Origin: Pseudomonadota bacterium
GTDB taxonomy: Bacteria; Pseudomonadota; Alphaproteobacteria; Rhizobiales; Beijerinckiaceae
Direction of reading: 5' to 3'
DNA: 64,000 nt
Assembly (NCBI GenBank): GCA_021813805.1
Contig: JAKAJL010000014.1
Location: forward strand, 1 to 64,000
Below the pieces are notes generated by a model, which saw only the letters and a list, made by a program, of their open reading frames with translations, was not told where the DNA came from and made no database searches. The translations under genes and the position numbers were made by a program. Positions 1 through 64,000 of this stretch are shown in pieces. How positions within the stretch are numbered: the stretch's first letter is position 1; each line of letters starts with the position of its first letter.

Positions 1-93
1 CCCAATCTTCGCCAAAGCGTCCCCAAGATCAGGATCGTCATTCCACGCATTCCCAAAATCAACCATCCAGTCGTCACTAAATAAAGCCGCCAT
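1..93 (-). CDS. N-terminus of a truncated CDS (MAALFSDDWMVDFGNAWNDDPDLGDALAKIG...), possibly SCP-2 sterol-transfer-like
   Basis: ATG on minus strand at 93, open to the window edge, preceded by a GGAGG-like sequence; family guess only from the short N-terminus. Confidence 0.45.
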   Translation of the reverse strand, partial: MAALFSDDWMVDFGNAWNDDPDLGDALAKIG

Positions 94-870
94 CTCAACC
101 TCCCAAACATTTGTCCTCGTCGTAGACGTTCTTCCGCCGACGACAACGGGCGGCGCGAAACGGGCTTTACACCCGCTCGAAGCCGCTCCTGCGTCAGCGC
201 GGACGTCGATTTCAGTTCAAGTAAAGTGTATGGGCGGGACAGCCTCGGAACCTCTCCGCGACATCGCCATGGCGAGGCTGGACTAAGCCGACTGCAACGC
301 TTGATCCGCCGATTTTTCTCTCGGTCATGATCCACTCCCCCCTCTCGCCGCTTGGTCAAACGGCGATAAGCAACGCTGTCTAGACTAATTCACATTCATA
401 TTTTACGTTCTTATAATGCTATTTGACGCGGCGCCGCGCTGTCAAGCTGGAATGCCCGACGAATTCGGTTAGTGGACCTGCTCGACTCGCGTGCGAAGAG
501 AGATCGGAAAATATAGTAAAAGTTTCCGAACAGGGCGCGACACTTTTTCTTTCTCCGAGATATTGATATTCGCACCGGATGGATCGGCGCGTCGCCGAGC
601 GCGGCGCGATTGGGCGGCCGGGATCGCAGCGGCGGAGATCGCGGGGAAAAAGGCGGGGACTTGTATCGAGCTCGGAATTCCCGCGAAACGTGAGGCGTTC
701 CGGGAGGACGCGAGCGGCCGCCGCTTGGAAAGCCGTGCCGACGGTCGCATTCGGACATTTGAACTCGGCGGACCGCCTCATGTCTTGAGGGCGACGTCGC
801 CGGCGCTTCCCGCCGCCTTTTTCTTTGACGGCGGCCCGCGGCCGTTCAATGATCGGCGGGAGATTCGCGC

Positions 871-2388
871 TTGGGGGAGGGCGTGAGCGGCAGGGCCAGG
901 ATTTACGATGTCTTCGTCATTGGCGGCGGCGTCAACGGCTGCGGCGTGGCCCGCGATGCGGCGGGGCGCGGTTTTTCGGTCGGTCTCGCCGAGAAGGGCG
1001 ATCTCGCCGGCGGAACTTCGTCGAAATCGACCAAGCTCATCCACGGCGGGTTGCGATATCTCGAAATGTTCGAGTTCCGCATGGTGCGCGAGGCTCTCGA
1101 GGAGCGAGAGACCCTGCTCAACATCGCGCCTCACCTCGTGCAGCCGCTGCGCTTCATCCTGCCGGTCGCTCGGGGCGGGCGGCCGGCGTGGATCTTGCGG
1201 CTTGGTTTGATTTTATATGATCATCTTGGCGCGAGAAAAAAACTGCCGGGGGCGGCGACGGTGGATTTGCGCGCGGCGCCGGAAGGCAGGGCGCTGCGCC
1301 CCGATCTTGGAAGGGCCTTTTCCTATTGGGATTGCCGCGTGGACGACGCGCGTCTAGTCGTGCTCAACGCCCGCGACGCCGCCGACCGGGGCGCCGATAT
1401 CCTCACGCGCACCGAGGTTGTGCGCGCAAAGGCGGGGGACGGCGTCTGGCGATTGGACTTGCGCGACGGAAGCGCGGGGGCTGAGCGGACGATCTCCGCG
1501 CGTCTTGTCGTCAACGCCGCCGGACCCTGGGCCGAAGCGGTCTTGCACAATGTCGTCGGCGCAACCAATCCGCCGCGCCTTCGGCTGGTGCGCGGCAGCC
1601 ATATCGTAACGAAAAAGCTGTTCGAGGGCGATGCGGCCTTTCTGTTTCAGGCCCGAGACGGGCGCGTCGTCTTCGCCATTCCTTTTCAGGATGATTTCAC
1701 CCTCATCGGCACGACCGATGTCGATCAGAGGGAAGCGCCTGAAAAGGCGGAGATTTCAGCCGACGAAAAGGATTATCTCTGCCGCGCGGCGAGCGCCTTT
1801 CTGGCGCGCGGCGTGACGGATTCGGACGTCGTCTGGTCCTTTTCCGGCGTCAGGCCGCTCAGCGACGGGGGGACGCAACGGGCGGCGAAAGCGAGCCGGG
1901 ATTATGAAATCGATGCGACGAGCGTCGGCGGCGCGTCATTGATCAACCTCATCGGCGGCAAGTTGACGGCCTATCGGCGCGTCGCGGAACAGGTCGTCGA
2001 CCGCGCCGCCGCCCGCCTCGGTCCGCGCGGCGGCGCATGGACCGCGTCGGAAAAGCTTCCCGGCGGCGATTTTCCAGGCGGCGATCTCGCCGGTTTCGAG
2101 CGCGAACTCGCGGTCTCCTACCCCTTTCTTTCCGCCGCCGCGGCGCGGCGCCTCGCGCGCGCCTATGGAACGCTTGCCCTCAAACTCCTGGGATCGGCGC
2201 GGCGGCGCGAGGATCTCGGCCGCGATTTCGGCATGGGCTTGAGCGAGGCGGAGGTCGAACATCTGACAAGGCGCGAATGGGCGCGGACGGCCGAGGATGT
2301 TCTGTGGCGGCGCAGCAAGCTCGGCCTTCGCGCCAGCGCCGCGCAGACGGCCATGCTAGACGCTTTTCTGGCCGGGGAGGGGACATGA
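871..2388 (+). CDS. glpD: Glycerol-3-phosphate dehydrogenase
   Basis: 505 aa; FAD-binding [33 protein letters not shown]; overlaps glpK by ATGA. Confidence 0.93.
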
Positions 2389-3866
2389 CCAGATATGTCG
2401 GCGCGATCGACCAGGGCACGACCAGCACGCGCTTCATCGTCTTCGACCGCGCCGGCGCCGTCATGGCCAGCGCTCAGAAAGAGCATCGGCAGATTTTTCC
2501 GCGGCCGGGGTGGGTCGAACATGACCCGGAGGAAATTTTCAGGACGACCTGCGAGGTGATCGCCGACGCGCTGAAAGGCGCGAATTTGCGCGCCTCCGAC
2601 CTCGCGGCCGCGGGCATAACCAATCAGCGCGAGACGGCGGTGATCTGGGAGCGCGACACCGGGCGTCCGATCCACAACGCCATTGTGTGGATGGACGCGC
2701 GCACGGAAAAGCTTGTCGCGGAAATGGCGCGCGAGGGCGGGGCGGACAGGTTTCGCGCCTCAACCGGTCTGCCGCTCGCCACCTATTTTTCGGCGTTGAA
2801 ATGGCGCTGGCTGCTCGATCATCTCCCCGAAGCGCGCCGCCGCGCCGAAAAAGGCGATCTTCTGTTCGGCACGATCGACAGTTGGCTCGCCTGGCGCCTG
2901 ACCGGGCGCCACGTCACGGATGTGACCAACGCCTCGCGCACCCAGTTGATGAATCTGGCGACTCTGGATTGGGACGACAGCCTGCTCGCCGCTTTCGGTC
3001 TGCCGCGCGCCGCTCTGCCGGAAATCCGCTCGTCCAGCGAGGTTCTTGGGGCGGCGGGCGGGCCTCTGGCCGGCGTTCCGCTCGCCGGCCTGCTCGGCGA
3101 CCAGCACGCGGCGCTTCTCGGCCAGGCGTGCCTGTGGCCGGGACAGGCCAAGAACACTTATGGCACCGGCTGTTTCCTGCTGATGAATTCCGGCGAAAGG
3201 CCTTTTCCTTCGCAATCCGGCCTGCTGACGACGCTCGGCTACAAGCTGGGTGACGCGAAGGCGGTCTATGCGCTGGAAGGATCGGTGGCGATTGCCGGCG
3301 CCCTGGTGCAATGGCTGCGCGACAATCTCGGGATCATCGGATCGGCGGGCGAGATCGAGGCGCTGGCGGCGAGCGCGCCAGACAATGGCGACGTCTATTT
3401 CGTACCCGCCTTTTCCGGCCTTTACGCGCCCTATTGGCGCGCGGGAGCGCGCGGGATCGTCGCCGGCCTGACCCGTTTCGCCGACAAACGCCACATCGCC
3501 CGCGCCGCCCTCGAAGCCACCGCTTTCCAGACCCGCGACGTGCTCGACGTCATGGTCAGGGACTCCGGCGTGGCGATGAAAGAATTGCGGGTGGACGGCG
3601 GCATGGTCGTCAATGAACTGCTGATGCAGTTTCAGAGCGATATTCTGAACGCGCCGCTGGCGCGGCCGAAAGTCATCGAGACCACGGCGCTCGGCGCGGC
3701 CTACGCCGCCGGACTCGCCGTCGGTTTCTGGCGCTCGACCGCCGAGATCGAGGAAAACTGGGCCGCCGACCGGAGGTGGCTCCCCCAAATGGACGAAGGC
3801 TTGCGGGGAAACCTCCATGCGTCTTGGGGGAAGGCGGTGCTGAGGTCGTTCGACTGGGTGGACTAG
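2385..3866 (+). CDS. glpK: Glycerol kinase
   Basis: [24 protein letters not shown]...; FGGY kinase motifs; start placed at ATG 2385 rather than the ORF-track start. Confidence 0.94.
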
Positions 3867-4028
3867 GCGCGGGGCCTTGCGGGGTTCTGGCGTTCAAGGA
3901 TGATCGCCTGGCGCGCCGCTGGAGGATGAATGGCGAGATATTTTTTGCGACAATCTTCTCGCGCTCGCTCGCCGTTGAGATATCCTGACGGTCCCAATCG
4001 GGTTGGCCGCAAGTCATGGGAGGCGTTC

Positions 4029-4247
4029 ATGAAGATGCTCAAGGCCGCGTTGCTCGGCGTCATTGTATCCGCCACGGCGCTCGCGTCGGTTTCGCCGGCG
4101 CTGGCGCTGGGAGGCTGCGGTCCGAACGGCCACCGGAATGCTTGGGGCCGGTGCGTGTGGGGCGGCCAGAATCAACGTTGGTGCCTGAGGCATACGGGTC
4201 GTCCCGCGGTTCGCATGCCCAATGGGACGGTGGTGTGCCCGAGGTAA
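4029..4247 (+). CDS. Small secreted Cys-containing protein (GCG-motif type)
   Basis: 72 aa with signal peptide MKMLKAALLGVIVSATALASVSPALA and four Cys in the mature part. Confidence 0.6.
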   Translation: MKMLKAALLGVIVSATALASVSPALALGGCGPNGHRNAWGRCVWGGQNQRWCLRHTGRPAVRMPNGTVVCPR

Positions 4248-4623
4248 GGCGTCGCCTTCCAGTTTTGCATTGAAAACCTGAGCGCCAAGCTCTGGCGTAG
4301 TAGGGGGCAGAGCGCGCCGTTCGACGGTCTCGTTTCGACGCGACCGTTTCCATCCTCAATTGGATATCCGGCCTCCGACCGAGGACCGCTCGTCGGGGTC
4401 GAATGCGCTTTTTGGCGCGGCTTTGCCTCGGCGACAAGGGCTGGCCGGCTGAGGTCGTCCCCCAGCGGTTCGGCGAAAGCCGCTTCACGCCCGTCCGCGG
4501 CGCTCCATCCTGGGTCCAGGCGCCGGATTCGCGCCGACGCCGCTCGCCTGCGTGGCGCCTTGAGGAAAGCCCGGCTTTCGCTTATCTCCTGCGCAGTTTC
4601 ATCGCGCCCGCCCCGGAGACCCC

Positions 4624-5583
4624 ATGTCGAACGAAATGTCGCCCCTTCACGCCAAAGTCGTCGTCATCGGCTCGGGGCCCGCCGGCTATACCGCCGCCAT
4701 CTATGCCGCGCGCGCCATGCTCAAGCCGATCCTGATTTCGGGCTTCGACGCCGGCGGGCAACTGATGATCACCACCGATGTCGAGAATTATCCCGGTTTC
4801 GCCGAGGCCATCCAGGGCCCCTGGCTGATGGAGCAGATGCGGGGCCAGGCCGAGCATGTCGGGGCGCATCTCGTCAGCGACCATGTCACCAAGGTCGAAC
4901 TGGACCAGCGGCCGTTCCGCCTGACCGGCGATTCGGGGCAGGTTTATACCGCGGACGCGCTGATCATCGCCACCGGCGCCAAGGCGCAATGGCTCGGCGA
5001 GCCGAGCGAGGAGAAGTTCAAAGGCTTTGGCGTCTCGGCCTGCGCGACCTGCGACGGCTTTTTCTTCCGCGGCAAGAAGGTCGCGGTGGTCGGCGGCGGC
5101 AATTCGGCGGTCGAAGAGGCGCTCTATCTCTCCCATATCGCCTCGCACGTGACCCTCATCCATCGCCGCGATTCGCTGCGTTCGGAGCGCATTCTCCAGG
5201 AGCGCCTGTTCGCGCGGCACAACGTCGAAATCCGCTGGGATTGCGTGGTCGAAGAGATCACCGGAGCCGAGAACCCGCGCTCGGTAGAGGGCGTTCGGGT
5301 CAAGAACGTGAAGACCGGCGCGCTGGACGACATTCCGGTCGACGGCGTGTTCATCGCCATCGGCCATAAGCCCCAGACCGAACTCTTCGCCGGCCAGATC
5401 GAGCTCAAGAGCAACGGCTATATCAAGACCGCGCCGGATTCGACCGCGACCAATGTCGACGGCGTGTTCGCGGCCGGCGATGTCGCCGACGACAAATACC
5501 GCCAGGCGGTGACGGCCGCGGGGCTCGGCTGCATGGCGGCGCTGGAGGCCGAACGCTGGCTGGCGGGGCAAAAAGGCGCCTGA
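4624..5583 (+). CDS. trxB: Thioredoxin-disulfide reductase
   Basis: GSGPAGYTAAIYAARA, CATCDG redox motif, GGGNSAVEEA. Confidence 0.95.
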   Translation: MSNEMSPLHAKVVVIGSGPAGYTAAIYAARAMLKPILISGFDAGGQLMITTDVENYPGFAEAIQGPWLMEQMRGQAEHVGAHLVSDHVTKVELDQRPFRLTGDSGQVYTADALIIATGAKAQWLGEPSEEKFKGFGVSACATCDGFFFRGKKVAVVGGGNSAVEEALYLSHIASHVTLIHRRDSLRSERILQERLFARHNVEIRWDCVVEEITGAENPRSVEGVRVKNVKTGALDDIPVDGVFIAIGHKPQTELFAGQIELKSNGYIKTAPDSTATNVDGVFAAGDVADDKYRQAVTAAGLGCMAALEAERWLAGQKGA

Positions 5584-5703
5584 CCCACGGGAGGTCTGGC
5601 GTTTCTTAGCTCTTTGTTGAGGGGCGGCCGGCATAATCCTTGTCCAAATATCGCGCGCCCCGTCCATCGAGTCGGGCGCGAGCCGCGGACTTGGGGGATT
5701 GGG

Positions 5704-6072
5704 ATGAAACGGGGACTGGTTGTCGATAAATCGGCCGTGATCCGCATGATCGCGGGCCGCATTCTCGGCATGCTGCGCTTCCAGAGCGAGGAGGTCGACG
5801 GTCAGGCCAAAGCGCTGGAAATCTGCGAGCGGCTGATGCCCAATGTGATCCTGGTCGACGGGACGAGGCCGAGCGCCCAGACCCTGGATTTCCTTCGCAC
5901 GGTTCGTAACATGCCCGGCGGCAGGGAGACCAAGATCATCTATTGCGCGATGGAAAACGACGAGATGGCGATCGGCCGCGCGCTCCGCGCCGGCGCCGAC
6001 GACGTGTTGTTCAAGCCCTTCGACCGCCGCTCGATGCAGGAAAAATTCGAAGACGTCGGTCTTCTGTCCTGA
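5704..6072 (+). CDS. Single-domain response regulator (CheY-like)
   Basis: MKRGLVVDKSAVIRMIAGRIL, receiver-like fold; conserved K in LFKPFD. Confidence 0.75.
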   Translation: MKRGLVVDKSAVIRMIAGRILGMLRFQSEEVDGQAKALEICERLMPNVILVDGTRPSAQTLDFLRTVRNMPGGRETKIIYCAMENDEMAIGRALRAGADDVLFKPFDRRSMQEKFEDVGLLS

Positions 6073-6199
6073 CCGCGCCGCTGACTGGCGGCCCGGCCTC
6101 CTTGCAAAAAACCCTGTCCGTCTTTGCGCGACACGCTGCGAAAGTGCTGTTGTCCAATCCGACAGCCTCGGCTCACATGGAGCCCAAAAGGAGGGCGAG

Positions 6200-7207
6200 A
6201 TGGCCAAGGCGATGATTGTGCAGACGGGTGGCGGGTTCGACAAGGTGATGGCGGGCGAGCGCGAGGCGGCGGCGCCGCAAGCCGGCGAAATCACCGTACG
6301 CCTGCACGCCTGTTCCCTGAATTATCACGATTACGCCGTGGTGAGCGGCATGTGGGGGCCTTCGGCGCCGCGCATTCCCATGGCCGACGGCGCGGGCGTC
6401 GTGACAGCGGTCGGGCCGGGGGTGAGCGAATTTGCCGTCGGCGACGCCGTGGTCAGCGCTTTTTTCCCCTTGTGGGAGGATGGCGAACCGGAGGTCGAGG
6501 GGTTCGCCACCGTGCCTGGCGATGGCGTCGACGGCTACGCCCGCGAAATGGTGACGACGACGGTCAGCGCCTTCACCCGCGCGCCGAAAAACTATTCCCA
6601 CGCCGAAGCGGCGACGCTGACCACAGCCGGCCTGACCGCCTGGCGGGCGCTGCATGACGACGGCCGCCTCAAGGCCGGCGAAACCGTTTTGGTGCAGGGC
6701 ACGGGCGGCGTCTCCATTTTCGCGCTGCAATTCGCCAAAATGGCGGGCGCCACGGTGATCGCGACCTCATCGAGCGCGGAAAAGCTGGCGAAACTGAAAA
6801 GCCTCGGCGCCGATCATGTCGTCAATTACCGGGAAAACCCCGATTGGGGCGCGATCGCGCGCGATTTCACCGGCGGGCGCGGGGTCGATCACGTCATCGA
6901 GATCGGCGGGCCGGGAACCCTGGAACAGTCGCTGGCCGCGGCGCGCATCGGCGGCCATGTCTCGCTGATCGGCATATTGACCGGGCTTACCGGCCAATTG
7001 CCGGTGGTGACCGCCTTGATCAAGCAGATTCAGCTCAAGGCGGTGCTGGTCGGCAGTCGGCGGCAGCAGAGAGACATGATCCGCGCCATCGACGCCAATG
7101 GCATGAAGCCGGTGATCGACCGCCGTTTCGGACTGGAGGAGATTGTCGAGGCGTTCAGATATCAGGAAAGCAACAGGCATTTCGGCAAGATCTGCATGGA
7201 GTTCTGA
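6200..7207 (+). CDS. Zinc-type alcohol dehydrogenase / quinone oxidoreductase family (MDR)
   Basis: 335 aa; VLVQGTGGVSIFALQFAKMAGATVIATSSS Rossmann motif. Confidence 0.85.
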   Translation: MAKAMIVQTGGGFDKVMAGEREAAAPQAGEITVRLHACSLNYHDYAVVSGMWGPSAPRIPMADGAGVVTAVGPGVSEFAVGDAVVSAFFPLWEDGEPEVEGFATVPGDGVDGYAREMVTTTVSAFTRAPKNYSHAEAATLTTAGLTAWRALHDDGRLKAGETVLVQGTGGVSIFALQFAKMAGATVIATSSSAEKLAKLKSLGADHVVNYRENPDWGAIARDFTGGRGVDHVIEIGGPGTLEQSLAAARIGGHVSLIGILTGLTGQLPVVTALIKQIQLKAVLVGSRRQQRDMIRAIDANGMKPVIDRRFGLEEIVEAFRYQESNRHFGKICMEF

Positions 7208-7220
7208 GCCGCGCGCCAAC

Positions 7221-7249
7221 AAAAAACCCGCCTTGCCGGCGGGTTTTTT
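7221..7249. terminator. Bidirectional-looking intrinsic terminator
   Basis: aaaaaacccgcc-ttgcc-ggcgggtttttt hairpin between the convergent MDR gene and ctrA. Confidence 0.85.
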
Positions 7250-7269
7250 ATGCGGTCACCCTTGCGGGA

Positions 7270-7971
7270 TCAGGCGGTGATCCGCTCGTCGGCGTCCGAC
7301 GGCTCGCGCAGGACATAGCCGCGGCCCCAGACGGTTTCGATGTAATTACGGCCTTCACTGGCGTTGGCGAGCTTCTTGCGCAGCTTGCAGATGAAGACGT
7401 CGATGATCTTCAGTTCCGGCTCGTCCATGCCGCCATAGAGGTGGTTGAGGAACATTTCCTTGGTGAGCGTCGTGCCCTTGCGCAGGGAGAGCAGCTCCAG
7501 CATCTGATATTCCTTGCCGGTGAGATGCACGCGAACGCCGCCGACCTCGACGGTTTTCTGGTCGAGATTGACGACCAGGTCGCCGGTGGCGATCACCGAT
7601 TGGGCGTGGCCCTTGGACCGGCGGACGATGGCGTGGATGCGGGCGACCAGCTCGTCCTTGTGGAATGGCTTGGTGAGATAGTCGTCGGCGCCGAAGCCGA
7701 GCCCCTTCACCTTGTCCTCGATGCCGGCCAGACCCGAGAGAATCAGGATCGGCGTCTTGACCTTGGCGACTCGCAGGTGGCGCAGGACTTCATAGCCCGA
7801 CATGTCCGGCAGGTTCAGGTCGAGCAGGATGATGTCGTAGTCATAGAGCTTGCCGAGATCGACGCCCTCTTCCCCGAGATCGGTGGTGTAGACGTTGAAA
7901 TTCTCGGACTTGAGCATCAATTCGATGCTTTGCGCGGTGGCGCTGTCGTCTTCGATCAATAATACGCGCAT
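7270..7971 (-). CDS. ctrA: Cell cycle response regulator CtrA
   Basis: [23 protein letters not shown]...[52 protein letters not shown]; OmpR-type DNA-binding domain. Confidence 0.95.
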
Positions 7972-8092
7972 GTGAAGTCCTCACCCGCCCCAAGGAATTG
8001 CGACGCGGATCGCATGCGCGGCCAGGCTGGCGGCCGGCGTCGATCCAAGACGAGCGCCCACGCAAATCATTTCCGAAAACGCTTAACGCCGA

Positions 8093-8100
8093 ATGGTTAA
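8093..8100 (-). promoter_or_regulatory. Candidate CtrA half-site (TTAACCAT on the minus strand) upstream of ctrA
   Basis: atggttaa, ~120 bp upstream of the ctrA start. Confidence 0.4.
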
Positions 8101-8476
8101 CAAAGTCTGATTCCCTCTGGCAAGGGGGCATCGGCGGCATTTTCGCAGCTTTGCGCAAGCTCCTCGGTCGCAACAAAAAAATCCGGTGGAAAAGCGCTCC
8201 GGCGGTCCCCGACGGGGCGGCGCGCCTCTCCGCCCCCTACGCGCCAGGACGACGCGGCGAGGGGCATGGAAAGGAGTGTTAATCAAGCCGGTTAACGAAG
8301 CTTTATCACGATCGACACAATGGCGCCGCTTCGCAATAATTTTGGCGAAAGCGGACTCGCGAGGAGCGCGGGTAACGAAAAGGCAACCTCCTTGGGCCAT
8401 TCTCGCTCTCGTCTCGCGGAAATTGTGTTTGGTGGTTGAAGGATTCTTTCAGCCTGCGTTGTTGGAGTTGGTCGTG

Positions 8477-8875
8477 ATGAAGTCGCGGGATACGCTTGTC
8501 CGTCTCAAACGGTTCCAGGTGGAGGAAAAGCGCCGCCGCCTGTCGCAGATCGAAATGATGATCGCCGAGTTCAATCGCATGGCCGCCGAGCTCGATCGCG
8601 AGATCGCCTCGGAGGAGCAGAAATCGGGGATCAAGGACGTCGCCCATTACGCCTATTCCACCTATGCCCGGGCGGCCCGCGCACGGCGGGACAACCTTCT
8701 CCATTCCGCCGACGAGCTGAAGGGCCAGCTCGAAGAGGCCAAGGCGCTCTACGATCAGGCCAGCGAGGAACTGAACAAGGCGCAGGCGCTGGAAGGGCGC
8801 GACAAAACCCCTTCGCCGAGCGAACTGGCGCGCGAGGTCTCCGGTTTCGGCGTCCTGCGCGGGGCGCGGGCCTGA
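8477..8875 (+). CDS. fliJ: FliJ-like flagellar export chaperone
   Basis: MKSRDTLVRLKRFQVEEKRRRLSQIEMMIAEF... coiled coil; next to ctrA as in other alphaproteobacteria. Confidence 0.75.
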   Translation: MKSRDTLVRLKRFQVEEKRRRLSQIEMMIAEFNRMAAELDREIASEEQKSGIKDVAHYAYSTYARAARARRDNLLHSADELKGQLEEAKALYDQASEELNKAQALEGRDKTPSPSELAREVSGFGVLRGARA

Positions 8876-8988
8876 GAGCGGCGTTTCCGCCGCCAATCCG
8901 GGCTTGCGCTTAACCGCCGCCTGTTGCAAAGGAAAACACAGGCGGTCGCCTGAACGGGGCGTCGGCGTTCGAGCGTCGCGGGGCCCGG

Positions 8989-10002
8989 ATGGATTTCATC
9001 AAGCGCAATCTCGACTATTTCTGGCCCGCCCTCGGCTTCGTCGCCGTCCTCGTGTCATTCTGGATGCTGTTCCGTGAATTTCGCGGGCAGTCGCTTGGCC
9101 CCGGTCTGATCGCCGCCTTCGAGGCGATCCCGCCCCATCGCTATTTTCTGGCTTTCGGCGCGACGGTCGTGGCTTATGTCGCCTTGGCCTATTACGACTG
9201 GATCGCCTTGCTGCATCTCGGCGTGCGCCACATTTCCTGGCGTTTCATCGCCGCCTGTTCCTTCACCACTTACGCCTTGTCGCACAATATCGGCGCTTCG
9301 GTGGTCTCGGGCGCGATGGTGCGCTATCGCGGCTATGCCACGAAGGGATTGGGCGCCGCGCAGGTCGCGGTGCTCGTCGCCATATGCTCGCTCACCTTCG
9401 TTCTCGGCGAATTGCTGGTCGGCGGTTTCGCCCTGATGGCGCGACCGGACGCCCTCGCCCAGCTCGGCGATCTGCTGCCGGCCTTCCTCACCGATCCCTG
9501 GGCCGCGCATATCATCGGCCTCGCCTGTCTCGCAACCGTCGCGCTTTATGTCGGCGGCGCCCTGTTCAAGCTGCCGACGCTCTCCTTCTTCGGGGTGCAG
9601 ATTTCCTATCCCAGGTTGGGGATCGTCGTCCGGCAGCTGATCGGGGCGCCAGCGGAGATTCTCGGGGCCGCCGGCATCATCTTCTACGCCCTGCCGGAAG
9701 CCGGCAATCCAGGCTTTCTGGTCGTCGTCGCGGTGTTCATCATGTCCTTTTCCGCCGCTTTGGCCTCCAATGCCCCGGGCGGCCTGGGCGTGTTCGAACT
9801 TGTTTTCCTCAAAAGCATGCCTGGCGCGCCCCATGACGGGGTTCTCGCCGCGCTGCTGCTGTTCCGCCTGCTTTATCTGCTCATTCCGCTGGGAATCGCC
9901 ATTCTGATCGTCCTGGGCTTCGAGCGGCGTCAGCTCGCGGAAGCCATCGAACACCACCACCACATGGCGGGGGAAAAAGGAGAGGCCGGGACACTGAAAT
10001 AG
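8989..10002 (+). CDS. Lysylphosphatidylglycerol synthase TM-domain family membrane protein (UPF0104/MprF-like)
   Basis: 337 aa polytopic membrane protein; SFSAALASNAPGGLGVFELVFL motif. Confidence 0.75.
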   Translation: MDFIKRNLDYFWPALGFVAVLVSFWMLFREFRGQSLGPGLIAAFEAIPPHRYFLAFGATVVAYVALAYYDWIALLHLGVRHISWRFIAACSFTTYALSHNIGASVVSGAMVRYRGYATKGLGAAQVAVLVAICSLTFVLGELLVGGFALMARPDALAQLGDLLPAFLTDPWAAHIIGLACLATVALYVGGALFKLPTLSFFGVQISYPRLGIVVRQLIGAPAEILGAAGIIFYALPEAGNPGFLVVVAVFIMSFSAALASNAPGGLGVFELVFLKSMPGAPHDGVLAALLLFRLLYLLIPLGIAILIVLGFERRQLAEAIEHHHHMAGEKGEAGTLK

Positions 10003-10065
10003 CAGCGCCGGCCCAAGGGGAGGACCCCAAGGAGCCGGCGTCGTCGGGACAGGATGGGCGCGGGC

Positions 10066-10350
10066 CTACATGCGATATTGCTGAAGGCGGGTCGTGCGCA
10101 GGCCGGCGAGGCCGTGCTGGTCGATCGACATCTGCCAGGACAGGAATTCGTCCACCGTCAGGGTGTAGCGGCTACAGGCTTCCTCCAGCGAAAGCAGGCC
10201 GCCGCGCACAGCGGCGACGACTTCTGCCTTGCGACGGATGACCCACCTTTTGGTCGAGGGCGGGGGAAGGTCGGCGACGGTCAACGGACTGCCATCTGGC
10301 CCGATGACATATTTGACCCTCGGACGGTGGGGCTCGGTCATGCTGAACAC
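10066..10350 (-). CDS. sciP: DUF1153 family, CtrA inhibitor SciP
   Basis: RPRVKYVIGPDGSPLTVADLPPPSTKRWVIRRKAEVVAAVRGGLLSLEEACSRYTLTVDEFLSWQ. Confidence 0.9.
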   Translation of the reverse strand: MFSMTEPHRPRVKYVIGPDGSPLTVADLPPPSTKRWVIRRKAEVVAAVRGGLLSLEEACSRYTLTVDEFLSWQMSIDQHGLAGLRTTRLQQYRM

Positions 10351-10777
10351 TCACTTACGCGAAGAACCCTGACTTGAGCGCCGCCACCCTGATGCAGGCG
10401 TCCGAAGCCGGCCGCCGGGCGTTTCGCTCTACAACACGACCGTAGCGCGATGGGTTTAAGAAACGCCTAAGCTGATCGCTTGTAAATCGTTGTTTGAACG
10501 TAAGTTTCTTGCCAAATTCTTAGCGGGGAGACTAAAATGTCCTGCTTCGGAACAGCTACGAGGGCGCCGTTAACCATTCAGTCGCTCTTGGGCGGGGCCG
10601 GCGCGGTAGAATTCCGCCAGGATCACTTTTCCGGGAGGCGGGTTGCGCGTCCCGCGCCAAATTCATTGAAAAGCCATACGCGAGGGCCTATTGAAGAACG
10701 CCCGGCCCGCAAGGCCGAGCGCCGCGCCTTTCCGCGCCGGGCGTCGCATCTCAGGAGTTTCGCGGGATCCCGCTTTC

Positions 10778-11980
10778 ATGAACGTCGGTTCGCAGCCTCT
10801 CAACAGCCTCGACCTGCCGGGAGCGCCGGAAAATTGCCGCGTGGTCGTCGCCATGTCGGGCGGCGTCGATTCCTCGGTGGTCGCGGCCCTGCTCAAGGAG
10901 CAGGGCTATGACGTGGTCGGCGTCACCATGCAGCTTTACGACCACGGCGCGGCCGAGCACCGCCCGGGTTCGTGCTGCGCGGGCCAGGACATTTACGACG
11001 CCCGCCAAGCCGCCGCCCTGATCGGCATTCCGCATTATGTGCTCGATTACGAGACGCGGTTCCGCGACAAGGTGATCGACGCCTTCGCGCAATCCTACGC
11101 CGAAGGCGAAACGCCGATCCCCTGCGTGACCTGCAACCAGGAACTGAAGTTCACCGATCTGTTCGATGTCGCGCGCGACCTCGGCGCCGCCGCGCTGGCC
11201 ACCGGACATTATATTTCCTCGCGCAAGGACGGGGACGCACGCGCGCTTTTCCGCGCCCGCGACCCCGACCGCGACCAGAGCTATTTCCTGTTCGCCACGA
11301 CCCGCGAGCAATTGCAGATGCTGCGCTTTCCGCTCGGCGAAATGACCAAGCCCGAGGTGCGCGAGCACGCCCGCCGCTTCGGCCTGCCCAACGCCGACAA
11401 GCCGGACAGCCAGGACATCTGCTTCGTGCCGACTGGGCGCTATTCCGACATTGTTGAAAAGCTGGCGCCGCAGGCGGCCCAGCCCGGCGAAATCGTCCAT
11501 GTTGACGGTCGTGTGCTGGGGCGCCATTCAGGGGTGATGCATTTCACCATCGGCCAGAGGCGGGGCCTCGGGCTCGGCGCGGCGGCGGCGAGCGCGGGCG
11601 AGCCGCTTTTCGTGGTCAGGATCGAGGCGGCGAAGGCGCGGGTCACCGTGGGGCCGCGCTCGGCGCTCGCCACCCGGCGCGTGGCGCTGCGCGACGTCAA
11701 CTGGATCGGTCCCGGCCAGCTTGAGGAGGCCGCGCGCGCGGGCCGCGAGATCGCGGTGCGGGTGCGCTCGACCCGTCCGCCGGCGCCGGCGCTGCTCGAA
11801 TGGCGCGACGGTCAGATCTGGGTCGAATTCGTCGATGACGAGAGCGGCGTCGCCCCCGGCCAGGCCTGCGTGTTCTACGACAGCGCCGAGCCGCGCGCCC
11901 GCGTGCTCGGCGGCGGCTTCATCCGCGGCGCGGAAGCGGCGACGTCTCTCGCGCCCACCCCGCGCGCCGCCGCCGGATGA
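10778..11980 (+). CDS. mnmA: tRNA-specific 2-thiouridylase
   Basis: [45 protein letters not shown]. Confidence 0.95.
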
Positions 11981-12636
11981 CGGAAGTCCGCCGCGAAATC
12001 GCGCAGCTGGAAAATGCGCATGTCGAAGAGGCCTACGCCCGCTGGGCGCCGGTCTATGACCTGTTTTTCGCCGCGGTCATGGCGCCGGGGCGGCGCGCGG
12101 CGGTCGCCGCCGCGCAAAGGCGGGGCGGGCTGATCCTCGACGTCGGCGTCGGCACCGGTCTCGAACTGCCGATGTTCGACCGGAAAGTCTCGGTTGTCGG
12201 CGTCGATCTGTCCGAGCCGATGCTGCGCCGCGCGCAGACGCGCGCGGCGCGCGAAAAGCTGCGGCAGGTCGCGGGGCTTTGCGTGATGGACGCCACCCGT
12301 CTCGCCTTCCCGTCCGGCCATTTCGATTCAGTGGTCGCGCCTTATGTGCTGACGGTCGTTCCCGATCCGGCGGCGACGCTCGACGAACTGGCGCGGGTGG
12401 TCAAGCCGGGGGGAGAGATCGTCCTGGTCAATCATGTCGGGGCGGAAAAAGGGCCGATCGCCTGGGTCGAATCCTGGCTCGGCAGGAAATCCGCTTCGCT
12501 CGGCTGGCGCCCGGAATTCCCCTGGGCGATCCTCGGAGACTGGATCGCCGCCCGAGCGGACCTGCGCCTCGTGGAGCGCCGACATATCGCGCCGCTCGGG
12601 CTTTTCACGCTGTCGCGAATCGAGCGGATTAAATAG
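11977..12636 (+). CDS. Class I SAM-dependent methyltransferase (PmtA/UbiE-like)
   Basis: [35 protein letters not shown]. Confidence 0.8.
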
Positions 12637-12743
12637 TCCCGCTTTCTTGACAATCGAGGAAGCGGCGGACTATAGACCGCCCACTTGAAGCGCGGCGCGT
12701 CCGCGCATTGAGGACTTGAGGCGCGGCATTGCCGCGTTTCGGG

Positions 12744-12820
12744 GGCGGAGTAGCTCAGCCGGCTAGAGCAGAGGAATCATAATCCTTGTGTCGGGGGTTC
12801 GAGTCCCTCCTCCGCTACCA
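12744..12820 (+). tRNA. tRNA-Met (CAT anticodon)
   Basis: ggcggagtagctcagccggctagagcagaggaatCATaatccttgtgtcgggggttcgagtccctcctccgctacca; full cloverleaf and encoded CCA. Confidence 0.95.
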
Positions 12821-13645
12821 ATCTCGCCAAGGCGGCGAATTAGTGAGCAAAATAAACTGCTTGAAACGGCGGTAGCGAGTCGCGCTGTCGTTTCATGCCC
12901 AGGCGCCGTCTCTCATTCTGGGAGAGCGGACCTTTGGCCCTACTCAGTATTCTTCTCCGCCGCGACGGTCGCTATTGCCTTCAGGCGCGCATGCCCGTCA
13001 CGGCCGGAGCGATCTGCGGATCGCGCGTGTTCCGCTCCGCGCTCGAGACCTCGTCCTTCAGGAGGGCGCGGCGCCGCGTCTCGCTTTGCCTGTCGTGGTT
13101 CGTGGACGCGAAGGACCGTCCAGAAATCGCCTCGCACGGCGTCTCGCTGCTGCGCCAGATTTCGATCGAGCTTGAACGAGGTTTCCCGTTCGAGGGCGGC
13201 GTCCTCGCCGCGCGAGCGACGCTGGAGCGTTACGTCCCCGCAGGCGGCTGACCGAGCGCCGGGGCGCCGGCCTCGCCCCGGACAGGCCGGTCCCGGCTTC
13301 ACCGGAAAATGGAAGCCGTTCGTCGAAGAAAACCAGACCGGCGAAAAGGCGCATCAGGCGAAATCTACCGGCGACGCGTCCAGCTCGGGCTTCGCCGCCG
13401 GCTGGAGGCGCGACTAGAATGAAAGCCGACCCCACTCCGGTCTCGGATGGCGCACGCGGTTCGCGTTCGCCAATGCGTTCCCCGGGCGTGGGCCGGCGCG
13501 AAGCCGTCAGCCTTGCTCCAGCCCACGATATTCGCCGCTCCCGAAAGGACTCAACCGTCAGGGCGAACTCAGAGCCGAATAAAGTTGGTGGCAATGTTGA
13601 TGACGATGCGGGGTCCTTTTCAGGCGCGGCGTTTTCCATCGGGAA

Positions 13646-14650
13646 TTATACCCCGCGCCGCCGGCGCCTCGAGGCGGCTTCGATCGGGGTCCGGTCAGAC
13701 CATCGGACCACGCGTCCATCCATGTCCGCAGCCCAGGCGGCGGCGCCGGGAAAGGCGGCAAGGATGGCGCGAATCTTCTCACGCGGCGCGACATAGAGCG
13801 CCGTGGAGAGCGCGTCGGCGACGACGGCTGACGGCGCGTGCGCGGTGAGCCACGCCCAATGACGGGCCGGCCGGCCCGTCCGCGGGTCGAACAGGTGATG
13901 GTCGCCATTATGGGCAAAGACCATTCCCGACGCCGCCGAGGTCGCCAGGGCGCCGCCCGCGAGCCGGATCGCATCGCGCTTGTTCGGCAGGTCGACTTTC
14001 CAAAAGCCCTGCTTCGGCGTCCCGATGGCGCGCATTTCTCCCAGATCGACGAACACGCGGTCGAAGCCGCGCCGTTTGAGGATTTCCACGCCGCGATCGG
14101 TCACATAGCCTTGCGCCACGCCGTTGAGGGTCACGCGCCGATGATCGCGCAAGTCGATCCTGTCGGCGTCGAACATTATTCCGTCGAATCCCACTTTCAG
14201 GCGCGCCGCGTCGAAATCCGGTCCGTATGGCGCCGCGCGGTCGAGGTTTCGCTTGTACCAGCCGATAAAAAAATCCCAGAGCGGCTGGACGGTCGGGTCG
14301 AACAGGCCGCCGCTTGCCTTGTGGACTCGGGCGCAGAGGTCGAGAACCGACAGGAAATCCAGGGAGGGCGAGACAAGCCGCCCCTCGGCGTTGAGGCGCG
14401 AAATCTCGGAATCGGCGCGCGAAAGACTGAAAATCCGCTCAAGCCGCTCGATCTCCGCCATGATTTCGGCGACCGCCGCTTCAGGCGCCGCCGCGCCCCG
14501 TCCGGCGAAAAGCAGCCGGACCTGCGCGCCCATCGCCGCGCCGCGCCATTCGCGCGTCGCCGTCGTCGCGCCTCCGCCGAAACAGGTCGCCCCCGCTCCG
14601 AGAGCGAAAAGAGTGAGCACGCGCCGCCGCGTCGGTTTGGCTTCAACCAT
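13646..14650 (-). CDS. nirX: ApbE-family FAD:protein FMN transferase, NirX/NosX type
   Basis: Tat signal TRRRVLTLFALG; RIFSLSRADSEISRLNAEG; overlaps the NirI/NosR-like gene, which is divergent from nirS. Confidence 0.8.
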   Translation of the reverse strand: MVEAKPTRRRVLTLFALGAGATCFGGGATTATREWRGAAMGAQVRLLFAGRGAAAPEAAVAEIMAEIERLERIFSLSRADSEISRLNAEGRLVSPSLDFLSVLDLCARVHKASGGLFDPTVQPLWDFFIGWYKRNLDRAAPYGPDFDAARLKVGFDGIMFDADRIDLRDHRRVTLNGVAQGYVTDRGVEILKRRGFDRVFVDLGEMRAIGTPKQGFWKVDLPNKRDAIRLAGGALATSAASGMVFAHNGDHHLFDPRTGRPARHWAWLTAHAPSAVVADALSTALYVAPREKIRAILAAFPGAAAWAADMDGRVVRWSDRTPIEAASRRRRRGV

Positions 14651-16694
14651 CGCCCGCCTCCTTTTGGCTCGCGGCCATCGCCTCCAGCGCCTGGCGCCGC
14701 GCCTCGCGTCCTGCGAGCCCCTTGCAGACCTTGGGGTCGTGGTACATCGATTGGCAGTTCAGGCAGTAGATGCATTCGTTCGGGCTGATGACCCCCAGCG
14801 GATTGATCGCCTGCACCGGGCATTTGACCGCGCATTGCCGGCATTCGCGCCCGCATTGCGGCCGCCGTTTCAGCCAGTCGAAAATATGCATCCGCGCCGG
14901 CAGGGCGAGGGCGCCGCCCAGCGGACAGAGATAACGGCAATAGGCCCGGCGCACGAACAGGCCGGCGGCGAGCGTGACGACGGCGTAAAGCACGAAGGGC
15001 CACGGACGCATGAAATGCAAAGCGATCACCGTCTTGAAGGGTTCGGCCTCGGCCGCGCGGAAAGCGTCGTCCATGCTGTTGAGCGAAATGGCGAGAATAG
15101 CAAGAAAAACCAGATACTTGATCATTCCAAGGCGTTCGTGGACGCCCCAGGGCGGCTCCCATTGCCTCACGCCCAGACGCCGCGCGGCCTCATTCAGAAG
15201 CTCCTGCAAGGCGCCGAAGGGGCAGAGCCAGCCGCAGAACACGCCACGTCCCCAGAACAGCATGGCAAGCGCGACGAAGCTCCACAGGATGAAAATCATC
15301 GGATCGAGGAGGAACAGCTCCCATTTGAATTCGCCGCGCACGGCGTGCACGAAAGTGACGACCTGCACCACCGACAATTGGGCCTTGGCGTAAAGGCCGA
15401 GAAAGATCAGCGTCAAACCGAGAAAGATGATGCGCGTCCACCGGTACAGGAGGAGATGTTGGACGAACCGGTCCTGAAACAGCAATATGCCGAACAGCGC
15501 CGCGAGCATGGCCACCAGCGCGACGATCTCGGCGGCGCGGGCTCGCCAGATTTGCATCCACAACTCGGATTCGCCGGGCGTCGGCGGGGCGACATAAGAG
15601 GCGGGAAGCCTCCCGTCGAGGAAGAAGGTCGCGCTTTGCTCCTGGCCGTCTGGCGTGTGGCGCGTCAGCATCAGGGCGATGCGGAAGGGCCGCGTGGGAT
15701 CGAAGCCCGAGGCGGCGGGCAGGATGAACAGCGCCTTTTCGCGCAGATCCGGCGCGTCGGGCGTCGCCAGTTCGTCGAGGTCGCGATGCATCGCCTTGGT
15801 CAGGCGAATCGTCCTGCCGCCCTGGGCGATCGCCACATGCTCGAAAACGCCCGAGCTTCGCCAGTTCCCGCCGAGAATCGACAGAAGTCCACGCGAGCCG
15901 ACGAACAGGATATTGTCCTCGGGCCCGATGTTTCCCGAAAGCGAATCGAAGATGCGCCGGCCAAACAGATTGCGTCCGATTCCGGCCGGCGTCGCAAGCG
16001 CCGCATAGGCTTCGATGAGCAACTGGCCAGGCTCCTCGGCGCGCGCGCCCACGGAGTCGGCGAATTCCTTTTCCAGGACGCGGCGCTCAAAAATCGCGCC
16101 CTGCTTTTCCAGCGCGCGCCAATCCGCGGGCTCGAACTTCTCGCGCAGGATTTTGCCGCCGCCGAGTTCGCCGACCGCGCGCGCCACCACCCGCGCGCCG
16201 CGCACGACGGCGTCGCGAAAGACGCTGCTCGACACCGTCGCTCCCGCCAGAATGGGAACGCGGCCCTTCGCCCCGGAAATGGCGATATGCGACAAATCCC
16301 TGATGTCGAGCCCACGCAGGCTCGCCACGAAATCGTCGAGCTGTTTCTTGGAAATGCCGATGATCAGGATCGGCTCGTCCTGCCGGATCAATCTGGCGGC
16401 GACGACTTTCAAATCGGCGTCGAGCGCAACGTAAATATCGACCGGCTGTCCCGAATAGCCGACCGAATGAATGAGCGTCCAGGTCGAAAAGGCCCAGCCC
16501 AACGGCGCGCCGTTGGCGCGCGCCTCGACAAAGGAGGCGCCGTCCTTCCGTCGCGCCTCGACGTCAACGGAAACGCCTTGGCGCGCAAAGGCCGACCGTG
16601 CGAACGCCTCCAGCTCCTGCGCCGCCGCGACGCGCGCGCATCCCAGCGCCATCACGCACAGGATCATGATCCTGAGGTAAATTCTCCGCGCCAT
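14643..16694 (-). CDS. nirI: NosR/NirI-type membrane flavo-iron-sulfur regulator or maturation protein
   Basis: FMN-binding motif GATVSS; polytopic; CGRECRQCAVKCP and CIYCLNC ferredoxin motifs; divergent from nirS. Start placed at MARRIYLRIM. Confidence 0.8.
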   Translation of the reverse strand: MARRIYLRIMILCVMALGCARVAAAQELEAFARSAFARQGVSVDVEARRKDGASFVEARANGAPLGWAFSTWTLIHSVGYSGQPVDIYVALDADLKVVAARLIRQDEPILIIGISKKQLDDFVASLRGLDIRDLSHIAISGAKGRVPILAGATVSSSVFRDAVVRGARVVARAVGELGGGKILREKFEPADWRALEKQGAIFERRVLEKEFADSVGARAEEPGQLLIEAYAALATPAGIGRNLFGRRIFDSLSGNIGPEDNILFVGSRGLLSILGGNWRSSGVFEHVAIAQGGRTIRLTKAMHRDLDELATPDAPDLREKALFILPAASGFDPTRPFRIALMLTRHTPDGQEQSATFFLDGRLPASYVAPPTPGESELWMQIWRARAAEIVALVAMLAALFGILLFQDRFVQHLLLYRWTRIIFLGLTLIFLGLYAKAQLSVVQVVTFVHAVRGEFKWELFLLDPMIFILWSFVALAMLFWGRGVFCGWLCPFGALQELLNEAARRLGVRQWEPPWGVHERLGMIKYLVFLAILAISLNSMDDAFRAAEAEPFKTVIALHFMRPWPFVLYAVVTLAAGLFVRRAYCRYLCPLGGALALPARMHIFDWLKRRPQCGRECRQCAVKCPVQAINPLGVISPNECIYCLNCQSMYHDPKVCKGLAGREARRQALEAMAASQKEAGDG

Positions 16695-16752
16695 CGCCTC
16701 TCCGCCACAGCCCCTCGGCCTGCATCCTATCACCACATCCGCTGGGCAAGAG

Positions 16753-16799
16753 CCTTGACTTCGGTTAGAAGTGGCAAAGCTCCCTAACCAAAGTCAAGG
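16753..16799. promoter_or_regulatory. Inverted pair of Dnr/FNR-like boxes in the nirI-nirS intergenic region
   Basis: ccttgacttcggttag ...15 nt... ctaaccaaagtcaagg; arms complementary over 16 bp with one G.T mismatch. Confidence 0.65.
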
Positions 16800-16809
16800 T
16801 AGGCCTTGA

Positions 16810-18615
<1,806 letters not shown>

Positions 18616-18623
18616 CCTTGACG

Positions 18624-18652
18624 GCGGCGGAGGGCGCCTCGCCCCCCGCCGC
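18624..18652 (+). other. Intercistronic stem-loop nirS-nirC
   Basis: gcggcgg...ccgccgc, GC-rich hairpin directly after the nirS stop, no U tract. Confidence 0.5.
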
Positions 18653-18675
18653 GACGCCGTTTCCGGGAGCAGCGA

Positions 18676-18987
18676 ATGGCCAAGGGCGCGGCCCTTCTGA
18701 CGATGATCGCCCTGCTCCCGCCGGCCTGTGCTGCGGCCCAACAGCCGCGAGACAAGCTCGTTTCGCTGGTGCGTCAGGACTGCGGTTCGTGCCATGGCCT
18801 CACGCTCAAGGGCGGACTGGGACCAGCGCTCCTGCCGCCGAATCTCGCCGGCAAGAGCGTCGAGGGGCTGGCCGCGATCATTCTCGACGGCGTCCCCGGC
18901 ACGCCCATGCCGCCGTGGCGCGGCGAATTGAGTCCCGAGGACGCGCGCTGGATCGCGCAAGAGCTGAAGGAGGGCTTTCCGCAGTGA
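18676..18987 (+). CDS. nirC: Monoheme c-type cytochrome NirC
   Basis: CGSCHGLTLKGGLGPALLP; position after nirS. Confidence 0.85.
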   Translation: MAKGAALLTMIALLPPACAAAQQPRDKLVSLVRQDCGSCHGLTLKGGLGPALLPPNLAGKSVEGLAAIILDGVPGTPMPPWRGELSPEDARWIAQELKEGFPQ

Positions 18988-20177
18988 AACGCAGGGCCTT
19001 TCTGGGGGCGGGCCTGGCGGCCGGCGCCCTGTTCGCCTCCAATGCGGGCGGGCGCGCGGAAGAGCCGGCGCCGCGGGCGACCGGCTGTCTCGGTCTGATC
19101 GTCGAGCGCGCCTCGGGCTCGGTCCTTCTCATCGACAATGTCCGGCGCGCTGCGCTCGGCCGCATCGAAGGTCTTGGCGACCTTTCGCACGCGACCGCCG
19201 TCTTCTCCCCCTGCGAGCGCTATGCCTATGTCTTCGGCCGCGACGGCGGCCTGACTAAGCTGGACCTGCTCGAAAGCCGCATCGAAAAGCGCGTCTTGCA
19301 GTCGGGCAATTCCATCGGCGGCGCCATTTCCGACGACGGCCGGCTGATCGCGGTCGCCAATTACACGCCCGGCGGCGTCAACATTTTTGACGCCGACGCC
19401 CTGGCGCAAGCCGCTTCCATCCCCGCGCTCGGCGCCGACGGCAAAGCCTCGAAAACCGTCGGCATCGTGCCGCTGCCGGGCCGGCGCTTCATTTTCTCGC
19501 TCTATGACGCGGGCGAAATCTGGATCGCCGATTTCGGCGACGGCGCGACCCCGAAGCTGACCAAATTCGCAAATGCGGGCCGTCTGCCTTACGACGGCAA
19601 CGTCACCTCCGACGCACGGCATTACCTCGCCGGCCTGTTCGGCGAGGACGGCTTCGCTCACATCGATTTGTGGGCGCCGGAACTCAAATGCGAGCGCGTG
19701 GCCCAGAATTATTTCGGCGGCCAGCAGCGCTTGCCGGTCTATAAAATGCCGCATCTGGAAGGCTGGGGCCAATCGGCCGGCGAACTTCTGCTGCCGGCCT
19801 GCGGCGCCCATGAGGTCCTGGCCATCGACCTCCAGACCATGGCTTTGAAAAAGCGCATCCCGACCCATGGCCAGCCGGTCTTTTGCGTCGCGCGGCCGGA
19901 CGGGCGCGAGGTCTGGGTCAATTTCGCCCATCCGCTCAACGACATCGTGCAGATCATCGACGTCCCGACGCTGGACGTCGTCCATTCCTTCGCGCCCGGT
20001 CCCGGCGTGATGCATCTAGAATTCACGCCGCGCGGCAATGAAATCTGGATTTCCGCGCGCGACGCCGACCGCGTCGTGGTGATGGACGTGCGGCGGCGGG
20101 AAAAGATCGCGGAAATTCCGGCGCAGAAACCGTCCGGCATTCTCTTCGCGTCCCGCGCGCACCGGCTGGGGGGCTGA
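18984..20177 (+). CDS. nirF: Heme d1 biosynthesis protein NirF
   Basis: GTG start overlapping nirC; d1-propeller-like protein lacking CXXCH; signal peptide KRRAFLGAGLAAG. Confidence 0.92.
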   Translation: MKRRAFLGAGLAAGALFASNAGGRAEEPAPRATGCLGLIVERASGSVLLIDNVRRAALGRIEGLGDLSHATAVFSPCERYAYVFGRDGGLTKLDLLESRIEKRVLQSGNSIGGAISDDGRLIAVANYTPGGVNIFDADALAQAASIPALGADGKASKTVGIVPLPGRRFIFSLYDAGEIWIADFGDGATPKLTKFANAGRLPYDGNVTSDARHYLAGLFGEDGFAHIDLWAPELKCERVAQNYFGGQQRLPVYKMPHLEGWGQSAGELLLPACGAHEVLAIDLQTMALKKRIPTHGQPVFCVARPDGREVWVNFAHPLNDIVQIIDVPTLDVVHSFAPGPGVMHLEFTPRGNEIWISARDADRVVVMDVRRREKIAEIPAQKPSGILFASRAHRLGG

Positions 20178-20178
20178 C

Positions 20179-21150
20179 ATGCTGTCGGAAGGGGATCGCC
20201 GCCTGATTGACGGATTCCAGCGCGATTTCCCGCTGGAGCCCGAACCGTTCCGCTCCGTCGCCGACAAGCTCGGACTCGAGGAATCCGCCGTGCTGGCGAG
20301 CCTGATCGGCTTACGCGAAGCCGGGGTCGTTTCGCGCCTCGGCGCAGTGCTGCGCCCCAACTGCGCCGGCGCTTCGACGCTTGCGGCCATGGCCGCGCCG
20401 GCCCACAAGCTGGAGGCGATCGCCGAAGCCATCAACGCCGAGCCGGGCGTCAATCACAATTACGAGCGCGAACATGCGCTCAATCTCTGGTTCGTCATCA
20501 CCGGCGCCAGTCGCGCCGCGATCGCCGCCAGCCTCGCGCGCATCCATGCCCGCGTCGGTCTTGAGGTGCTGGATTTTCCGCTGCTGCGCGCTTTTCACAT
20601 CGATTTGGGGTTTCCGATCTTCACGATCGGCGAGGGCGCGAAAAAAGTCGCGCGCGTCGCCAGTCCGCCGCCGCCCGACGCTGACGATATCCGGCTACTG
20701 ACAGCGATCGAAGACGGACTGCCGTTGTGCCCGCGCCCTTACCAGCAGGTCGCGACCCGTCTGGGCTGGGACGAGCAGGACGTCATCGCCCGCCTGCGGC
20801 GCCTGATCGCCGACGGCGCTGTCGCGCGCTTCGGTCTGGTAGTGCGCCATCACGTTCTGGGCTATCGCGCCAACGCCATGGTCGTCTGGGACGTCGACGA
20901 CGGCGTCGTGCCGGACGTCGGCGCCCGTCTCGCTGCGGCGCCGGGCGTGACGCTCTGCTATGAGCGGCCGCGGCGCCCGCCGATCTGGCGCTACAATCTC
21001 TATTCCATGGTCCATGGACGTGACCACGAACAGGTCCGCTCCGACATAGCCGCGCTCGCGGAAAACGTCGGCGCGGCGAGCCGCGGCCATGAAATCCTGT
21101 TCTCGCGCCGCTGCTTCCGTCAGCGCGGGGCGAAGCTTTCCGCCGCCTGA
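20179..21150 (+). CDS. nirDL: Fused siroheme decarboxylase NirDL (two Lrp/AsnC-like domains)
   Basis: 323 aa, two tandem HTH+AsnC repeats (LIDGFQRDFPLEPEPF and LLTAIEDGLPLCPRPYQQVA). Confidence 0.88.
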   Translation: MLSEGDRRLIDGFQRDFPLEPEPFRSVADKLGLEESAVLASLIGLREAGVVSRLGAVLRPNCAGASTLAAMAAPAHKLEAIAEAINAEPGVNHNYEREHALNLWFVITGASRAAIAASLARIHARVGLEVLDFPLLRAFHIDLGFPIFTIGEGAKKVARVASPPPPDADDIRLLTAIEDGLPLCPRPYQQVATRLGWDEQDVIARLRRLIADGAVARFGLVVRHHVLGYRANAMVVWDVDDGVVPDVGARLAAAPGVTLCYERPRRPPIWRYNLYSMVHGRDHEQVRSDIAALAENVGAASRGHEILFSRRCFRQRGAKLSAA

Positions 21151-21158
21151 GACTCTGC

Positions 21159-21605
21159 ATGTTCGACGACATCGACCGAAGGATCATCAATCATTGGCAG
21201 GGCGGCTTTCCCCTGGTCGCGCGGCCTTTCGCCGCTGTCGCCTCCGACGCCGGGATTTCCGAGGACGAGGCGATTCTCCGCATCCGCCGCTTGCGCGAAG
21301 AGGGCGTGCTGACCCGCTTCGGTCCGCTTTTCAACGCCGATGCGCTGGGCGGCGCCTTCTGCCTCTGCGCCATGGCCGTGCCGGCGCAGCAATGGGAGGC
21401 GACGCTCGCAGTCGTCAATGCGCGCGTCGAAGTCGCGCATAATTACGAGCGCGATCATCGCCTCAACATGTGGTTCGTGCTGGCGACCGAAAGGCCCGGA
21501 ACAATCGAAAAGGTCTGCGCCGAGATCGAGCAGGCGACCGGCCTGCGCGTCTTCGCCTTTCCCAAACTGCGCGAATTTTTCGTCGATTTCCGGGTGAGCG
21601 CATGA
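21159..21605 (+). CDS. nirG: Siroheme decarboxylase subunit NirG
   Basis: IINHWQGGFPLVARPFAAVASDAG; VAHNYERDHRLNMWFVLA. Confidence 0.85.
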   Translation: MFDDIDRRIINHWQGGFPLVARPFAAVASDAGISEDEAILRIRRLREEGVLTRFGPLFNADALGGAFCLCAMAVPAQQWEATLAVVNARVEVAHNYERDHRLNMWFVLATERPGTIEKVCAEIEQATGLRVFAFPKLREFFVDFRVSA

Positions 21606-22084
21606 AGACGATCGACGAGATCGACCGAGCCTTGATCTGCGCGACGCAGGCTGGATTGCCGTTCGATCGGCAGCCATATGCGCGGGTCGGCGAAGGCGTC
21701 GGGTTGAGCGAGACGGAGGTGATCGAGCGTTTCTCGCGCATGATCGACAAAGGAATCGTCCGCCGCATCGGCCTCGTGCCCAATCATTTCCGCCTTGGTC
21801 TCAACGCCAATGGCATGACCGTCTGGGATGTCGCCGACGAGCAGGCGGAGCGCCTCGGCGCCTGGGTCGGCGCGCTCGATTTCGTCAGTCATTGTTATCT
21901 GCGACCGCGCGCTCTGCCTGATTGGCCCTACAATCTCTTCGCCATGGCCCATGGCGCGACGCACGACGAGGTCCGGGACAAAGCGCGCCGCATCGCCGAT
22001 CTGCTCGGACCCGCCTGCCGCGGCTCGGACATTCTGTTCTCGACACGCATCCTCAAGAAAACCGGCCTGCGCCTCGCGGAGTGA
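21602..22084 (+). CDS. nirH: Siroheme decarboxylase subunit NirH
   Basis: MKTIDEIDRALICATQAGLPFDRQPY; WPYNLFAMAHG; 4-bp overlap with nirG. Confidence 0.85.
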   Translation: MKTIDEIDRALICATQAGLPFDRQPYARVGEGVGLSETEVIERFSRMIDKGIVRRIGLVPNHFRLGLNANGMTVWDVADEQAERLGAWVGALDFVSHCYLRPRALPDWPYNLFAMAHGATHDEVRDKARRIADLLGPACRGSDILFSTRILKKTGLRLAE

Positions 22085-22087
22085 TCC

Positions 22088-23290
22088 ATGTTTCGCCTCA
22101 CCCAAATGCTGCGCGAACTGAAAGACCCGACGCCCGTCCGGCCGCGCCGCGATCCGCCCGGTCCGGTGGTGATCTGGAACCTGATCCGGCGCTGCAACCT
22201 CAAATGCAAACATTGCTATTCGGTCTCGGCCGATGTCGATTTTCCCGGCGAACTGACGACGCAGGAAATCTTTGCGGTGATGGACGACCTGAAAGATTTT
22301 GGCGTCCCGGCGCTGATTCTTTCGGGCGGCGAGCCCTTGCTGCGGCCCGATATTTTCGACATTTCCCGCCGCGCCAAGCAAAAAGGCTTTTACACCGCGC
22401 TGTCGAGCAACGGGGCCTTGATCGACGCGGACAAGGCCGATCGCATCGTCGATATCGGCTATGATTATGTCGGGATCAGTCTCGACGGCATCGGCGCGAC
22501 CAACGACCGCTTTCGCGGCCTCGCCGGAGCCTACGACGCGGCGCTTTCGGGCGTGCGCGCCTGCGTCGCGCGCGCCGCGAAAGTCGGCTTGCGCTTCACC
22601 ATGACTCTCGACAACTGGCGCGAATTGCCGCGCCTGATCGAACTCGCCAAAGCCGAGGGCGTGAAGAAATTCTATCTCTCGCATCTGGTCTATGCCGGGC
22701 GCGGCAACAAGAATCGCGGCGACGACGCCAATTGGCGGGTGACCCGCGACATGATGGATTTTGTGATCGACGCCGCCTGGGCGGCGTTGGAGCACGGCGA
22801 GGAACTGGATTTCGTCACCGGCAACAACGATGCCGACGGTGTCTGGCTCTATTTCTGGATTCGGCGCCATTTCCCGGAACGAGCCGAACATATGCGCGCA
22901 AAGCTGGCGCAATGGGGCGGCAATTCGTCCGGCGTCAATGTCGCCAATATCGACAATCTCGGCGAGGTCCACCCCGACACGATGTGGCAGGATTATCCGG
23001 TCGGCAATGTCCGCGCCCGGCCATTCTCGCAGATCTGGTCCGATGTCTCCGACCCGATCATGGCCGGTTTGAAGCGCCGCCCGCGAAAAATTTCGGGGCG
23101 CTGCGGCGCTTGCGCCTTTTTCGACATTTGCGGCGGCAATACGCGCGTGCGGGCGCTGAAGCTGAGCGGCGACGCTTTCGCCGAGGACCCGGCCTGCTAT
23201 CTCACCGACGCCGAAATCGGCGCGCCCGAAGCCGAGCGCCTGGCTCCGCGGCCCTTCCGGGGAATGAAACATGAAGCTTTGCGCCGCTAG
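22088..23290 (+). CDS. nirJ: Heme d1 biosynthesis radical SAM protein NirJ
   Basis: WNLIRRCNLKCKHCYS radical SAM CxxxCxxC; C-terminal CGACAFFDICGG. Confidence 0.93.
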   Translation: MFRLTQMLRELKDPTPVRPRRDPPGPVVIWNLIRRCNLKCKHCYSVSADVDFPGELTTQEIFAVMDDLKDFGVPALILSGGEPLLRPDIFDISRRAKQKGFYTALSSNGALIDADKADRIVDIGYDYVGISLDGIGATNDRFRGLAGAYDAALSGVRACVARAAKVGLRFTMTLDNWRELPRLIELAKAEGVKKFYLSHLVYAGRGNKNRGDDANWRVTRDMMDFVIDAAWAALEHGEELDFVTGNNDADGVWLYFWIRRHFPERAEHMRAKLAQWGGNSSGVNVANIDNLGEVHPDTMWQDYPVGNVRARPFSQIWSDVSDPIMAGLKRRPRKISGRCGACAFFDICGGNTRVRALKLSGDAFAEDPACYLTDAEIGAPEAERLAPRPFRGMKHEALRR

Positions 23291-24821
23291 CCTCGCTCTG
23301 GCGCTGGGCGCCGCCGCCGCCCACGCCGCGCCGGACGCCGCGGCGCTCTATCAGGTCCATTGCGCCTCCTGTCACGGGAGCGACCGTTTCGGCGCCGTCG
23401 GCCCAGCGCTGCTGCCCGAAAATCTCGGACGGCTGGGCAAGGCTGGCGCGCAAGCCGTCATCCGCGATGGCCGCGCCGGCACGAAAATGCAGGGTTTCAA
23501 GGCGGCGCTCGACGACGAGTCGATCAAGGCGCTGGCGGCTTATGTCACCTCCCCGCCGGCGACGGCGCCGCTGTGGGGCAGGGCGCAGATTGAGGCCTCG
23601 CGCGTGCTGACGCCCGAGCCTCCGGCCGCGAAGCCCGTCTATTCGGCCGATCCCCTCAATCTCTTCGTCGTGGTCGAGGGTGGCGACCATCATGTCTCCA
23701 TCGTCGATGGCGACCGTTTCACGCCGATCGACCGTTTCGCCAGCCGTTTCGCCTTGCACGGCGGGCCGAAATTCACGCCGGACGGTCGTTATGTCTTTTT
23801 CTCGTCGCGCGACGGATGGGTGACGAAATTCGATCTCTGGACGCTGAAAGTCACCGCGGAGATCCGCGCCGGGCTCAACAGCCGCAACATCGCGCTGTCC
23901 AAGGATGGCCGCCATGTCGCGGTCGCCAATTACCTGCCGGACACGCTGGTGATTTTGTCCACGGCCGATTTGAGCGTGGAAAAAATCTTCGACGTCGCCG
24001 ACCGCAACGGCAAGGCCTCGCGCGTCTCGGCGGTCTATCAGGCGCCGCCGCGAAACTCCTTCATCGCCGCCTTGAAAGACGCGCCCGAGATCTGGGAGAT
24101 TTCCTGCGATCCCAATGCGCCGCCGGTCTATCCCGGATTTGTCCATAGCTACGAATCGGGGATGAAGGAGGCATTGGGGTCGACGGGTGGCTTGTTCGCG
24201 CTGCGCCGGATCGAAATCTCCAGTCCACTGGACGACTTCTTCTTCGATCCCTCTTATCGTTATGTGCTCGGCGCCCATCGCGACGGCGACAAGGCAGTCG
24301 TGGTTCACCTCGATATCGGGGCGGAAATCGCGACGATCCCGCTGCCGGGCATGCCGCATCTGGGCTCCGGCATTTCCTGGATGCGCGACGGCCGTGTGGT
24401 GATGGCGACGCCGCATCTGAAAGACGGCAAGATCAGCGTCATCGACACGACGGACTGGAGGCTCATCGCCGAAATTCCCACGCCTGGACCGGGCTATTTC
24501 CTGCGCAGCCATGACAATACGCCCTATGCCTGGGCCGATTCGTCGCTGTCGCCGCAACACCGGGACGAGATTTCCATCATCGACAAGCAGAGCCTCAAAG
24601 TCGTGCGCACGCTCAAGCCCGCGCCCGGAAAAATGACGGCCCATGTCGAATTCGATCGCTCCGGCAAACATGCGCTGGTCAGCGTGATGGAAAAGGATGG
24701 CGCGGTGATTGTCTATGACGCGGCAACCTTGCAGGAGATCAAGCGCCTGCCGATGTCGAAGCCGATCGGCAAATATAACGTCTATAACAAGATCACGTTT
24801 TCGCAGGGCACCAGCCACTGA
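23271..24821 (+). CDS. nirN: Cytochrome c/d1 protein NirN
   Basis: CASCHGSDRFGAVGPALLPENL plus d1 propeller; end of nir cluster. Confidence 0.9.
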   Translation: MKLCAASLALALGAAAAHAAPDAAALYQVHCASCHGSDRFGAVGPALLPENLGRLGKAGAQAVIRDGRAGTKMQGFKAALDDESIKALAAYVTSPPATAPLWGRAQIEASRVLTPEPPAAKPVYSADPLNLFVVVEGGDHHVSIVDGDRFTPIDRFASRFALHGGPKFTPDGRYVFFSSRDGWVTKFDLWTLKVTAEIRAGLNSRNIALSKDGRHVAVANYLPDTLVILSTADLSVEKIFDVADRNGKASRVSAVYQAPPRNSFIAALKDAPEIWEISCDPNAPPVYPGFVHSYESGMKEALGSTGGLFALRRIEISSPLDDFFFDPSYRYVLGAHRDGDKAVVVHLDIGAEIATIPLPGMPHLGSGISWMRDGRVVMATPHLKDGKISVIDTTDWRLIAEIPTPGPGYFLRSHDNTPYAWADSSLSPQHRDEISIIDKQSLKVVRTLKPAPGKMTAHVEFDRSGKHALVSVMEKDGAVIVYDAATLQEIKRLPMSKPIGKYNVYNKITFSQGTSH

Positions 24822-24830
24822 GCCGGCGGG

Positions 24831-25526
24831 TCAATCGTCGCGCGTCGCGCGCGCGGCGAACTCCGTCAGTCGGGCGATGTCCTTCATGCGGACATTGTCG
24901 CGAGCGACGGTGACGCCGAGTTCGCGCAGGCGCGCCAGCGCCCGCGAAAAACTTTCCGGCTGCATGCCCAGACGATTGGCGATCAGGGCCTTGTCATAGG
25001 GCAGGGCGATTTCAGCCGGGCCGGACTCGGCCGAAACCTGGCCGAGAAGAAAATCGGCGATCCGTTGCGGCGCCGATTGCGCCTTCAACTGCTCGATCTG
25101 TTCGACGAGCTGCTTGAGGTGAACGAAGGCCGCGGCCAGCATGTCCAGCGCGAGTTGGGGCTGCTTGAGAATGGCCTGGCGGAGGCCGGCGCCCTCGACC
25201 CGCAGGATGCGCGCCGGGGTGACCACTTCGGCCGAGGCCGGATAGCGCCCGCCGAGGAACATCGCGGCTTCGGCGAAGGTCTCTCCGGCGGTGAAGGTGG
25301 AAACGACGATCTCCCGGCCGTCCTCGCGTTCGCGGAACAGCTTCACCCAGCCTTCGCGGATGAAGAAGAAGGCGTCGGCCGGATCGCCCTGCTGGAAGAT
25401 GCGCTCGCCGCGTTCGTAATGGCGCGGGACGCGGCTCCCGATCAGGGATGCGGTGATCTCGCTTCCCATTGCCTGAAACAAGGGCGCGCGGCTCAGGATG
25501 GTCCAGTCGTCGGTCGTCATTGTCAT
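24831..25526 (-). CDS. Crp/Fnr family regulator (Dnr/NnrR-like), no cysteines
   Basis: cNMP-fold FQQGDPADAFFFIREGWVKLF; HTH IANRLGMQPESFSRALARLRELGV. Confidence 0.88.
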   Translation of the reverse strand: MTMTTDDWTILSRAPLFQAMGSEITASLIGSRVPRHYERGERIFQQGDPADAFFFIREGWVKLFREREDGREIVVSTFTAGETFAEAAMFLGGRYPASAEVVTPARILRVEGAGLRQAILKQPQLALDMLAAAFVHLKQLVEQIEQLKAQSAPQRIADFLLGQVSAESGPAEIALPYDKALIANRLGMQPESFSRALARLRELGVTVARDNVRMKDIARLTEFAARATRDD

Positions 25527-25639
25527 GTTTGGTCTTCGGCAAGGCGCTGGACGACGCCAACGTCACGAAAATGGCGTGAAACCGCACTCAAATCCTTGTC
25601 CGAGCGCACGGTTCCCAACATTTCGCCAAAAGAGGAAAA

Positions 25640-27586
25640 CTATCCGACGATATTGCGGAAAATGGCCGGCAAGGCAATGGCGAGTTTTTCCGGACGGGAC
25701 ACTATGGCGAAGCCCGCCGGTCCGAACAGATGCGGCAGGTAGAATCGCGCTTGCGCGTCGATGGCGACGCAGAACACCGCCTGCCCGCGCCGGCGGGCCT
25801 CCATCGCCGCGCGGCGGGTGTCCTCGATCCCGAAACGGCCTTCATAATGATCGAGATCGTTGGGCTTGCCGTCGGTGATGACCAGCAGGAGCTTTTTTGC
25901 GTTCGGGCGTTCGGCGAGCCGGAACGAGACATGGCGCAAAGCCGCGCCGAGCCGGGTATAGAAACCGGGCTTCAGCGCCGCGATGCGCGAATCCACTTTT
26001 TTGCCGAAGGACTCCTCAAAACTCTTGCACACGTCGACGAAGACGCGCTCCTTGCGCAGCGACGAGAAGGCATAGAGCCCGACGTCGTCGCCGCAGGCCT
26101 CAAGCCCATGCGCCAAGGCGATCAGCGCCTCGCGCGCGACGGCGATGACCGGGCGGCCTTCGACGGCGCTTTCGGTCGAGCGCGAACAATCGAACAATAC
26201 GGCCACGGCCAGGTCGCGTTCCTCGTTGCGGGCGTCGCGATAGAGCCGCTCGCTCGCCTCGCCGCCGGCGCGGCGGTCGGAAACGGCGCGCACGCAGGCG
26301 TCAAGGTCGATTTCACCGCCTTCCATCTGGCGGGACAGCCATTTGCGGCGTGGCCGCAACGCCTCGAAGCGCCGGCGCACCGTCTCGATCCGGCGTCGCG
26401 CCGCTGCGTCGAGCTTCAGGCCGTCCGCCGATTCGGGGGCGACATTCTCCAGCACCCGCGCCTGATCCGGGATCAAGGCGGCCCGCTTCCAGTCCCATTC
26501 GGGATAGATGAACTTGCCGGAGAGTTTTTCACGGTCGCCGTCCTCCGGCGACAGGTCGAGATCGAATTTCAGCCGGGTCTTGGGTTTCTTGTGATGCTGC
26601 GCGAGGTCGATCCGATCCATGTCGGACGCCGCCTTGCGCGCGTTTTCCTCGTCGTCGTCATCGACGTCGCGGTTGAGGTTGAGGAAATCGCCGAACGATA
26701 GGATCGCCTCGAAACGGTAGAGAATGAACGAATCCTTGCGCTCGGCGCGGTCGCTTTTCTGGCGGCGGGCCCTCATCGTCTGTTCCGCCCCGTCGCTCGC
26801 GCCTTTGCCCGGTTCGGGCGCCTCATCGCCGCGCCGCGGGCTTGCGCTTGACGAGGGCGACCGCTCGCCCCACAGCAGCACCGGGCGAAAGGCCTTGTAG
26901 CCGGGGGGCGCGGCGAGCGTGGCGAAGAACTCGGCTTCTCCGGCAAGGGCGCGTTGCAGGGATGTGTCGATGCGCAGCGGCGCCCGCGCGAGGCGGTCGA
27001 GAATCCAGTCCTCGATTTCCTTTTCGATCGGCGGTCCTTTGAAGGCGGGTCGCGCGGCAAGGGTCGCCGCATAAAGCGCGTCGCGGATCGGCGCGAGGCC
27101 AGGGAAAAGGACGAGCGCGCGTTCGCTGTCGGCCTGCGCCTGCCGCAGGCGACTCACGTCACGGCGCAAGGGATCGCCGGAAGCCTCTTCCGTCGGCTTG
27201 GCCACGACAGCCAAAGCCGCGAGCCAGAGATAAAGCTTGCGGTTAAGCTCCGCGTCGGGGAAATGATCGATTTTTTGCGGCAGGAACAAGGTCGAACCGT
27301 CGAAGCGCGCCGCTTTCACGCGCTCCGAGTCGCGGGCGAGGCGTCGGCGCCACGAGCGGCGGTGCGTGGACATTTCCTCGCCGGCGGCCTTGATCTCGAC
27401 GCCCGGCGCGCCGCCGAGGCCGCGGAACAGCACGCCCAGGGCGCCCTTGATCGCCGTCAGTTCGACCGCCGCTTCGGGAAAGGTCGGCTCGGCGTCGAGC
27501 TTTTCGGCCAGGCGGTCCCACAAGCCGCCGACCGCCTCTTCCGGCTCCCAGAATTTGGTGGCGATGAGCGCGCGCCAGAGCGACAT
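25640..27586 (-). CDS. norD: NorD, VWA-domain NO reductase activation protein
   Basis: C-terminal VWA AVLFDCSRSTES; next to norQ. Confidence 0.9.
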   Translation of the reverse strand: MSLWRALIATKFWEPEEAVGGLWDRLAEKLDAEPTFPEAAVELTAIKGALGVLFRGLGGAPGVEIKAAGEEMSTHRRSWRRRLARDSERVKAARFDGSTLFLPQKIDHFPDAELNRKLYLWLAALAVVAKPTEEASGDPLRRDVSRLRQAQADSERALVLFPGLAPIRDALYAATLAARPAFKGPPIEKEIEDWILDRLARAPLRIDTSLQRALAGEAEFFATLAAPPGYKAFRPVLLWGERSPSSSASPRRGDEAPEPGKGASDGAEQTMRARRQKSDRAERKDSFILYRFEAILSFGDFLNLNRDVDDDDEENARKAASDMDRIDLAQHHKKPKTRLKFDLDLSPEDGDREKLSGKFIYPEWDWKRAALIPDQARVLENVAPESADGLKLDAAARRRIETVRRRFEALRPRRKWLSRQMEGGEIDLDACVRAVSDRRAGGEASERLYRDARNEERDLAVAVLFDCSRSTESAVEGRPVIAVAREALIALAHGLEACGDDVGLYAFSSLRKERVFVDVCKSFEESFGKKVDSRIAALKPGFYTRLGAALRHVSFRLAERPNAKKLLLVITDGKPNDLDHYEGRFGIEDTRRAAMEARRRGQAVFCVAIDAQARFYLPHLFGPAGFAIVSRPEKLAIALPAIFRNIVG

Positions 27587-27588
27587 TT

Positions 27589-28401
27589 TTAGCCGAGCGT
27601 CACTTGCACGAGATCGAGCAGGCCCTTTTTCACGTCCAGATCGTCGGTGAGCGGCTCGATGACGGCGGATTCGATCGCCTCGCTGCGCTTCATGCCGTCG
27701 GCGATGAGATTGGCGCAGGCGACCAGCAGGCGGGTCGAGGCGCCTTCTTCGAGATCCTGGCCCTTCAGGGCGCGCAAGCGGCCAGCCAGACGAACCAGGG
27801 TCTTGCAGGATTCGGCGTCGAGCCCGCTCTCGCGCGCGACAATGGCCGCTTCCGCCTCCGGATGAGGATAGTCGAAGGACAGAGCGACGAAACGCTGACG
27901 CGTCGAGGGCTTGAGGGTTTTCAGCACCGACTGGTAGCCGGGATTGTAGGAGATCACCAACATGAAATCGTCGGGCGCATGCAACGTCTCGCCGGTGCGG
28001 TCGAGCGGCAGGATGCGGCGGTCGTCGGTGAGCGGATGCAGCACCACGGTCACGTCCTTGCGAGCTTCGACGACTTCGTCGAGATAGCAGATTCCGCCGC
28101 GCCGCACCGCGCGGGTGAGGGGGCCGTCGGTCCAGACGGTCTCGTTGTTCTTGATGAGATAGCGGCCGGTGAGATCAGCGGCGGTGAGATCGTCGTGGCA
28201 AGCGATCGTGTCCAGCTCCAGCCCGAGCCGCGCCGCCATATGGGCGACGAAACGCGTCTTGCCGCAGCCGGTCGGGCCTTTCAACAGGACCGGGAGGCGC
28301 CGCCGGTAGGCGGCCTCGAAAATCTCGCATTCCCGGCCAAGAGGCTGATAGAAGGGCGGCTGCATGACGATTGTCTCGTTTTTCACGGCTTGCAAGGTCA
28401 T
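27589..28401 (-). CDS. norQ: MoxR-type AAA ATPase NorQ
   Basis: LLKGPTGCGKTRFVAHMAARL Walker A; CYLDEVVEARKD. Confidence 0.93.
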   Translation of the reverse strand: MTLQAVKNETIVMQPPFYQPLGRECEIFEAAYRRRLPVLLKGPTGCGKTRFVAHMAARLGLELDTIACHDDLTAADLTGRYLIKNNETVWTDGPLTRAVRRGGICYLDEVVEARKDVTVVLHPLTDDRRILPLDRTGETLHAPDDFMLVISYNPGYQSVLKTLKPSTRQRFVALSFDYPHPEAEAAIVARESGLDAESCKTLVRLAGRLRALKGQDLEEGASTRLLVACANLIADGMKRSEAIESAVIEPLTDDLDVKKGLLDLVQVTLG

Positions 28402-28484
28402 TGCAATCCTCCTCCGTCGCGCGGCCGCGTGATCGTCAAAGGCCGGACAGACGCCTATGCTAAACAGCGGCGGCAGTCAGCTTT

Positions 28485-28498
28485 TTGCGCTTTGTCAA
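28485..28498 (-). promoter_or_regulatory. Weak candidate Dnr/FNR box upstream of norQ
   Basis: ttgcgctttgtcaa in the 240-bp norB-norQ gap. Confidence 0.3.
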
Positions 28499-28639
28499 AG
28501 TCGCGGCGCAATTGAGGACAGGCTACGAAAAACAAGGCCCGCGCCGCTTTCGCCTCTCGGCTGAGCGCGCGGGTCCATCGTTGCCTGGCTCTCGATGCGC
28601 CGCGATCGTCAAACGCGGCGCAACGTCATGCTTTAAACC

Positions 28640-29998
28640 TCATTCCGCCGGGGCGCCGACCGCGTGGCCCGGTTCGATCGCCTCATGCTTGAGCGGAACG
28701 AGGATCGAGAAGATGAACAGGAAGGCGCCGACGGCCGTCGCGACGCCTGCGCCGAGACGCAGGTCGAAGAACAGGCCGAGCTGGTCGGCGGCGTCCATGA
28801 AGCTCAGTCCCATGACGCGGGTCAGATGGGTCTGCAGCACGCCGGCGAAGGTGAGCGCCACCGTCATGAACACCACGCCCGCCGACAGGATCCAGAAGCT
28901 GAGCATGTTCAGGACCTGGTTATAGGGGGCGCGATTGAACAGTTGCGGGAAGGCGTAGGTCATGATCGCCAGATTGACGCAGACATAGGCGCCATAGAAG
29001 GCCAGATGGCCGTGCGCCGCCGTCACCTGCGTGCCGTGCGTATAGAAGTTCACGCCGTGCAGGGTGTGCAGGAAACCCCACACGCCGGCGCCGAAAAAGG
29101 CCAGCACCGAACAGCCGAGCGACCACAGCATCGCCGCCTTGTTGGGATGGTCGCGGCGGCCCTTCCACACCATGCTGAAGGTGAACAGCATCATGCCGAA
29201 GAAGGGAACGACCTCGAGCGACGAGAAGATCGAGCCGATCCACTGCCAATAGCCCGGCGTTCCGATCCAGTAATAGTGATGGCCAGTGCCGAGAATTCCC
29301 GAGAAGAGCGCGGTCGCGACGATGACATAGAGCCATTTCTCGATCACCTCGCGGTCCACGCCCGTGAGCTTCAGCATCAGGAAGGCGAGAATCGAGGCCA
29401 TCACCAGCTCCCACACGCCTTCCACCCAGAGATGGACGACATACCACCAGAACATCTTGTCTTCCGACAGGTTGCCCGGGTTGTAGAGCGAGAACAGGAA
29501 GAAGACGGCGACGCCCCACAGGCCGAGCAGCAGCACGTTGGTGATCGCCGTCTTGCGCCCCTGCAGCACGGTCATGCTGATGTTGAACAGGAAGATCAGG
29601 GCGGCCACGACAATGCCGAGCTTCACCCAAAGCGGCTGTTCGAGATAGGAGCGCGCTTCCGCCGCGTAAATGTGGAAGAGATAGCCGGCCACCGCCGCCA
29701 GCGCGCCGAGGAAAAAGATGGCGAATTGGACATAGGCGAGGGCCGGCGAATAGATCTCGCGCTCCGCCTCCTCGGGAATGAGATAATAGGCGGCCCCGAA
29801 GAAGCCGAGTATCAGCCAGACGACGAGGGCGTTGGTGTGGATCATGCGTACTTCATTGAAGGGCATGATTTCGACGGGAACGAGGTTCGGCGCGACATAG
29901 ATGAGGCCGCCGATCAGTCCGAAGATCATCTGGACGGCGAAGATGAGCATGGCGCCAAGCCAATAGGTCTTGGCGATGCTTTGGCTGTGATATTGCAT
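28640..29998 (-). CDS. norB: Nitric oxide reductase subunit B (cNor)
   Basis: 452 aa heme-copper oxidase family; HLWVEGVWELVMASILAFLMLKLTGVDREV; paired with norC. Confidence 0.95.
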   Translation of the reverse strand: MQYHSQSIAKTYWLGAMLIFAVQMIFGLIGGLIYVAPNLVPVEIMPFNEVRMIHTNALVVWLILGFFGAAYYLIPEEAEREIYSPALAYVQFAIFFLGALAAVAGYLFHIYAAEARSYLEQPLWVKLGIVVAALIFLFNISMTVLQGRKTAITNVLLLGLWGVAVFFLFSLYNPGNLSEDKMFWWYVVHLWVEGVWELVMASILAFLMLKLTGVDREVIEKWLYVIVATALFSGILGTGHHYYWIGTPGYWQWIGSIFSSLEVVPFFGMMLFTFSMVWKGRRDHPNKAAMLWSLGCSVLAFFGAGVWGFLHTLHGVNFYTHGTQVTAAHGHLAFYGAYVCVNLAIMTYAFPQLFNRAPYNQVLNMLSFWILSAGVVFMTVALTFAGVLQTHLTRVMGLSFMDAADQLGLFFDLRLGAGVATAVGAFLFIFSILVPLKHEAIEPGHAVGAPAE

Positions 29999-30033
29999 TA
30001 AATCCTCCGCATCGTTGGATCAGTTGGTCCTGG

Positions 30034-30492
30034 TCAGTTGGTTTTGGACGGCCGCGGCGGCCACCCTTGCAGATTGGCGCGCCCGGCCCAGTCGAGGAAA
30101 TTGCCCAGATCGTCGAGCTGGGCGTCGCTCAAGTTGAACTGCGGCATCTGCCGACGCCCGGGGATGCCGGTCGGCTGCGCCTTCATCCAGGATTTGAACG
30201 TCTCGCGCGCGCCGGCGGGATCCTTTTCGACGCCCCAGCGCTTCATGACATCGCCCAGTTCGGGCGCGAAACGAGCGCCTTCGCCGTAAATGGTGTGGCA
30301 GTCAAAACAGGCGTGGCTTTCCCAGATGCGCTTGCCGCGCACCACGGAATCGGTGAGATGGGCCTCGTCGGTCCCCTTGGTCAGGATGTAGTGGCGGCTT
30401 TGCGCCGTCAGCCCGACGAAGATGACGAAGAAGAACAGCGACCCGCCGTAGAATATATTTCGGGCCGTGGATTTTGTGAGTACTTCGCTCAT
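30034..30492 (-). CDS. norC: Nitric oxide reductase subunit C, c-type cytochrome
   Basis: N-terminal TM; CFDCHTIYGEGARFAPELGDV. Confidence 0.95.
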   Translation of the reverse strand: MSEVLTKSTARNIFYGGSLFFFVIFVGLTAQSRHYILTKGTDEAHLTDSVVRGKRIWESHACFDCHTIYGEGARFAPELGDVMKRWGVEKDPAGARETFKSWMKAQPTGIPGRRQMPQFNLSDAQLDDLGNFLDWAGRANLQGWPPRPSKTN

Positions 30493-30550
30493 GCGGTCGT
30501 TCCCCGGAAGATGGACTGGCCGACGCTAGAATGAGGCGCGGCCGGACCCC

Positions 30551-30564
30551 TTAACAAAAGTCAA
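30551..30564 (-). promoter_or_regulatory. Dnr/FNR-like box upstream of norC
   Basis: ttaacaaaagtcaa (RC TTGACTTTTGTTAA), ~60 bp before norC ATG. Confidence 0.65.
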
Positions 30565-30587
30565 CTGGCGCCTCGGCGGCGACGCAT

Positions 30588-30863
30588 TCATTGCGGAGTC
30601 GCAAAGAACAGGAAGGAAGCGGAGACGAGCAGCAGGGTGAGCGCCGCGGCCGTTGTGAATCCGAACAGCGCGCCCGGCGCGGCGCGAAGCCCGAGATAGG
30701 TCCGCAGCACGAGATGCGCCTTGCACGCGGCCGCAGCCGCGACGACGCCAATCATCGCCGCGCCGAGCCTTGAGGCGTGGACGACGTCGGAGGCAAAGGC
30801 CAAGGTCAGCGACAGCGCCATCAGCAAGGCCCAGACGATCAGGATTTCGCGCGGCTTCGCCAT
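30588..30863 (-). CDS. norF: NorF-like small membrane protein (cytochrome oxidase subunit IV-like)
   Basis: 91 aa, 3 TM; between norE and norC. Confidence 0.75.
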   Translation of the reverse strand: MAKPREILIVWALLMALSLTLAFASDVVHASRLGAAMIGVVAAAAACKAHLVLRTYLGLRAAPGALFGFTTAAALTLLLVSASFLFFATPQ

Positions 30864-30866
30864 GGC

Positions 30867-31445
30867 TCACCTCAGGAGATAAAAGCTGGGAAACACCAGA
30901 ATCCAGACCAGATCAACCATGTGCCAGAACGCGGTTCCGGTCTCGATATTGTCAGGCGAGTCGAAATGCGCCACCAGTAGCAGGATGACGAGGCCAAGCA
31001 CGACATGAAGGGCGTGGAAGCCGGTGACGAGGAAATAAAGGGTGAAGAAGGGACTCGAATCGAGATCGTGTCCGGCGGCGAGTTCGACGCCATATTCGCG
31101 CGCCTTGACGACGAGAAAAACAACGCCGAGCGACCCGGCGAGGCCAAGCCAGAAGCGCGCCGCCGCGCGCCGGCTTTCATGCGCGGCGACATTGGCCAGC
31201 GCCGCGAACAGACCGCTGGTCAGCAGCACGGCGGTGTTGATCAGGCCGGCGAGGCGGCTCAACTGGTCCTGATCGGCGGCGAAACCCGCCGGATCGCGGG
31301 CGCGGGCGCCGGCGTAGCCGATCAGCGCCCCCCCGAAAACCGCAAGCTCGGAGCCGATCAGAACCCACATCAGCGGATTGCCGGGCAAAGCCGAGAGCGG
31401 CCCCCAGTCGTCCTTGGCGTTCACGCGGGCTTGAACTTCGGTCAT
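30867..31445 (-). CDS. norE: NorE, cytochrome c oxidase subunit III-like
   Basis: FYFLVTGFHALHVVLGLVIL..; TGTAFWHMVDLVWILVFP. Confidence 0.88.
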   Translation of the reverse strand: MTEVQARVNAKDDWGPLSALPGNPLMWVLIGSELAVFGGALIGYAGARARDPAGFAADQDQLSRLAGLINTAVLLTSGLFAALANVAAHESRRAAARFWLGLAGSLGVVFLVVKAREYGVELAAGHDLDSSPFFTLYFLVTGFHALHVVLGLVILLLVAHFDSPDNIETGTAFWHMVDLVWILVFPSFYLLR

Positions 31446-31524
31446 CCGTTTTCTCCGTGGCGTCCCAGTTGGCGCGCCACGGCTCAGAAGACGTTGTCGC
31501 GCCGCAAAGACGGCGGCCTTGCCT

Positions 31525-32226
31525 TCACGAGGACGGGTCGTCGATCAGCGGATCGGGTTTGGCGAGGTTTTCCAGCGCGACGGGGTCGCCGATCTCGATC
31601 CGGGCGCCTTTGACCTTGACGCCGAAACGCGCCAGAGTGGCGAAATTGCGCGAGAGATTTTCGGGGGCCATGCCCAACTGGGCCGCCAGCACTTTCTTGT
31701 CGAAGGGGATGACGATTCGATGCGTCGAGCCGGTTTCGCTGTCGCGCCGCGTCAGCCAGTTGGCGAGCCTTTCCAGGCCGGTCCGCAGTTTCTGGTTTTT
31801 CAGGTCCTTGGTGGCGGCGCGATAGGCGGTCGCGAGCTCCACGGCGATGCGCGCCGCGAAGGCTGCGTCTTCGAGCAGCGCCTTGCGCACCGAAGCGGCC
31901 GGCAGCATCAGGATGCGCGCCGGCTGGATGACGCGCGCCGATTTGAGATGGGGACGGTCGAGCACGACGGCCGCCGCGATGAAGACATTGGGCGGACCGA
32001 TGACTTCGATCGTGGTTTCGCGATCGCGATAACGGGAATAGAGTTCGACGCCGCCGCTGACTACGACATGAAGGAAATCGGGTAGTTCGCCTTCCTTTGC
32101 GAGGTCGATCCCCTCGGGGAATTTATGCAGGAAGGCGCCCTCCAGAAGCATCGCGACCGTCTCGGGCCGGCAGCCTGAAAAAATCTGCAGACGCGAGGCC
32201 TCGTCATAATGCTCCCGAGACAGCAT
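31525..32226 (-). CDS. Crp/Fnr family regulator (denitrification-type)
   Basis: cNMP-like domain; HTH LAAQLGMAPENLSRNFATLARFGV; divergent from narK. Confidence 0.85.
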   Translation of the reverse strand: MLSREHYDEASRLQIFSGCRPETVAMLLEGAFLHKFPEGIDLAKEGELPDFLHVVVSGGVELYSRYRDRETTIEVIGPPNVFIAAAVVLDRPHLKSARVIQPARILMLPAASVRKALLEDAAFAARIAVELATAYRAATKDLKNQKLRTGLERLANWLTRRDSETGSTHRIVIPFDKKVLAAQLGMAPENLSRNFATLARFGVKVKGARIEIGDPVALENLAKPDPLIDDPSS

Positions 32227-32313
32227 GGTCGCTCCTCCCGCGGATAGGGGTCATCAAAGGCGGCGCCGATTTGATCTCCGCACCCTTCATACAAGGCTGA
32301 TTCAATTTGCTGT

Positions 32314-32327
32314 TTGACTTTTGTCAA
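32314..32327 (+). promoter_or_regulatory. Dnr/FNR-type box 1 upstream of narK
   Basis: TTGACTTTTGTCAA. Confidence 0.75.
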
Positions 32328-32362
32328 ATAAATCCTTGTTTCTTCGCGCGCAGCCGAATTCC

Positions 32363-32376
32363 TTGATCATTGTCAA
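32363..32376 (+). promoter_or_regulatory. Dnr/FNR-type box 2 upstream of narK
   Basis: TTGATCATTGTCAA; centre 49 bp from box 1. Confidence 0.7.
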
Positions 32377-32443
32377 AGAGTCTTCGAAGCATTGGGGGTC
32401 AATTCCCGCGCCGGAAGCCACAATAACAAGGATGGCGCCAATC

Positions 32444-35182
32444 ATGTCCGACGCTTCGATCGATCGCGGCGCGCAGCAGCGCGCGCTCTGGCTCTCGACC
32501 ATCGCTTTCACCGCATGTTTCGCGGTATGGATGATTTTCGCCATCATCGGCATTCAGATCAAAAGAGATCTCGGCCTCAGCGAAACGGAGTTTGGCTTGC
32601 TGGCGGGGACGCCGGTGCTCACCGGATCGCTGACCCGGCTCGTTCTTGGCGTCTGGACCGACCAATATGGCGGGCGGCGCGTTTTCACGATCGTGATGCT
32701 CGCGGCGGCTGTGGCGACCTATCTGCTCACCTATGCGCAGACCTATCCGCAATTCCTGCTCGCCGCGCTCGGGGTCGGGATTTCCGGCGGCTCCTTCGCG
32801 GTCGGCGTCGCCTATGTCTCGCGCTGGTTCACGCCGGCCAAACAGGGGCTGGCGCTCGGCGTTTTCGGCGCCGGCAATGTCGGCGCGGCGGTCACCAAAT
32901 TCGCCGCGCCCTTCGTCATGGTGGCGATGGGCTGGAAAGGCGTCGCCTATATCTGGGCCGCGGGACTGGCGATCATGGCGGTCGTCTTCTTCCTGGGGAC
33001 CAAGGACGATCCGGTGGTGGCGCAGCGCCGCCTCAGGCATGAAAAGCCGACCGGCTTCTGGGCGGAAATGGCGCCGCTGAAGAATGTCCAGGTGTGGCGC
33101 TTCTCGCTCTATTATTTCTATGTCTTCGGCGGCTTTGTCGCGCTTTCTCTGTGGCTGCCCCATTATCTCATCAAGGTCTATCACGTCGATATCGAAACAG
33201 CCGGCATGACCGCAGCGATGTTCTCGATACCCGCCAGCCTGTTCCGCGTCTATGGCGGCCATCTCTCCGACCGCTACGGCGCGCGGACGGTCATGTACTG
33301 GATGTTCTTGGTCTCCGTCGTGGCGACCTTCGTCCTGTCCTATCCCTCGACCGATTACGTCGTCCATACCGCCCAGGGCGACAAGGCCTTCCATCTCGCC
33401 ATGGGCCTGCCGGGCTTCATCGTCACCATCTTCGTCCTCGGCTTCTTCATGGCGCTGGGCAAGGCGGCGGTCTACAAGCACATTCCCGTCTATTACCCGG
33501 ACAATGTCGGCGCGGTGGGCGGCCTCGTCGGCCTGATCGGCGGGCTCGGCGGCTTCGTCCTGCCCATCGCCTTCGGCGTGGCGTTCGACCTCACCGGCTT
33601 GTGGACCAGCTGCTTCATGCTGATGTTCGTCATCGTGGTCGTTTCGCTGACCTGGATGCACTTCGCCATTCGCTACATGGAAAGAAGCGCGGTCGCGGCG
33701 ACGCTCGAAAAGCTGCCCGAACTGCCCGAGATGGAGGAAATCCACAAGCCGGGGCTCGTCCCCCCGGCTTCCGGCGCCATGATCGAAGACTGGCGTCCGG
33801 AGGACAAGACTTTCTGGGAGAAAACCGGCAGAGCCATCGCCCATCGCAATCTCTGGATTTCGATCCCGGCGCTGCTTCTGTCCTTCGCGATCTGGCAGGT
33901 CTGGTCGGTCGTGGTCGCCAAACTGCCTCTGGTCGGCTTCAAATTCACCACCGACCAGTTGTTCTGGCTGGCGGCGCTTCCCGGCCTTTCGGGCGCGACC
34001 CTGCGCATCTTCTACAGTTTCATGGTCCCGATCTTCGGCGGCCGGCTGTGGACGACGCTCGCCACCTGGTCGCTGATCATCCCGGCGATCGGCATCGGCT
34101 ATGCCGTGCAGAGCCCCGACACGCCTTACGTCGTTCTGCTGATCCTCGCCTTGCTGTGTGGCTTCGGCGGCGGCAATTTCGCCTCCTCCATGGCCAATAT
34201 TTCCTTCTTCTTCCCCAAGGCGGAAAAGGGCCATGCGCTGGCGATGAACGCGGGCCTGGGCAATCTCGGCGTCAGCGTCGTGCAGTTCGTGGCGCCGCTG
34301 ATCATCGCCTATGGCGTGTTCGGTCCGCTCGGCGGCGCGCCGCAGATGGTCGGCGCGGCCGACAAGGCCACGCAGGTCTGGCTGCAGAACGCATCCTTCA
34401 TCTTCGTGCCCTTCATCGTGGTTTCCGCTTTCGCCGCCTGGTTCGGCATGAACGACATCGCCTCGGCCAAGGCCTCCTTCGCCGAGCAGTCGGTGATCTT
34501 CACCCGACGTCACAACTGGATCATGTGCGTGCTCTACACGGGCACCTTCGGCTCGTTCATTGGCTTTGCGGCGGGCTTCCCGCTGCTCGGCAAGATCCTG
34601 TTTCCGCACGAAAACGTGCTGGCCTACGCCTTCCTCGGCCCGCTGGTCGGCGCGCTGGCGCGCTCGGGCACAGGCTGGATCTCCGACCGCTGGGGCGGCG
34701 GCCGGGTGACGCTTAGCGTTTTCGTGGGCATGATGGTCGGCGTCGCCGCCGTGCTCTATTTCGTCGCCGCCAAGGACCAGCCCGGCGCCTTCTGGGGTTT
34801 CTTCGCCAGCTTCCTGTTCCTGTTCCTGATGACCGGAATCGGCAACGCCTCCACCTTCCAGATGATTCCCAACATCATGCGCAAGGAGATCGCGCGGCTG
34901 GAGCCTCATCTCGATCCGACGGCGCGTCTGCGGCAGGCGGAGAAGGAATCGGCGGCGATCACCGGCTTCACCTCTGCGATCGCGGCCTATGGCGCCTTCT
35001 TCATCCCGAAATCCTACGGCACCGCCATCGCGCTGACCGGCGGCGTGTCGGCGGCCTTGTGGGCCTTCCTGGTCTTCTACGCGATCTGCGCGGGCGTGAC
35101 CTGGGCGGTCTACACCCGCAGGGGCGGATTGCTCCATGACGTCGAGCGCCGCGCGACGCCCGCCGCCACACCTGCCGAATAA
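32444..35182 (+). CDS. narK: Fused NarK1-NarK2 nitrate/nitrite transporter
   Basis: ~912 aa, two tandem MFS (NNP) domains; upstream of narG; alternative start ATG 32432. Confidence 0.92.
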   Translation: MSDASIDRGAQQRALWLSTIAFTACFAVWMIFAIIGIQIKRDLGLSETEFGLLAGTPVLTGSLTRLVLGVWTDQYGGRRVFTIVMLAAAVATYLLTYAQTYPQFLLAALGVGISGGSFAVGVAYVSRWFTPAKQGLALGVFGAGNVGAAVTKFAAPFVMVAMGWKGVAYIWAAGLAIMAVVFFLGTKDDPVVAQRRLRHEKPTGFWAEMAPLKNVQVWRFSLYYFYVFGGFVALSLWLPHYLIKVYHVDIETAGMTAAMFSIPASLFRVYGGHLSDRYGARTVMYWMFLVSVVATFVLSYPSTDYVVHTAQGDKAFHLAMGLPGFIVTIFVLGFFMALGKAAVYKHIPVYYPDNVGAVGGLVGLIGGLGGFVLPIAFGVAFDLTGLWTSCFMLMFVIVVVSLTWMHFAIRYMERSAVAATLEKLPELPEMEEIHKPGLVPPASGAMIEDWRPEDKTFWEKTGRAIAHRNLWISIPALLLSFAIWQVWSVVVAKLPLVGFKFTTDQLFWLAALPGLSGATLRIFYSFMVPIFGGRLWTTLATWSLIIPAIGIGYAVQSPDTPYVVLLILALLCGFGGGNFASSMANISFFFPKAEKGHALAMNAGLGNLGVSVVQFVAPLIIAYGVFGPLGGAPQMVGAADKATQVWLQNASFIFVPFIVVSAFAAWFGMNDIASAKASFAEQSVIFTRRHNWIMCVLYTGTFGSFIGFAAGFPLLGKILFPHENVLAYAFLGPLVGALARSGTGWISDRWGGGRVTLSVFVGMMVGVAAVLYFVAAKDQPGAFWGFFASFLFLFLMTGIGNASTFQMIPNIMRKEIARLEPHLDPTARLRQAEKESAAITGFTSAIAAYGAFFIPKSYGTAIALTGGVSAALWAFLVFYAICAGVTWAVYTRRGGLLHDVERRATPAATPAE

Positions 35183-35202
35183 TCCAAACCGGAGTTCAGG
35201 CC

Positions 35203-38200
35203 ATGAGCCATTTCCTCGACCGACTGACCTTTTTCCGCAGGGCGCAACAGTCCTTCGCGAATGGTCACGGCGTCATGACCAGTGAGGACCGCCGCTGGGA
35301 GGACGGTTATCGCAAGCGCTGGCAGCACGACAAGATCGTGCGCTCGACCCATGGCGCGAACTGCACCGGCTCCTGCTCATGGAAGATCTACGTCAAGGGC
35401 GGCATCGTCACCTGGGAGACGCAGCAGACCGACTATCCGCGCACGCGGCCCGAACTGCCCAATCATGAGCCGCGCGGCTGCCCGCGCGGGGCGAGCTACA
35501 GCTGGTACCTCTATTCCGGCAACCGCACGAAATATCCGCTTGTCCGCTCCGCTCTGGTCAAGCTCTATCGCGAAGCGCGTAAAACCATGAAGCCGGTCGC
35601 CGCCTGGGCGTCGATCGTCGAGAACCCCGCCAAGCGCGAGGCCTATACGACGAAGCGAGGCCATGGCGGGTTCATCCGCGCAAGCTGGGACGAGGTCAAC
35701 GAGATCATCGCCGCTGCCAACGCCCATACGATCAAGGCGCACGGCCCCGACCGCGTGGCCGGATTCTCGCCGATCCCGGCGATGTCGATGATCTCCTTTG
35801 CCGCCGGCACGCGCTATCTGTCGCTGCTGGGCGGCGTGTGCCTGTCCTTCTACGACTGGTATTGCGACCTGCCGCCGTCCTCGCCGCAGACCTGGGGCGA
35901 GCAGACCGACGTGCCGGAATCCGCTGACTGGTACAACGCCGGCTTCCTGATCCTGTGGGGCTCCAACGTGCCCCAGACCCGCACGCCCGACGCGCATTTC
36001 TACACCGAGGCGCGCTATCGCGGCGCCAAGAGCGCGGTGATCAGCCCGGACTATTCCGAGGCCTCGAAATTCGCCGACATCTGGCTTTCGGTGAAACAGG
36101 GCACGGATTCCGCTCTGGCCCTGGCGATGGGCCACGTGATCCTGAAGCAGTTCCATGTCGACCGGCAGGTCGATTATTTCATGGATTACGTCAAACGCTA
36201 CACGGACATGCCGATGCTGGTGAGACTGGTTCGGCAGGATGGAAAACTCATTCCCGATCGTTTTCTTCGCGCCAGCGATCTCGACGGCGGCCTCGGCGAG
36301 AGCAACAACCCGGAATGGAAGACCCTGGCGTTCGACGCGGCGAGCGGCGAACTGGTGGCGCCGCGCGGCTCGGTCGGCTTCCGCTGGGGCGAGAAGGGCA
36401 AGTGGAACCTCGAAGCAAAAAAATCGGACGGCGCGCCGGTCGATCTTCTGCTGTCCCTGAAAGAGCGCGACCATGAACTGGTCGATGTCGCCTTCCCCTA
36501 TTTCGGCAATATCGCGCACGACCATTTCACCCATTCCGACCATTCCAGCGTCCTGAATCGCCGGCTTCCGGCGACGAAGGTGAAGACGACGGACGGCGAA
36601 GTCCTGGTCGCCTCGGTCTATGACCTGTTCCTCGCCAATTACGGCGTCGATCGCGGATTCGGCGGCGAGAATGTCGCCAAGAATTTCGACGAGGATGTTC
36701 CTTACACTCCAGCCTGGGCGGAGAAGATCACTGGCGTCTCGCGCGACCAGATTATCCAGGTCGCGCATGAATTCGCCCTCAACGCCGAAAAGACCAAGGG
36801 CCGTTCGATGGTCATCATCGGCGCGGCGATGAACCATTGGTATCACAGCGATATGAACTATCGCGGCGTGATCAACATGCTGGTGATGTGCGGCTGCGTC
36901 GGCCAGTCCGGCGGCGGCTGGGCGCATTATGTCGGACAGGAAAAGCTGCGCCCGCAGGCCGGCTGGGCGCCGGTGGCCTTCGCGCTCGACTGGGGTCGCC
37001 CCCCGCGCCACCAGAACGGCACGTCGTTCTTTTACGCCCACACCGATCAATGGCGTTACGAAACCGTGGAGCCCAGGGAGCTTCTGTCGCCCACCGCGCC
37101 CGCCGGTCCGTGGGATGGGGCGCTGATCGACTATAATGTCCGCGCCGAGCGCATGGGTTGGCTGCCCTCCGCGCCGCAGCTCGAACAGAACCCGCTGACC
37201 ATCGCGGGCTTGGCCGCCGAAAAGGGGCTCGAGCCCAAGGATTATGTCGCGCAGGCGCTGGTTTCCGGCGAGCTGAAAATGTCCTGCGAGGATCCGGACA
37301 ATCCGAAAAACTGGCCGCGCAATCTGTTCGTCTGGCGGTCCAACCTGCTCGGCTCGTCGGGCAAGGGTCACGAATATTTCCTGAAACACCTGCTCGGGAC
37401 ATCGCATGGCGTCCTGGGCAAGAATCTCGGCGAGGAGGGGCGCGCAAAGCCGAAGGAGGTCGCCTGGCGTGAGCAGGGTCCCGAAGGAAAGCTCGACCTG
37501 CTGGTCACGCTCGATTTCCGCATGTCCACCACGGCGGTCTATTCCGACATCGTGCTGCCCGCCGCCACCTGGTATGAGAAGGACGACCTCAACACCTCCG
37601 ACATGCACCCCTTCATCCATCCGCTCGGCGCGGCGGTCGATCCGATCTGGGAATCCCGCTCGGATTGGGAGATCTACAAGGGCATCGCCAAGGCCTTTTC
37701 GGCGGTCGCGCCGGAGGTGCTCGGCGTCGAGAAGGACGTCGTCCTGACGCCGATGCAGCACGATTCGCCGGCGGAGATCGCGCAGGCCCTCGACGTCAAG
37801 GAATGGAAGAAGGGCGAAACGCCAGCGATCCCGGGCAAGACCATGCCGGCGGTGACCGTGGTCGAGCGCGATTACCCGCATGTCTACCAGCGATTCACCT
37901 CGCTGGGACCGCTGATGGAAAAGGTCGGCAATGGCGTGAAGGGCATCGCCTGGGACACCAAGCATGAGGTCGCGGCGCTCCGGGCGCTCAATGGCGCGGT
38001 GACCGACGAGGGCCCGACCAAGGGCCTGGCGAAAATGCTGACGGCGCTGGATGCGGCGGAAGCCGTTTTGATGATGGCGCCGGAAACGAACGGTGAAGTG
38101 GCGGTGAAGTCCTGGGCGGATTTATCGAAAACCACTGGCCTCGATCACACCCATCTGGCCCTGCCGAAAGAGGATGAGAAAATTCGCTTCCGCGACATCG

Positions 38201-38964
38201 TCGCGCAGCCGAGAAAGATCATTTCCGCGCCGACCTGGTCGGGACTGGAAAGCGAGCATGTCTGCTACAACGCCGGCTACACTAATGTCCACGAACTGAT
38301 CCCGTGGCGCACGCTGACCGGACGCCAGCAGCTCTATCAGGACCATCTGTGGATGCGCGCCTTCGGCGAGGGTCTGTGCGTCTATCGCCCGCCGATCGAC
38401 ACCCGCACCGTGAAGCCGGTGATCGACAAGCACCCGAATGGCGAAAAGCAGGTGGTGCTGAATTTCATCACGCCGCACCAGAAATGGGGCATCCACTCGA
38501 CCTATACCGACAATCTGCTGATGCTGACGCTGTCGCGCGGCGGGCCGATCGTCTGGATCAGCGAGCCGGACGCCAAAGCGGCGGGGATCGTCGATAACGA
38601 CTGGATCGAAGCCTATAATTCCAATGGCGCCTTGACCGCCCGCGCCGTCGTGTCGCAGCGCGTGAAACAGGGCATGTGCCTGATGTATCACGCGCAGGAG
38701 AAGATCGTGAATGTTCCCGGCTCTGAGACGACCGGGCGGCGCGGCGGCATCCATAATTCGGTGACCCGCGTGGTGCCCAAGCCGACCCACATGATCGGCG
38801 GCTATGCCCAGCAGGCCTATGGCCTCAATTATTACGGCACGATCGGCACCAACCGCGACGAATTCGTGATCGTGAGAAAAGTCAAGAAGATCGACTGGCT
38901 GGAGCAACCCTTCGACCACGGAAAGCGAAAGACTCGCGGTCCCCTGACCACCGCGGCGGAATAG
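35203..38964 (+). CDS. narG: Respiratory nitrate reductase alpha subunit
   Basis: 1253 aa; HGANCTGSCSWKIYVKGGIVTWETQQTDYP. Confidence 0.97.
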   Translation: MSHFLDRLTFFRRAQQSFANGHGVMTSEDRRWEDGYRKRWQHDKIVRSTHGANCTGSCSWKIYVKGGIVTWETQQTDYPRTRPELPNHEPRGCPRGASYSWYLYSGNRTKYPLVRSALVKLYREARKTMKPVAAWASIVENPAKREAYTTKRGHGGFIRASWDEVNEIIAAANAHTIKAHGPDRVAGFSPIPAMSMISFAAGTRYLSLLGGVCLSFYDWYCDLPPSSPQTWGEQTDVPESADWYNAGFLILWGSNVPQTRTPDAHFYTEARYRGAKSAVISPDYSEASKFADIWLSVKQGTDSALALAMGHVILKQFHVDRQVDYFMDYVKRYTDMPMLVRLVRQDGKLIPDRFLRASDLDGGLGESNNPEWKTLAFDAASGELVAPRGSVGFRWGEKGKWNLEAKKSDGAPVDLLLSLKERDHELVDVAFPYFGNIAHDHFTHSDHSSVLNRRLPATKVKTTDGEVLVASVYDLFLANYGVDRGFGGENVAKNFDEDVPYTPAWAEKITGVSRDQIIQVAHEFALNAEKTKGRSMVIIGAAMNHWYHSDMNYRGVINMLVMCGCVGQSGGGWAHYVGQEKLRPQAGWAPVAFALDWGRPPRHQNGTSFFYAHTDQWRYETVEPRELLSPTAPAGPWDGALIDYNVRAERMGWLPSAPQLEQNPLTIAGLAAEKGLEPKDYVAQALVSGELKMSCEDPDNPKNWPRNLFVWRSNLLGSSGKGHEYFLKHLLGTSHGVLGKNLGEEGRAKPKEVAWREQGPEGKLDLLVTLDFRMSTTAVYSDIVLPAATWYEKDDLNTSDMHPFIHPLGAAVDPIWESRSDWEIYKGIAKAFSAVAPEVLGVEKDVVLTPMQHDSPAEIAQALDVKEWKKGETPAIPGKTMPAVTVVERDYPHVYQRFTSLGPLMEKVGNGVKGIAWDTKHEVAALRALNGAVTDEGPTKGLAKMLTALDAAEAVLMMAPETNGEVAVKSWADLSKTTGLDHTHLALPKEDEKIRFRDIVAQPRKIISAPTWSGLESEHVCYNAGYTNVHELIPWRTLTGRQQLYQDHLWMRAFGEGLCVYRPPIDTRTVKPVIDKHPNGEKQVVLNFITPHQKWGIHSTYTDNLLMLTLSRGGPIVWISEPDAKAAGIVDNDWIEAYNSNGALTARAVVSQRVKQGMCLMYHAQEKIVNVPGSETTGRRGGIHNSVTRVVPKPTHMIGGYAQQAYGLNYYGTIGTNRDEFVIVRKVKKIDWLEQPFDHGKRKTRGPLTTAAE

Positions 38965-38975
38965 GAGCGAGAGAC

Positions 38976-40499
38976 ATGAAAATCCGCGCGCAAATCGCGA
39001 TGGTGCTCAACCTCGACAAATGCATCGGCTGCCACACCTGTTCGATTACCTGCAAGAACGTGTGGACCAGCCGCGAGGGCGTCGAATACGCCTGGTTCAA
39101 CAATGTCGAGACCAAGCCGGGCATAGGCTATCCCCGCGACTGGGAAAACCAGAAGCGCTGGAACGGCGGCTGGCGGCGCAAGGCCGATGGCGGCATCGAA
39201 CCGAAGATCGGCTCCAAATGGCGGATCCTGGCGAAGATTTTCGCCAACCCCGACCTGCCGGAAATCGACGATTACTACGAGCCCTTCACCTTCGATTACG
39301 AGCACCTGCGCACGGCGCCCGAACTCGAAGCCTTCCCCACCGCCCGGCCACGCTCGCTGATCACCGGCGAGCGGATGGAGAAAATCGTGAACGGCCCCAA
39401 CTGGGAAGAGATTCTCGGCGGCGAATTCTCCAAGCGCTCGGCGGATTACAATTTCGAGGGCGTGCAGAAGGAGATGTACGGCCAGTTCGAAAACACCTTC
39501 ATGATGTATCTGCCGCGCCTGTGCGAGCACTGCCTCAATCCGGCCTGTTCGGCGTCCTGCCCCTCCGGCGCGATCTACAAGCGCGAGGAGGACGGCGTGG
39601 TCCTGATCGACCAGGACAAGTGCCGCGGCTGGCGCATGTGCGTTTCCGCCTGCCCTTACAAGAAGATCTATTACAACTGGGCAAGCGGCAAATCGGAAAA
39701 GTGCATCCTGTGCTATCCGCGTCTCGAAGCCGGCATGCCGACCGTCTGTTCGGAAACCTGCGTCGGCCGCATCCGCTATCTCGGCGTCGTGCTCTATGAC
39801 GCCGACCGCATCGAGGCCGCCGCCAGCGTGAAGGACGAGAAGAAGCTCTATAGCTCGCAGCTCGAAATCTTCCTCGATCCCAACGACCCGAAAGTAATCG
39901 CACAGGCGCGCGCCGACGGCGTGCCGGAGCCCTGGCTCGAAGCGGCGAGAAAATCGCCGGTGTGGAAAATGGCGATGGAGTGGAAGGTCGCCTTCCCGCT
40001 CCATCCCGAATATCGCACCCTGCCGATGGTCTGGTACATTCCGCCGCTCTCGCCGATCCAGGCGGCGGCGGAGGCCGGCAAGATGGGTATGGACGGCGCC
40101 ATGCCGGATGTCCGGTCTTTGCGCATCCCGCTGCGCTATCTCGCCAATCTGCTGACGGCGGGCGACGAGGCGCCGGTGGCTATCGGTCTCGAACGCATGC
40201 TCGCCATGCGCGCTTATATGCGCGGAAAAAACATCGACGGCGTGATCGACGAGGCCGTCGCCTCCAAGGTCGGCCTGACGGGGCTGCAGATCGAGGAAAT
40301 GTACAAGACCATGGCGATCGCCAATTACGAGGACCGTTTCGTCATTCCGACCACCCATCGCGAATGGGCGGAGGACGCCTATGACCTGAAAGGCTCCTGC
40401 GGCTTCACCTTCGGCAACGGCTGTTCCGAAGGCGAGACGCCGAGCCTCTTCGGCGGCAACAGGACGCCGGCGATCCGCAAGTCGGAGGAGGTGGGCTGA
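38976..40499 (+). CDS. narH: Respiratory nitrate reductase beta subunit
   Basis: MVLNLDKCIGCHTCSITCKNVWTSREGVEYAWFNNVETKPG. Confidence 0.97.
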   Translation: MKIRAQIAMVLNLDKCIGCHTCSITCKNVWTSREGVEYAWFNNVETKPGIGYPRDWENQKRWNGGWRRKADGGIEPKIGSKWRILAKIFANPDLPEIDDYYEPFTFDYEHLRTAPELEAFPTARPRSLITGERMEKIVNGPNWEEILGGEFSKRSADYNFEGVQKEMYGQFENTFMMYLPRLCEHCLNPACSASCPSGAIYKREEDGVVLIDQDKCRGWRMCVSACPYKKIYYNWASGKSEKCILCYPRLEAGMPTVCSETCVGRIRYLGVVLYDADRIEAAASVKDEKKLYSSQLEIFLDPNDPKVIAQARADGVPEPWLEAARKSPVWKMAMEWKVAFPLHPEYRTLPMVWYIPPLSPIQAAAEAGKMGMDGAMPDVRSLRIPLRYLANLLTAGDEAPVAIGLERMLAMRAYMRGKNIDGVIDEAVASKVGLTGLQIEEMYKTMAIANYEDRFVIPTTHREWAEDAYDLKGSCGFTFGNGCSEGETPSLFGGNRTPAIRKSEEVG

Positions 40500-41260
40500 T
40501 GCGCGTCTTCCGCGCCCTATCCGCGCTCCTGTCCTATCCGACGGAGGATTTCGTCGCCGCGCTGGACGAAATCGGCGAAGCCATCGCCAGCGACCGCCTC
40601 GTTCCGGCGCGCGAGCGCGCGGCCTTGCTCGATCTCGTTCACGATCTGCGCGGCCACGACCTTTATGACCTGCAGGAGCGCTATGTCCTGCTGTTCGACC
40701 GCACGCGCTCGCTGTCGCTGCACTTGTTCGAGCATGTCCATGGCGAAAGCCGCGATCGTGGACAGGCCATGGTCGATCTGCGCGCGCTTTACGAAGCCAA
40801 GGGCCTTGTCGGCGCGGAGAACGAACTCCCGGATTACACGCCGCTGTTCCTGGAGTTCCTCTCGACGCTCGACCCCGCCGAGGCTTTGCCTCTGCTGGGC
40901 GAACCGACCCATGTCTTCACGGCCCTGGCCGAACGCCTGCACAAGCGCCAGTCGCCCTATGAAGCCGTGTTCCGCGCGCTTGTTGCGATCGTCAGGGTTC
41001 AGCCCGACGAAGCGCTTCTGGCGATTCTTCGCGCGGAGCCCGACCCCGAGCCAGACGACCTCGAAGCTCTTGATGAAGCCTATGAAGACGCGCCGGTCGA
41101 TTTCGGCGCGCCCGCCGACGCCTGCGGGCGCGACGGACTGGCCGCCAAGCTGCGTCAGGCCCGCCGCCCGGCGCCGGGCGTCGTCCAGAGCGACAAGCCG
41201 CCCACCGCCTTCACTTTTTCTCCATCCCCTCAAGCCCCGGAGGCCGATCGCCATGGGTGA
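40499..41260 (+). CDS. narJ: Nitrate reductase assembly chaperone
   Basis: LSALLSYPTEDF; YVLLFDRTRSLSLHLFEHVHGESRDRGQAMVDL. Confidence 0.95.
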   Translation: MRVFRALSALLSYPTEDFVAALDEIGEAIASDRLVPARERAALLDLVHDLRGHDLYDLQERYVLLFDRTRSLSLHLFEHVHGESRDRGQAMVDLRALYEAKGLVGAENELPDYTPLFLEFLSTLDPAEALPLLGEPTHVFTALAERLHKRQSPYEAVFRALVAIVRVQPDEALLAILRAEPDPEPDDLEALDEAYEDAPVDFGAPADACGRDGLAAKLRQARRPAPGVVQSDKPPTAFTFSPSPQAPEADRHG

Positions 41261-41957
41261 CTTCGCCAATCACATGCTGTTCGGCTGGTATCCCTATCTT
41301 TGCCTGACGGTGTTCCTGCTCGGCAGCGCCATCCGCTTCGACCGCGAGCAATACAGCTGGCGTTCGGGATCTTCCCAGCTTCTGCGCCGCAAGCAATTGC
41401 TGTGGGGCTCCAACCTGTTCCACGTTGGCATTCTGATCATCTTCGTGGGTCATTTCTTTGGCCTGCTGACGCCGATCGTCGTGTTCGAGACCCTCGGCAT
41501 TCCGCATGAGGCCAAGCAATTGCTGGCGATGGTCGTCGGCGGGGTCGCGGGCCTGATGTGTCTTGCCGGGCTCTTGCTGCTCCTGCATCGGCGGCTCACC
41601 GACGCGCGCATCCGCAACACCTCGTCGTTCAGCGACATTGCGATCCTGTATATCCTGCTGGCGCAACTGCTGCTCGGCCTCTCCACCATTTTCGTCTCGG
41701 CCCAGCATCTGGACGGCGGCGAAATGGTGAAATTCATGACCTGGGCGCAAGGCGTGCTGACCCTGCGAAGCGACAATTGGCGCATCGTCGAGGATGTCAG
41801 CCCGATCTTCAAAATGCATCTCACGCTCGGAATGACCATCTTTCTGATCTTCCCCTTCACCCGCCTCGTCCACATCTGGTCAGCGCCGGTCTGGTATCTC
41901 GGGCGGCAGGGCTATCAGGTCGTGCGCACCCGCAAGTCGATCGCCCCGGCGGAGTAA
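41253..41957 (+). CDS. narI: Respiratory nitrate reductase gamma subunit
   Basis: MGDFANHMLFGWYPYLCLTVFLLGSAIRFDREQYSWRSGSSQLLRRKQL. Confidence 0.95.
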   Translation: MGDFANHMLFGWYPYLCLTVFLLGSAIRFDREQYSWRSGSSQLLRRKQLLWGSNLFHVGILIIFVGHFFGLLTPIVVFETLGIPHEAKQLLAMVVGGVAGLMCLAGLLLLLHRRLTDARIRNTSSFSDIAILYILLAQLLLGLSTIFVSAQHLDGGEMVKFMTWAQGVLTLRSDNWRIVEDVSPIFKMHLTLGMTIFLIFPFTRLVHIWSAPVWYLGRQGYQVVRTRKSIAPAE

Positions 41958-41962
41958 AAGCC

Positions 41963-42784
41963 ATGAACGCCTGCTCGATCAGATCTCCGGACGCCTTTCC
42001 CGCGCGGAAGGAGATCAGCGTCAACGGCGTGGTCCTGCCTTATGCGGCCGTCGCCGCCGAGGCTCAGAACCATGCCGCCGCTTCTCCGGCCGAGGCCTTC
42101 GCCGAAGCCGCGCAAGCTTTGGTCGTGCGCGAATTGCTGCTGCAGGAGGCGAAAAGGCGGGGCCTGACGCCTGAGCCGGTACAGGATTCCGCGGCCCGTC
42201 GCGAGACGGACGAGGACGCCCTGATCCGCGCCCTCGTCGCGGCGGAGGTTCCGCAAGACGAACCCGACGAGGAAAGCTGCCGACGCTATTTCGACAACAA
42301 CCGCCGGCGCTTTCGCTCCGCCGACATCTACGAGGCCGCGCATATCCTGATCGCCGCGACGCCCGAGACCGAGGCGGCGGCCCTACGCGCCACGCGCGAA
42401 ATTATCGCCCGGCTCAAGGACGATCCTTCCGGCTTCGCCGACGCGGCGCGCGCCTGTTCCGCCTGCCCGTCGCGGGAAAGCGGCGGCAATCTCGGCCAGA
42501 TCACGCGTGGCCAGATGATCGAGGAATTCGAAAGCGCGCTCTTCGCCATGGCGCCGGGCGAGATGTCCCGCGAGCCCTTGCGCAGCCGCCACGGCTTTCA
42601 TATCATCCGGCTCGATCGCAGGATCGAGGGACGAGAGCAGCCTTTCGAGGCCGCGCGGGCGCGCATCGCGTCCTTCCTGTCCGAGACGCGCGAACGGCAG
42701 GCGATCGCGGGCTTCATCGCCCATCTGGCGCGGCAGGCCGATATCCGCGGGATCTCCTTGTCGGCCTCGAGCCGGGGAGCCTGA
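41963..42784 (+). CDS. Parvulin-type peptidylprolyl isomerase
   Basis: AHILIAATPETEAAALRATREIIARL...GNLGQITRGQMIEEFESALFAMAPGEMSREPLRSRHGFHIIRLDRR. Confidence 0.9.
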   Translation: MNACSIRSPDAFPARKEISVNGVVLPYAAVAAEAQNHAAASPAEAFAEAAQALVVRELLLQEAKRRGLTPEPVQDSAARRETDEDALIRALVAAEVPQDEPDEESCRRYFDNNRRRFRSADIYEAAHILIAATPETEAAALRATREIIARLKDDPSGFADAARACSACPSRESGGNLGQITRGQMIEEFESALFAMAPGEMSREPLRSRHGFHIIRLDRRIEGREQPFEAARARIASFLSETRERQAIAGFIAHLARQADIRGISLSASSRGA

Positions 42785-42786
42785 CC

Positions 42787-43326
42787 TTGACGTTGACCAT
42801 CGAGACATCGGCCATGCGGCAGCAGCCGGAATTCGTGGATTTCGATCCGCTCGCCCGTCCCCTGACGGCGCTGGTCTATGACGAGAATTTCGCCATCGGC
42901 GGGGTTCTGCGGGCGATCGCGGAAAACGCCCGCGACGCCGGCCTGCGGCTGGGCGGCGTCATCGAAAAGGCAGGCCCGCCTCCGGCGCCAGGCCGCAAAT
43001 GCGACATGCTGCTCGAAGACCTCGCCGGCGGCGAAATCATCAAGATTTCGGAAAGCCGGGGCGCGCATGCGCGCGGCTGCCGGCTCGATCTCGACGGCCT
43101 GACCCGCGCCTGCGCCCTGGTTCTGTCGCGGCTGGAAAACTGCGACCTCATCCTGCTCAACAAATTCGGCAAGACCGAAGCCGAAGGCGGCGGCTTCCGC
43201 TGCATCATGTCGGACGCTCTCGCCCTGGAAATTCCTGTCGTCATCGGCGTGCCGCGCCGCAATCTCGCCGCCTGGCGCGAATTCGCGGGCGAACTGTCGT
43301 TCGAGCGCGACTTCGCCGGCGCCTGA
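42787..43326 (+). CDS. DUF2478 family protein
   Basis: TALVYDENFAIGGVLRAIAENARDAGLRLGGVIEKAG; start may be ATG 42814. Confidence 0.7.
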   Translation: MTLTIETSAMRQQPEFVDFDPLARPLTALVYDENFAIGGVLRAIAENARDAGLRLGGVIEKAGPPPAPGRKCDMLLEDLAGGEIIKISESRGAHARGCRLDLDGLTRACALVLSRLENCDLILLNKFGKTEAEGGGFRCIMSDALALEIPVVIGVPRRNLAAWREFAGELSFERDFAGA

Positions 43327-43409
43327 GCAGCATCTTCCATAGCTTTTCGCGCGAAGGCGCCGGCGGTCGCCTTCATGCCAGAAGGAAACACATCGCCGAC
43401 CATGTCGCC

Positions 43410-44219
43410 ATGACCATCGACGAGATCGATTTCGCCCAGCTTTATCGCGACCACATGGCGGCCGCGGGCGGTCGGCGCAAACCGCCGGAAGAATGGGACC
43501 GCCGGGCGGCTTATTACACGGACAGGTTCGGCGCGGCGCCGGCGTCCTATGCCGCGAAATTCATCGAACTGACGCCGCACGGCGATTGCGGGACGCTGCT
43601 CGACGTGGGGTGCGGGCCGGGCTTGATCGCGCTGGCGCTGGCCCCGCGCATGACCGAGGTTTGGGGTCTGGATTACAGTCCGGCCATGCTGGCGCGGATG
43701 GAGGCCAATGCGGCGGCGGCGGGCCTGCGGAATGTCTCAGGCGTTTTGCGGTCCTGGGAAGACGACTGGTCCGATGTTCCGGCCTGCGACCTCGTCGTCG
43801 CCTCGCGTTCGACGGCGGTGATGGATCTCGACGTGGCGCTGAAAAAGCTCGACGCCAAGGCGCGCCGGCGGGTCTGCCTGACCAGTCCAGTCGGCGGCCG
43901 TTTCATTCCGCCGGAGATTTTCGAGGCGCTTGGCCGCTCGCCGCCGCCGCCCCGGCCGGCGCCGCCCGATTATATCTACGTCGTCAACCTGCTCCATCGC
44001 ATGGGGCGCCTGCCGAAAGTCAATTTCATCGCCAACGCCAGCCAAGCCTCCGCGCCGCTCGAGAGCGACGCCCTGATCAGCGCCTTGTCCTTTTCACTGG
44101 GCGAATTGTCTGGAGAGGAGAAACGCCGGCTGACGGCCTGGCGCGAGACCTTGCCCGAAGAACAGTGGCGGTTTCGCGGCGGCCCAAGCCATTGGGCCTT
44201 CATCTCGTGGGAGACGTGA
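43410..44219 (+). CDS. Class I SAM-dependent methyltransferase
   Basis: LLDVGCGPGLIALALAPRMTEVWGLDYSPAMLARMEANAAAAG. Confidence 0.82.
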   Translation: MTIDEIDFAQLYRDHMAAAGGRRKPPEEWDRRAAYYTDRFGAAPASYAAKFIELTPHGDCGTLLDVGCGPGLIALALAPRMTEVWGLDYSPAMLARMEANAAAAGLRNVSGVLRSWEDDWSDVPACDLVVASRSTAVMDLDVALKKLDAKARRRVCLTSPVGGRFIPPEIFEALGRSPPPPRPAPPDYIYVVNLLHRMGRLPKVNFIANASQASAPLESDALISALSFSLGELSGEEKRRLTAWRETLPEEQWRFRGGPSHWAFISWET

Positions 44220-44280
44220 AAGGCGCCTCTTGGGGACGAGCGACGGCGGGGCTTTCCGGGAGGCCGCCGCCTGACGCCGG

Positions 44281-45435
44281 TCAGAACTTGTAGGTGAGCG
44301 CCATATTGGCCTGAAGCGCGCGGGCGCCCTGCGGGCCGTTGAGGTTCTGGTAGACGGGCAGGCCGACTTCCAGAGCCAGATTGGCCTTGGGAACATTGAA
44401 ATATTGGCCCCCGATCACCATGCCGCCGAAGATCGAAACCCATTGGCCGCCATAAAACAGCGGATTGGCCCCTTGGGCGAAGCCGACGATCGCGGGGTCG
44501 AAGCCGCCGATGCGGCCCTGGGTCATGCCGTCAAGGCGCAATGTGGTTTCCAGACCGGGTAGCCAAGTATAGCCACCCCAGCCGGTGATGTCGTTCAAAG
44601 CGCCATAGCGCCAGCCCGCGGATGTGTTGTCCATGGGAAAGTTGCCGCGATAGGCCAGACCCCATGACCACTGGTTGAGCACGCCGGAATAGGCGACGCC
44701 CGGCATGACGTCGAATGTTCCCCAACCGGGCTGCATGCCATAGAAGGCGCGGCCGTAGCTGTACACGCCCTTTGGAACGAACAAGGTCTGGTTGGCCGTC
44801 GTGTCGCCGGTCGGCAGCAAGAAGCCCAGGTTGAGATTGAGCTGGTTCATATTGTCGTGATAGACGCGCCAGACGCCGGCGAGCAGCGTGTCGCCGATGC
44901 CCTCCGTATGGCCGGTGCTCGTGCCATAGAGCGCGCTGGGACCCGTGCCCGGATGGAACGTGTCCATGTTGACCCATTTTTCCCAGTAGGTCGTCGCGAC
45001 GACGAGAGTGACGTCCTTGGTCACGCCATAGGCCGCGCTGACGCTCTGGCCGAAAAATTCGAAATTGTCCGGAACCATGCGCAACAGCCCGTAATGGCCC
45101 GGCGCCGGCGGCAGATGGCTCGAATGGACGTTCTGAATGATATATTGCGGGTTGGTCAAATTTGTGCCGATCATATTGCCGGCGAGCCGCGTCCAGAACG
45201 GGGCGTAGGAAACCGCCCACTGGCCCTGATTGAGCAGGCCGACGCCGAAAACGCCGAGCGGCGCTGGAGCCTGCGGCGCGAGCGAAACCACCGGTTCGGG
45301 AGCGGAATACCCCGGGCTGGGCACGTCGCCGGCCCGCGCCGCGGAAAGATTGGCGACAAAGGCAAGGGCCGTCGCGGCGAGCAAAGCGGCTTTCCTGCCG
45401 GAAGCCGCTCGAGTGGTCTTCTTGTCCTTCAACAT
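44281..45435 (-). CDS. Outer-membrane beta-barrel transporter (MetA/phenol-degradation porin-like family)
   Basis: Signal peptide, aromatic/Gly-rich repeats, C-terminal ALTYKF (Phe). Confidence 0.6.
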   Translation of the reverse strand: MLKDKKTTRAASGRKAALLAATALAFVANLSAARAGDVPSPGYSAPEPVVSLAPQAPAPLGVFGVGLLNQGQWAVSYAPFWTRLAGNMIGTNLTNPQYIIQNVHSSHLPPAPGHYGLLRMVPDNFEFFGQSVSAAYGVTKDVTLVVATTYWEKWVNMDTFHPGTGPSALYGTSTGHTEGIGDTLLAGVWRVYHDNMNQLNLNLGFLLPTGDTTANQTLFVPKGVYSYGRAFYGMQPGWGTFDVMPGVAYSGVLNQWSWGLAYRGNFPMDNTSAGWRYGALNDITGWGGYTWLPGLETTLRLDGMTQGRIGGFDPAIVGFAQGANPLFYGGQWVSIFGGMVIGGQYFNVPKANLALEVGLPVYQNLNGPQGARALQANMALTYKF

Positions 45436-45563
45436 TTCTTGGGCTCCGACAGTTCGCTGCGCCGCAAGGCGGGCTCCCCCTGGACAGAGGCGATTCGACA
45501 GAAATCCAGCCTATGGCTCGGCGCGACACACGCCAAGAAATAGGGGATCGCCGGTCCCATTCC

Positions 45564-45577
45564 TTAACCGAAATCAA
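45564..45577 (-). promoter_or_regulatory. Variant Dnr/FNR-like box upstream of the OM transporter
   Basis: ttaaccgaaatcaa (RC TTGATTTCGGTTAA), same variant as the nirS/nirI boxes. Confidence 0.5.
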
Positions 45578-45841
45578 GCGACATGTGTCGTTTATGTGAC
45601 AGTCGGTCGGAAAGCGACAACGGTTATCTATTCAAAGACGTGGATGAAAGGATGCTCGTGGACTCCGCGCCTGTGGCCGCCGCTCTCGCAGACGGCCCAT
45701 CGGGCCTTCCCATCGTCCTTGCGCCGGTGTCCGAGGTCGGACATGATGGTCGCCTGCTTGCCTTGCTCCCTCGACTTGAACCGCGCCCGTGGTGGCGTCG
45801 TCGTCCGGGGCGAACAGGCGGCGTCAACCGAAGGACATCGC

Positions 45842-46537
45842 ATGGCGCGGCTCGACCGCTCTCTGATCGCCGGCGTGCCGGCCTTTGCCAACCTGGGCGC
45901 CGAGGCTCTCGACGACATCCTGTCGCGCGCGCAGATCATGCGCTTGCTCAAGGGCGAGGCGGTTTTCCGTCAAGGCGAGCCGGCCGAAAGGTTCTTCCTG
46001 CTGCTGCATGGCCGGCTGCGCGTCACGCGGATCAACGCGGAAGGCGCGCAGATCCTGGTCCGCTTCATCGCGCCGAACGACATGTTCGGCGTCGCCATGG
46101 CGATCGGCGCGGCGACCTATCCCGGCACGGCGACCGCGGCGGTCGAATCTCTGGCCCTGTCCTGGCCCAACGCCGCCTGGGCCGAACTGATCGCCGCCTA
46201 TCCGAGCCTCGCGGTCAAAGCGATGCAATCGCTCGGGGCGCGTTTGCAGGACACGCAGGACCGCGTGCTTGACCTCGCCACGCAGAATGTCGAACAGCGC
46301 ATCGCCGGAGCGGTGCTTAAACTGGCGCGCCAGGCCGGCCGCAAGACCGGGGAGGGGGTTTTGATCGACTTTCCGTTGTCGCGGCAGGACCTCGCCGAAA
46401 TGACCGGCGCGACGCTGCACACCGTCAGCCGGACGCTCAGCGCCTGGCAGACGAAAGGCCTCGTCGATTGCGGCCGCCAAAAGGTCGTCGTGCGCGACGA
46501 ACAGGGTCTGTCGGCGATCGCGGCGGGGGGAAGATAG
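45842..46537 (+). CDS. Crp/Fnr family regulator (third in the cluster)
   Basis: VFRQGEPAERFFLLLHGRLRV; HTH LAEMTGATLHTVSRTLSAWQTKGLV. Confidence 0.85.
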   Translation: MARLDRSLIAGVPAFANLGAEALDDILSRAQIMRLLKGEAVFRQGEPAERFFLLLHGRLRVTRINAEGAQILVRFIAPNDMFGVAMAIGAATYPGTATAAVESLALSWPNAAWAELIAAYPSLAVKAMQSLGARLQDTQDRVLDLATQNVEQRIAGAVLKLARQAGRKTGEGVLIDFPLSRQDLAEMTGATLHTVSRTLSAWQTKGLVDCGRQKVVVRDEQGLSAIAAGGR

Positions 46538-46549
46538 GCCGCCGACGGC

Positions 46550-46882
46550 TCAGTTTTTCGCGGGAGCGAGGATTTTGAGGCGTTTGATCGTATAAGTCCG
46601 GCCGGTCACGTCGAATTCGACCGAGTCCCCTTTCTTCGCCTGGCCGATCAGCGACGGCGGATCGACGGCGAAGGGCATTTCCATCGCCGGCATCAATCCC
46701 GCGATCGGCCTGTGGCGGATGGTGAGCGATCCCGCCGCCGCGTCCACGCCGGTGACGACGCCCGAGCCGTGAAATAGCTGCTCCGCTTCGGCGCGCGCGC
46801 TCCCCGCCACAGCGAGGAGGAGGCCGGACATCGCGGCGCCGGCCAGATCACGGCGGCGGATTTGCAAGGCTTTCGTCTTCAT
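46550..46882 (-). CDS. CusF-like periplasmic copper-binding protein
   Basis: GSGVVTGVDAAAGSLTIRHRPIAGLMPAMEMPFAVDP...GDSVEFDVTGRTYTIKRL. Confidence 0.85.
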   Translation of the reverse strand: MKTKALQIRRRDLAGAAMSGLLLAVAGSARAEAEQLFHGSGVVTGVDAAAGSLTIRHRPIAGLMPAMEMPFAVDPPSLIGQAKKGDSVEFDVTGRTYTIKRLKILAPAKN

Positions 46883-46957
46883 TTCACGATCTTTCCTCTT
46901 GCGGCAAGGCGGCAAATCCCCAAAACGGGGTCGAAAGGCTGGCGGGCGCGCCCATCA

Positions 46958-47626
46958 TCAGCGGCCAACGCGCCGGAACAGGATGTTGTTCTCGGTGTGA
47001 ATATGTTCCTTGAGGTCGTCCGAAAGCTTGCGCAGTCCAGCGTAAAGCGCCCGCCATGACGCGCAGGCGCCGACCGGAGGCTCGAAATTGCCCGTCATCG
47101 CCGCCAGTTGCTCGAGAGTCGCGAAATGGATGTCGTGTTCCGCCTCCATCACCGAGATCGGCGCCGAAACCATCGGATGACCAGCGCGGATCATCGGGAA
47201 GAGCATGAGCTCCTCCTTCCGCATATGGGAATTGAGTTCGTCCGCCAGCGCGCTCACGAATTCCGTCAGGCCCTTTGGAACATCGGGATGTCCGGCGTGA
47301 ACCTGCTCCACGCGCCGCGCCAGCTCGACGAGTTCAGGCAGTTCGCGACGGTGGGTCTCGTGGAAGCGCGACAGGATGAATTCGATGATGTCTTCCGGCT
47401 CGTCCGGCGCCGTCACCGGCTGTTGATCGAGGGCGGCAAGGCTGCGTTCGATTTCCGCAAGATTCAGGCCCCGCCTTTCGACCGCGCGCGCCAGACTTTC
47501 CTGGCCGCCACAACAATAATCGAGCTTGTACGAGCGGAACACCGCCGTCGCGCCGGGCAGGCGGGCTGCGATTTCGCCCAGAGGCGTTTCGGTCAGGGGC
47601 CAGGCGGACTGGTCGGGTTGCGTCAT
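46958..47626 (-). CDS. ric: Iron-sulfur cluster repair di-iron protein (RIC/ScdA/DnrN)
   Basis: FRSYKLDYCCGGQESLARA ScdA_N plus hemerythrin-like His residues (ETHRRELP, HMRKEELMLFPMI, HTENNILF). Confidence 0.92.
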   Translation of the reverse strand: MTQPDQSAWPLTETPLGEIAARLPGATAVFRSYKLDYCCGGQESLARAVERRGLNLAEIERSLAALDQQPVTAPDEPEDIIEFILSRFHETHRRELPELVELARRVEQVHAGHPDVPKGLTEFVSALADELNSHMRKEELMLFPMIRAGHPMVSAPISVMEAEHDIHFATLEQLAAMTGNFEPPVGACASWRALYAGLRKLSDDLKEHIHTENNILFRRVGR

Positions 47627-47816
47627 CGGCGCCTCATGCGAAGGGGAAGCAGGTTTGGGCATTATCCCGCACGGGGCGGCGCGAATCCTTGCGGATGGGC
47701 AAATTACGCTATTGTCGCGCGGCCGATCGAAGCCCGCGCGATGTCGCCCGCCGTCCAGACGCCGTCGCCGGAACTCTTCCGGGAAATCGGCTCGCCTCGA
47801 ATTCCCGCCGGCGAAT

Positions 47817-47830
47817 TTGACGATCGTCAA
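47817..47830. promoter_or_regulatory. Perfect palindromic Dnr/FNR-type box between ric and sco1
   Basis: TTGACGATCGTCAA. Confidence 0.7.
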
Positions 47831-47884
47831 AGACCAAAGCCGCATTTCGGCAAAACTGTCGGCGGTCGATTTCGGGAGGTTTCA

Positions 47885-48454
47885 ATGGATCGCCGCGCCG
47901 TTCTGCTGGGAGCATGCTCCTTGACCCTGGCTCTGATCGCGGCGTCGTCGGCGGAGGCCGAGATCTCCTATGGCGGAACCTTCATCCTGGTCGATCAGCA
48001 AGGGCGCGCCGTCACCGACGAAAACTTTCGCGGCAAATATATGCTGATCGCTTTCGGCTACACCCATTGCCCGGACATCTGTCCGACCCTGCTGGCGGAC
48101 ATGGCCAACGCCTTGACCCGCCTCGGCCCGCAAAGCGCGGAGATCACGCCGATCTTCGTCACCCTGGACCCGGCGCGCGACACGCCGAAAGTCATGGCGG
48201 ATTACGTGTCCTCCTTCTCGCCGCGCATGGTCGGTCTGACCGGACCGGAGGAATATATCGCCAGCGCGGCGCAGAAATATCACATCAAATATGAGAAACA
48301 TCCCGAGAAGAATGGGGATTATTCGATCGACCACACCGCCGCGATCTTCCTGATGGGCCGCGACGGGAAGTTCCTCGAACGGTTCGGCAGCGGGATGAAG
48401 ACCGACGAAATGGTCGAGCGGATTCGAGCGCGGTTGAAGGCCGACACGCCGTGA
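47885..48454 (+). CDS. SCO1/SenC copper chaperone
   Basis: YTHCPDICPTLLADMANAL CxxxC; downstream His (IDHTAAIFLM). Confidence 0.92.
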   Translation: MDRRAVLLGACSLTLALIAASSAEAEISYGGTFILVDQQGRAVTDENFRGKYMLIAFGYTHCPDICPTLLADMANALTRLGPQSAEITPIFVTLDPARDTPKVMADYVSSFSPRMVGLTGPEEYIASAAQKYHIKYEKHPEKNGDYSIDHTAAIFLMGRDGKFLERFGSGMKTDEMVERIRARLKADTP

Positions 48455-49173
48455 ACGCCTCGACCGACCGGACCTTCGGCTATGACGATGTCGCGCCCGA
48501 GGAGCGCCGCGCGCGCATCAGACGGGTCTTTGCCGGTGTGGCCGGACGCTATGACCTGATGAACGACCTGATGTCCTTCGGGATTCACCGGCTGTGGAAG
48601 CGCGCGCTGATCGCCGAGGCCGCCCCGAGATCGGGCGAAATCCTTGTCGATCTCGCCGGCGGCACCGGCGACGTCGCGGCCCAATTGGCCGGCCCGGATC
48701 GACGGACCATCGTCTGCGACCCCAGCCCCGAAATGATGGAATCGGGCCGGCGGCGCGGCCTGAGACGGGTGGACTGGATCGCGGGCGAGGCCGAGGCCCT
48801 GCCTTTCGCGGACGCGACCATCGATTGCCTCACCATTTCGTTTGGCATTCGCAACGTCACGCGGCTGCGCGACGCCCTGCGCGAAATCCACCGGGTCCTC
48901 AAGCCCGGCGGGCGTTTCCTGTGTCTCGAATTCTCGCGCCCGCAAGCCTGGCTCGCGCCCGCTTATGATCTTTTTTCCTTTCAGGTCATTCCGCGGCTCG
49001 GCGCGCTGATCGCGCGCCAGCCGGAAGCCTATGAATACCTGGTCGAATCGATCCGGCGCTTTCCCGATCAGCGCGAACTCGCGGATTTTTTCAGGGACGC
49101 GGGCTTCGCCTCGGTCAGCTGGCGCAACCTGTCCTTTGGCATCGCCTGCATCCACCGCGGCGTGAAAGGCTGA
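48451..49173 (+). CDS. ubiE: UbiE/MenG-type ubiquinone/menaquinone C-methyltransferase
   Basis: VFAGVAGRYDLMNDLMSFGIHRLWKR; LVDLAGGTGDVA; IHRVLKPGGRFLCLEFSRP; GTG start overlapping sco1. Confidence 0.9.
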   Translation: MNASTDRTFGYDDVAPEERRARIRRVFAGVAGRYDLMNDLMSFGIHRLWKRALIAEAAPRSGEILVDLAGGTGDVAAQLAGPDRRTIVCDPSPEMMESGRRRGLRRVDWIAGEAEALPFADATIDCLTISFGIRNVTRLRDALREIHRVLKPGGRFLCLEFSRPQAWLAPAYDLFSFQVIPRLGALIARQPEAYEYLVESIRRFPDQRELADFFRDAGFASVSWRNLSFGIACIHRGVKG

Positions 49174-49174
49174 A

Positions 49175-49678
49175 CTACTTTTCCGCCAGCAGCCGATCGA
49201 ACAAGGCCGTGATGCGGCTGCTCTCCCAGTTGATCGGCCCCTCGATCCGCGTCGCGATCCGGCCCTGGCGATCCAGGATCAGCGCGCTGGGTATGCCGAC
49301 AAAGCCGAGCCTTTTCGCCGCCCCGCGCGACGGATCGATGAATTTTTCGAGATGGCTGATATGCTGGTCGGCGTAAAAGCGGGAGACAGCCTCCATCCCG
49401 TGCGCGTCGATCGACACCGGGACGACTAAAAAGCCGCGGCTCCCCAGCTTTTCCTGCAAATGGTCGAAAAGGGGCATTTCCCTTTGGCAGGGCAGGCACC
49501 AGCTCGCCCAGAAATCGAGCAGCACGACCTTTCCGGCGAAGGCGCCGATCGTCGTCGCGCGGCCTTGCGCATCCTGGAATTCGATGTTCGGGGCCGGCTC
49601 GCGCTCCTGCGACGACGCGGGCGGGCTGAGAAGCGAGCACGCGGCAAGCGCCATTGCGGCGAGAAGGGCGCGTTTCAT
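49175..49678 (-). CDS. TlpA/ResA-like thiol-disulfide oxidoreductase
   Basis: VVLLDFWASWCLPCQREMPLF CxxC; signal peptide. Confidence 0.88.
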   Translation of the reverse strand: MKRALLAAMALAACSLLSPPASSQEREPAPNIEFQDAQGRATTIGAFAGKVVLLDFWASWCLPCQREMPLFDHLQEKLGSRGFLVVPVSIDAHGMEAVSRFYADQHISHLEKFIDPSRGAAKRLGFVGIPSALILDRQGRIATRIEGPINWESSRITALFDRLLAEK

Positions 49679-49688
49679 CGAGGCGCGG

Positions 49689-50516
49689 TCATAGGAGATC
49701 GCTCGACTTGAACCGCCAGAACCCAGCCGCTGCGGCGATCAGGCCGATCAACGCCGGGTAAAGGCAGGCCCAGACGAGATAGGCGTTCGCGCCGACCCGG
49801 TCGAGAATGGTGAAGGCGGCGGGCCCCAGAAGCACCAGTTGCGGATCGAACAAAGCCATCGCCGCGGTGCGGAAGACCTGCAGCGGATTGATCAGGCTGA
49901 TCCCGATGATGACGTCCGGCGACATCCGCTCCTGCAGCATGAGGCCGAGCAGAAGCAGGTCGAGGAAGAGCACGAGAACGAGCCAGAGCATGAAGGCCGC
50001 GCTTTGCGCGACATCGGCGGAGCGCGCCAGCGTCGAGATCAGGAATCCCAGGCCGAGGAAACAGATCGACAGCGAGAGCAGCAGCGCCGAATAGATGAAA
50101 AAATGCTTCCAGGGGATGGGAAGCCCGCTCAGGGCGCCCCATGCGACCGCGCCGGCCATGGCGAGAAAGACGGGCGCGAAAATGGTGACGAAACGGCCGG
50201 CGAAGCGCCCCCAATACCAGGAGCCGACGGAGACCGGCAGCGACAGCATATATTCGAAGACGCCCGCCTCGCGGTCGCTGGCGACCGAGCGCACCGTCGA
50301 GATCAGGATGAAGATCGGCAGGATCGCCATGCTCAACTGGATATAGGTCATCAGCAGACGCGTCAGGCCGGTGAAGCCCATGACCTGGCTCTCGGTGAGC
50401 CCGAAGATCATCAGCAGCGCGACCAGCCCGCCAAAAACCACCGAATAGAGCAGGAACCAACGCGCCCGCAGGGATTCCGCCACGTCAAGCCGCGCGGTGA
50501 GCAGGAGATTGGTCAT
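49689..50516 (-). CDS. nosY: ABC transporter permease NosY
   Basis: Six-TM ABC-2 type; VRSVASDREAGVFEYMLSLPVSVGSWYWGRF; overlaps nosL by 4 bp. Confidence 0.88.
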   Translation of the reverse strand: MTNLLLTARLDVAESLRARWFLLYSVVFGGLVALLMIFGLTESQVMGFTGLTRLLMTYIQLSMAILPIFILISTVRSVASDREAGVFEYMLSLPVSVGSWYWGRFAGRFVTIFAPVFLAMAGAVAWGALSGLPIPWKHFFIYSALLLSLSICFLGLGFLISTLARSADVAQSAAFMLWLVLVLFLDLLLLGLMLQERMSPDVIIGISLINPLQVFRTAAMALFDPQLVLLGPAAFTILDRVGANAYLVWACLYPALIGLIAAAAGFWRFKSSDLL

Positions 50517-50974
50517 TTCGCTTGCTCCTTCCGCCCGCAATCGTGCTGTTTCAACGCCTGTTGGCGCATCGCCATGAAATCCACGGCGTCTTCCCGCGGC
50601 GCGGCGACGGCCGCGAAATTATAGTTCATCGGGCTCCGGCCGTGTCGATAGAAGGCGTTACGGGCTTCGAGCCAGGTCTTCCCGTCGTCGCTGTCCATCA
50701 CCCAGATTTCCTTCGCGCCCTGAAGTCCCACGCCTTGCAGCTCCAGCCAGTTCACGGCGTCGCCGATGTCGTCGAACTTGTGCATCTTATTATCGGAGGC
50801 GCTTCGAACCTCCGCCGCATAGCGGGCCTCCGAGATGATCATCCCGCACATTTCGCAGGCGTCCCGGCCATATTTGATCTCGACCGGCCCTTTGTCCTTT
50901 TCACAGGCCGCCAGCGCAAGCAGGAGAAAAGCCGCCGGGGCGATGCGCCTAAACGTCGAGAGATGCGGCCGCAT
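50513..50974 (-). CDS. nosL: Copper chaperone lipoprotein NosL
   Basis: Lipobox LLALAACEK; CEMCGMIISEARYAAEV. Confidence 0.92.
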   Translation of the reverse strand: MRPHLSTFRRIAPAAFLLLALAACEKDKGPVEIKYGRDACEMCGMIISEARYAAEVRSASDNKMHKFDDIGDAVNWLELQGVGLQGAKEIWVMDSDDGKTWLEARNAFYRHGRSPMNYNFAAVAAPREDAVDFMAMRQQALKQHDCGRKEQAK

Positions 50975-51839
50975 GCGGGGTCTCCATGGACTCGGCCTCG
51001 TCCAGCGAAGTGGAAAAGATCGAGCCGGAATAATGGGACAGGAGGCAGAGAAAACGCAGACGGTCCGGACCGGCCACCTCGCCGGACCAGACCCGTCCGC
51101 CGGCGTTGTTGGAAAAGCCCCATTGCGCGAGCGCCGCGGCGAAAGCCGGTTCGGCGAGCGACATTTCCACGCGGACCCGCATCATCGCGCTGTTCAGGCG
51201 GTCGTCGGCGAGATGCTGGTCGAAGGAAATCGCGCCACGATCCATCTCGATGACCCGGCTGACCAATGCGGCGACTTCGTCCACCCGGTGGCTCGACATG
51301 ATCATCGTGTCGTGTCGCCGTTCGCCGAGGAGCCTGAAAAACTTCTGACGCGCCACGGGATCGAGATTGGCCGCCGGTTCGTCGAGAATGAGCAGGCTGG
51401 TGTCCCGTCCGAGCGCAATGGCGATCAGCAGCTTCTGCTTCTGTCCTCCGGACAGTTTCACGAAAGGCCGTCCCGATATTTCGGACAGATCGAGCCCGAG
51501 TTCGCCAGCCACCGCCCTCACGTGGCCGGTCTGCGCCGCGCTGACGCCGCAGGCGAAACCGACGAGGTCCGACACGGTCATTTTCAGCGGCGGCGGCAAT
51601 TGCGGCACGAATCCGATCCGACGCAGAACGTCCGAGCGGCGCGCGCGCGGATCGAGCCCGAAGACGCGCACCTTTCCCTCGGCGACATATTCGCCGAGTA
51701 GGCAGCGGATCAGAGTGGTCTTGCCCGCGCCATTGGCGCCGATGAGCGCGACGCGCTCGCCCGGCTCAATCTTCAAGCGAAGCTTGTCGATGACGCGCGT
51801 CCGCCGAAAGGTCTTGGACAGTCCGTCGAGTTCGATCAC
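50949..51839 (-). CDS. nosF: ABC transporter ATPase NosF
   Basis: Walker A GANGAGKTT, LSGGQKQK signature; GTG start 51839 inferred. Confidence 0.9.
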   Translation of the reverse strand: MIELDGLSKTFRRTRVIDKLRLKIEPGERVALIGANGAGKTTLIRCLLGEYVAEGKVRVFGLDPRARRSDVLRRIGFVPQLPPPLKMTVSDLVGFACGVSAAQTGHVRAVAGELGLDLSEISGRPFVKLSGGQKQKLLIAIALGRDTSLLILDEPAANLDPVARQKFFRLLGERRHDTMIMSSHRVDEVAALVSRVIEMDRGAISFDQHLADDRLNSAMMRVRVEMSLAEPAFAAALAQWGFSNNAGGRVWSGEVAGPDRLRFLCLLSHYSGSIFSTSLDEAESMETPHAAASLDV

Positions 51840-51928
51840 CCCGCGCCCTTTCGCTCGTTTTTCACACGCTAGAAAATTCTTGTCGCCAGGTCGATGCCTT
51901 GGCGCAAACAGATTCGCGTTTCGAGCGG

Positions 51929-52900
51929 TCACAGAAGCTTGTTCAGGCCCTTGATGTCGAAAGTCAACGCCTTGGACGGACAGACCTCGACGCACATGCC
52001 GCAGCGGGTGCAGTCGGCGCCGATATTGATCCGCACGTCGTCGGCATAGCCGATCTTGGTCATTTCCAGCACATGGGGGACCATGCAGACGTCGCGGCAT
52101 TTGCCCTCGTGCAGGCAGTTGGCGAGATCGTAGGTCACCGTCACCGGCGCGGTCGCGCCGACGAAGCCATAGGTCATGCCGATCGGACAGATGTAACGGC
52201 ACCAGAACCGGCGCGAATAGAAGACCTCGATCAGCAGCAGGACGCCGACCCAGATCAAAGCCAGCGACGCGCCATAGGTGAAGGCGCGCGACAGGATGCC
52301 GACCGGCGAAATCACCTCGAAGACCGTATAGCCGGTGACCACGGCGAGCGCCGCGAAAACCACATAGAGCGCGGTGCGCAGACCGCGATGGAACTGATGG
52401 TCCTTCGCCAGCCCGCGCCGGGCGAGCCACAGGTGCAGCATTTCCGCCCATTCCCCCAGCAGGTGATAGGGGCAGGCCCAGGCGCAGAAACTCCGGCCGC
52501 CCACCAGCCACCAGATGAACACCACGGTCGATGTGCCGATGACCAGATTGATCACCACATGCTTGTAGGCCAGCATGACCTGAAGCGCGGAATTGACGTC
52601 GGCCATGTGGAAGCCGACGAAGCGCGAGGCAGTCAGAGCGCCTTCGACGAGTTGGATGTCCGCGCGATAGGACAGCACGAACAGCAGATTGATAACGACG
52701 ATCGAGATCCAGCGCCAGTTGCGCCAGAAATGGCTGCGGTAATTTTCCTCTCGCTCCTCGGCGATCCGGCGCTTGCGGTCGGCCTTGCCTTCCTTGCTGT
52801 TTTGCCGCGCGAATTCCCTCTGCGCCGCAGGCGTCAGAAACGCGGGCTTGCGCGGCGCCCGTCCGAGCATCACTGCGAGATTGTCCAAGAGCCTGCCCAT
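51929..52900 (-). CDS. nosH: NapH-like membrane ferredoxin NosH
   Basis: CAWACPYHLLGEWAEM, CRYICPIGMTYGF, CTRCGMCVEVCP. Confidence 0.85.
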   Translation of the reverse strand: MGRLLDNLAVMLGRAPRKPAFLTPAAQREFARQNSKEGKADRKRRIAEEREENYRSHFWRNWRWISIVVINLLFVLSYRADIQLVEGALTASRFVGFHMADVNSALQVMLAYKHVVINLVIGTSTVVFIWWLVGGRSFCAWACPYHLLGEWAEMLHLWLARRGLAKDHQFHRGLRTALYVVFAALAVVTGYTVFEVISPVGILSRAFTYGASLALIWVGVLLLIEVFYSRRFWCRYICPIGMTYGFVGATAPVTVTYDLANCLHEGKCRDVCMVPHVLEMTKIGYADDVRINIGADCTRCGMCVEVCPSKALTFDIKGLNKLL

Positions 52901-52901
52901 C

Positions 52902-53672
52902 TCACGCTCCCTGTTGCGCCGGCCAGACGGCGCGCGCGTCGACGACGATGGCGGCCGGCTCCGCCGGGCAGATCGTCTCGCAGAAGCCGCAGCCGACGCA
53001 GGATTGATGAACGACGGGAGTTCTGCGCTTGTCGCTCGCGTCGTCGGTCAGCTTTTCCAGGGTGATCGCGCCGTTGATCGGGCATTCGCGCACACAAAGA
53101 TCGCAGAGTTCGAGATCGTAAGGATGCTCGGCCAGTTCGATCGGCTTCCAGCGGTTGACGGACATGTATCGGTGCAGGATGTTCGAATGTTCGCCGCGCG
53201 CGGCGCCCTTGAAGCCGCGGCCCTGGCGCGCCAGGCAGCGATCGGGTCCCGCAAGCCGCGCGACGCCCATCCGGACCTGCTCCTTGGCCGAAATGTCATG
53301 CGACAGCGCGCCGGTCGGGCAGGCCAGAACGCACTGCACGGCGTCGCAGGAGAAATCGCAGCCCTGTTTGCGCGCGTCGAGAAAAGGCGTGCCGATGCCA
53401 TAACCCTCGTCGATATCGGCGAGATGGATGGCCTGGACCGGGCAGACCTGGACGCATTGCCCGCATTTGATGCAGGCGGCGAGGAATTCATGTTCGGCGA
53501 TCGCCCCGGGCGGGCGCAGCCGTTCGCGCCAACGCCTGACGATGGGAATGAAACCCAGCATCGACAGCCCGGTGAAAACGCCCGCGGCGACGGCGGAGCG
53601 CAGCAGACGGCGGCGCTCCTCGCTCTTGAGCTTTTTCCCGTCGCGCTCGAACAATCGGTCGAAGAACGACAT
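52902..53672 (-). CDS. nosG: NapG-like periplasmic ferredoxin NosG
   Basis: CIKCGQCVQVCP, CDAVQCVLACP, CDLCVRECP, CVGCGFCETICP. Confidence 0.87.
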   Translation of the reverse strand: MSFFDRLFERDGKKLKSEERRRLLRSAVAAGVFTGLSMLGFIPIVRRWRERLRPPGAIAEHEFLAACIKCGQCVQVCPVQAIHLADIDEGYGIGTPFLDARKQGCDFSCDAVQCVLACPTGALSHDISAKEQVRMGVARLAGPDRCLARQGRGFKGAARGEHSNILHRYMSVNRWKPIELAEHPYDLELCDLCVRECPINGAITLEKLTDDASDKRRTPVVHQSCVGCGFCETICPAEPAAIVVDARAVWPAQQGA

Positions 53673-53674
53673 GT

Positions 53675-54925
53675 CTATCCTCCCGCCGCCTCGCTTCCGT
53701 CGCTGAAGGAATGCGTCGCCGGCTTGCTGTCGCGCAGGACGAGAACGGGCTTGGAGAATGGCGCAAGCCGCGAAAGGAATTCGATGGCTTCGAGCGCGGG
53801 CGAGCCGCGATAGAAACTGGCCATCGGCTTTTCCGCCCAGAGCTTGTCGGCATAGGAATAGATTTCGAACGGCGTCTCGCCGACGCCGGTATGCTTGCGG
53901 TCGAAGCCCTGGTAGTCGTCCCAATAATTGCCGTCCCATTGGCTCGCGGTCGCGCCGCCGCCGTTCTGGACCATGACATTGGTGAAATTGCCGACGAAAT
54001 TGTTGCCGGTGTAAATGTTGCTTTCCTGATCGCGATGATATTGCACCGCGATGCCGTTGAAGGCGAAACGATTGCCGCGAAGGATGTTGGGCCGGTCAGG
54101 ATCGGACGGGGAATTGTCGTTGTAAAGGCCGATGGCGCAGTCGATGACGAGATTGTTCTCCAGGATCACGTTGTCCGCCTCCTTGAGGCCGATTCCCTTG
54201 CCGACGGCGCCGTTGCTGCGCGCGATGCGGTTGCCGATCAGTTTCAGGTCGCTGGAGAACATGGAGAAAATGCCGACGGTGTTCTCGACATAGGCGTTGG
54301 CCTCGGCGGTGTTGCCGTTGGCGTACATGAAATGCGTGCCGTAGCGGCCGTTCTCGATCCGGTTGCCCTTGAAGAGATTGCGGGTCGAATATTCGAAGAT
54401 CACGTCGCGATGGGCGATCACCTCGTTGCCTTCGATCCGGTTGTCGTTCGACCACCAGACGCGGATTCCGTCGCCGCGCATGTCTTCAGTCCCCGCTCCG
54501 CCGATGATGCGGTTGGCGCGCAGGATATTGTTGTTCGAGCGCTGCACGTCCAGGCCGATCAGGCAGTCCCGCAGAATGTTGTCCTTGACGATGCTGAAGC
54601 TCGCGTTCTGCAACCGAAGGCAGGCGTCGCCATTCTCGTGGCGCTGGCCGCTGTGCTCGATCGTCACGCCGGCGATCGTGATCTGGGAGCCGCTCAAGGT
54701 CAGCACGGTTCCCACGTCATTGCCGGTCAGGATCACGGCGCCGGCGCCATCGAGCGTCAGCGGCTTTGTGATCGCAACGGGTCCGGAATAGCGACCGGGC
54801 GGCGGACGCAGCACGCCGCCGGACGGCGCGGCGTCCACTAGCGGCTGGAGCGGCGCCGCCTCGTCGCACCGCGCCGCGGCGGCGGCGGCGAGCAGGGCGA
54901 AGGCCGCCAGGGCGAGGGGTTTCAT
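53675..54925 (-). CDS. nosD: Periplasmic parallel beta-helix copper maturation protein NosD
   Basis: CASH repeats (GDGIRVWWSNDNRIEGNEVIAHRDVIFEYSTRNLFKGNRIENGRYGTHFMYANGN). Confidence 0.93.
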   Translation of the reverse strand: MKPLALAAFALLAAAAAARCDEAAPLQPLVDAAPSGGVLRPPPGRYSGPVAITKPLTLDGAGAVILTGNDVGTVLTLSGSQITIAGVTIEHSGQRHENGDACLRLQNASFSIVKDNILRDCLIGLDVQRSNNNILRANRIIGGAGTEDMRGDGIRVWWSNDNRIEGNEVIAHRDVIFEYSTRNLFKGNRIENGRYGTHFMYANGNTAEANAYVENTVGIFSMFSSDLKLIGNRIARSNGAVGKGIGLKEADNVILENNLVIDCAIGLYNDNSPSDPDRPNILRGNRFAFNGIAVQYHRDQESNIYTGNNFVGNFTNVMVQNGGGATASQWDGNYWDDYQGFDRKHTGVGETPFEIYSYADKLWAEKPMASFYRGSPALEAIEFLSRLAPFSKPVLVLRDSKPATHSFSDGSEAAGG

Positions 54926-55587
54926 TTTTCGCCCCGCCCGCCTTGCAATTGCTTGCGCCGCAACAGAACCGCGAGGATGAGGGCGAACGACGCGGCGACC
55001 AGCAGGCCGAAACCATAGGTCGGGTAGGAGAAGGTGGAGAACTGCGCCACCTTGCCCTCGCCGAACACCGTCGGCATGAAAGGCTTGACGGTGAAGGCGC
55101 CCCAGGGGTTCAGCGTATGGCCGAAATACCAGAGCCAGCCCGAATAATCGATGACGAAGCCGACGGGCACGAGAATCGCCGGCAGCGCCAGCAGCCACCA
55201 GAACGGACCGGAATAGAACATGAAGGCGACCAGCAGCAGGCCCATCGCGACAAACAGATAGGGCGCGAGCATGATTTCGTATTTCGCGCCCTCGGCGATC
55301 GGCTTCATGCCGATATAATGGTTGATCGTGTTCATCTCGTGGACGCAGTCCAGCGCCTCGTCATTGTCCACGTCGATTTCGGTTCTCGGTCGGGTGTGGC
55401 AGCCGTTCATGACGCCGTTGAAGTGAAATTCGATGCGGATGCCGTCGGGAAAGGCGTCCGGCGGATATTGCGGCGCCGTGAGCGCGACCCACCATATCGG
55501 CGAGAAATAAGCGACGGCGAGCAAGGCCATGGCGGCGAGGGTCAGCAGGCGGAACGGCGCGGCGCCTGATTTTCCGGACGTAGTCAT
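54922..55587 (-). CDS. nosB: NosB-like membrane protein of clade II nos clusters
   Basis: Polytopic; INHYIGMKPI...; between nosZ/cytochromes and nosD; 4-bp overlap with nosD. Confidence 0.75.
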   Translation of the reverse strand: MTTSGKSGAAPFRLLTLAAMALLAVAYFSPIWWVALTAPQYPPDAFPDGIRIEFHFNGVMNGCHTRPRTEIDVDNDEALDCVHEMNTINHYIGMKPIAEGAKYEIMLAPYLFVAMGLLLVAFMFYSGPFWWLLALPAILVPVGFVIDYSGWLWYFGHTLNPWGAFTVKPFMPTVFGEGKVAQFSTFSYPTYGFGLLVAASFALILAVLLRRKQLQGGRGEK

Positions 55588-55830
55588 TGATCGCTCCGCA
55601 TGAAAAGAATTCTGGATCGCCTCGTGTCCCGATCCCTCGTCAATCTGGCGCCATTGCTGAATTGCGGTCATGCGATGACGCAAACAGCAATGCTGATGAC
55701 GTTTCTTCCTCGGGTTCGGGGAGGAGGCCCGGAAGCGCGGCGTTCACGAAGCGCCGCCCGCGCGCGGCAGCTGCGCCGCGCCCGTGTCGGTTCAGATCGT
55801 CGACAAGTCTTGCGGCCGAGGCCGCAAGCC

Positions 55831-56589
55831 TCAATCGAAATCCGGATTCTTCCAGCCATGCGGCCCGAGCTTGTCCTTCGGCGGCGAAAGCTGCGCGACA
55901 TAGCTTAGCACGTCCACCATGTCCTTGTCGGAAAAGCCCTTGATCTGCGCGATCATGTCGGGATTGGCGTTGCGCCGCTTGCCCTGCTGGATCCATTTGA
56001 ACTGGCGCAGCAGATATTCGTAATGCTGCCCCTGGATGCGCGGGTAGTATTTCTCCTCGTTGCCTTCGCCCTTGTCGCCGTGGCAGCGCACGCAATTGTC
56101 GGCGTAGAGCTTGGCGCCGTGGGCGAGGTCCGCAGTGGCCGGTCCCTTGCCATTATCCGGGTTCATCGGCAGGCTGGCGATATAGGCCGTCACGTCGGAT
56201 ACCGACTGCTCGCCGCCGATCTCGGACGTCAAAGCGAAAGGATACATCGTCGGATTGTCGCGGTTGCCTTCGCGAATGTCGGTCAGCTGCTTGATCAGCA
56301 CGGTGCGATACTGGCCGGCGAGTTCAGGGAAGGTGCCGTCGGTTCGCCCCCAACCCTCGGGCATGTGGCAGGCCGAGCAAACCTCGAAAACCTCCTTGCC
56401 ATGCTTGAGATCCGGCTTCAACTCCAGCGCCTTCTCGCGCTCGCCGCCCTGGACCATCCATTGATGCTTCTTGCCCTCGGCGTCCGTCGTCACCTTGGAG
56501 GCGTCAGCTTTCGGGGCGGTATCCGCCGCGCGGACCGCTGTCGTCAGCGCAAGAACCGAGGCGAGCGCAACTACAACCTTCGTTTTCAT
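55831..56589 (-). CDS. Diheme c-type cytochrome of nos cluster
   Basis: CSACHMPEG and CVRCHGDKG; signal peptide. Confidence 0.88.
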   Translation of the reverse strand: MKTKVVVALASVLALTTAVRAADTAPKADASKVTTDAEGKKHQWMVQGGEREKALELKPDLKHGKEVFEVCSACHMPEGWGRTDGTFPELAGQYRTVLIKQLTDIREGNRDNPTMYPFALTSEIGGEQSVSDVTAYIASLPMNPDNGKGPATADLAHGAKLYADNCVRCHGDKGEGNEEKYYPRIQGQHYEYLLRQFKWIQQGKRRNANPDMIAQIKGFSDKDMVDVLSYVAQLSPPKDKLGPHGWKNPDFD

Positions 56590-56738
56590 GTCCTTCTCCA
56601 CTCGAAGCGAGCAAAACTCACCCTTTCGCTGAATTGCCAAGCAATTCACACGATATTCATGACGAAAAATTCTTCGCCAAAATTTTTGAATTGTTATCCG
56701 CGAAATGAAAGTTTGGCTTTGACCTGGCGCAAACTACA

Positions 56739-57392
56739 TCATTTTTGTGCCGCGCGATTAATCTGCGACAGATATTCTGCAAGCGCGTCGATATCGGCGT
56801 CGCTGAGGGAGGCCACCACGGGCCTCATGATCTTGGAGGGGCCGTTGGTGCGGACGCCGTCGCGAATTTCCTTGATCTGCAGGACGAGGTAGTTCTTCTT
56901 CTGCCCGCCAACCACGGGATAACCGGGCATGGGCTTCAAACCTTGGTCGCCGTGACAGGCGGCGCAGCCTGTATCGTCATAGAGTTTCGCGCCTTTGGCG
57001 ACCTGGGCGGCGTCGCCGGGTTGAGCCGGCGCCGGGGGTGGCTGCGTCGAGAGCCACGCCGCGATGGTCTTCAATTCCTGGTCGCTGACGATGCTCATCA
57101 CGTCCTTCATCGCTTGGGTGCGCGGATAGCCGCGCGCGTCGGGGCCGGAGACGCGCTTGCCCGATGCGATGTCCTTCATCTGCTCGAAGAGATAGGCCTC
57201 GTTCTGGCCGGCGAGATTGGGATACATCATGATCGCCTTCGCCCCGTTCTTGCCGTGGCAGGCGATGCAGGTGCGGGTCATGAAGAGTTGCTTGCCCGTC
57301 GCCGCGTCTTCCGCACGCGCGGGAATGTTCAACGTCGCCAGGATAGTGGCCAGCGACAAGGCGGCGAGCTTCGATTTTGCGAGAAATGTCAT
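56739..57392 (-). CDS. Diheme c4/c553-type cytochrome of nos cluster
   Basis: CIACHGKNG and CAACHGDQG; signal peptide. Confidence 0.88.
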   Translation of the reverse strand: MTFLAKSKLAALSLATILATLNIPARAEDAATGKQLFMTRTCIACHGKNGAKAIMMYPNLAGQNEAYLFEQMKDIASGKRVSGPDARGYPRTQAMKDVMSIVSDQELKTIAAWLSTQPPPAPAQPGDAAQVAKGAKLYDDTGCAACHGDQGLKPMPGYPVVGGQKKNYLVLQIKEIRDGVRTNGPSKIMRPVVASLSDADIDALAEYLSQINRAAQK

Positions 57393-57426
57393 GGCTGATC
57401 GCGCCGTTGTTTGACCTGCAAAAGAG

Positions 57427-57449
57427 GGGGGCGGACGATCCGCCCCCCA
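57427..57449 (-). other. Strong intercistronic stem-loop downstream of nosZ (attenuator or mRNA-stability element)
   Basis: ggggggcgga-cga-tccgcccccc perfect 10-bp stem; TCTTTT follows on the minus strand. Confidence 0.7.
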
Positions 57450-57465
57450 AGCGTTTCCGTAAGGC

Positions 57466-59763
57466 TTATTTCACCTTTTTCGCGCCGTTCTGTTCAAGGT
57501 AGGTCTTGGCGCGCAGGCCGATGTCGGCGGCTTTCACCTGATATTGCCACCATTGGTTCGCCCAGAGCATCGCGTTCTGCCAATCGCCCTTCTTGGAGAA
57601 GTCGTCGGCCTTGGCGCGCGCGTCCTTGGCGAAATTGAGCTGATCGGTCGCGTCTGACACCAGGGCCACCACCGTCGGGAAATCCTTGTAATTGACGGAG
57701 GTGATGTAAGCGACGACGCTGTCGATCACGGCCTGGGTGTCGAGGTTTTCCTTGTACTGCTTGTCGAAGTCGGCCTTGGTATAGGTCTGGCCGGTGCTGA
57801 ACGCGGCGGGCTGAGCCACCGCGCCGCCCTTGGGCGCGACCATCAGATAGCCTTCCATCTCCAGATGCAGCGCCGAGCAGAACTCGGTGCAGTAATAGGG
57901 ATAGACGCCGGCCTTGACGTTCTGGATCGTCGCCGAGGCGGTCTTGCCCGGCTCCAGCGACAATTGAACGTCGTGCTGGGCGACGGCGAAGCCGTGGGTC
58001 TCGTCCTCCGCGCGCTCGGCGTTGGTCCAGTGATAGATCACCGTATCGCCTTCCTGCGCCTGGACGATTTCCGGATTGTAGTGCGAGCGGATGACCGTGC
58101 CGAAGACTTCGACCTTGCCCGGCGATCGGTCGATATGCTCCGAACCCGGACGCACGGCAAAGGGCGAGGCCTCCTCGGTGCGGCTGTTGGTGCCGTATTT
58201 GTAGCGAACCAGCGGCTTCAGCTTGTCGAGAGAGATCGCGACCGCGTAATGCGGCTCGCCAAGCGGAAGCGGCATGTCGTAGAGCAGTTTCATCTTGTCG
58301 CCGCTGATGTCGATCAGCTCCTCGTTCTGCGGATGCAGCGGGCCGACGGGGTCGAAACGGTCGATGGCGAGCTTGTTGAGCGCGACGAGATATTTGCCCT
58401 TTGGATGCTCGGTGTCGCCTTCCATCGTCATCAGATGGCCGATGTTGTAAAAGACGGGAATCTTGTCGAGAACCTTACCCTCGCAATAGTTCCACTTCAC
58501 CACCTGGCTATCGACATAGAGCGAGGTGTAAACGATGCAGGGTTTGCTGTCGAACTGGTTGTGCAGCGGGCCGAGGCCGAGCGCGACCTGCACATGCAGG
58601 GATTTTTTCATGTCGAGGATCGGAATGCCGTAAGGATCCTTGCCGGCGAAATCCTTGGCCTCGATGAGTTTCTGCATCTTGTCGAAATCATAGACCGAGT
58701 CATGCGTGTCGAGCTTGCCGCTGACGACGACATATTTGCCGTCTGGAGAGACATCGACGCCATGCGGGCTCTTCGGTTCGGGCACGAGATAGAGCAGACC
58801 CTCGTCGATCGCGGTCTTGAGCCGGATCACCGCCATGCCGTTGATCTTTTCGACCTTGCCCGCCTTGAAGACCGCTTCGGCCTTCTTCCAGTTGATCACG
58901 TGCAGGAGGTCGGTGTCATGCGCTGAACAACCCGCTTCGAAGGGCGGACGGCCGGATTCAATGCCACCCACGTAACGCTCGGTGCAGAGCGAGTTGGTGA
59001 AGCTCCAGTCGTTCGACGGTCCCTTGCCGGTCGAGGTCAGATCCTGGCTGTAGGGCGGAAGCTCGATGGTGAAGGAATTTTCCGGCTCGATCATGCCTTT
59101 TTGGCGGTTGAACTTCCAGTAAGTGATGCCGCCGCGATAATCGTTGAACTTGTCGAGACCCTGGTATTTGCGGTCGAGCGTTCCGGGATATTGCGACGCC
59201 TCGACGACATATTCCGTGTTGTTGGTGACGAAGGCGCCGCCGTGGTCGGTCGTCAGGATCGGATTGACGACGATCTGCCGCGTTTCGAAGTCCTTGAGGC
59301 CGATGACCGCGATGCGGGGCGTCGACTTGTCGTTGATGAACAGATATTGCCCATCGTAGTCGCCGTTCGTTTTGGAAAGATTCGGGTGGTGGGTGTCGCC
59401 CCATGTGATCGGCTTGCCCTCGGGCGTCTTCGACGAGGCGAGGATCGCCTTCGATTCGTCGTCATAGCCGAAGCCCTGCCAGGGCTCGCGATTGAACACC
59501 GCGATATATTTGATGATGCGCATCGACGGGATGCCGAAGACGATGACGCCGCCATATTGGCCGCCGGAGGCGAATGAGAGGAATTCGTCGCGCCCGCCGG
59601 TCGGCGTGTAGGTCTTGGCGGCGGCGAGCACATTCTCCTCTGTCAGATTGCGCCGCTTCATCACATCCTGAAGCGATTCATCCGCGAAGGCGGAGCCGAC
59701 AAAAGCGGCGGTCATTCCCAGCGCGCTCGCCAGCATGGTGGTCTTCATCAGTCTGGATTTCAT
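57466..59763 (-). CDS. nosZ: Nitrous oxide reductase, clade II (Sec-type)
   Basis: WGDTHHPNLSKTNGDYDGQYLFINDK; CuA motif YYCTEFCSALHLEMEGYLMV; Sec signal MKSRLMKTTMLASALGMTAAFVGSAFA without RR. Confidence 0.96.
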   Translation of the reverse strand: MKSRLMKTTMLASALGMTAAFVGSAFADESLQDVMKRRNLTEENVLAAAKTYTPTGGRDEFLSFASGGQYGGVIVFGIPSMRIIKYIAVFNREPWQGFGYDDESKAILASSKTPEGKPITWGDTHHPNLSKTNGDYDGQYLFINDKSTPRIAVIGLKDFETRQIVVNPILTTDHGGAFVTNNTEYVVEASQYPGTLDRKYQGLDKFNDYRGGITYWKFNRQKGMIEPENSFTIELPPYSQDLTSTGKGPSNDWSFTNSLCTERYVGGIESGRPPFEAGCSAHDTDLLHVINWKKAEAVFKAGKVEKINGMAVIRLKTAIDEGLLYLVPEPKSPHGVDVSPDGKYVVVSGKLDTHDSVYDFDKMQKLIEAKDFAGKDPYGIPILDMKKSLHVQVALGLGPLHNQFDSKPCIVYTSLYVDSQVVKWNYCEGKVLDKIPVFYNIGHLMTMEGDTEHPKGKYLVALNKLAIDRFDPVGPLHPQNEELIDISGDKMKLLYDMPLPLGEPHYAVAISLDKLKPLVRYKYGTNSRTEEASPFAVRPGSEHIDRSPGKVEVFGTVIRSHYNPEIVQAQEGDTVIYHWTNAERAEDETHGFAVAQHDVQLSLEPGKTASATIQNVKAGVYPYYCTEFCSALHLEMEGYLMVAPKGGAVAQPAAFSTGQTYTKADFDKQYKENLDTQAVIDSVVAYITSVNYKDFPTVVALVSDATDQLNFAKDARAKADDFSKKGDWQNAMLWANQWWQYQVKAADIGLRAKTYLEQNGAKKVK

Positions 59764-59877
59764 CTTTGCCCCCTTCGGCAAAAGCTCCCGCTCGGGCGGC
59801 CGAACCCGCGCGCCGCCCCTCCGCGCCTGCGAAGTTCTGTCAACGAGGGGAACATAGACGCCCATGGCTCAACCGCA

Positions 59878-59891
59878 TTGACTTTTGTCAA
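59878..59891 (-). promoter_or_regulatory. Dnr/FNR-type box upstream of nosZ
   Basis: TTGACTTTTGTCAA, identical to narK box 1. Confidence 0.75.
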
Positions 59892-60533
59892 GTACGAATA
59901 CTTGAATTTGCGCCGCAACTTCGAAATCCGTGCGAAAGGATGTTGTCGCGCAAATAGAATTTCGTCGTATTGGCGGCTTTTCGACGCTGCGCAAATTCGT
60001 CCGAGACGGGTGGCGGGCCATGGAAAAAGTCTCCGTTGGTGAAGCCCGAGGAACCGATGGACCGGAGCGCCGAAACGGACGCCGCCGCCGGATCAGGGGC
60101 GCGCAAACCGTTGGCGAGCATGAATTTCAGGCCGGGGACCGTCGCTTCTTTGCCGGCGTCCTTACGGCGAAAACATATTGGGCGACATGACATTGCCATG
60201 CCGGGGGATTTCACTCGTCGGGCGTGCGTCGCGCGAGCGCGCCTGGCCGGTGGGTGGGAAAATCATGCCGGCGCGTCTTTTTGCCGCGGCGCTTCGCCGG
60301 GCGCTGGATCGGATGCGGAATGGTCCGGCGGCGAGCGCGGCGGGCCGCGAAGGCCGGCGCGGACGTCGGGGCGAGGTTCGGGAGCATTTTGTCGAGCCTT
60401 TGTTGCGCCTAAGCAAACAGGCGCGGCGGAGCCCGTTGACACCGGCTTCGGCGGCGCCTAGCGGATATGCGAGGGCTCATTCTCGCCATGGCGGATGCGC
60501 CCGAGCCGCATGGTCTTGAACGAGATTTTCGCG

Positions 60534-60995
60534 ATGAAGAACCGACTTGCCTTAGCCGCCCTCGTCCTGTGGGGCGTGACCGTCGCCGGCGCGGGCTTCA
60601 TGTTCGTGCGCGGGCGGACGGCGCCTGCGTCCGATGGCCGCACCGCCGTCCTCCTCGCCCCCGCCGATCGCGATTTCGTGCTCGCGGAGATGCGCAATCT
60701 GCTGGAAGCGACGCAGAACATCGCCGCGGCGCTCGCCGAGGACGACCGCGCGAAGCTTGCGGCGGCGGCGCGTTTGGGCGGACGGGGATCGGTCAAGGGC
60801 GTTCCGGCCGACTTGCTGGTCCGCTTGCCCGTGGACTTCAAACAGGCGGGCATGGCGATGCATGGCGGCTTTGACAAGATCGCCGAGGCGGCGGATCGCG
60901 GCGAGAGCATGAAACAGCTGAACGCGCGTCTCGCCGACCAGCTGAATCTTTGCGTCGGCTGCCACCAGACCTACCGGATCGACGCGGTCCATTGA
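60534..60995 (+). CDS. Cytochrome c'-like (class II) monoheme protein
   Basis: N-terminal membrane anchor/signal, helical body, C-terminal NLCVGCHQTYRIDAVH. Confidence 0.7.
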   Translation: MKNRLALAALVLWGVTVAGAGFMFVRGRTAPASDGRTAVLLAPADRDFVLAEMRNLLEATQNIAAALAEDDRAKLAAAARLGGRGSVKGVPADLLVRLPVDFKQAGMAMHGGFDKIAEAADRGESMKQLNARLADQLNLCVGCHQTYRIDAVH

Positions 60996-61045
60996 CGCCT
61001 TTGCAGCGAGATTGTTTCGCAATCCGGCGAGCGGCCGGGGACTCC

Positions 61046-61651
61046 TCATTTCCCGTTGGGCGGCTCATCCGAAAACGGTTCGCCTTCGATGCAATGGCTT
61101 CCCGATGAACCAGCCTTGCAGACGCCGCCTGTAGGCCAGAGCGCGCCCTCGATCTGGGCTCCGTCGAGGCGAACCTTGCGCAGATCGACCATTTGGAGTC
61201 GCGCGCCGCGCAGGTCGGCGCCGCGCAGGTCGGCGCCTTCGAGCACGGAGAAACTGAAATCGGCCGCGCGCAGGTCGGCGCCGCGCAAGTCGGCGCCGTC
61301 CAGATGCGCCTGACGAAGCGTCGCGCCCTTCAGGGTCGCGCCCGAAAGGTCGGCCTGTTTCAGATTGGCGGCGTAGAGATTGGCCCGCAGCAAATTGACG
61401 GATGGCAGCTTCGCGCCCTGAAGCTCCGAGGCGGAGAGATTCGCGTCGTGAAAATCCGCGCCGGAAAAATCCTGTCCGACGCCGTCAAAACCCCGCAAAT
61501 CGGCTCCCGCGCAATTGGCGGACGGGTTTGGTTGGCATGCGCCCGCGCCCAGGGCCGGCAGGGGGCCGAGACAAACGGATATCAGCAAGGGCGCGGCGAT
61601 CGCCCGCATGGGCGAACTTCGCCCCAGGCGTGAACCGGCAATGTTGCGCAT
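61046..61651 (-). CDS. Secreted pentapeptide-repeat protein
   Basis: A(D/N)LxG repeats GADLRGADLRAADFSFSVLEGADLRGADLRGA; signal peptide MRAIAAPLLISVCLGPLPALG. Confidence 0.82.
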   Translation of the reverse strand: MRNIAGSRLGRSSPMRAIAAPLLISVCLGPLPALGAGACQPNPSANCAGADLRGFDGVGQDFSGADFHDANLSASELQGAKLPSVNLLRANLYAANLKQADLSGATLKGATLRQAHLDGADLRGADLRAADFSFSVLEGADLRGADLRGARLQMVDLRKVRLDGAQIEGALWPTGGVCKAGSSGSHCIEGEPFSDEPPNGK

Positions 61652-61766
61652 TGATCCCGTCCTCGGGCTGAATCTGATCGTGAATGCTTCAAGCCCAAAA
61701 CGCCCGCGGCGCGGCCGCCCCGGCTGAAGCTCGGGTCCCTTGTCCAACAAAGCGCCCGCGCGGTCC

Positions 61767-61780
61767 TTGACCATTGTCAA
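61767..61780 (-). promoter_or_regulatory. Dnr/FNR-type box upstream of the pentapeptide-repeat gene
   Basis: TTGACCATTGTCAA, ~115 bp upstream of the start. Confidence 0.55.
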
Positions 61781-61819
61781 GGCGGCGCGGCGTTTCAACC
61801 TGCGCCGGCGCGACCGCGC

Positions 61820-62878
61820 TCACACGGTCGGCGCGCCAGAGGAAGCGGATTCCCAAATCATCGATGACCCCAGTTCGTTTTGGCTGATCGTCGCCGGGCG
61901 CATCACCTCGGGGGCGAGGGCGCCGACAAAAATGAAATCGGCGCATTGCCGCGCGAGCGCGGGCGCGAGCAGGAAGCCGTGCCGGAACAGGCCATTGACG
62001 AAGATTTTTCGCTCCCGGACGATGATCCTGGGCAGATTGTCGAAAAAGGCGGGGCGCAAGTCCGATCCGGTTTCGAGGATCTCGGCCTCGCCGAACGCCG
62101 GATGAACGGCGTAGGCGGAATTGACCAGTTCGACGATGGACCGCGCCGTGACGCGCGCGCGCTCCTCATTCTCGATCTGGGTCGCGCCGAGCATGTAGCT
62201 TTTGTCCTCGCGCGGCACGACGTAAACGGGATGGCGGGGATGGAGCAGCCGGATCGGCCGCGAGAAATTCAGGTCGGGCGCTGCGAGGATCATCATCTCG
62301 CCCTTGACGCCGCGCAGTCCCGGCAGTTCCAGTTTCGCCGCATATCCGGTGCAGTCGATGGTCCAGTCCGGTTCGCCCTCGGCTTGCGCCGCGTCGAGCC
62401 CGAAGCGGAGGCGCACATTCGCCATGGCGGCGAGACGGCGCGTCGTCGTCTCCAGCGCCGCGCGCGGATCGAGATGCGCCTCCTTGGGAAAGAAAAGCGC
62501 GCGCGAAAAGCGTCCGGCGAGGTCCGGCTCCAGTTCGGCGATGCGATTGCCGCCGATTTCCTCGAATTCCTGCGCCCGGCGGGCGAACAGCCGCAACTCC
62601 GGGAGGTCGCGAGGCGTCGCGACGACGAGGCTGCCGCGGGTCTGCGCCACCGGAATTCTTCGGGTCCAGAAGTCCAGCGCCTCGACGCCCAGTTGGCACA
62701 CCAGCGGCTCGGCCGATTCCAGTTCGCACCATGGCGCGACCATGCCGCCGGCATACCACGAACAGCCCCGGCCGGGTCCTTCTTCGCGCTCGATCAGCTC
62801 GACCTCGGCGCCGCGCGACGCGAGTTCGTAAGCGACGGTAAGGCCCGCCACGCCCGCGCCGACGACTCTGATGCGCAT
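61820..62878 (-). CDS. FAD-dependent oxidoreductase, ThiO/glycine oxidase-like
   Basis: MRIRVVGAGVAGLTVAYELASRGAEVELIEREEGPGRGCSWYAGGMVAPWCE; PREDKSYMLGATQIE. Confidence 0.82.
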   Translation of the reverse strand: MRIRVVGAGVAGLTVAYELASRGAEVELIEREEGPGRGCSWYAGGMVAPWCELESAEPLVCQLGVEALDFWTRRIPVAQTRGSLVVATPRDLPELRLFARRAQEFEEIGGNRIAELEPDLAGRFSRALFFPKEAHLDPRAALETTTRRLAAMANVRLRFGLDAAQAEGEPDWTIDCTGYAAKLELPGLRGVKGEMMILAAPDLNFSRPIRLLHPRHPVYVVPREDKSYMLGATQIENEERARVTARSIVELVNSAYAVHPAFGEAEILETGSDLRPAFFDNLPRIIVRERKIFVNGLFRHGFLLAPALARQCADFIFVGALAPEVMRPATISQNELGSSMIWESASSGAPTV

Positions 62879-62919
62879 TCCTCTCTCCTGATTTGCCCCG
62901 CTTGGATTTCGAGGCGTTT

Positions 62920-63837
62920 TCAAAAAGCCGGCAAGGGCGCCGCGCCGCAGTCGCCGAACAGGAAGCCGTCGGTGAATTCGGCCTGCGGCGCCGCGCGGCG
63001 TAGCCGAAAGAGCCCTTCCTGCGGCGAAATGCGCCCCTCGCAAACGCCGGCGAAGGCTTTGGCCACGGCGATGAAATCGCCGCTGTGCGGCGATAGGCGC
63101 AGGCCGGCGACGCCGGCGTCGGCCAGACGGTCGAGGTCCAGAATCAGATTGGCGTATTTGAAGGACAGGGTCTGAACGCCGTTGATCGCCAGAAACTCCA
63201 CGCCGTCGAGCGTTTTCGTCGGCAAGCCATCGGGATCCTTGTCGCATACGAACTGGCAGGAATCCTTGCTCAGACCACGGGCGCGGGCGTGATAGCAGCG
63301 CCCTGAAATGGCGAGCGGCATGCGGCCATAGGCCCAGACTTCGATCCCCACGCCGATGTCCCTTGAAGCCTTGGCGATCGTTTCGACCGAGGCGAAGGGC
63401 AGTTCCGGCGGCAGGCAGACACGCCGCGCGCCCCGCCCGGCGAGAAAGGCCAGCGTCGCCTCGTTATAGACATTGACCAGCGGGCCGACGGAGAAAGGCT
63501 TGTCCCCCCGAACCCAGTTCATCAGGGTGAGGTCGTTGATCTCGACTTCATGCGCCGTCTGATCGAAGGTCTCCCGCGCCGCGCGCCGCTCGCGCTCCAG
63601 CGTGACCAGCGCGAGGGAGCCGAGGAGGACCTGCTTGCCGCCGCGCTCCAGCCTTTCGATCGCCTCAGGGAGCCGATCCGCGTAAAAGGGCGCGCGCTTT
63701 GAGCAGACCAACTCGCCGATGACGACGCGATCGACTGGCGCCTCGTCGGCGACCGCCGCGTAGAAATCGACGAATTTCTGCGCCGGCCAGTTGAATTGCA
63801 GCGGTCCGAGCGTGAGATCGAAATTGCTTTCAGCCAC
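62920..63837 (-). CDS. ubiV: Peptidase U32 family, UbiV (O2-independent ubiquinone hydroxylation)
   Basis: VVIGELVCSKRAPFYADRLPEAIERLERGGKQVLLGSLALVTLERE; ARGLSKDSCQFVCDKDPDGLPTKTLDG. Confidence 0.88.
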   Translation of the reverse strand: MAESNFDLTLGPLQFNWPAQKFVDFYAAVADEAPVDRVVIGELVCSKRAPFYADRLPEAIERLERGGKQVLLGSLALVTLERERRAARETFDQTAHEVEINDLTLMNWVRGDKPFSVGPLVNVYNEATLAFLAGRGARRVCLPPELPFASVETIAKASRDIGVGIEVWAYGRMPLAISGRCYHARARGLSKDSCQFVCDKDPDGLPTKTLDGVEFLAINGVQTLSFKYANLILDLDRLADAGVAGLRLSPHSGDFIAVAKAFAGVCEGRISPQEGLFRLRRAAPQAEFTDGFLFGDCGAAPLPAF

Positions 63838-63873
63838 TCAGGGTCTCCTGTCGGACGGGCTCAGCGCCCAAGG

Positions 63874-64000
63874 TCAGCGCCATGTTTTGCGATAGGCGCC
63901 GGAGGTGGTCTGCTGCCCCTCGGTCAGCGCGCGCAAATCGCCGGCGGCGATCGGCCTGCCCGCCGCATGGTCGTCCAGCGCGCGGCGAAAACTGCGCACG
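63874..64000 (-). CDS. ubiU: C-terminus of UbiU (peptidase U32), truncated by window edge
   Basis: Minus-strand frame ends ...RRALDDHAAGRPIAAGDLRALTEGQQTTSGAYRKTWR*; immediately upstream of ubiV. Confidence 0.72.
   Translation of the reverse strand, partial: VRSFRRALDDHAAGRPIAAGDLRALTEGQQTTSGAYRKTWR

Follow-up and report, generated by a model that had tools for sequence, protein, structure and literature searches.

In Paracoccus denitrificans the genes nirI and nirX, which encode a NosR-like and a NosX-like protein, adjoin nirS and are divergent from it, with a control region of the NNR type. In NosR, FMN is bound to a threonine, a step carried out by ApbE. N2O reductase (N2OR) is retained in a nirI mutant of P. 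denitrificans, and nir transcription there requires nirI (PMC3541799). The literature on the exchange of NirX and NosX is in conflict: an older insertion-mutant study (Saunders 2000, as cited in PMC3541799 and PMC7660919) is given as showing that the two are interchangeable and is followed in PMC3541799, while PMC7660919 opposes it on the basis of a clean, full nosX deletion in which NirX was no substitute for NosX. In a wider count, 172 genomes had NapH-like flavinylated (ApbE) clusters together with an ethanol oxidase, and 133 had them together with NirS (PMC8238504).

The window, i.e. the whole 64,000-nucleotide stretch of DNA that was analysed, originates from a member of the Beijerinckiaceae (Rhizobiales). 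An earlier note, made from the letters alone, had reported NosR/NosX-like reading frames at 13646-14650 and 14643-16694 beside a divergent nirS, and had likened them to NirI/NirX of Paracoccus. We confirm the coordinates and the families, and both the protein tree (see below) and the divergent nirS layout support the assignment. We consider it highly probable (roughly 0.88) that the pair represents NirI/NirX, that is, NosR/NosX-like helpers of the cytochrome cd1 nitrite reductase which support NirS rather than the clade II NosZ. The basis for this is gene identity, intact cofactor residues, the clade, the common boxes and the finding that the pair co-occurs with nirS but not with nosZ. The features of the nir region are as follows ("C8-type" refers to a second NosR-like protein, encoded on contig C8 of the same genome and discussed at the end).

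13646-14650, reverse strand: nirX, ApbE/NosX-type FAD:protein FMN transferase (PF02424, E=7.8e-50)
14643-16694, reverse strand: nirI, membrane flavo-iron-sulfur protein of the NosR/NirI family, 683 aa (NF046105, 605 bits; Fer4_5; nirS-adjacent clade of the tree)
14724-14855, reverse strand: C-terminal eight-Cys region C614-C657 with two predicted [4Fe-4S] clusters (8/8 Cys invariant in NirI, NosR and C8-type)
14922-14939, reverse strand: second CxxxCP motif, C586-P591 (invariant in all rows)
15219-15236, reverse strand: first CxxxCP motif, C487-P492 (invariant across NirI, NosR and C8-type rows)
16236-16238, reverse strand: codon of Thr153 in ILAGATVSS, predicted FMN acceptor (A152/T153 invariant in a six-sequence alignment)
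16755-16768, reverse strand: putative NNR/FNR-type box CTAACCGAAGTCAA facing nirI, centre ~67 bp upstream of the nirI ATG
16784-16797, forward strand: putative NNR/FNR-type box CTAACCAAAGTCAA, directed towards nirS and centred ~64 bp before ATG 16855
16855-18615, forward strand: nirS, cytochrome cd1 nitrite reductase (PF02239, E=6.3e-138; frame open from 16825)
18612-24821, forward strand: remaining nir cluster, i.e. cytochrome c/nirF, nirD-type regulators, nirJ and a nirN-like gene (same order in relatives with nirI)

The nirI gene starts at the ATG at 16694, with the frame open as far as 16736, and overlaps nirX by 8 bp; nirS, which it adjoins in divergent orientation, probably starts at ATG 16855, preceded by an RBS-like GGGAGG. 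The NF046105 match of NirI extends over 618 aligned residues and, at 605 bits, does not reach the equivalog cut-off of 1000 bits, below which nosZ-linked alphaproteobacterial NosR proteins likewise score; the family covers NosR and NirI alike. The expectation that automatic annotation would call the pair nosR/nosX was right in part, the RefSeq names being 'NosR/NirI family protein' and 'FAD:protein FMN transferase'. The layout of the window recurs in the closest plasmid matches to NirI, those of Thioclava (47.6%) and P. aminovorans (45%); identity of the window protein to these Rhodobacterales relatives is about 45-48%. The contig scan gave one relative (L018, 83%), and a search of solved structures with the window protein gave no match at E<=0.001. 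Genes of the CRP/FNR type are present in the window at 24831 and 31525. A search for a particulate methane/ammonia monooxygenase, made for a hint at the organism, came out negative and was uninformative.

Every redox residue of NosR is kept in the window NirI, i.e. the Ala-Thr flavin site, both CxxxCP motifs and the eight C-terminal Cys. Clade I NosR/NosX share their domain order and FMN acceptor with the window pair, as well as the two CxxxCP motifs, the eight Cys and a partner ApbE, but fall in another tree clade and have other gene neighbours. The FMN-acceptor position is T in 20 and S in five of the 25 NirI-side rows, and T in all 48 NosR rows. Pfam FMN_bind (PF04205) gave no match in the window NirI and did match the C8 paralogue; in the window protein the flavin domain is instead marked by weak RnfG similarity and the invariant AT pair. 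Only one alignment column, at 85%, separates NirI from NosR, which is too few for use. The NapG/NapH-like NosG and NosH of clade II loci have a NapH-like membrane Fe-S part in common with NirI, but they are without a flavin domain, much shorter, and located inside the nosZ operon.

On the basis of the intact sites, the Tat-like RR signal of NirX (TRRRVLTL, a motif spotted by eye), its grouping in the ApbE tree and the literature, we infer a pair that supports NirS, with NirX as the flavinylating enzyme of NirI. NirX, probably exported by the Tat route, would attach FMN to the periplasmic domain of NirI at Thr153, and a transmembrane electron path may link this flavin to the CxxxCP and C-terminal Fe-S centres. 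The nirI and nirS genes would be switched on together from one divergent promoter with two facing NNR-type boxes, and NirI would support the expression, the activation or the electron supply of NirS. Flavinylation, the electron path and a need of NirI for NirS activity are here predicted by analogy with relatives. As a variant of this explanation, NirI might mainly be a redox sensor that controls nirS transcription and no electron carrier, which we regard as possible but tentative; it would agree with the requirement for nirI in nir transcription in P. denitrificans (as stated in PMC3541799, citing Saunders 1999, and in PMC8139620), but the window NirI keeps every flavin and Fe-S residue of NosR, which transfers electrons. 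NirI may act through electron delivery, transcription signalling or both.

The two facing boxes between nirI and nirS look, from their position, like sites for an NNR/FNR-type activator. The classical symmetric FNR consensus TTGAYN4RTCAA is absent between the two genes in the window, and the asymmetric YTAACN4GTCAA is present. Six 14-bp boxes with at most one mismatch were detected in the window vs 0.07 expected from shuffling; others are situated at 30551 before norC, at 32314 before the nar genes and at 59878-59891 upstream of nosZ, which suggests that these genes may form one denitrification regulon. A symmetric facing pair of boxes between nirI and nirS is also present in G002, G003 and G010 (L058, L060 and L059, respectively), and many of the nirI-nirS intergenic regions of more distant genomes have TTGACN4GTCAA or TTAACN4GTCAA boxes.

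The distribution of nirI was studied in a class sample of 289 genomes (288 once the genome of the window is excluded), with nirS in 20, nosZ in 23 and nirI beside nirS in 16; in G145 nirI is located at the far end of the nir cluster, not adjoining nirS, and was counted among the nirI carriers. With the genome of the window excluded, nirI is present in 15 of the 19 nirS carriers vs 0 of the 269 genomes without nirS (Fisher p about 1e-21, genomes counted as independent), and among nirS carriers it is as frequent with nosZ (6/7) as without (9/12; p=1). Nine of the 15 nirI genomes are without nosZ, as is the close relative G046, where nirI adjoins nirS; two of the nine are near-complete assemblies, G189 (99%, in one contig) and G291 (100%, in 8 contigs). 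Conversely, nirI is missing from four of the 20 nirS genomes of the class and from several relatives, and hence it is not essential in every cd1 system. G002 and G003 combine nirI with a separate clade I NosR; in at least four relatives that carry nirS and a nosZ scoring as clade II (G035, G047, G049 and G057), both NirI and NosR are absent. This pattern indicates that nirI follows nirS and that clade II nosZ can do without nirI. Whether the pair serves NirS, NosZ or both had been left open in the earlier note; co-occurrence, the boxes, PMC3541799 and PMC7660919 narrow this and lean strongly to NirS. The case is a clean comparative one: the NirI/NirX pair accompanies nirS, not nosZ, so a NosR-like/ApbE pair should not be counted as evidence of clade I N2O reduction; in strains having nirI and nirS without nosZ (G189, G291 and G046), the function of NirI could be examined with no N2O reductase present. 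In one genome an intact nirI lies alongside a nirS homologue with one in-frame TAG stop (L130, G180:C2:71329-72507).

The nos locus of the window, outside the pair, served as comparison:

57466-59865, reverse strand: nosZ, clade II, Sec-dependent (TIGR04246, 825.8 bits, cut-off 625)
54922-55683: probable NosB (named by eye and position, without family match)
50513-50974: probable NosL (named by eye and position, without family match)

This nosZ, the only one in the genome and located ~40 kb from nirI, fails the model for TAT-dependent nosZ (369 of 625 bits). It is followed by genes for NosG/NosH-like proteins, NosD, NosF, a NosY-like permease and the probable NosB and NosL; there is no NosR among the genes following nosZ, and the NosH of the window gives a weak NF046105 match. 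The earlier claim of a clade II nosZ locus without a NosR/NosX pair thus holds. P. denitrificans, in contrast, has a clade I nos locus with NosR/NosX, whereas the genome studied here has clade II nosZ only and no NosR. That the pair is an ordinary member of the known NirI/NirX system in this uncommon setting is well supported. G010 (L053, L077, L094, L096) and G026 (L075, L080, L095) each have a clade I-type nosZ with nos genes and a second nosZ that scores as clade II-like.

The setting itself could be taken to mean that the pair serves the clade II NosZ as well as NirS, NirI being the quinol route to NosZ where canonical NosR is absent. The genome has nosZ and no NosR, and the box of the same type at 59878-59891 means that joint expression may be possible; however, the clade II nos genes here bring their own NosG/H and cytochromes, the four or more relatives with nirS and clade II nosZ manage with neither NirI nor NosR, and the branch of the window NirI (0.13) is hardly longer than that of the NirI of G010 (0.11), which also has a clade I NosR, and hence gives no sign of an altered role. 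We find such a dual role very unlikely. The more specific proposal that, in a lineage with clade II nosZ only, NirX-matured NirI also feeds electrons to NosZ would be at least as improbable; to our knowledge, electron supply from NirI to clade II NosZ has not been described before.

The NirI/NirX assignment was followed in a tree of 117 NosR/NirI proteins from the class and phylum samples, close relatives and plasmids, labelled by neighbour gene; the root is arbitrary, SH-aLRT is the sole support measure, and the Paracoccus anchor is P. aminovorans (L010), without NirI of P. denitrificans PD1222. The 25 nir-linked rows (24 encoded next to nirS, one in a nir cluster), the window protein among them, all fall on the NirI side (support 100), split from the 48 nosZ1-linked NosR rows; the main NosR side has support 95, and seven nosZ-adjacent NosR proteins, one of them from Pseudomonas mandelii, lie outside both sides. 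The earlier note had asked for such a tree, with clustering among canonical clade I NosR as the contrary outcome; the window protein is placed with the nirS-linked proteins (SH-aLRT 100), grouping with those of G010, G002, G003 and G026, each encoded beside nirS. The NirI side also includes another 17 rows, whose neighbours are varied and comprise no nirS or nosZ; these rows come from a small number of alphaproteobacterial families, several copies per family. Clade membership by itself is therefore no proof of a nir role. In the ApbE tree the window NirX groups with ApbE genes adjoining nirI in relatives (99/96) and apart from NosX of the same genus; this separation of nirX and nosX holds within the genus and was not found class-wide (6 label changes), so the ApbE tree is taken as supporting evidence.

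A canonical NosR/NosX identity of the pair was tried and rejected, the sole nosZ being of the Sec-dependent clade II and ~40 kb off and the protein lying outside the nosZ-linked clade. That a clade I NosR/NosX pair moved beside nirS after loss of a clade I nosZ is scarcely credible, since, even with the window protein about equally near to plasmid NosR and NirI (~41-45% identity) and with NF046105 spanning both, its tree position is among nirS-linked proteins and the sister genomes G002, G003 and G010 hold NirI plus a separate NosR. Divergent paralogues of the NosR/NirI family, up to four per family in a few alphaproteobacterial families, were also seen away from nirS and nosZ (L131, L133-L136, L138-L145, L152, L153), one of which (L140) adjoins a PQQ dehydrogenase.

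Finally, another contig of the genome, outside the window and so beyond the view of the earlier note, carries a second NosR-like/ApbE pair (G000:C8:125253-128401), beside no nos or nir gene and with no matching box found around the pair. It is divergent from genes for a FIST-domain protein (PF08495/PF10442) and a hybrid histidine kinase (region G000:C8:122538-128401; L002, L003), which we take to resemble NosP-type NO-sensing systems. The C8 NosR-like protein has the family fold, the cofactor residues and its own ApbE in common with the window NirI, but is only ~31% identical to it and falls in a third tree clade (support 100). Sister genomes that lack both nirS and nosZ (G001, G004, G005, G008 and G009) also have the C8-type protein, which is therefore no denitrification NosR; in G007, a fragmented assembly, it is the only NosR-like protein. 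The C8 cluster is conserved across the genus, and a similar cluster is present in G233 (L137). Some C8-type relatives are near genes for PQQ-type alcohol dehydrogenases, which fits the ethanol-oxidase clusters of PMC8238504; NosR-like genes at L071 (G001:C62) and L171 (G606:C1) have such neighbours and match the ethanol-oxidase class of that study.
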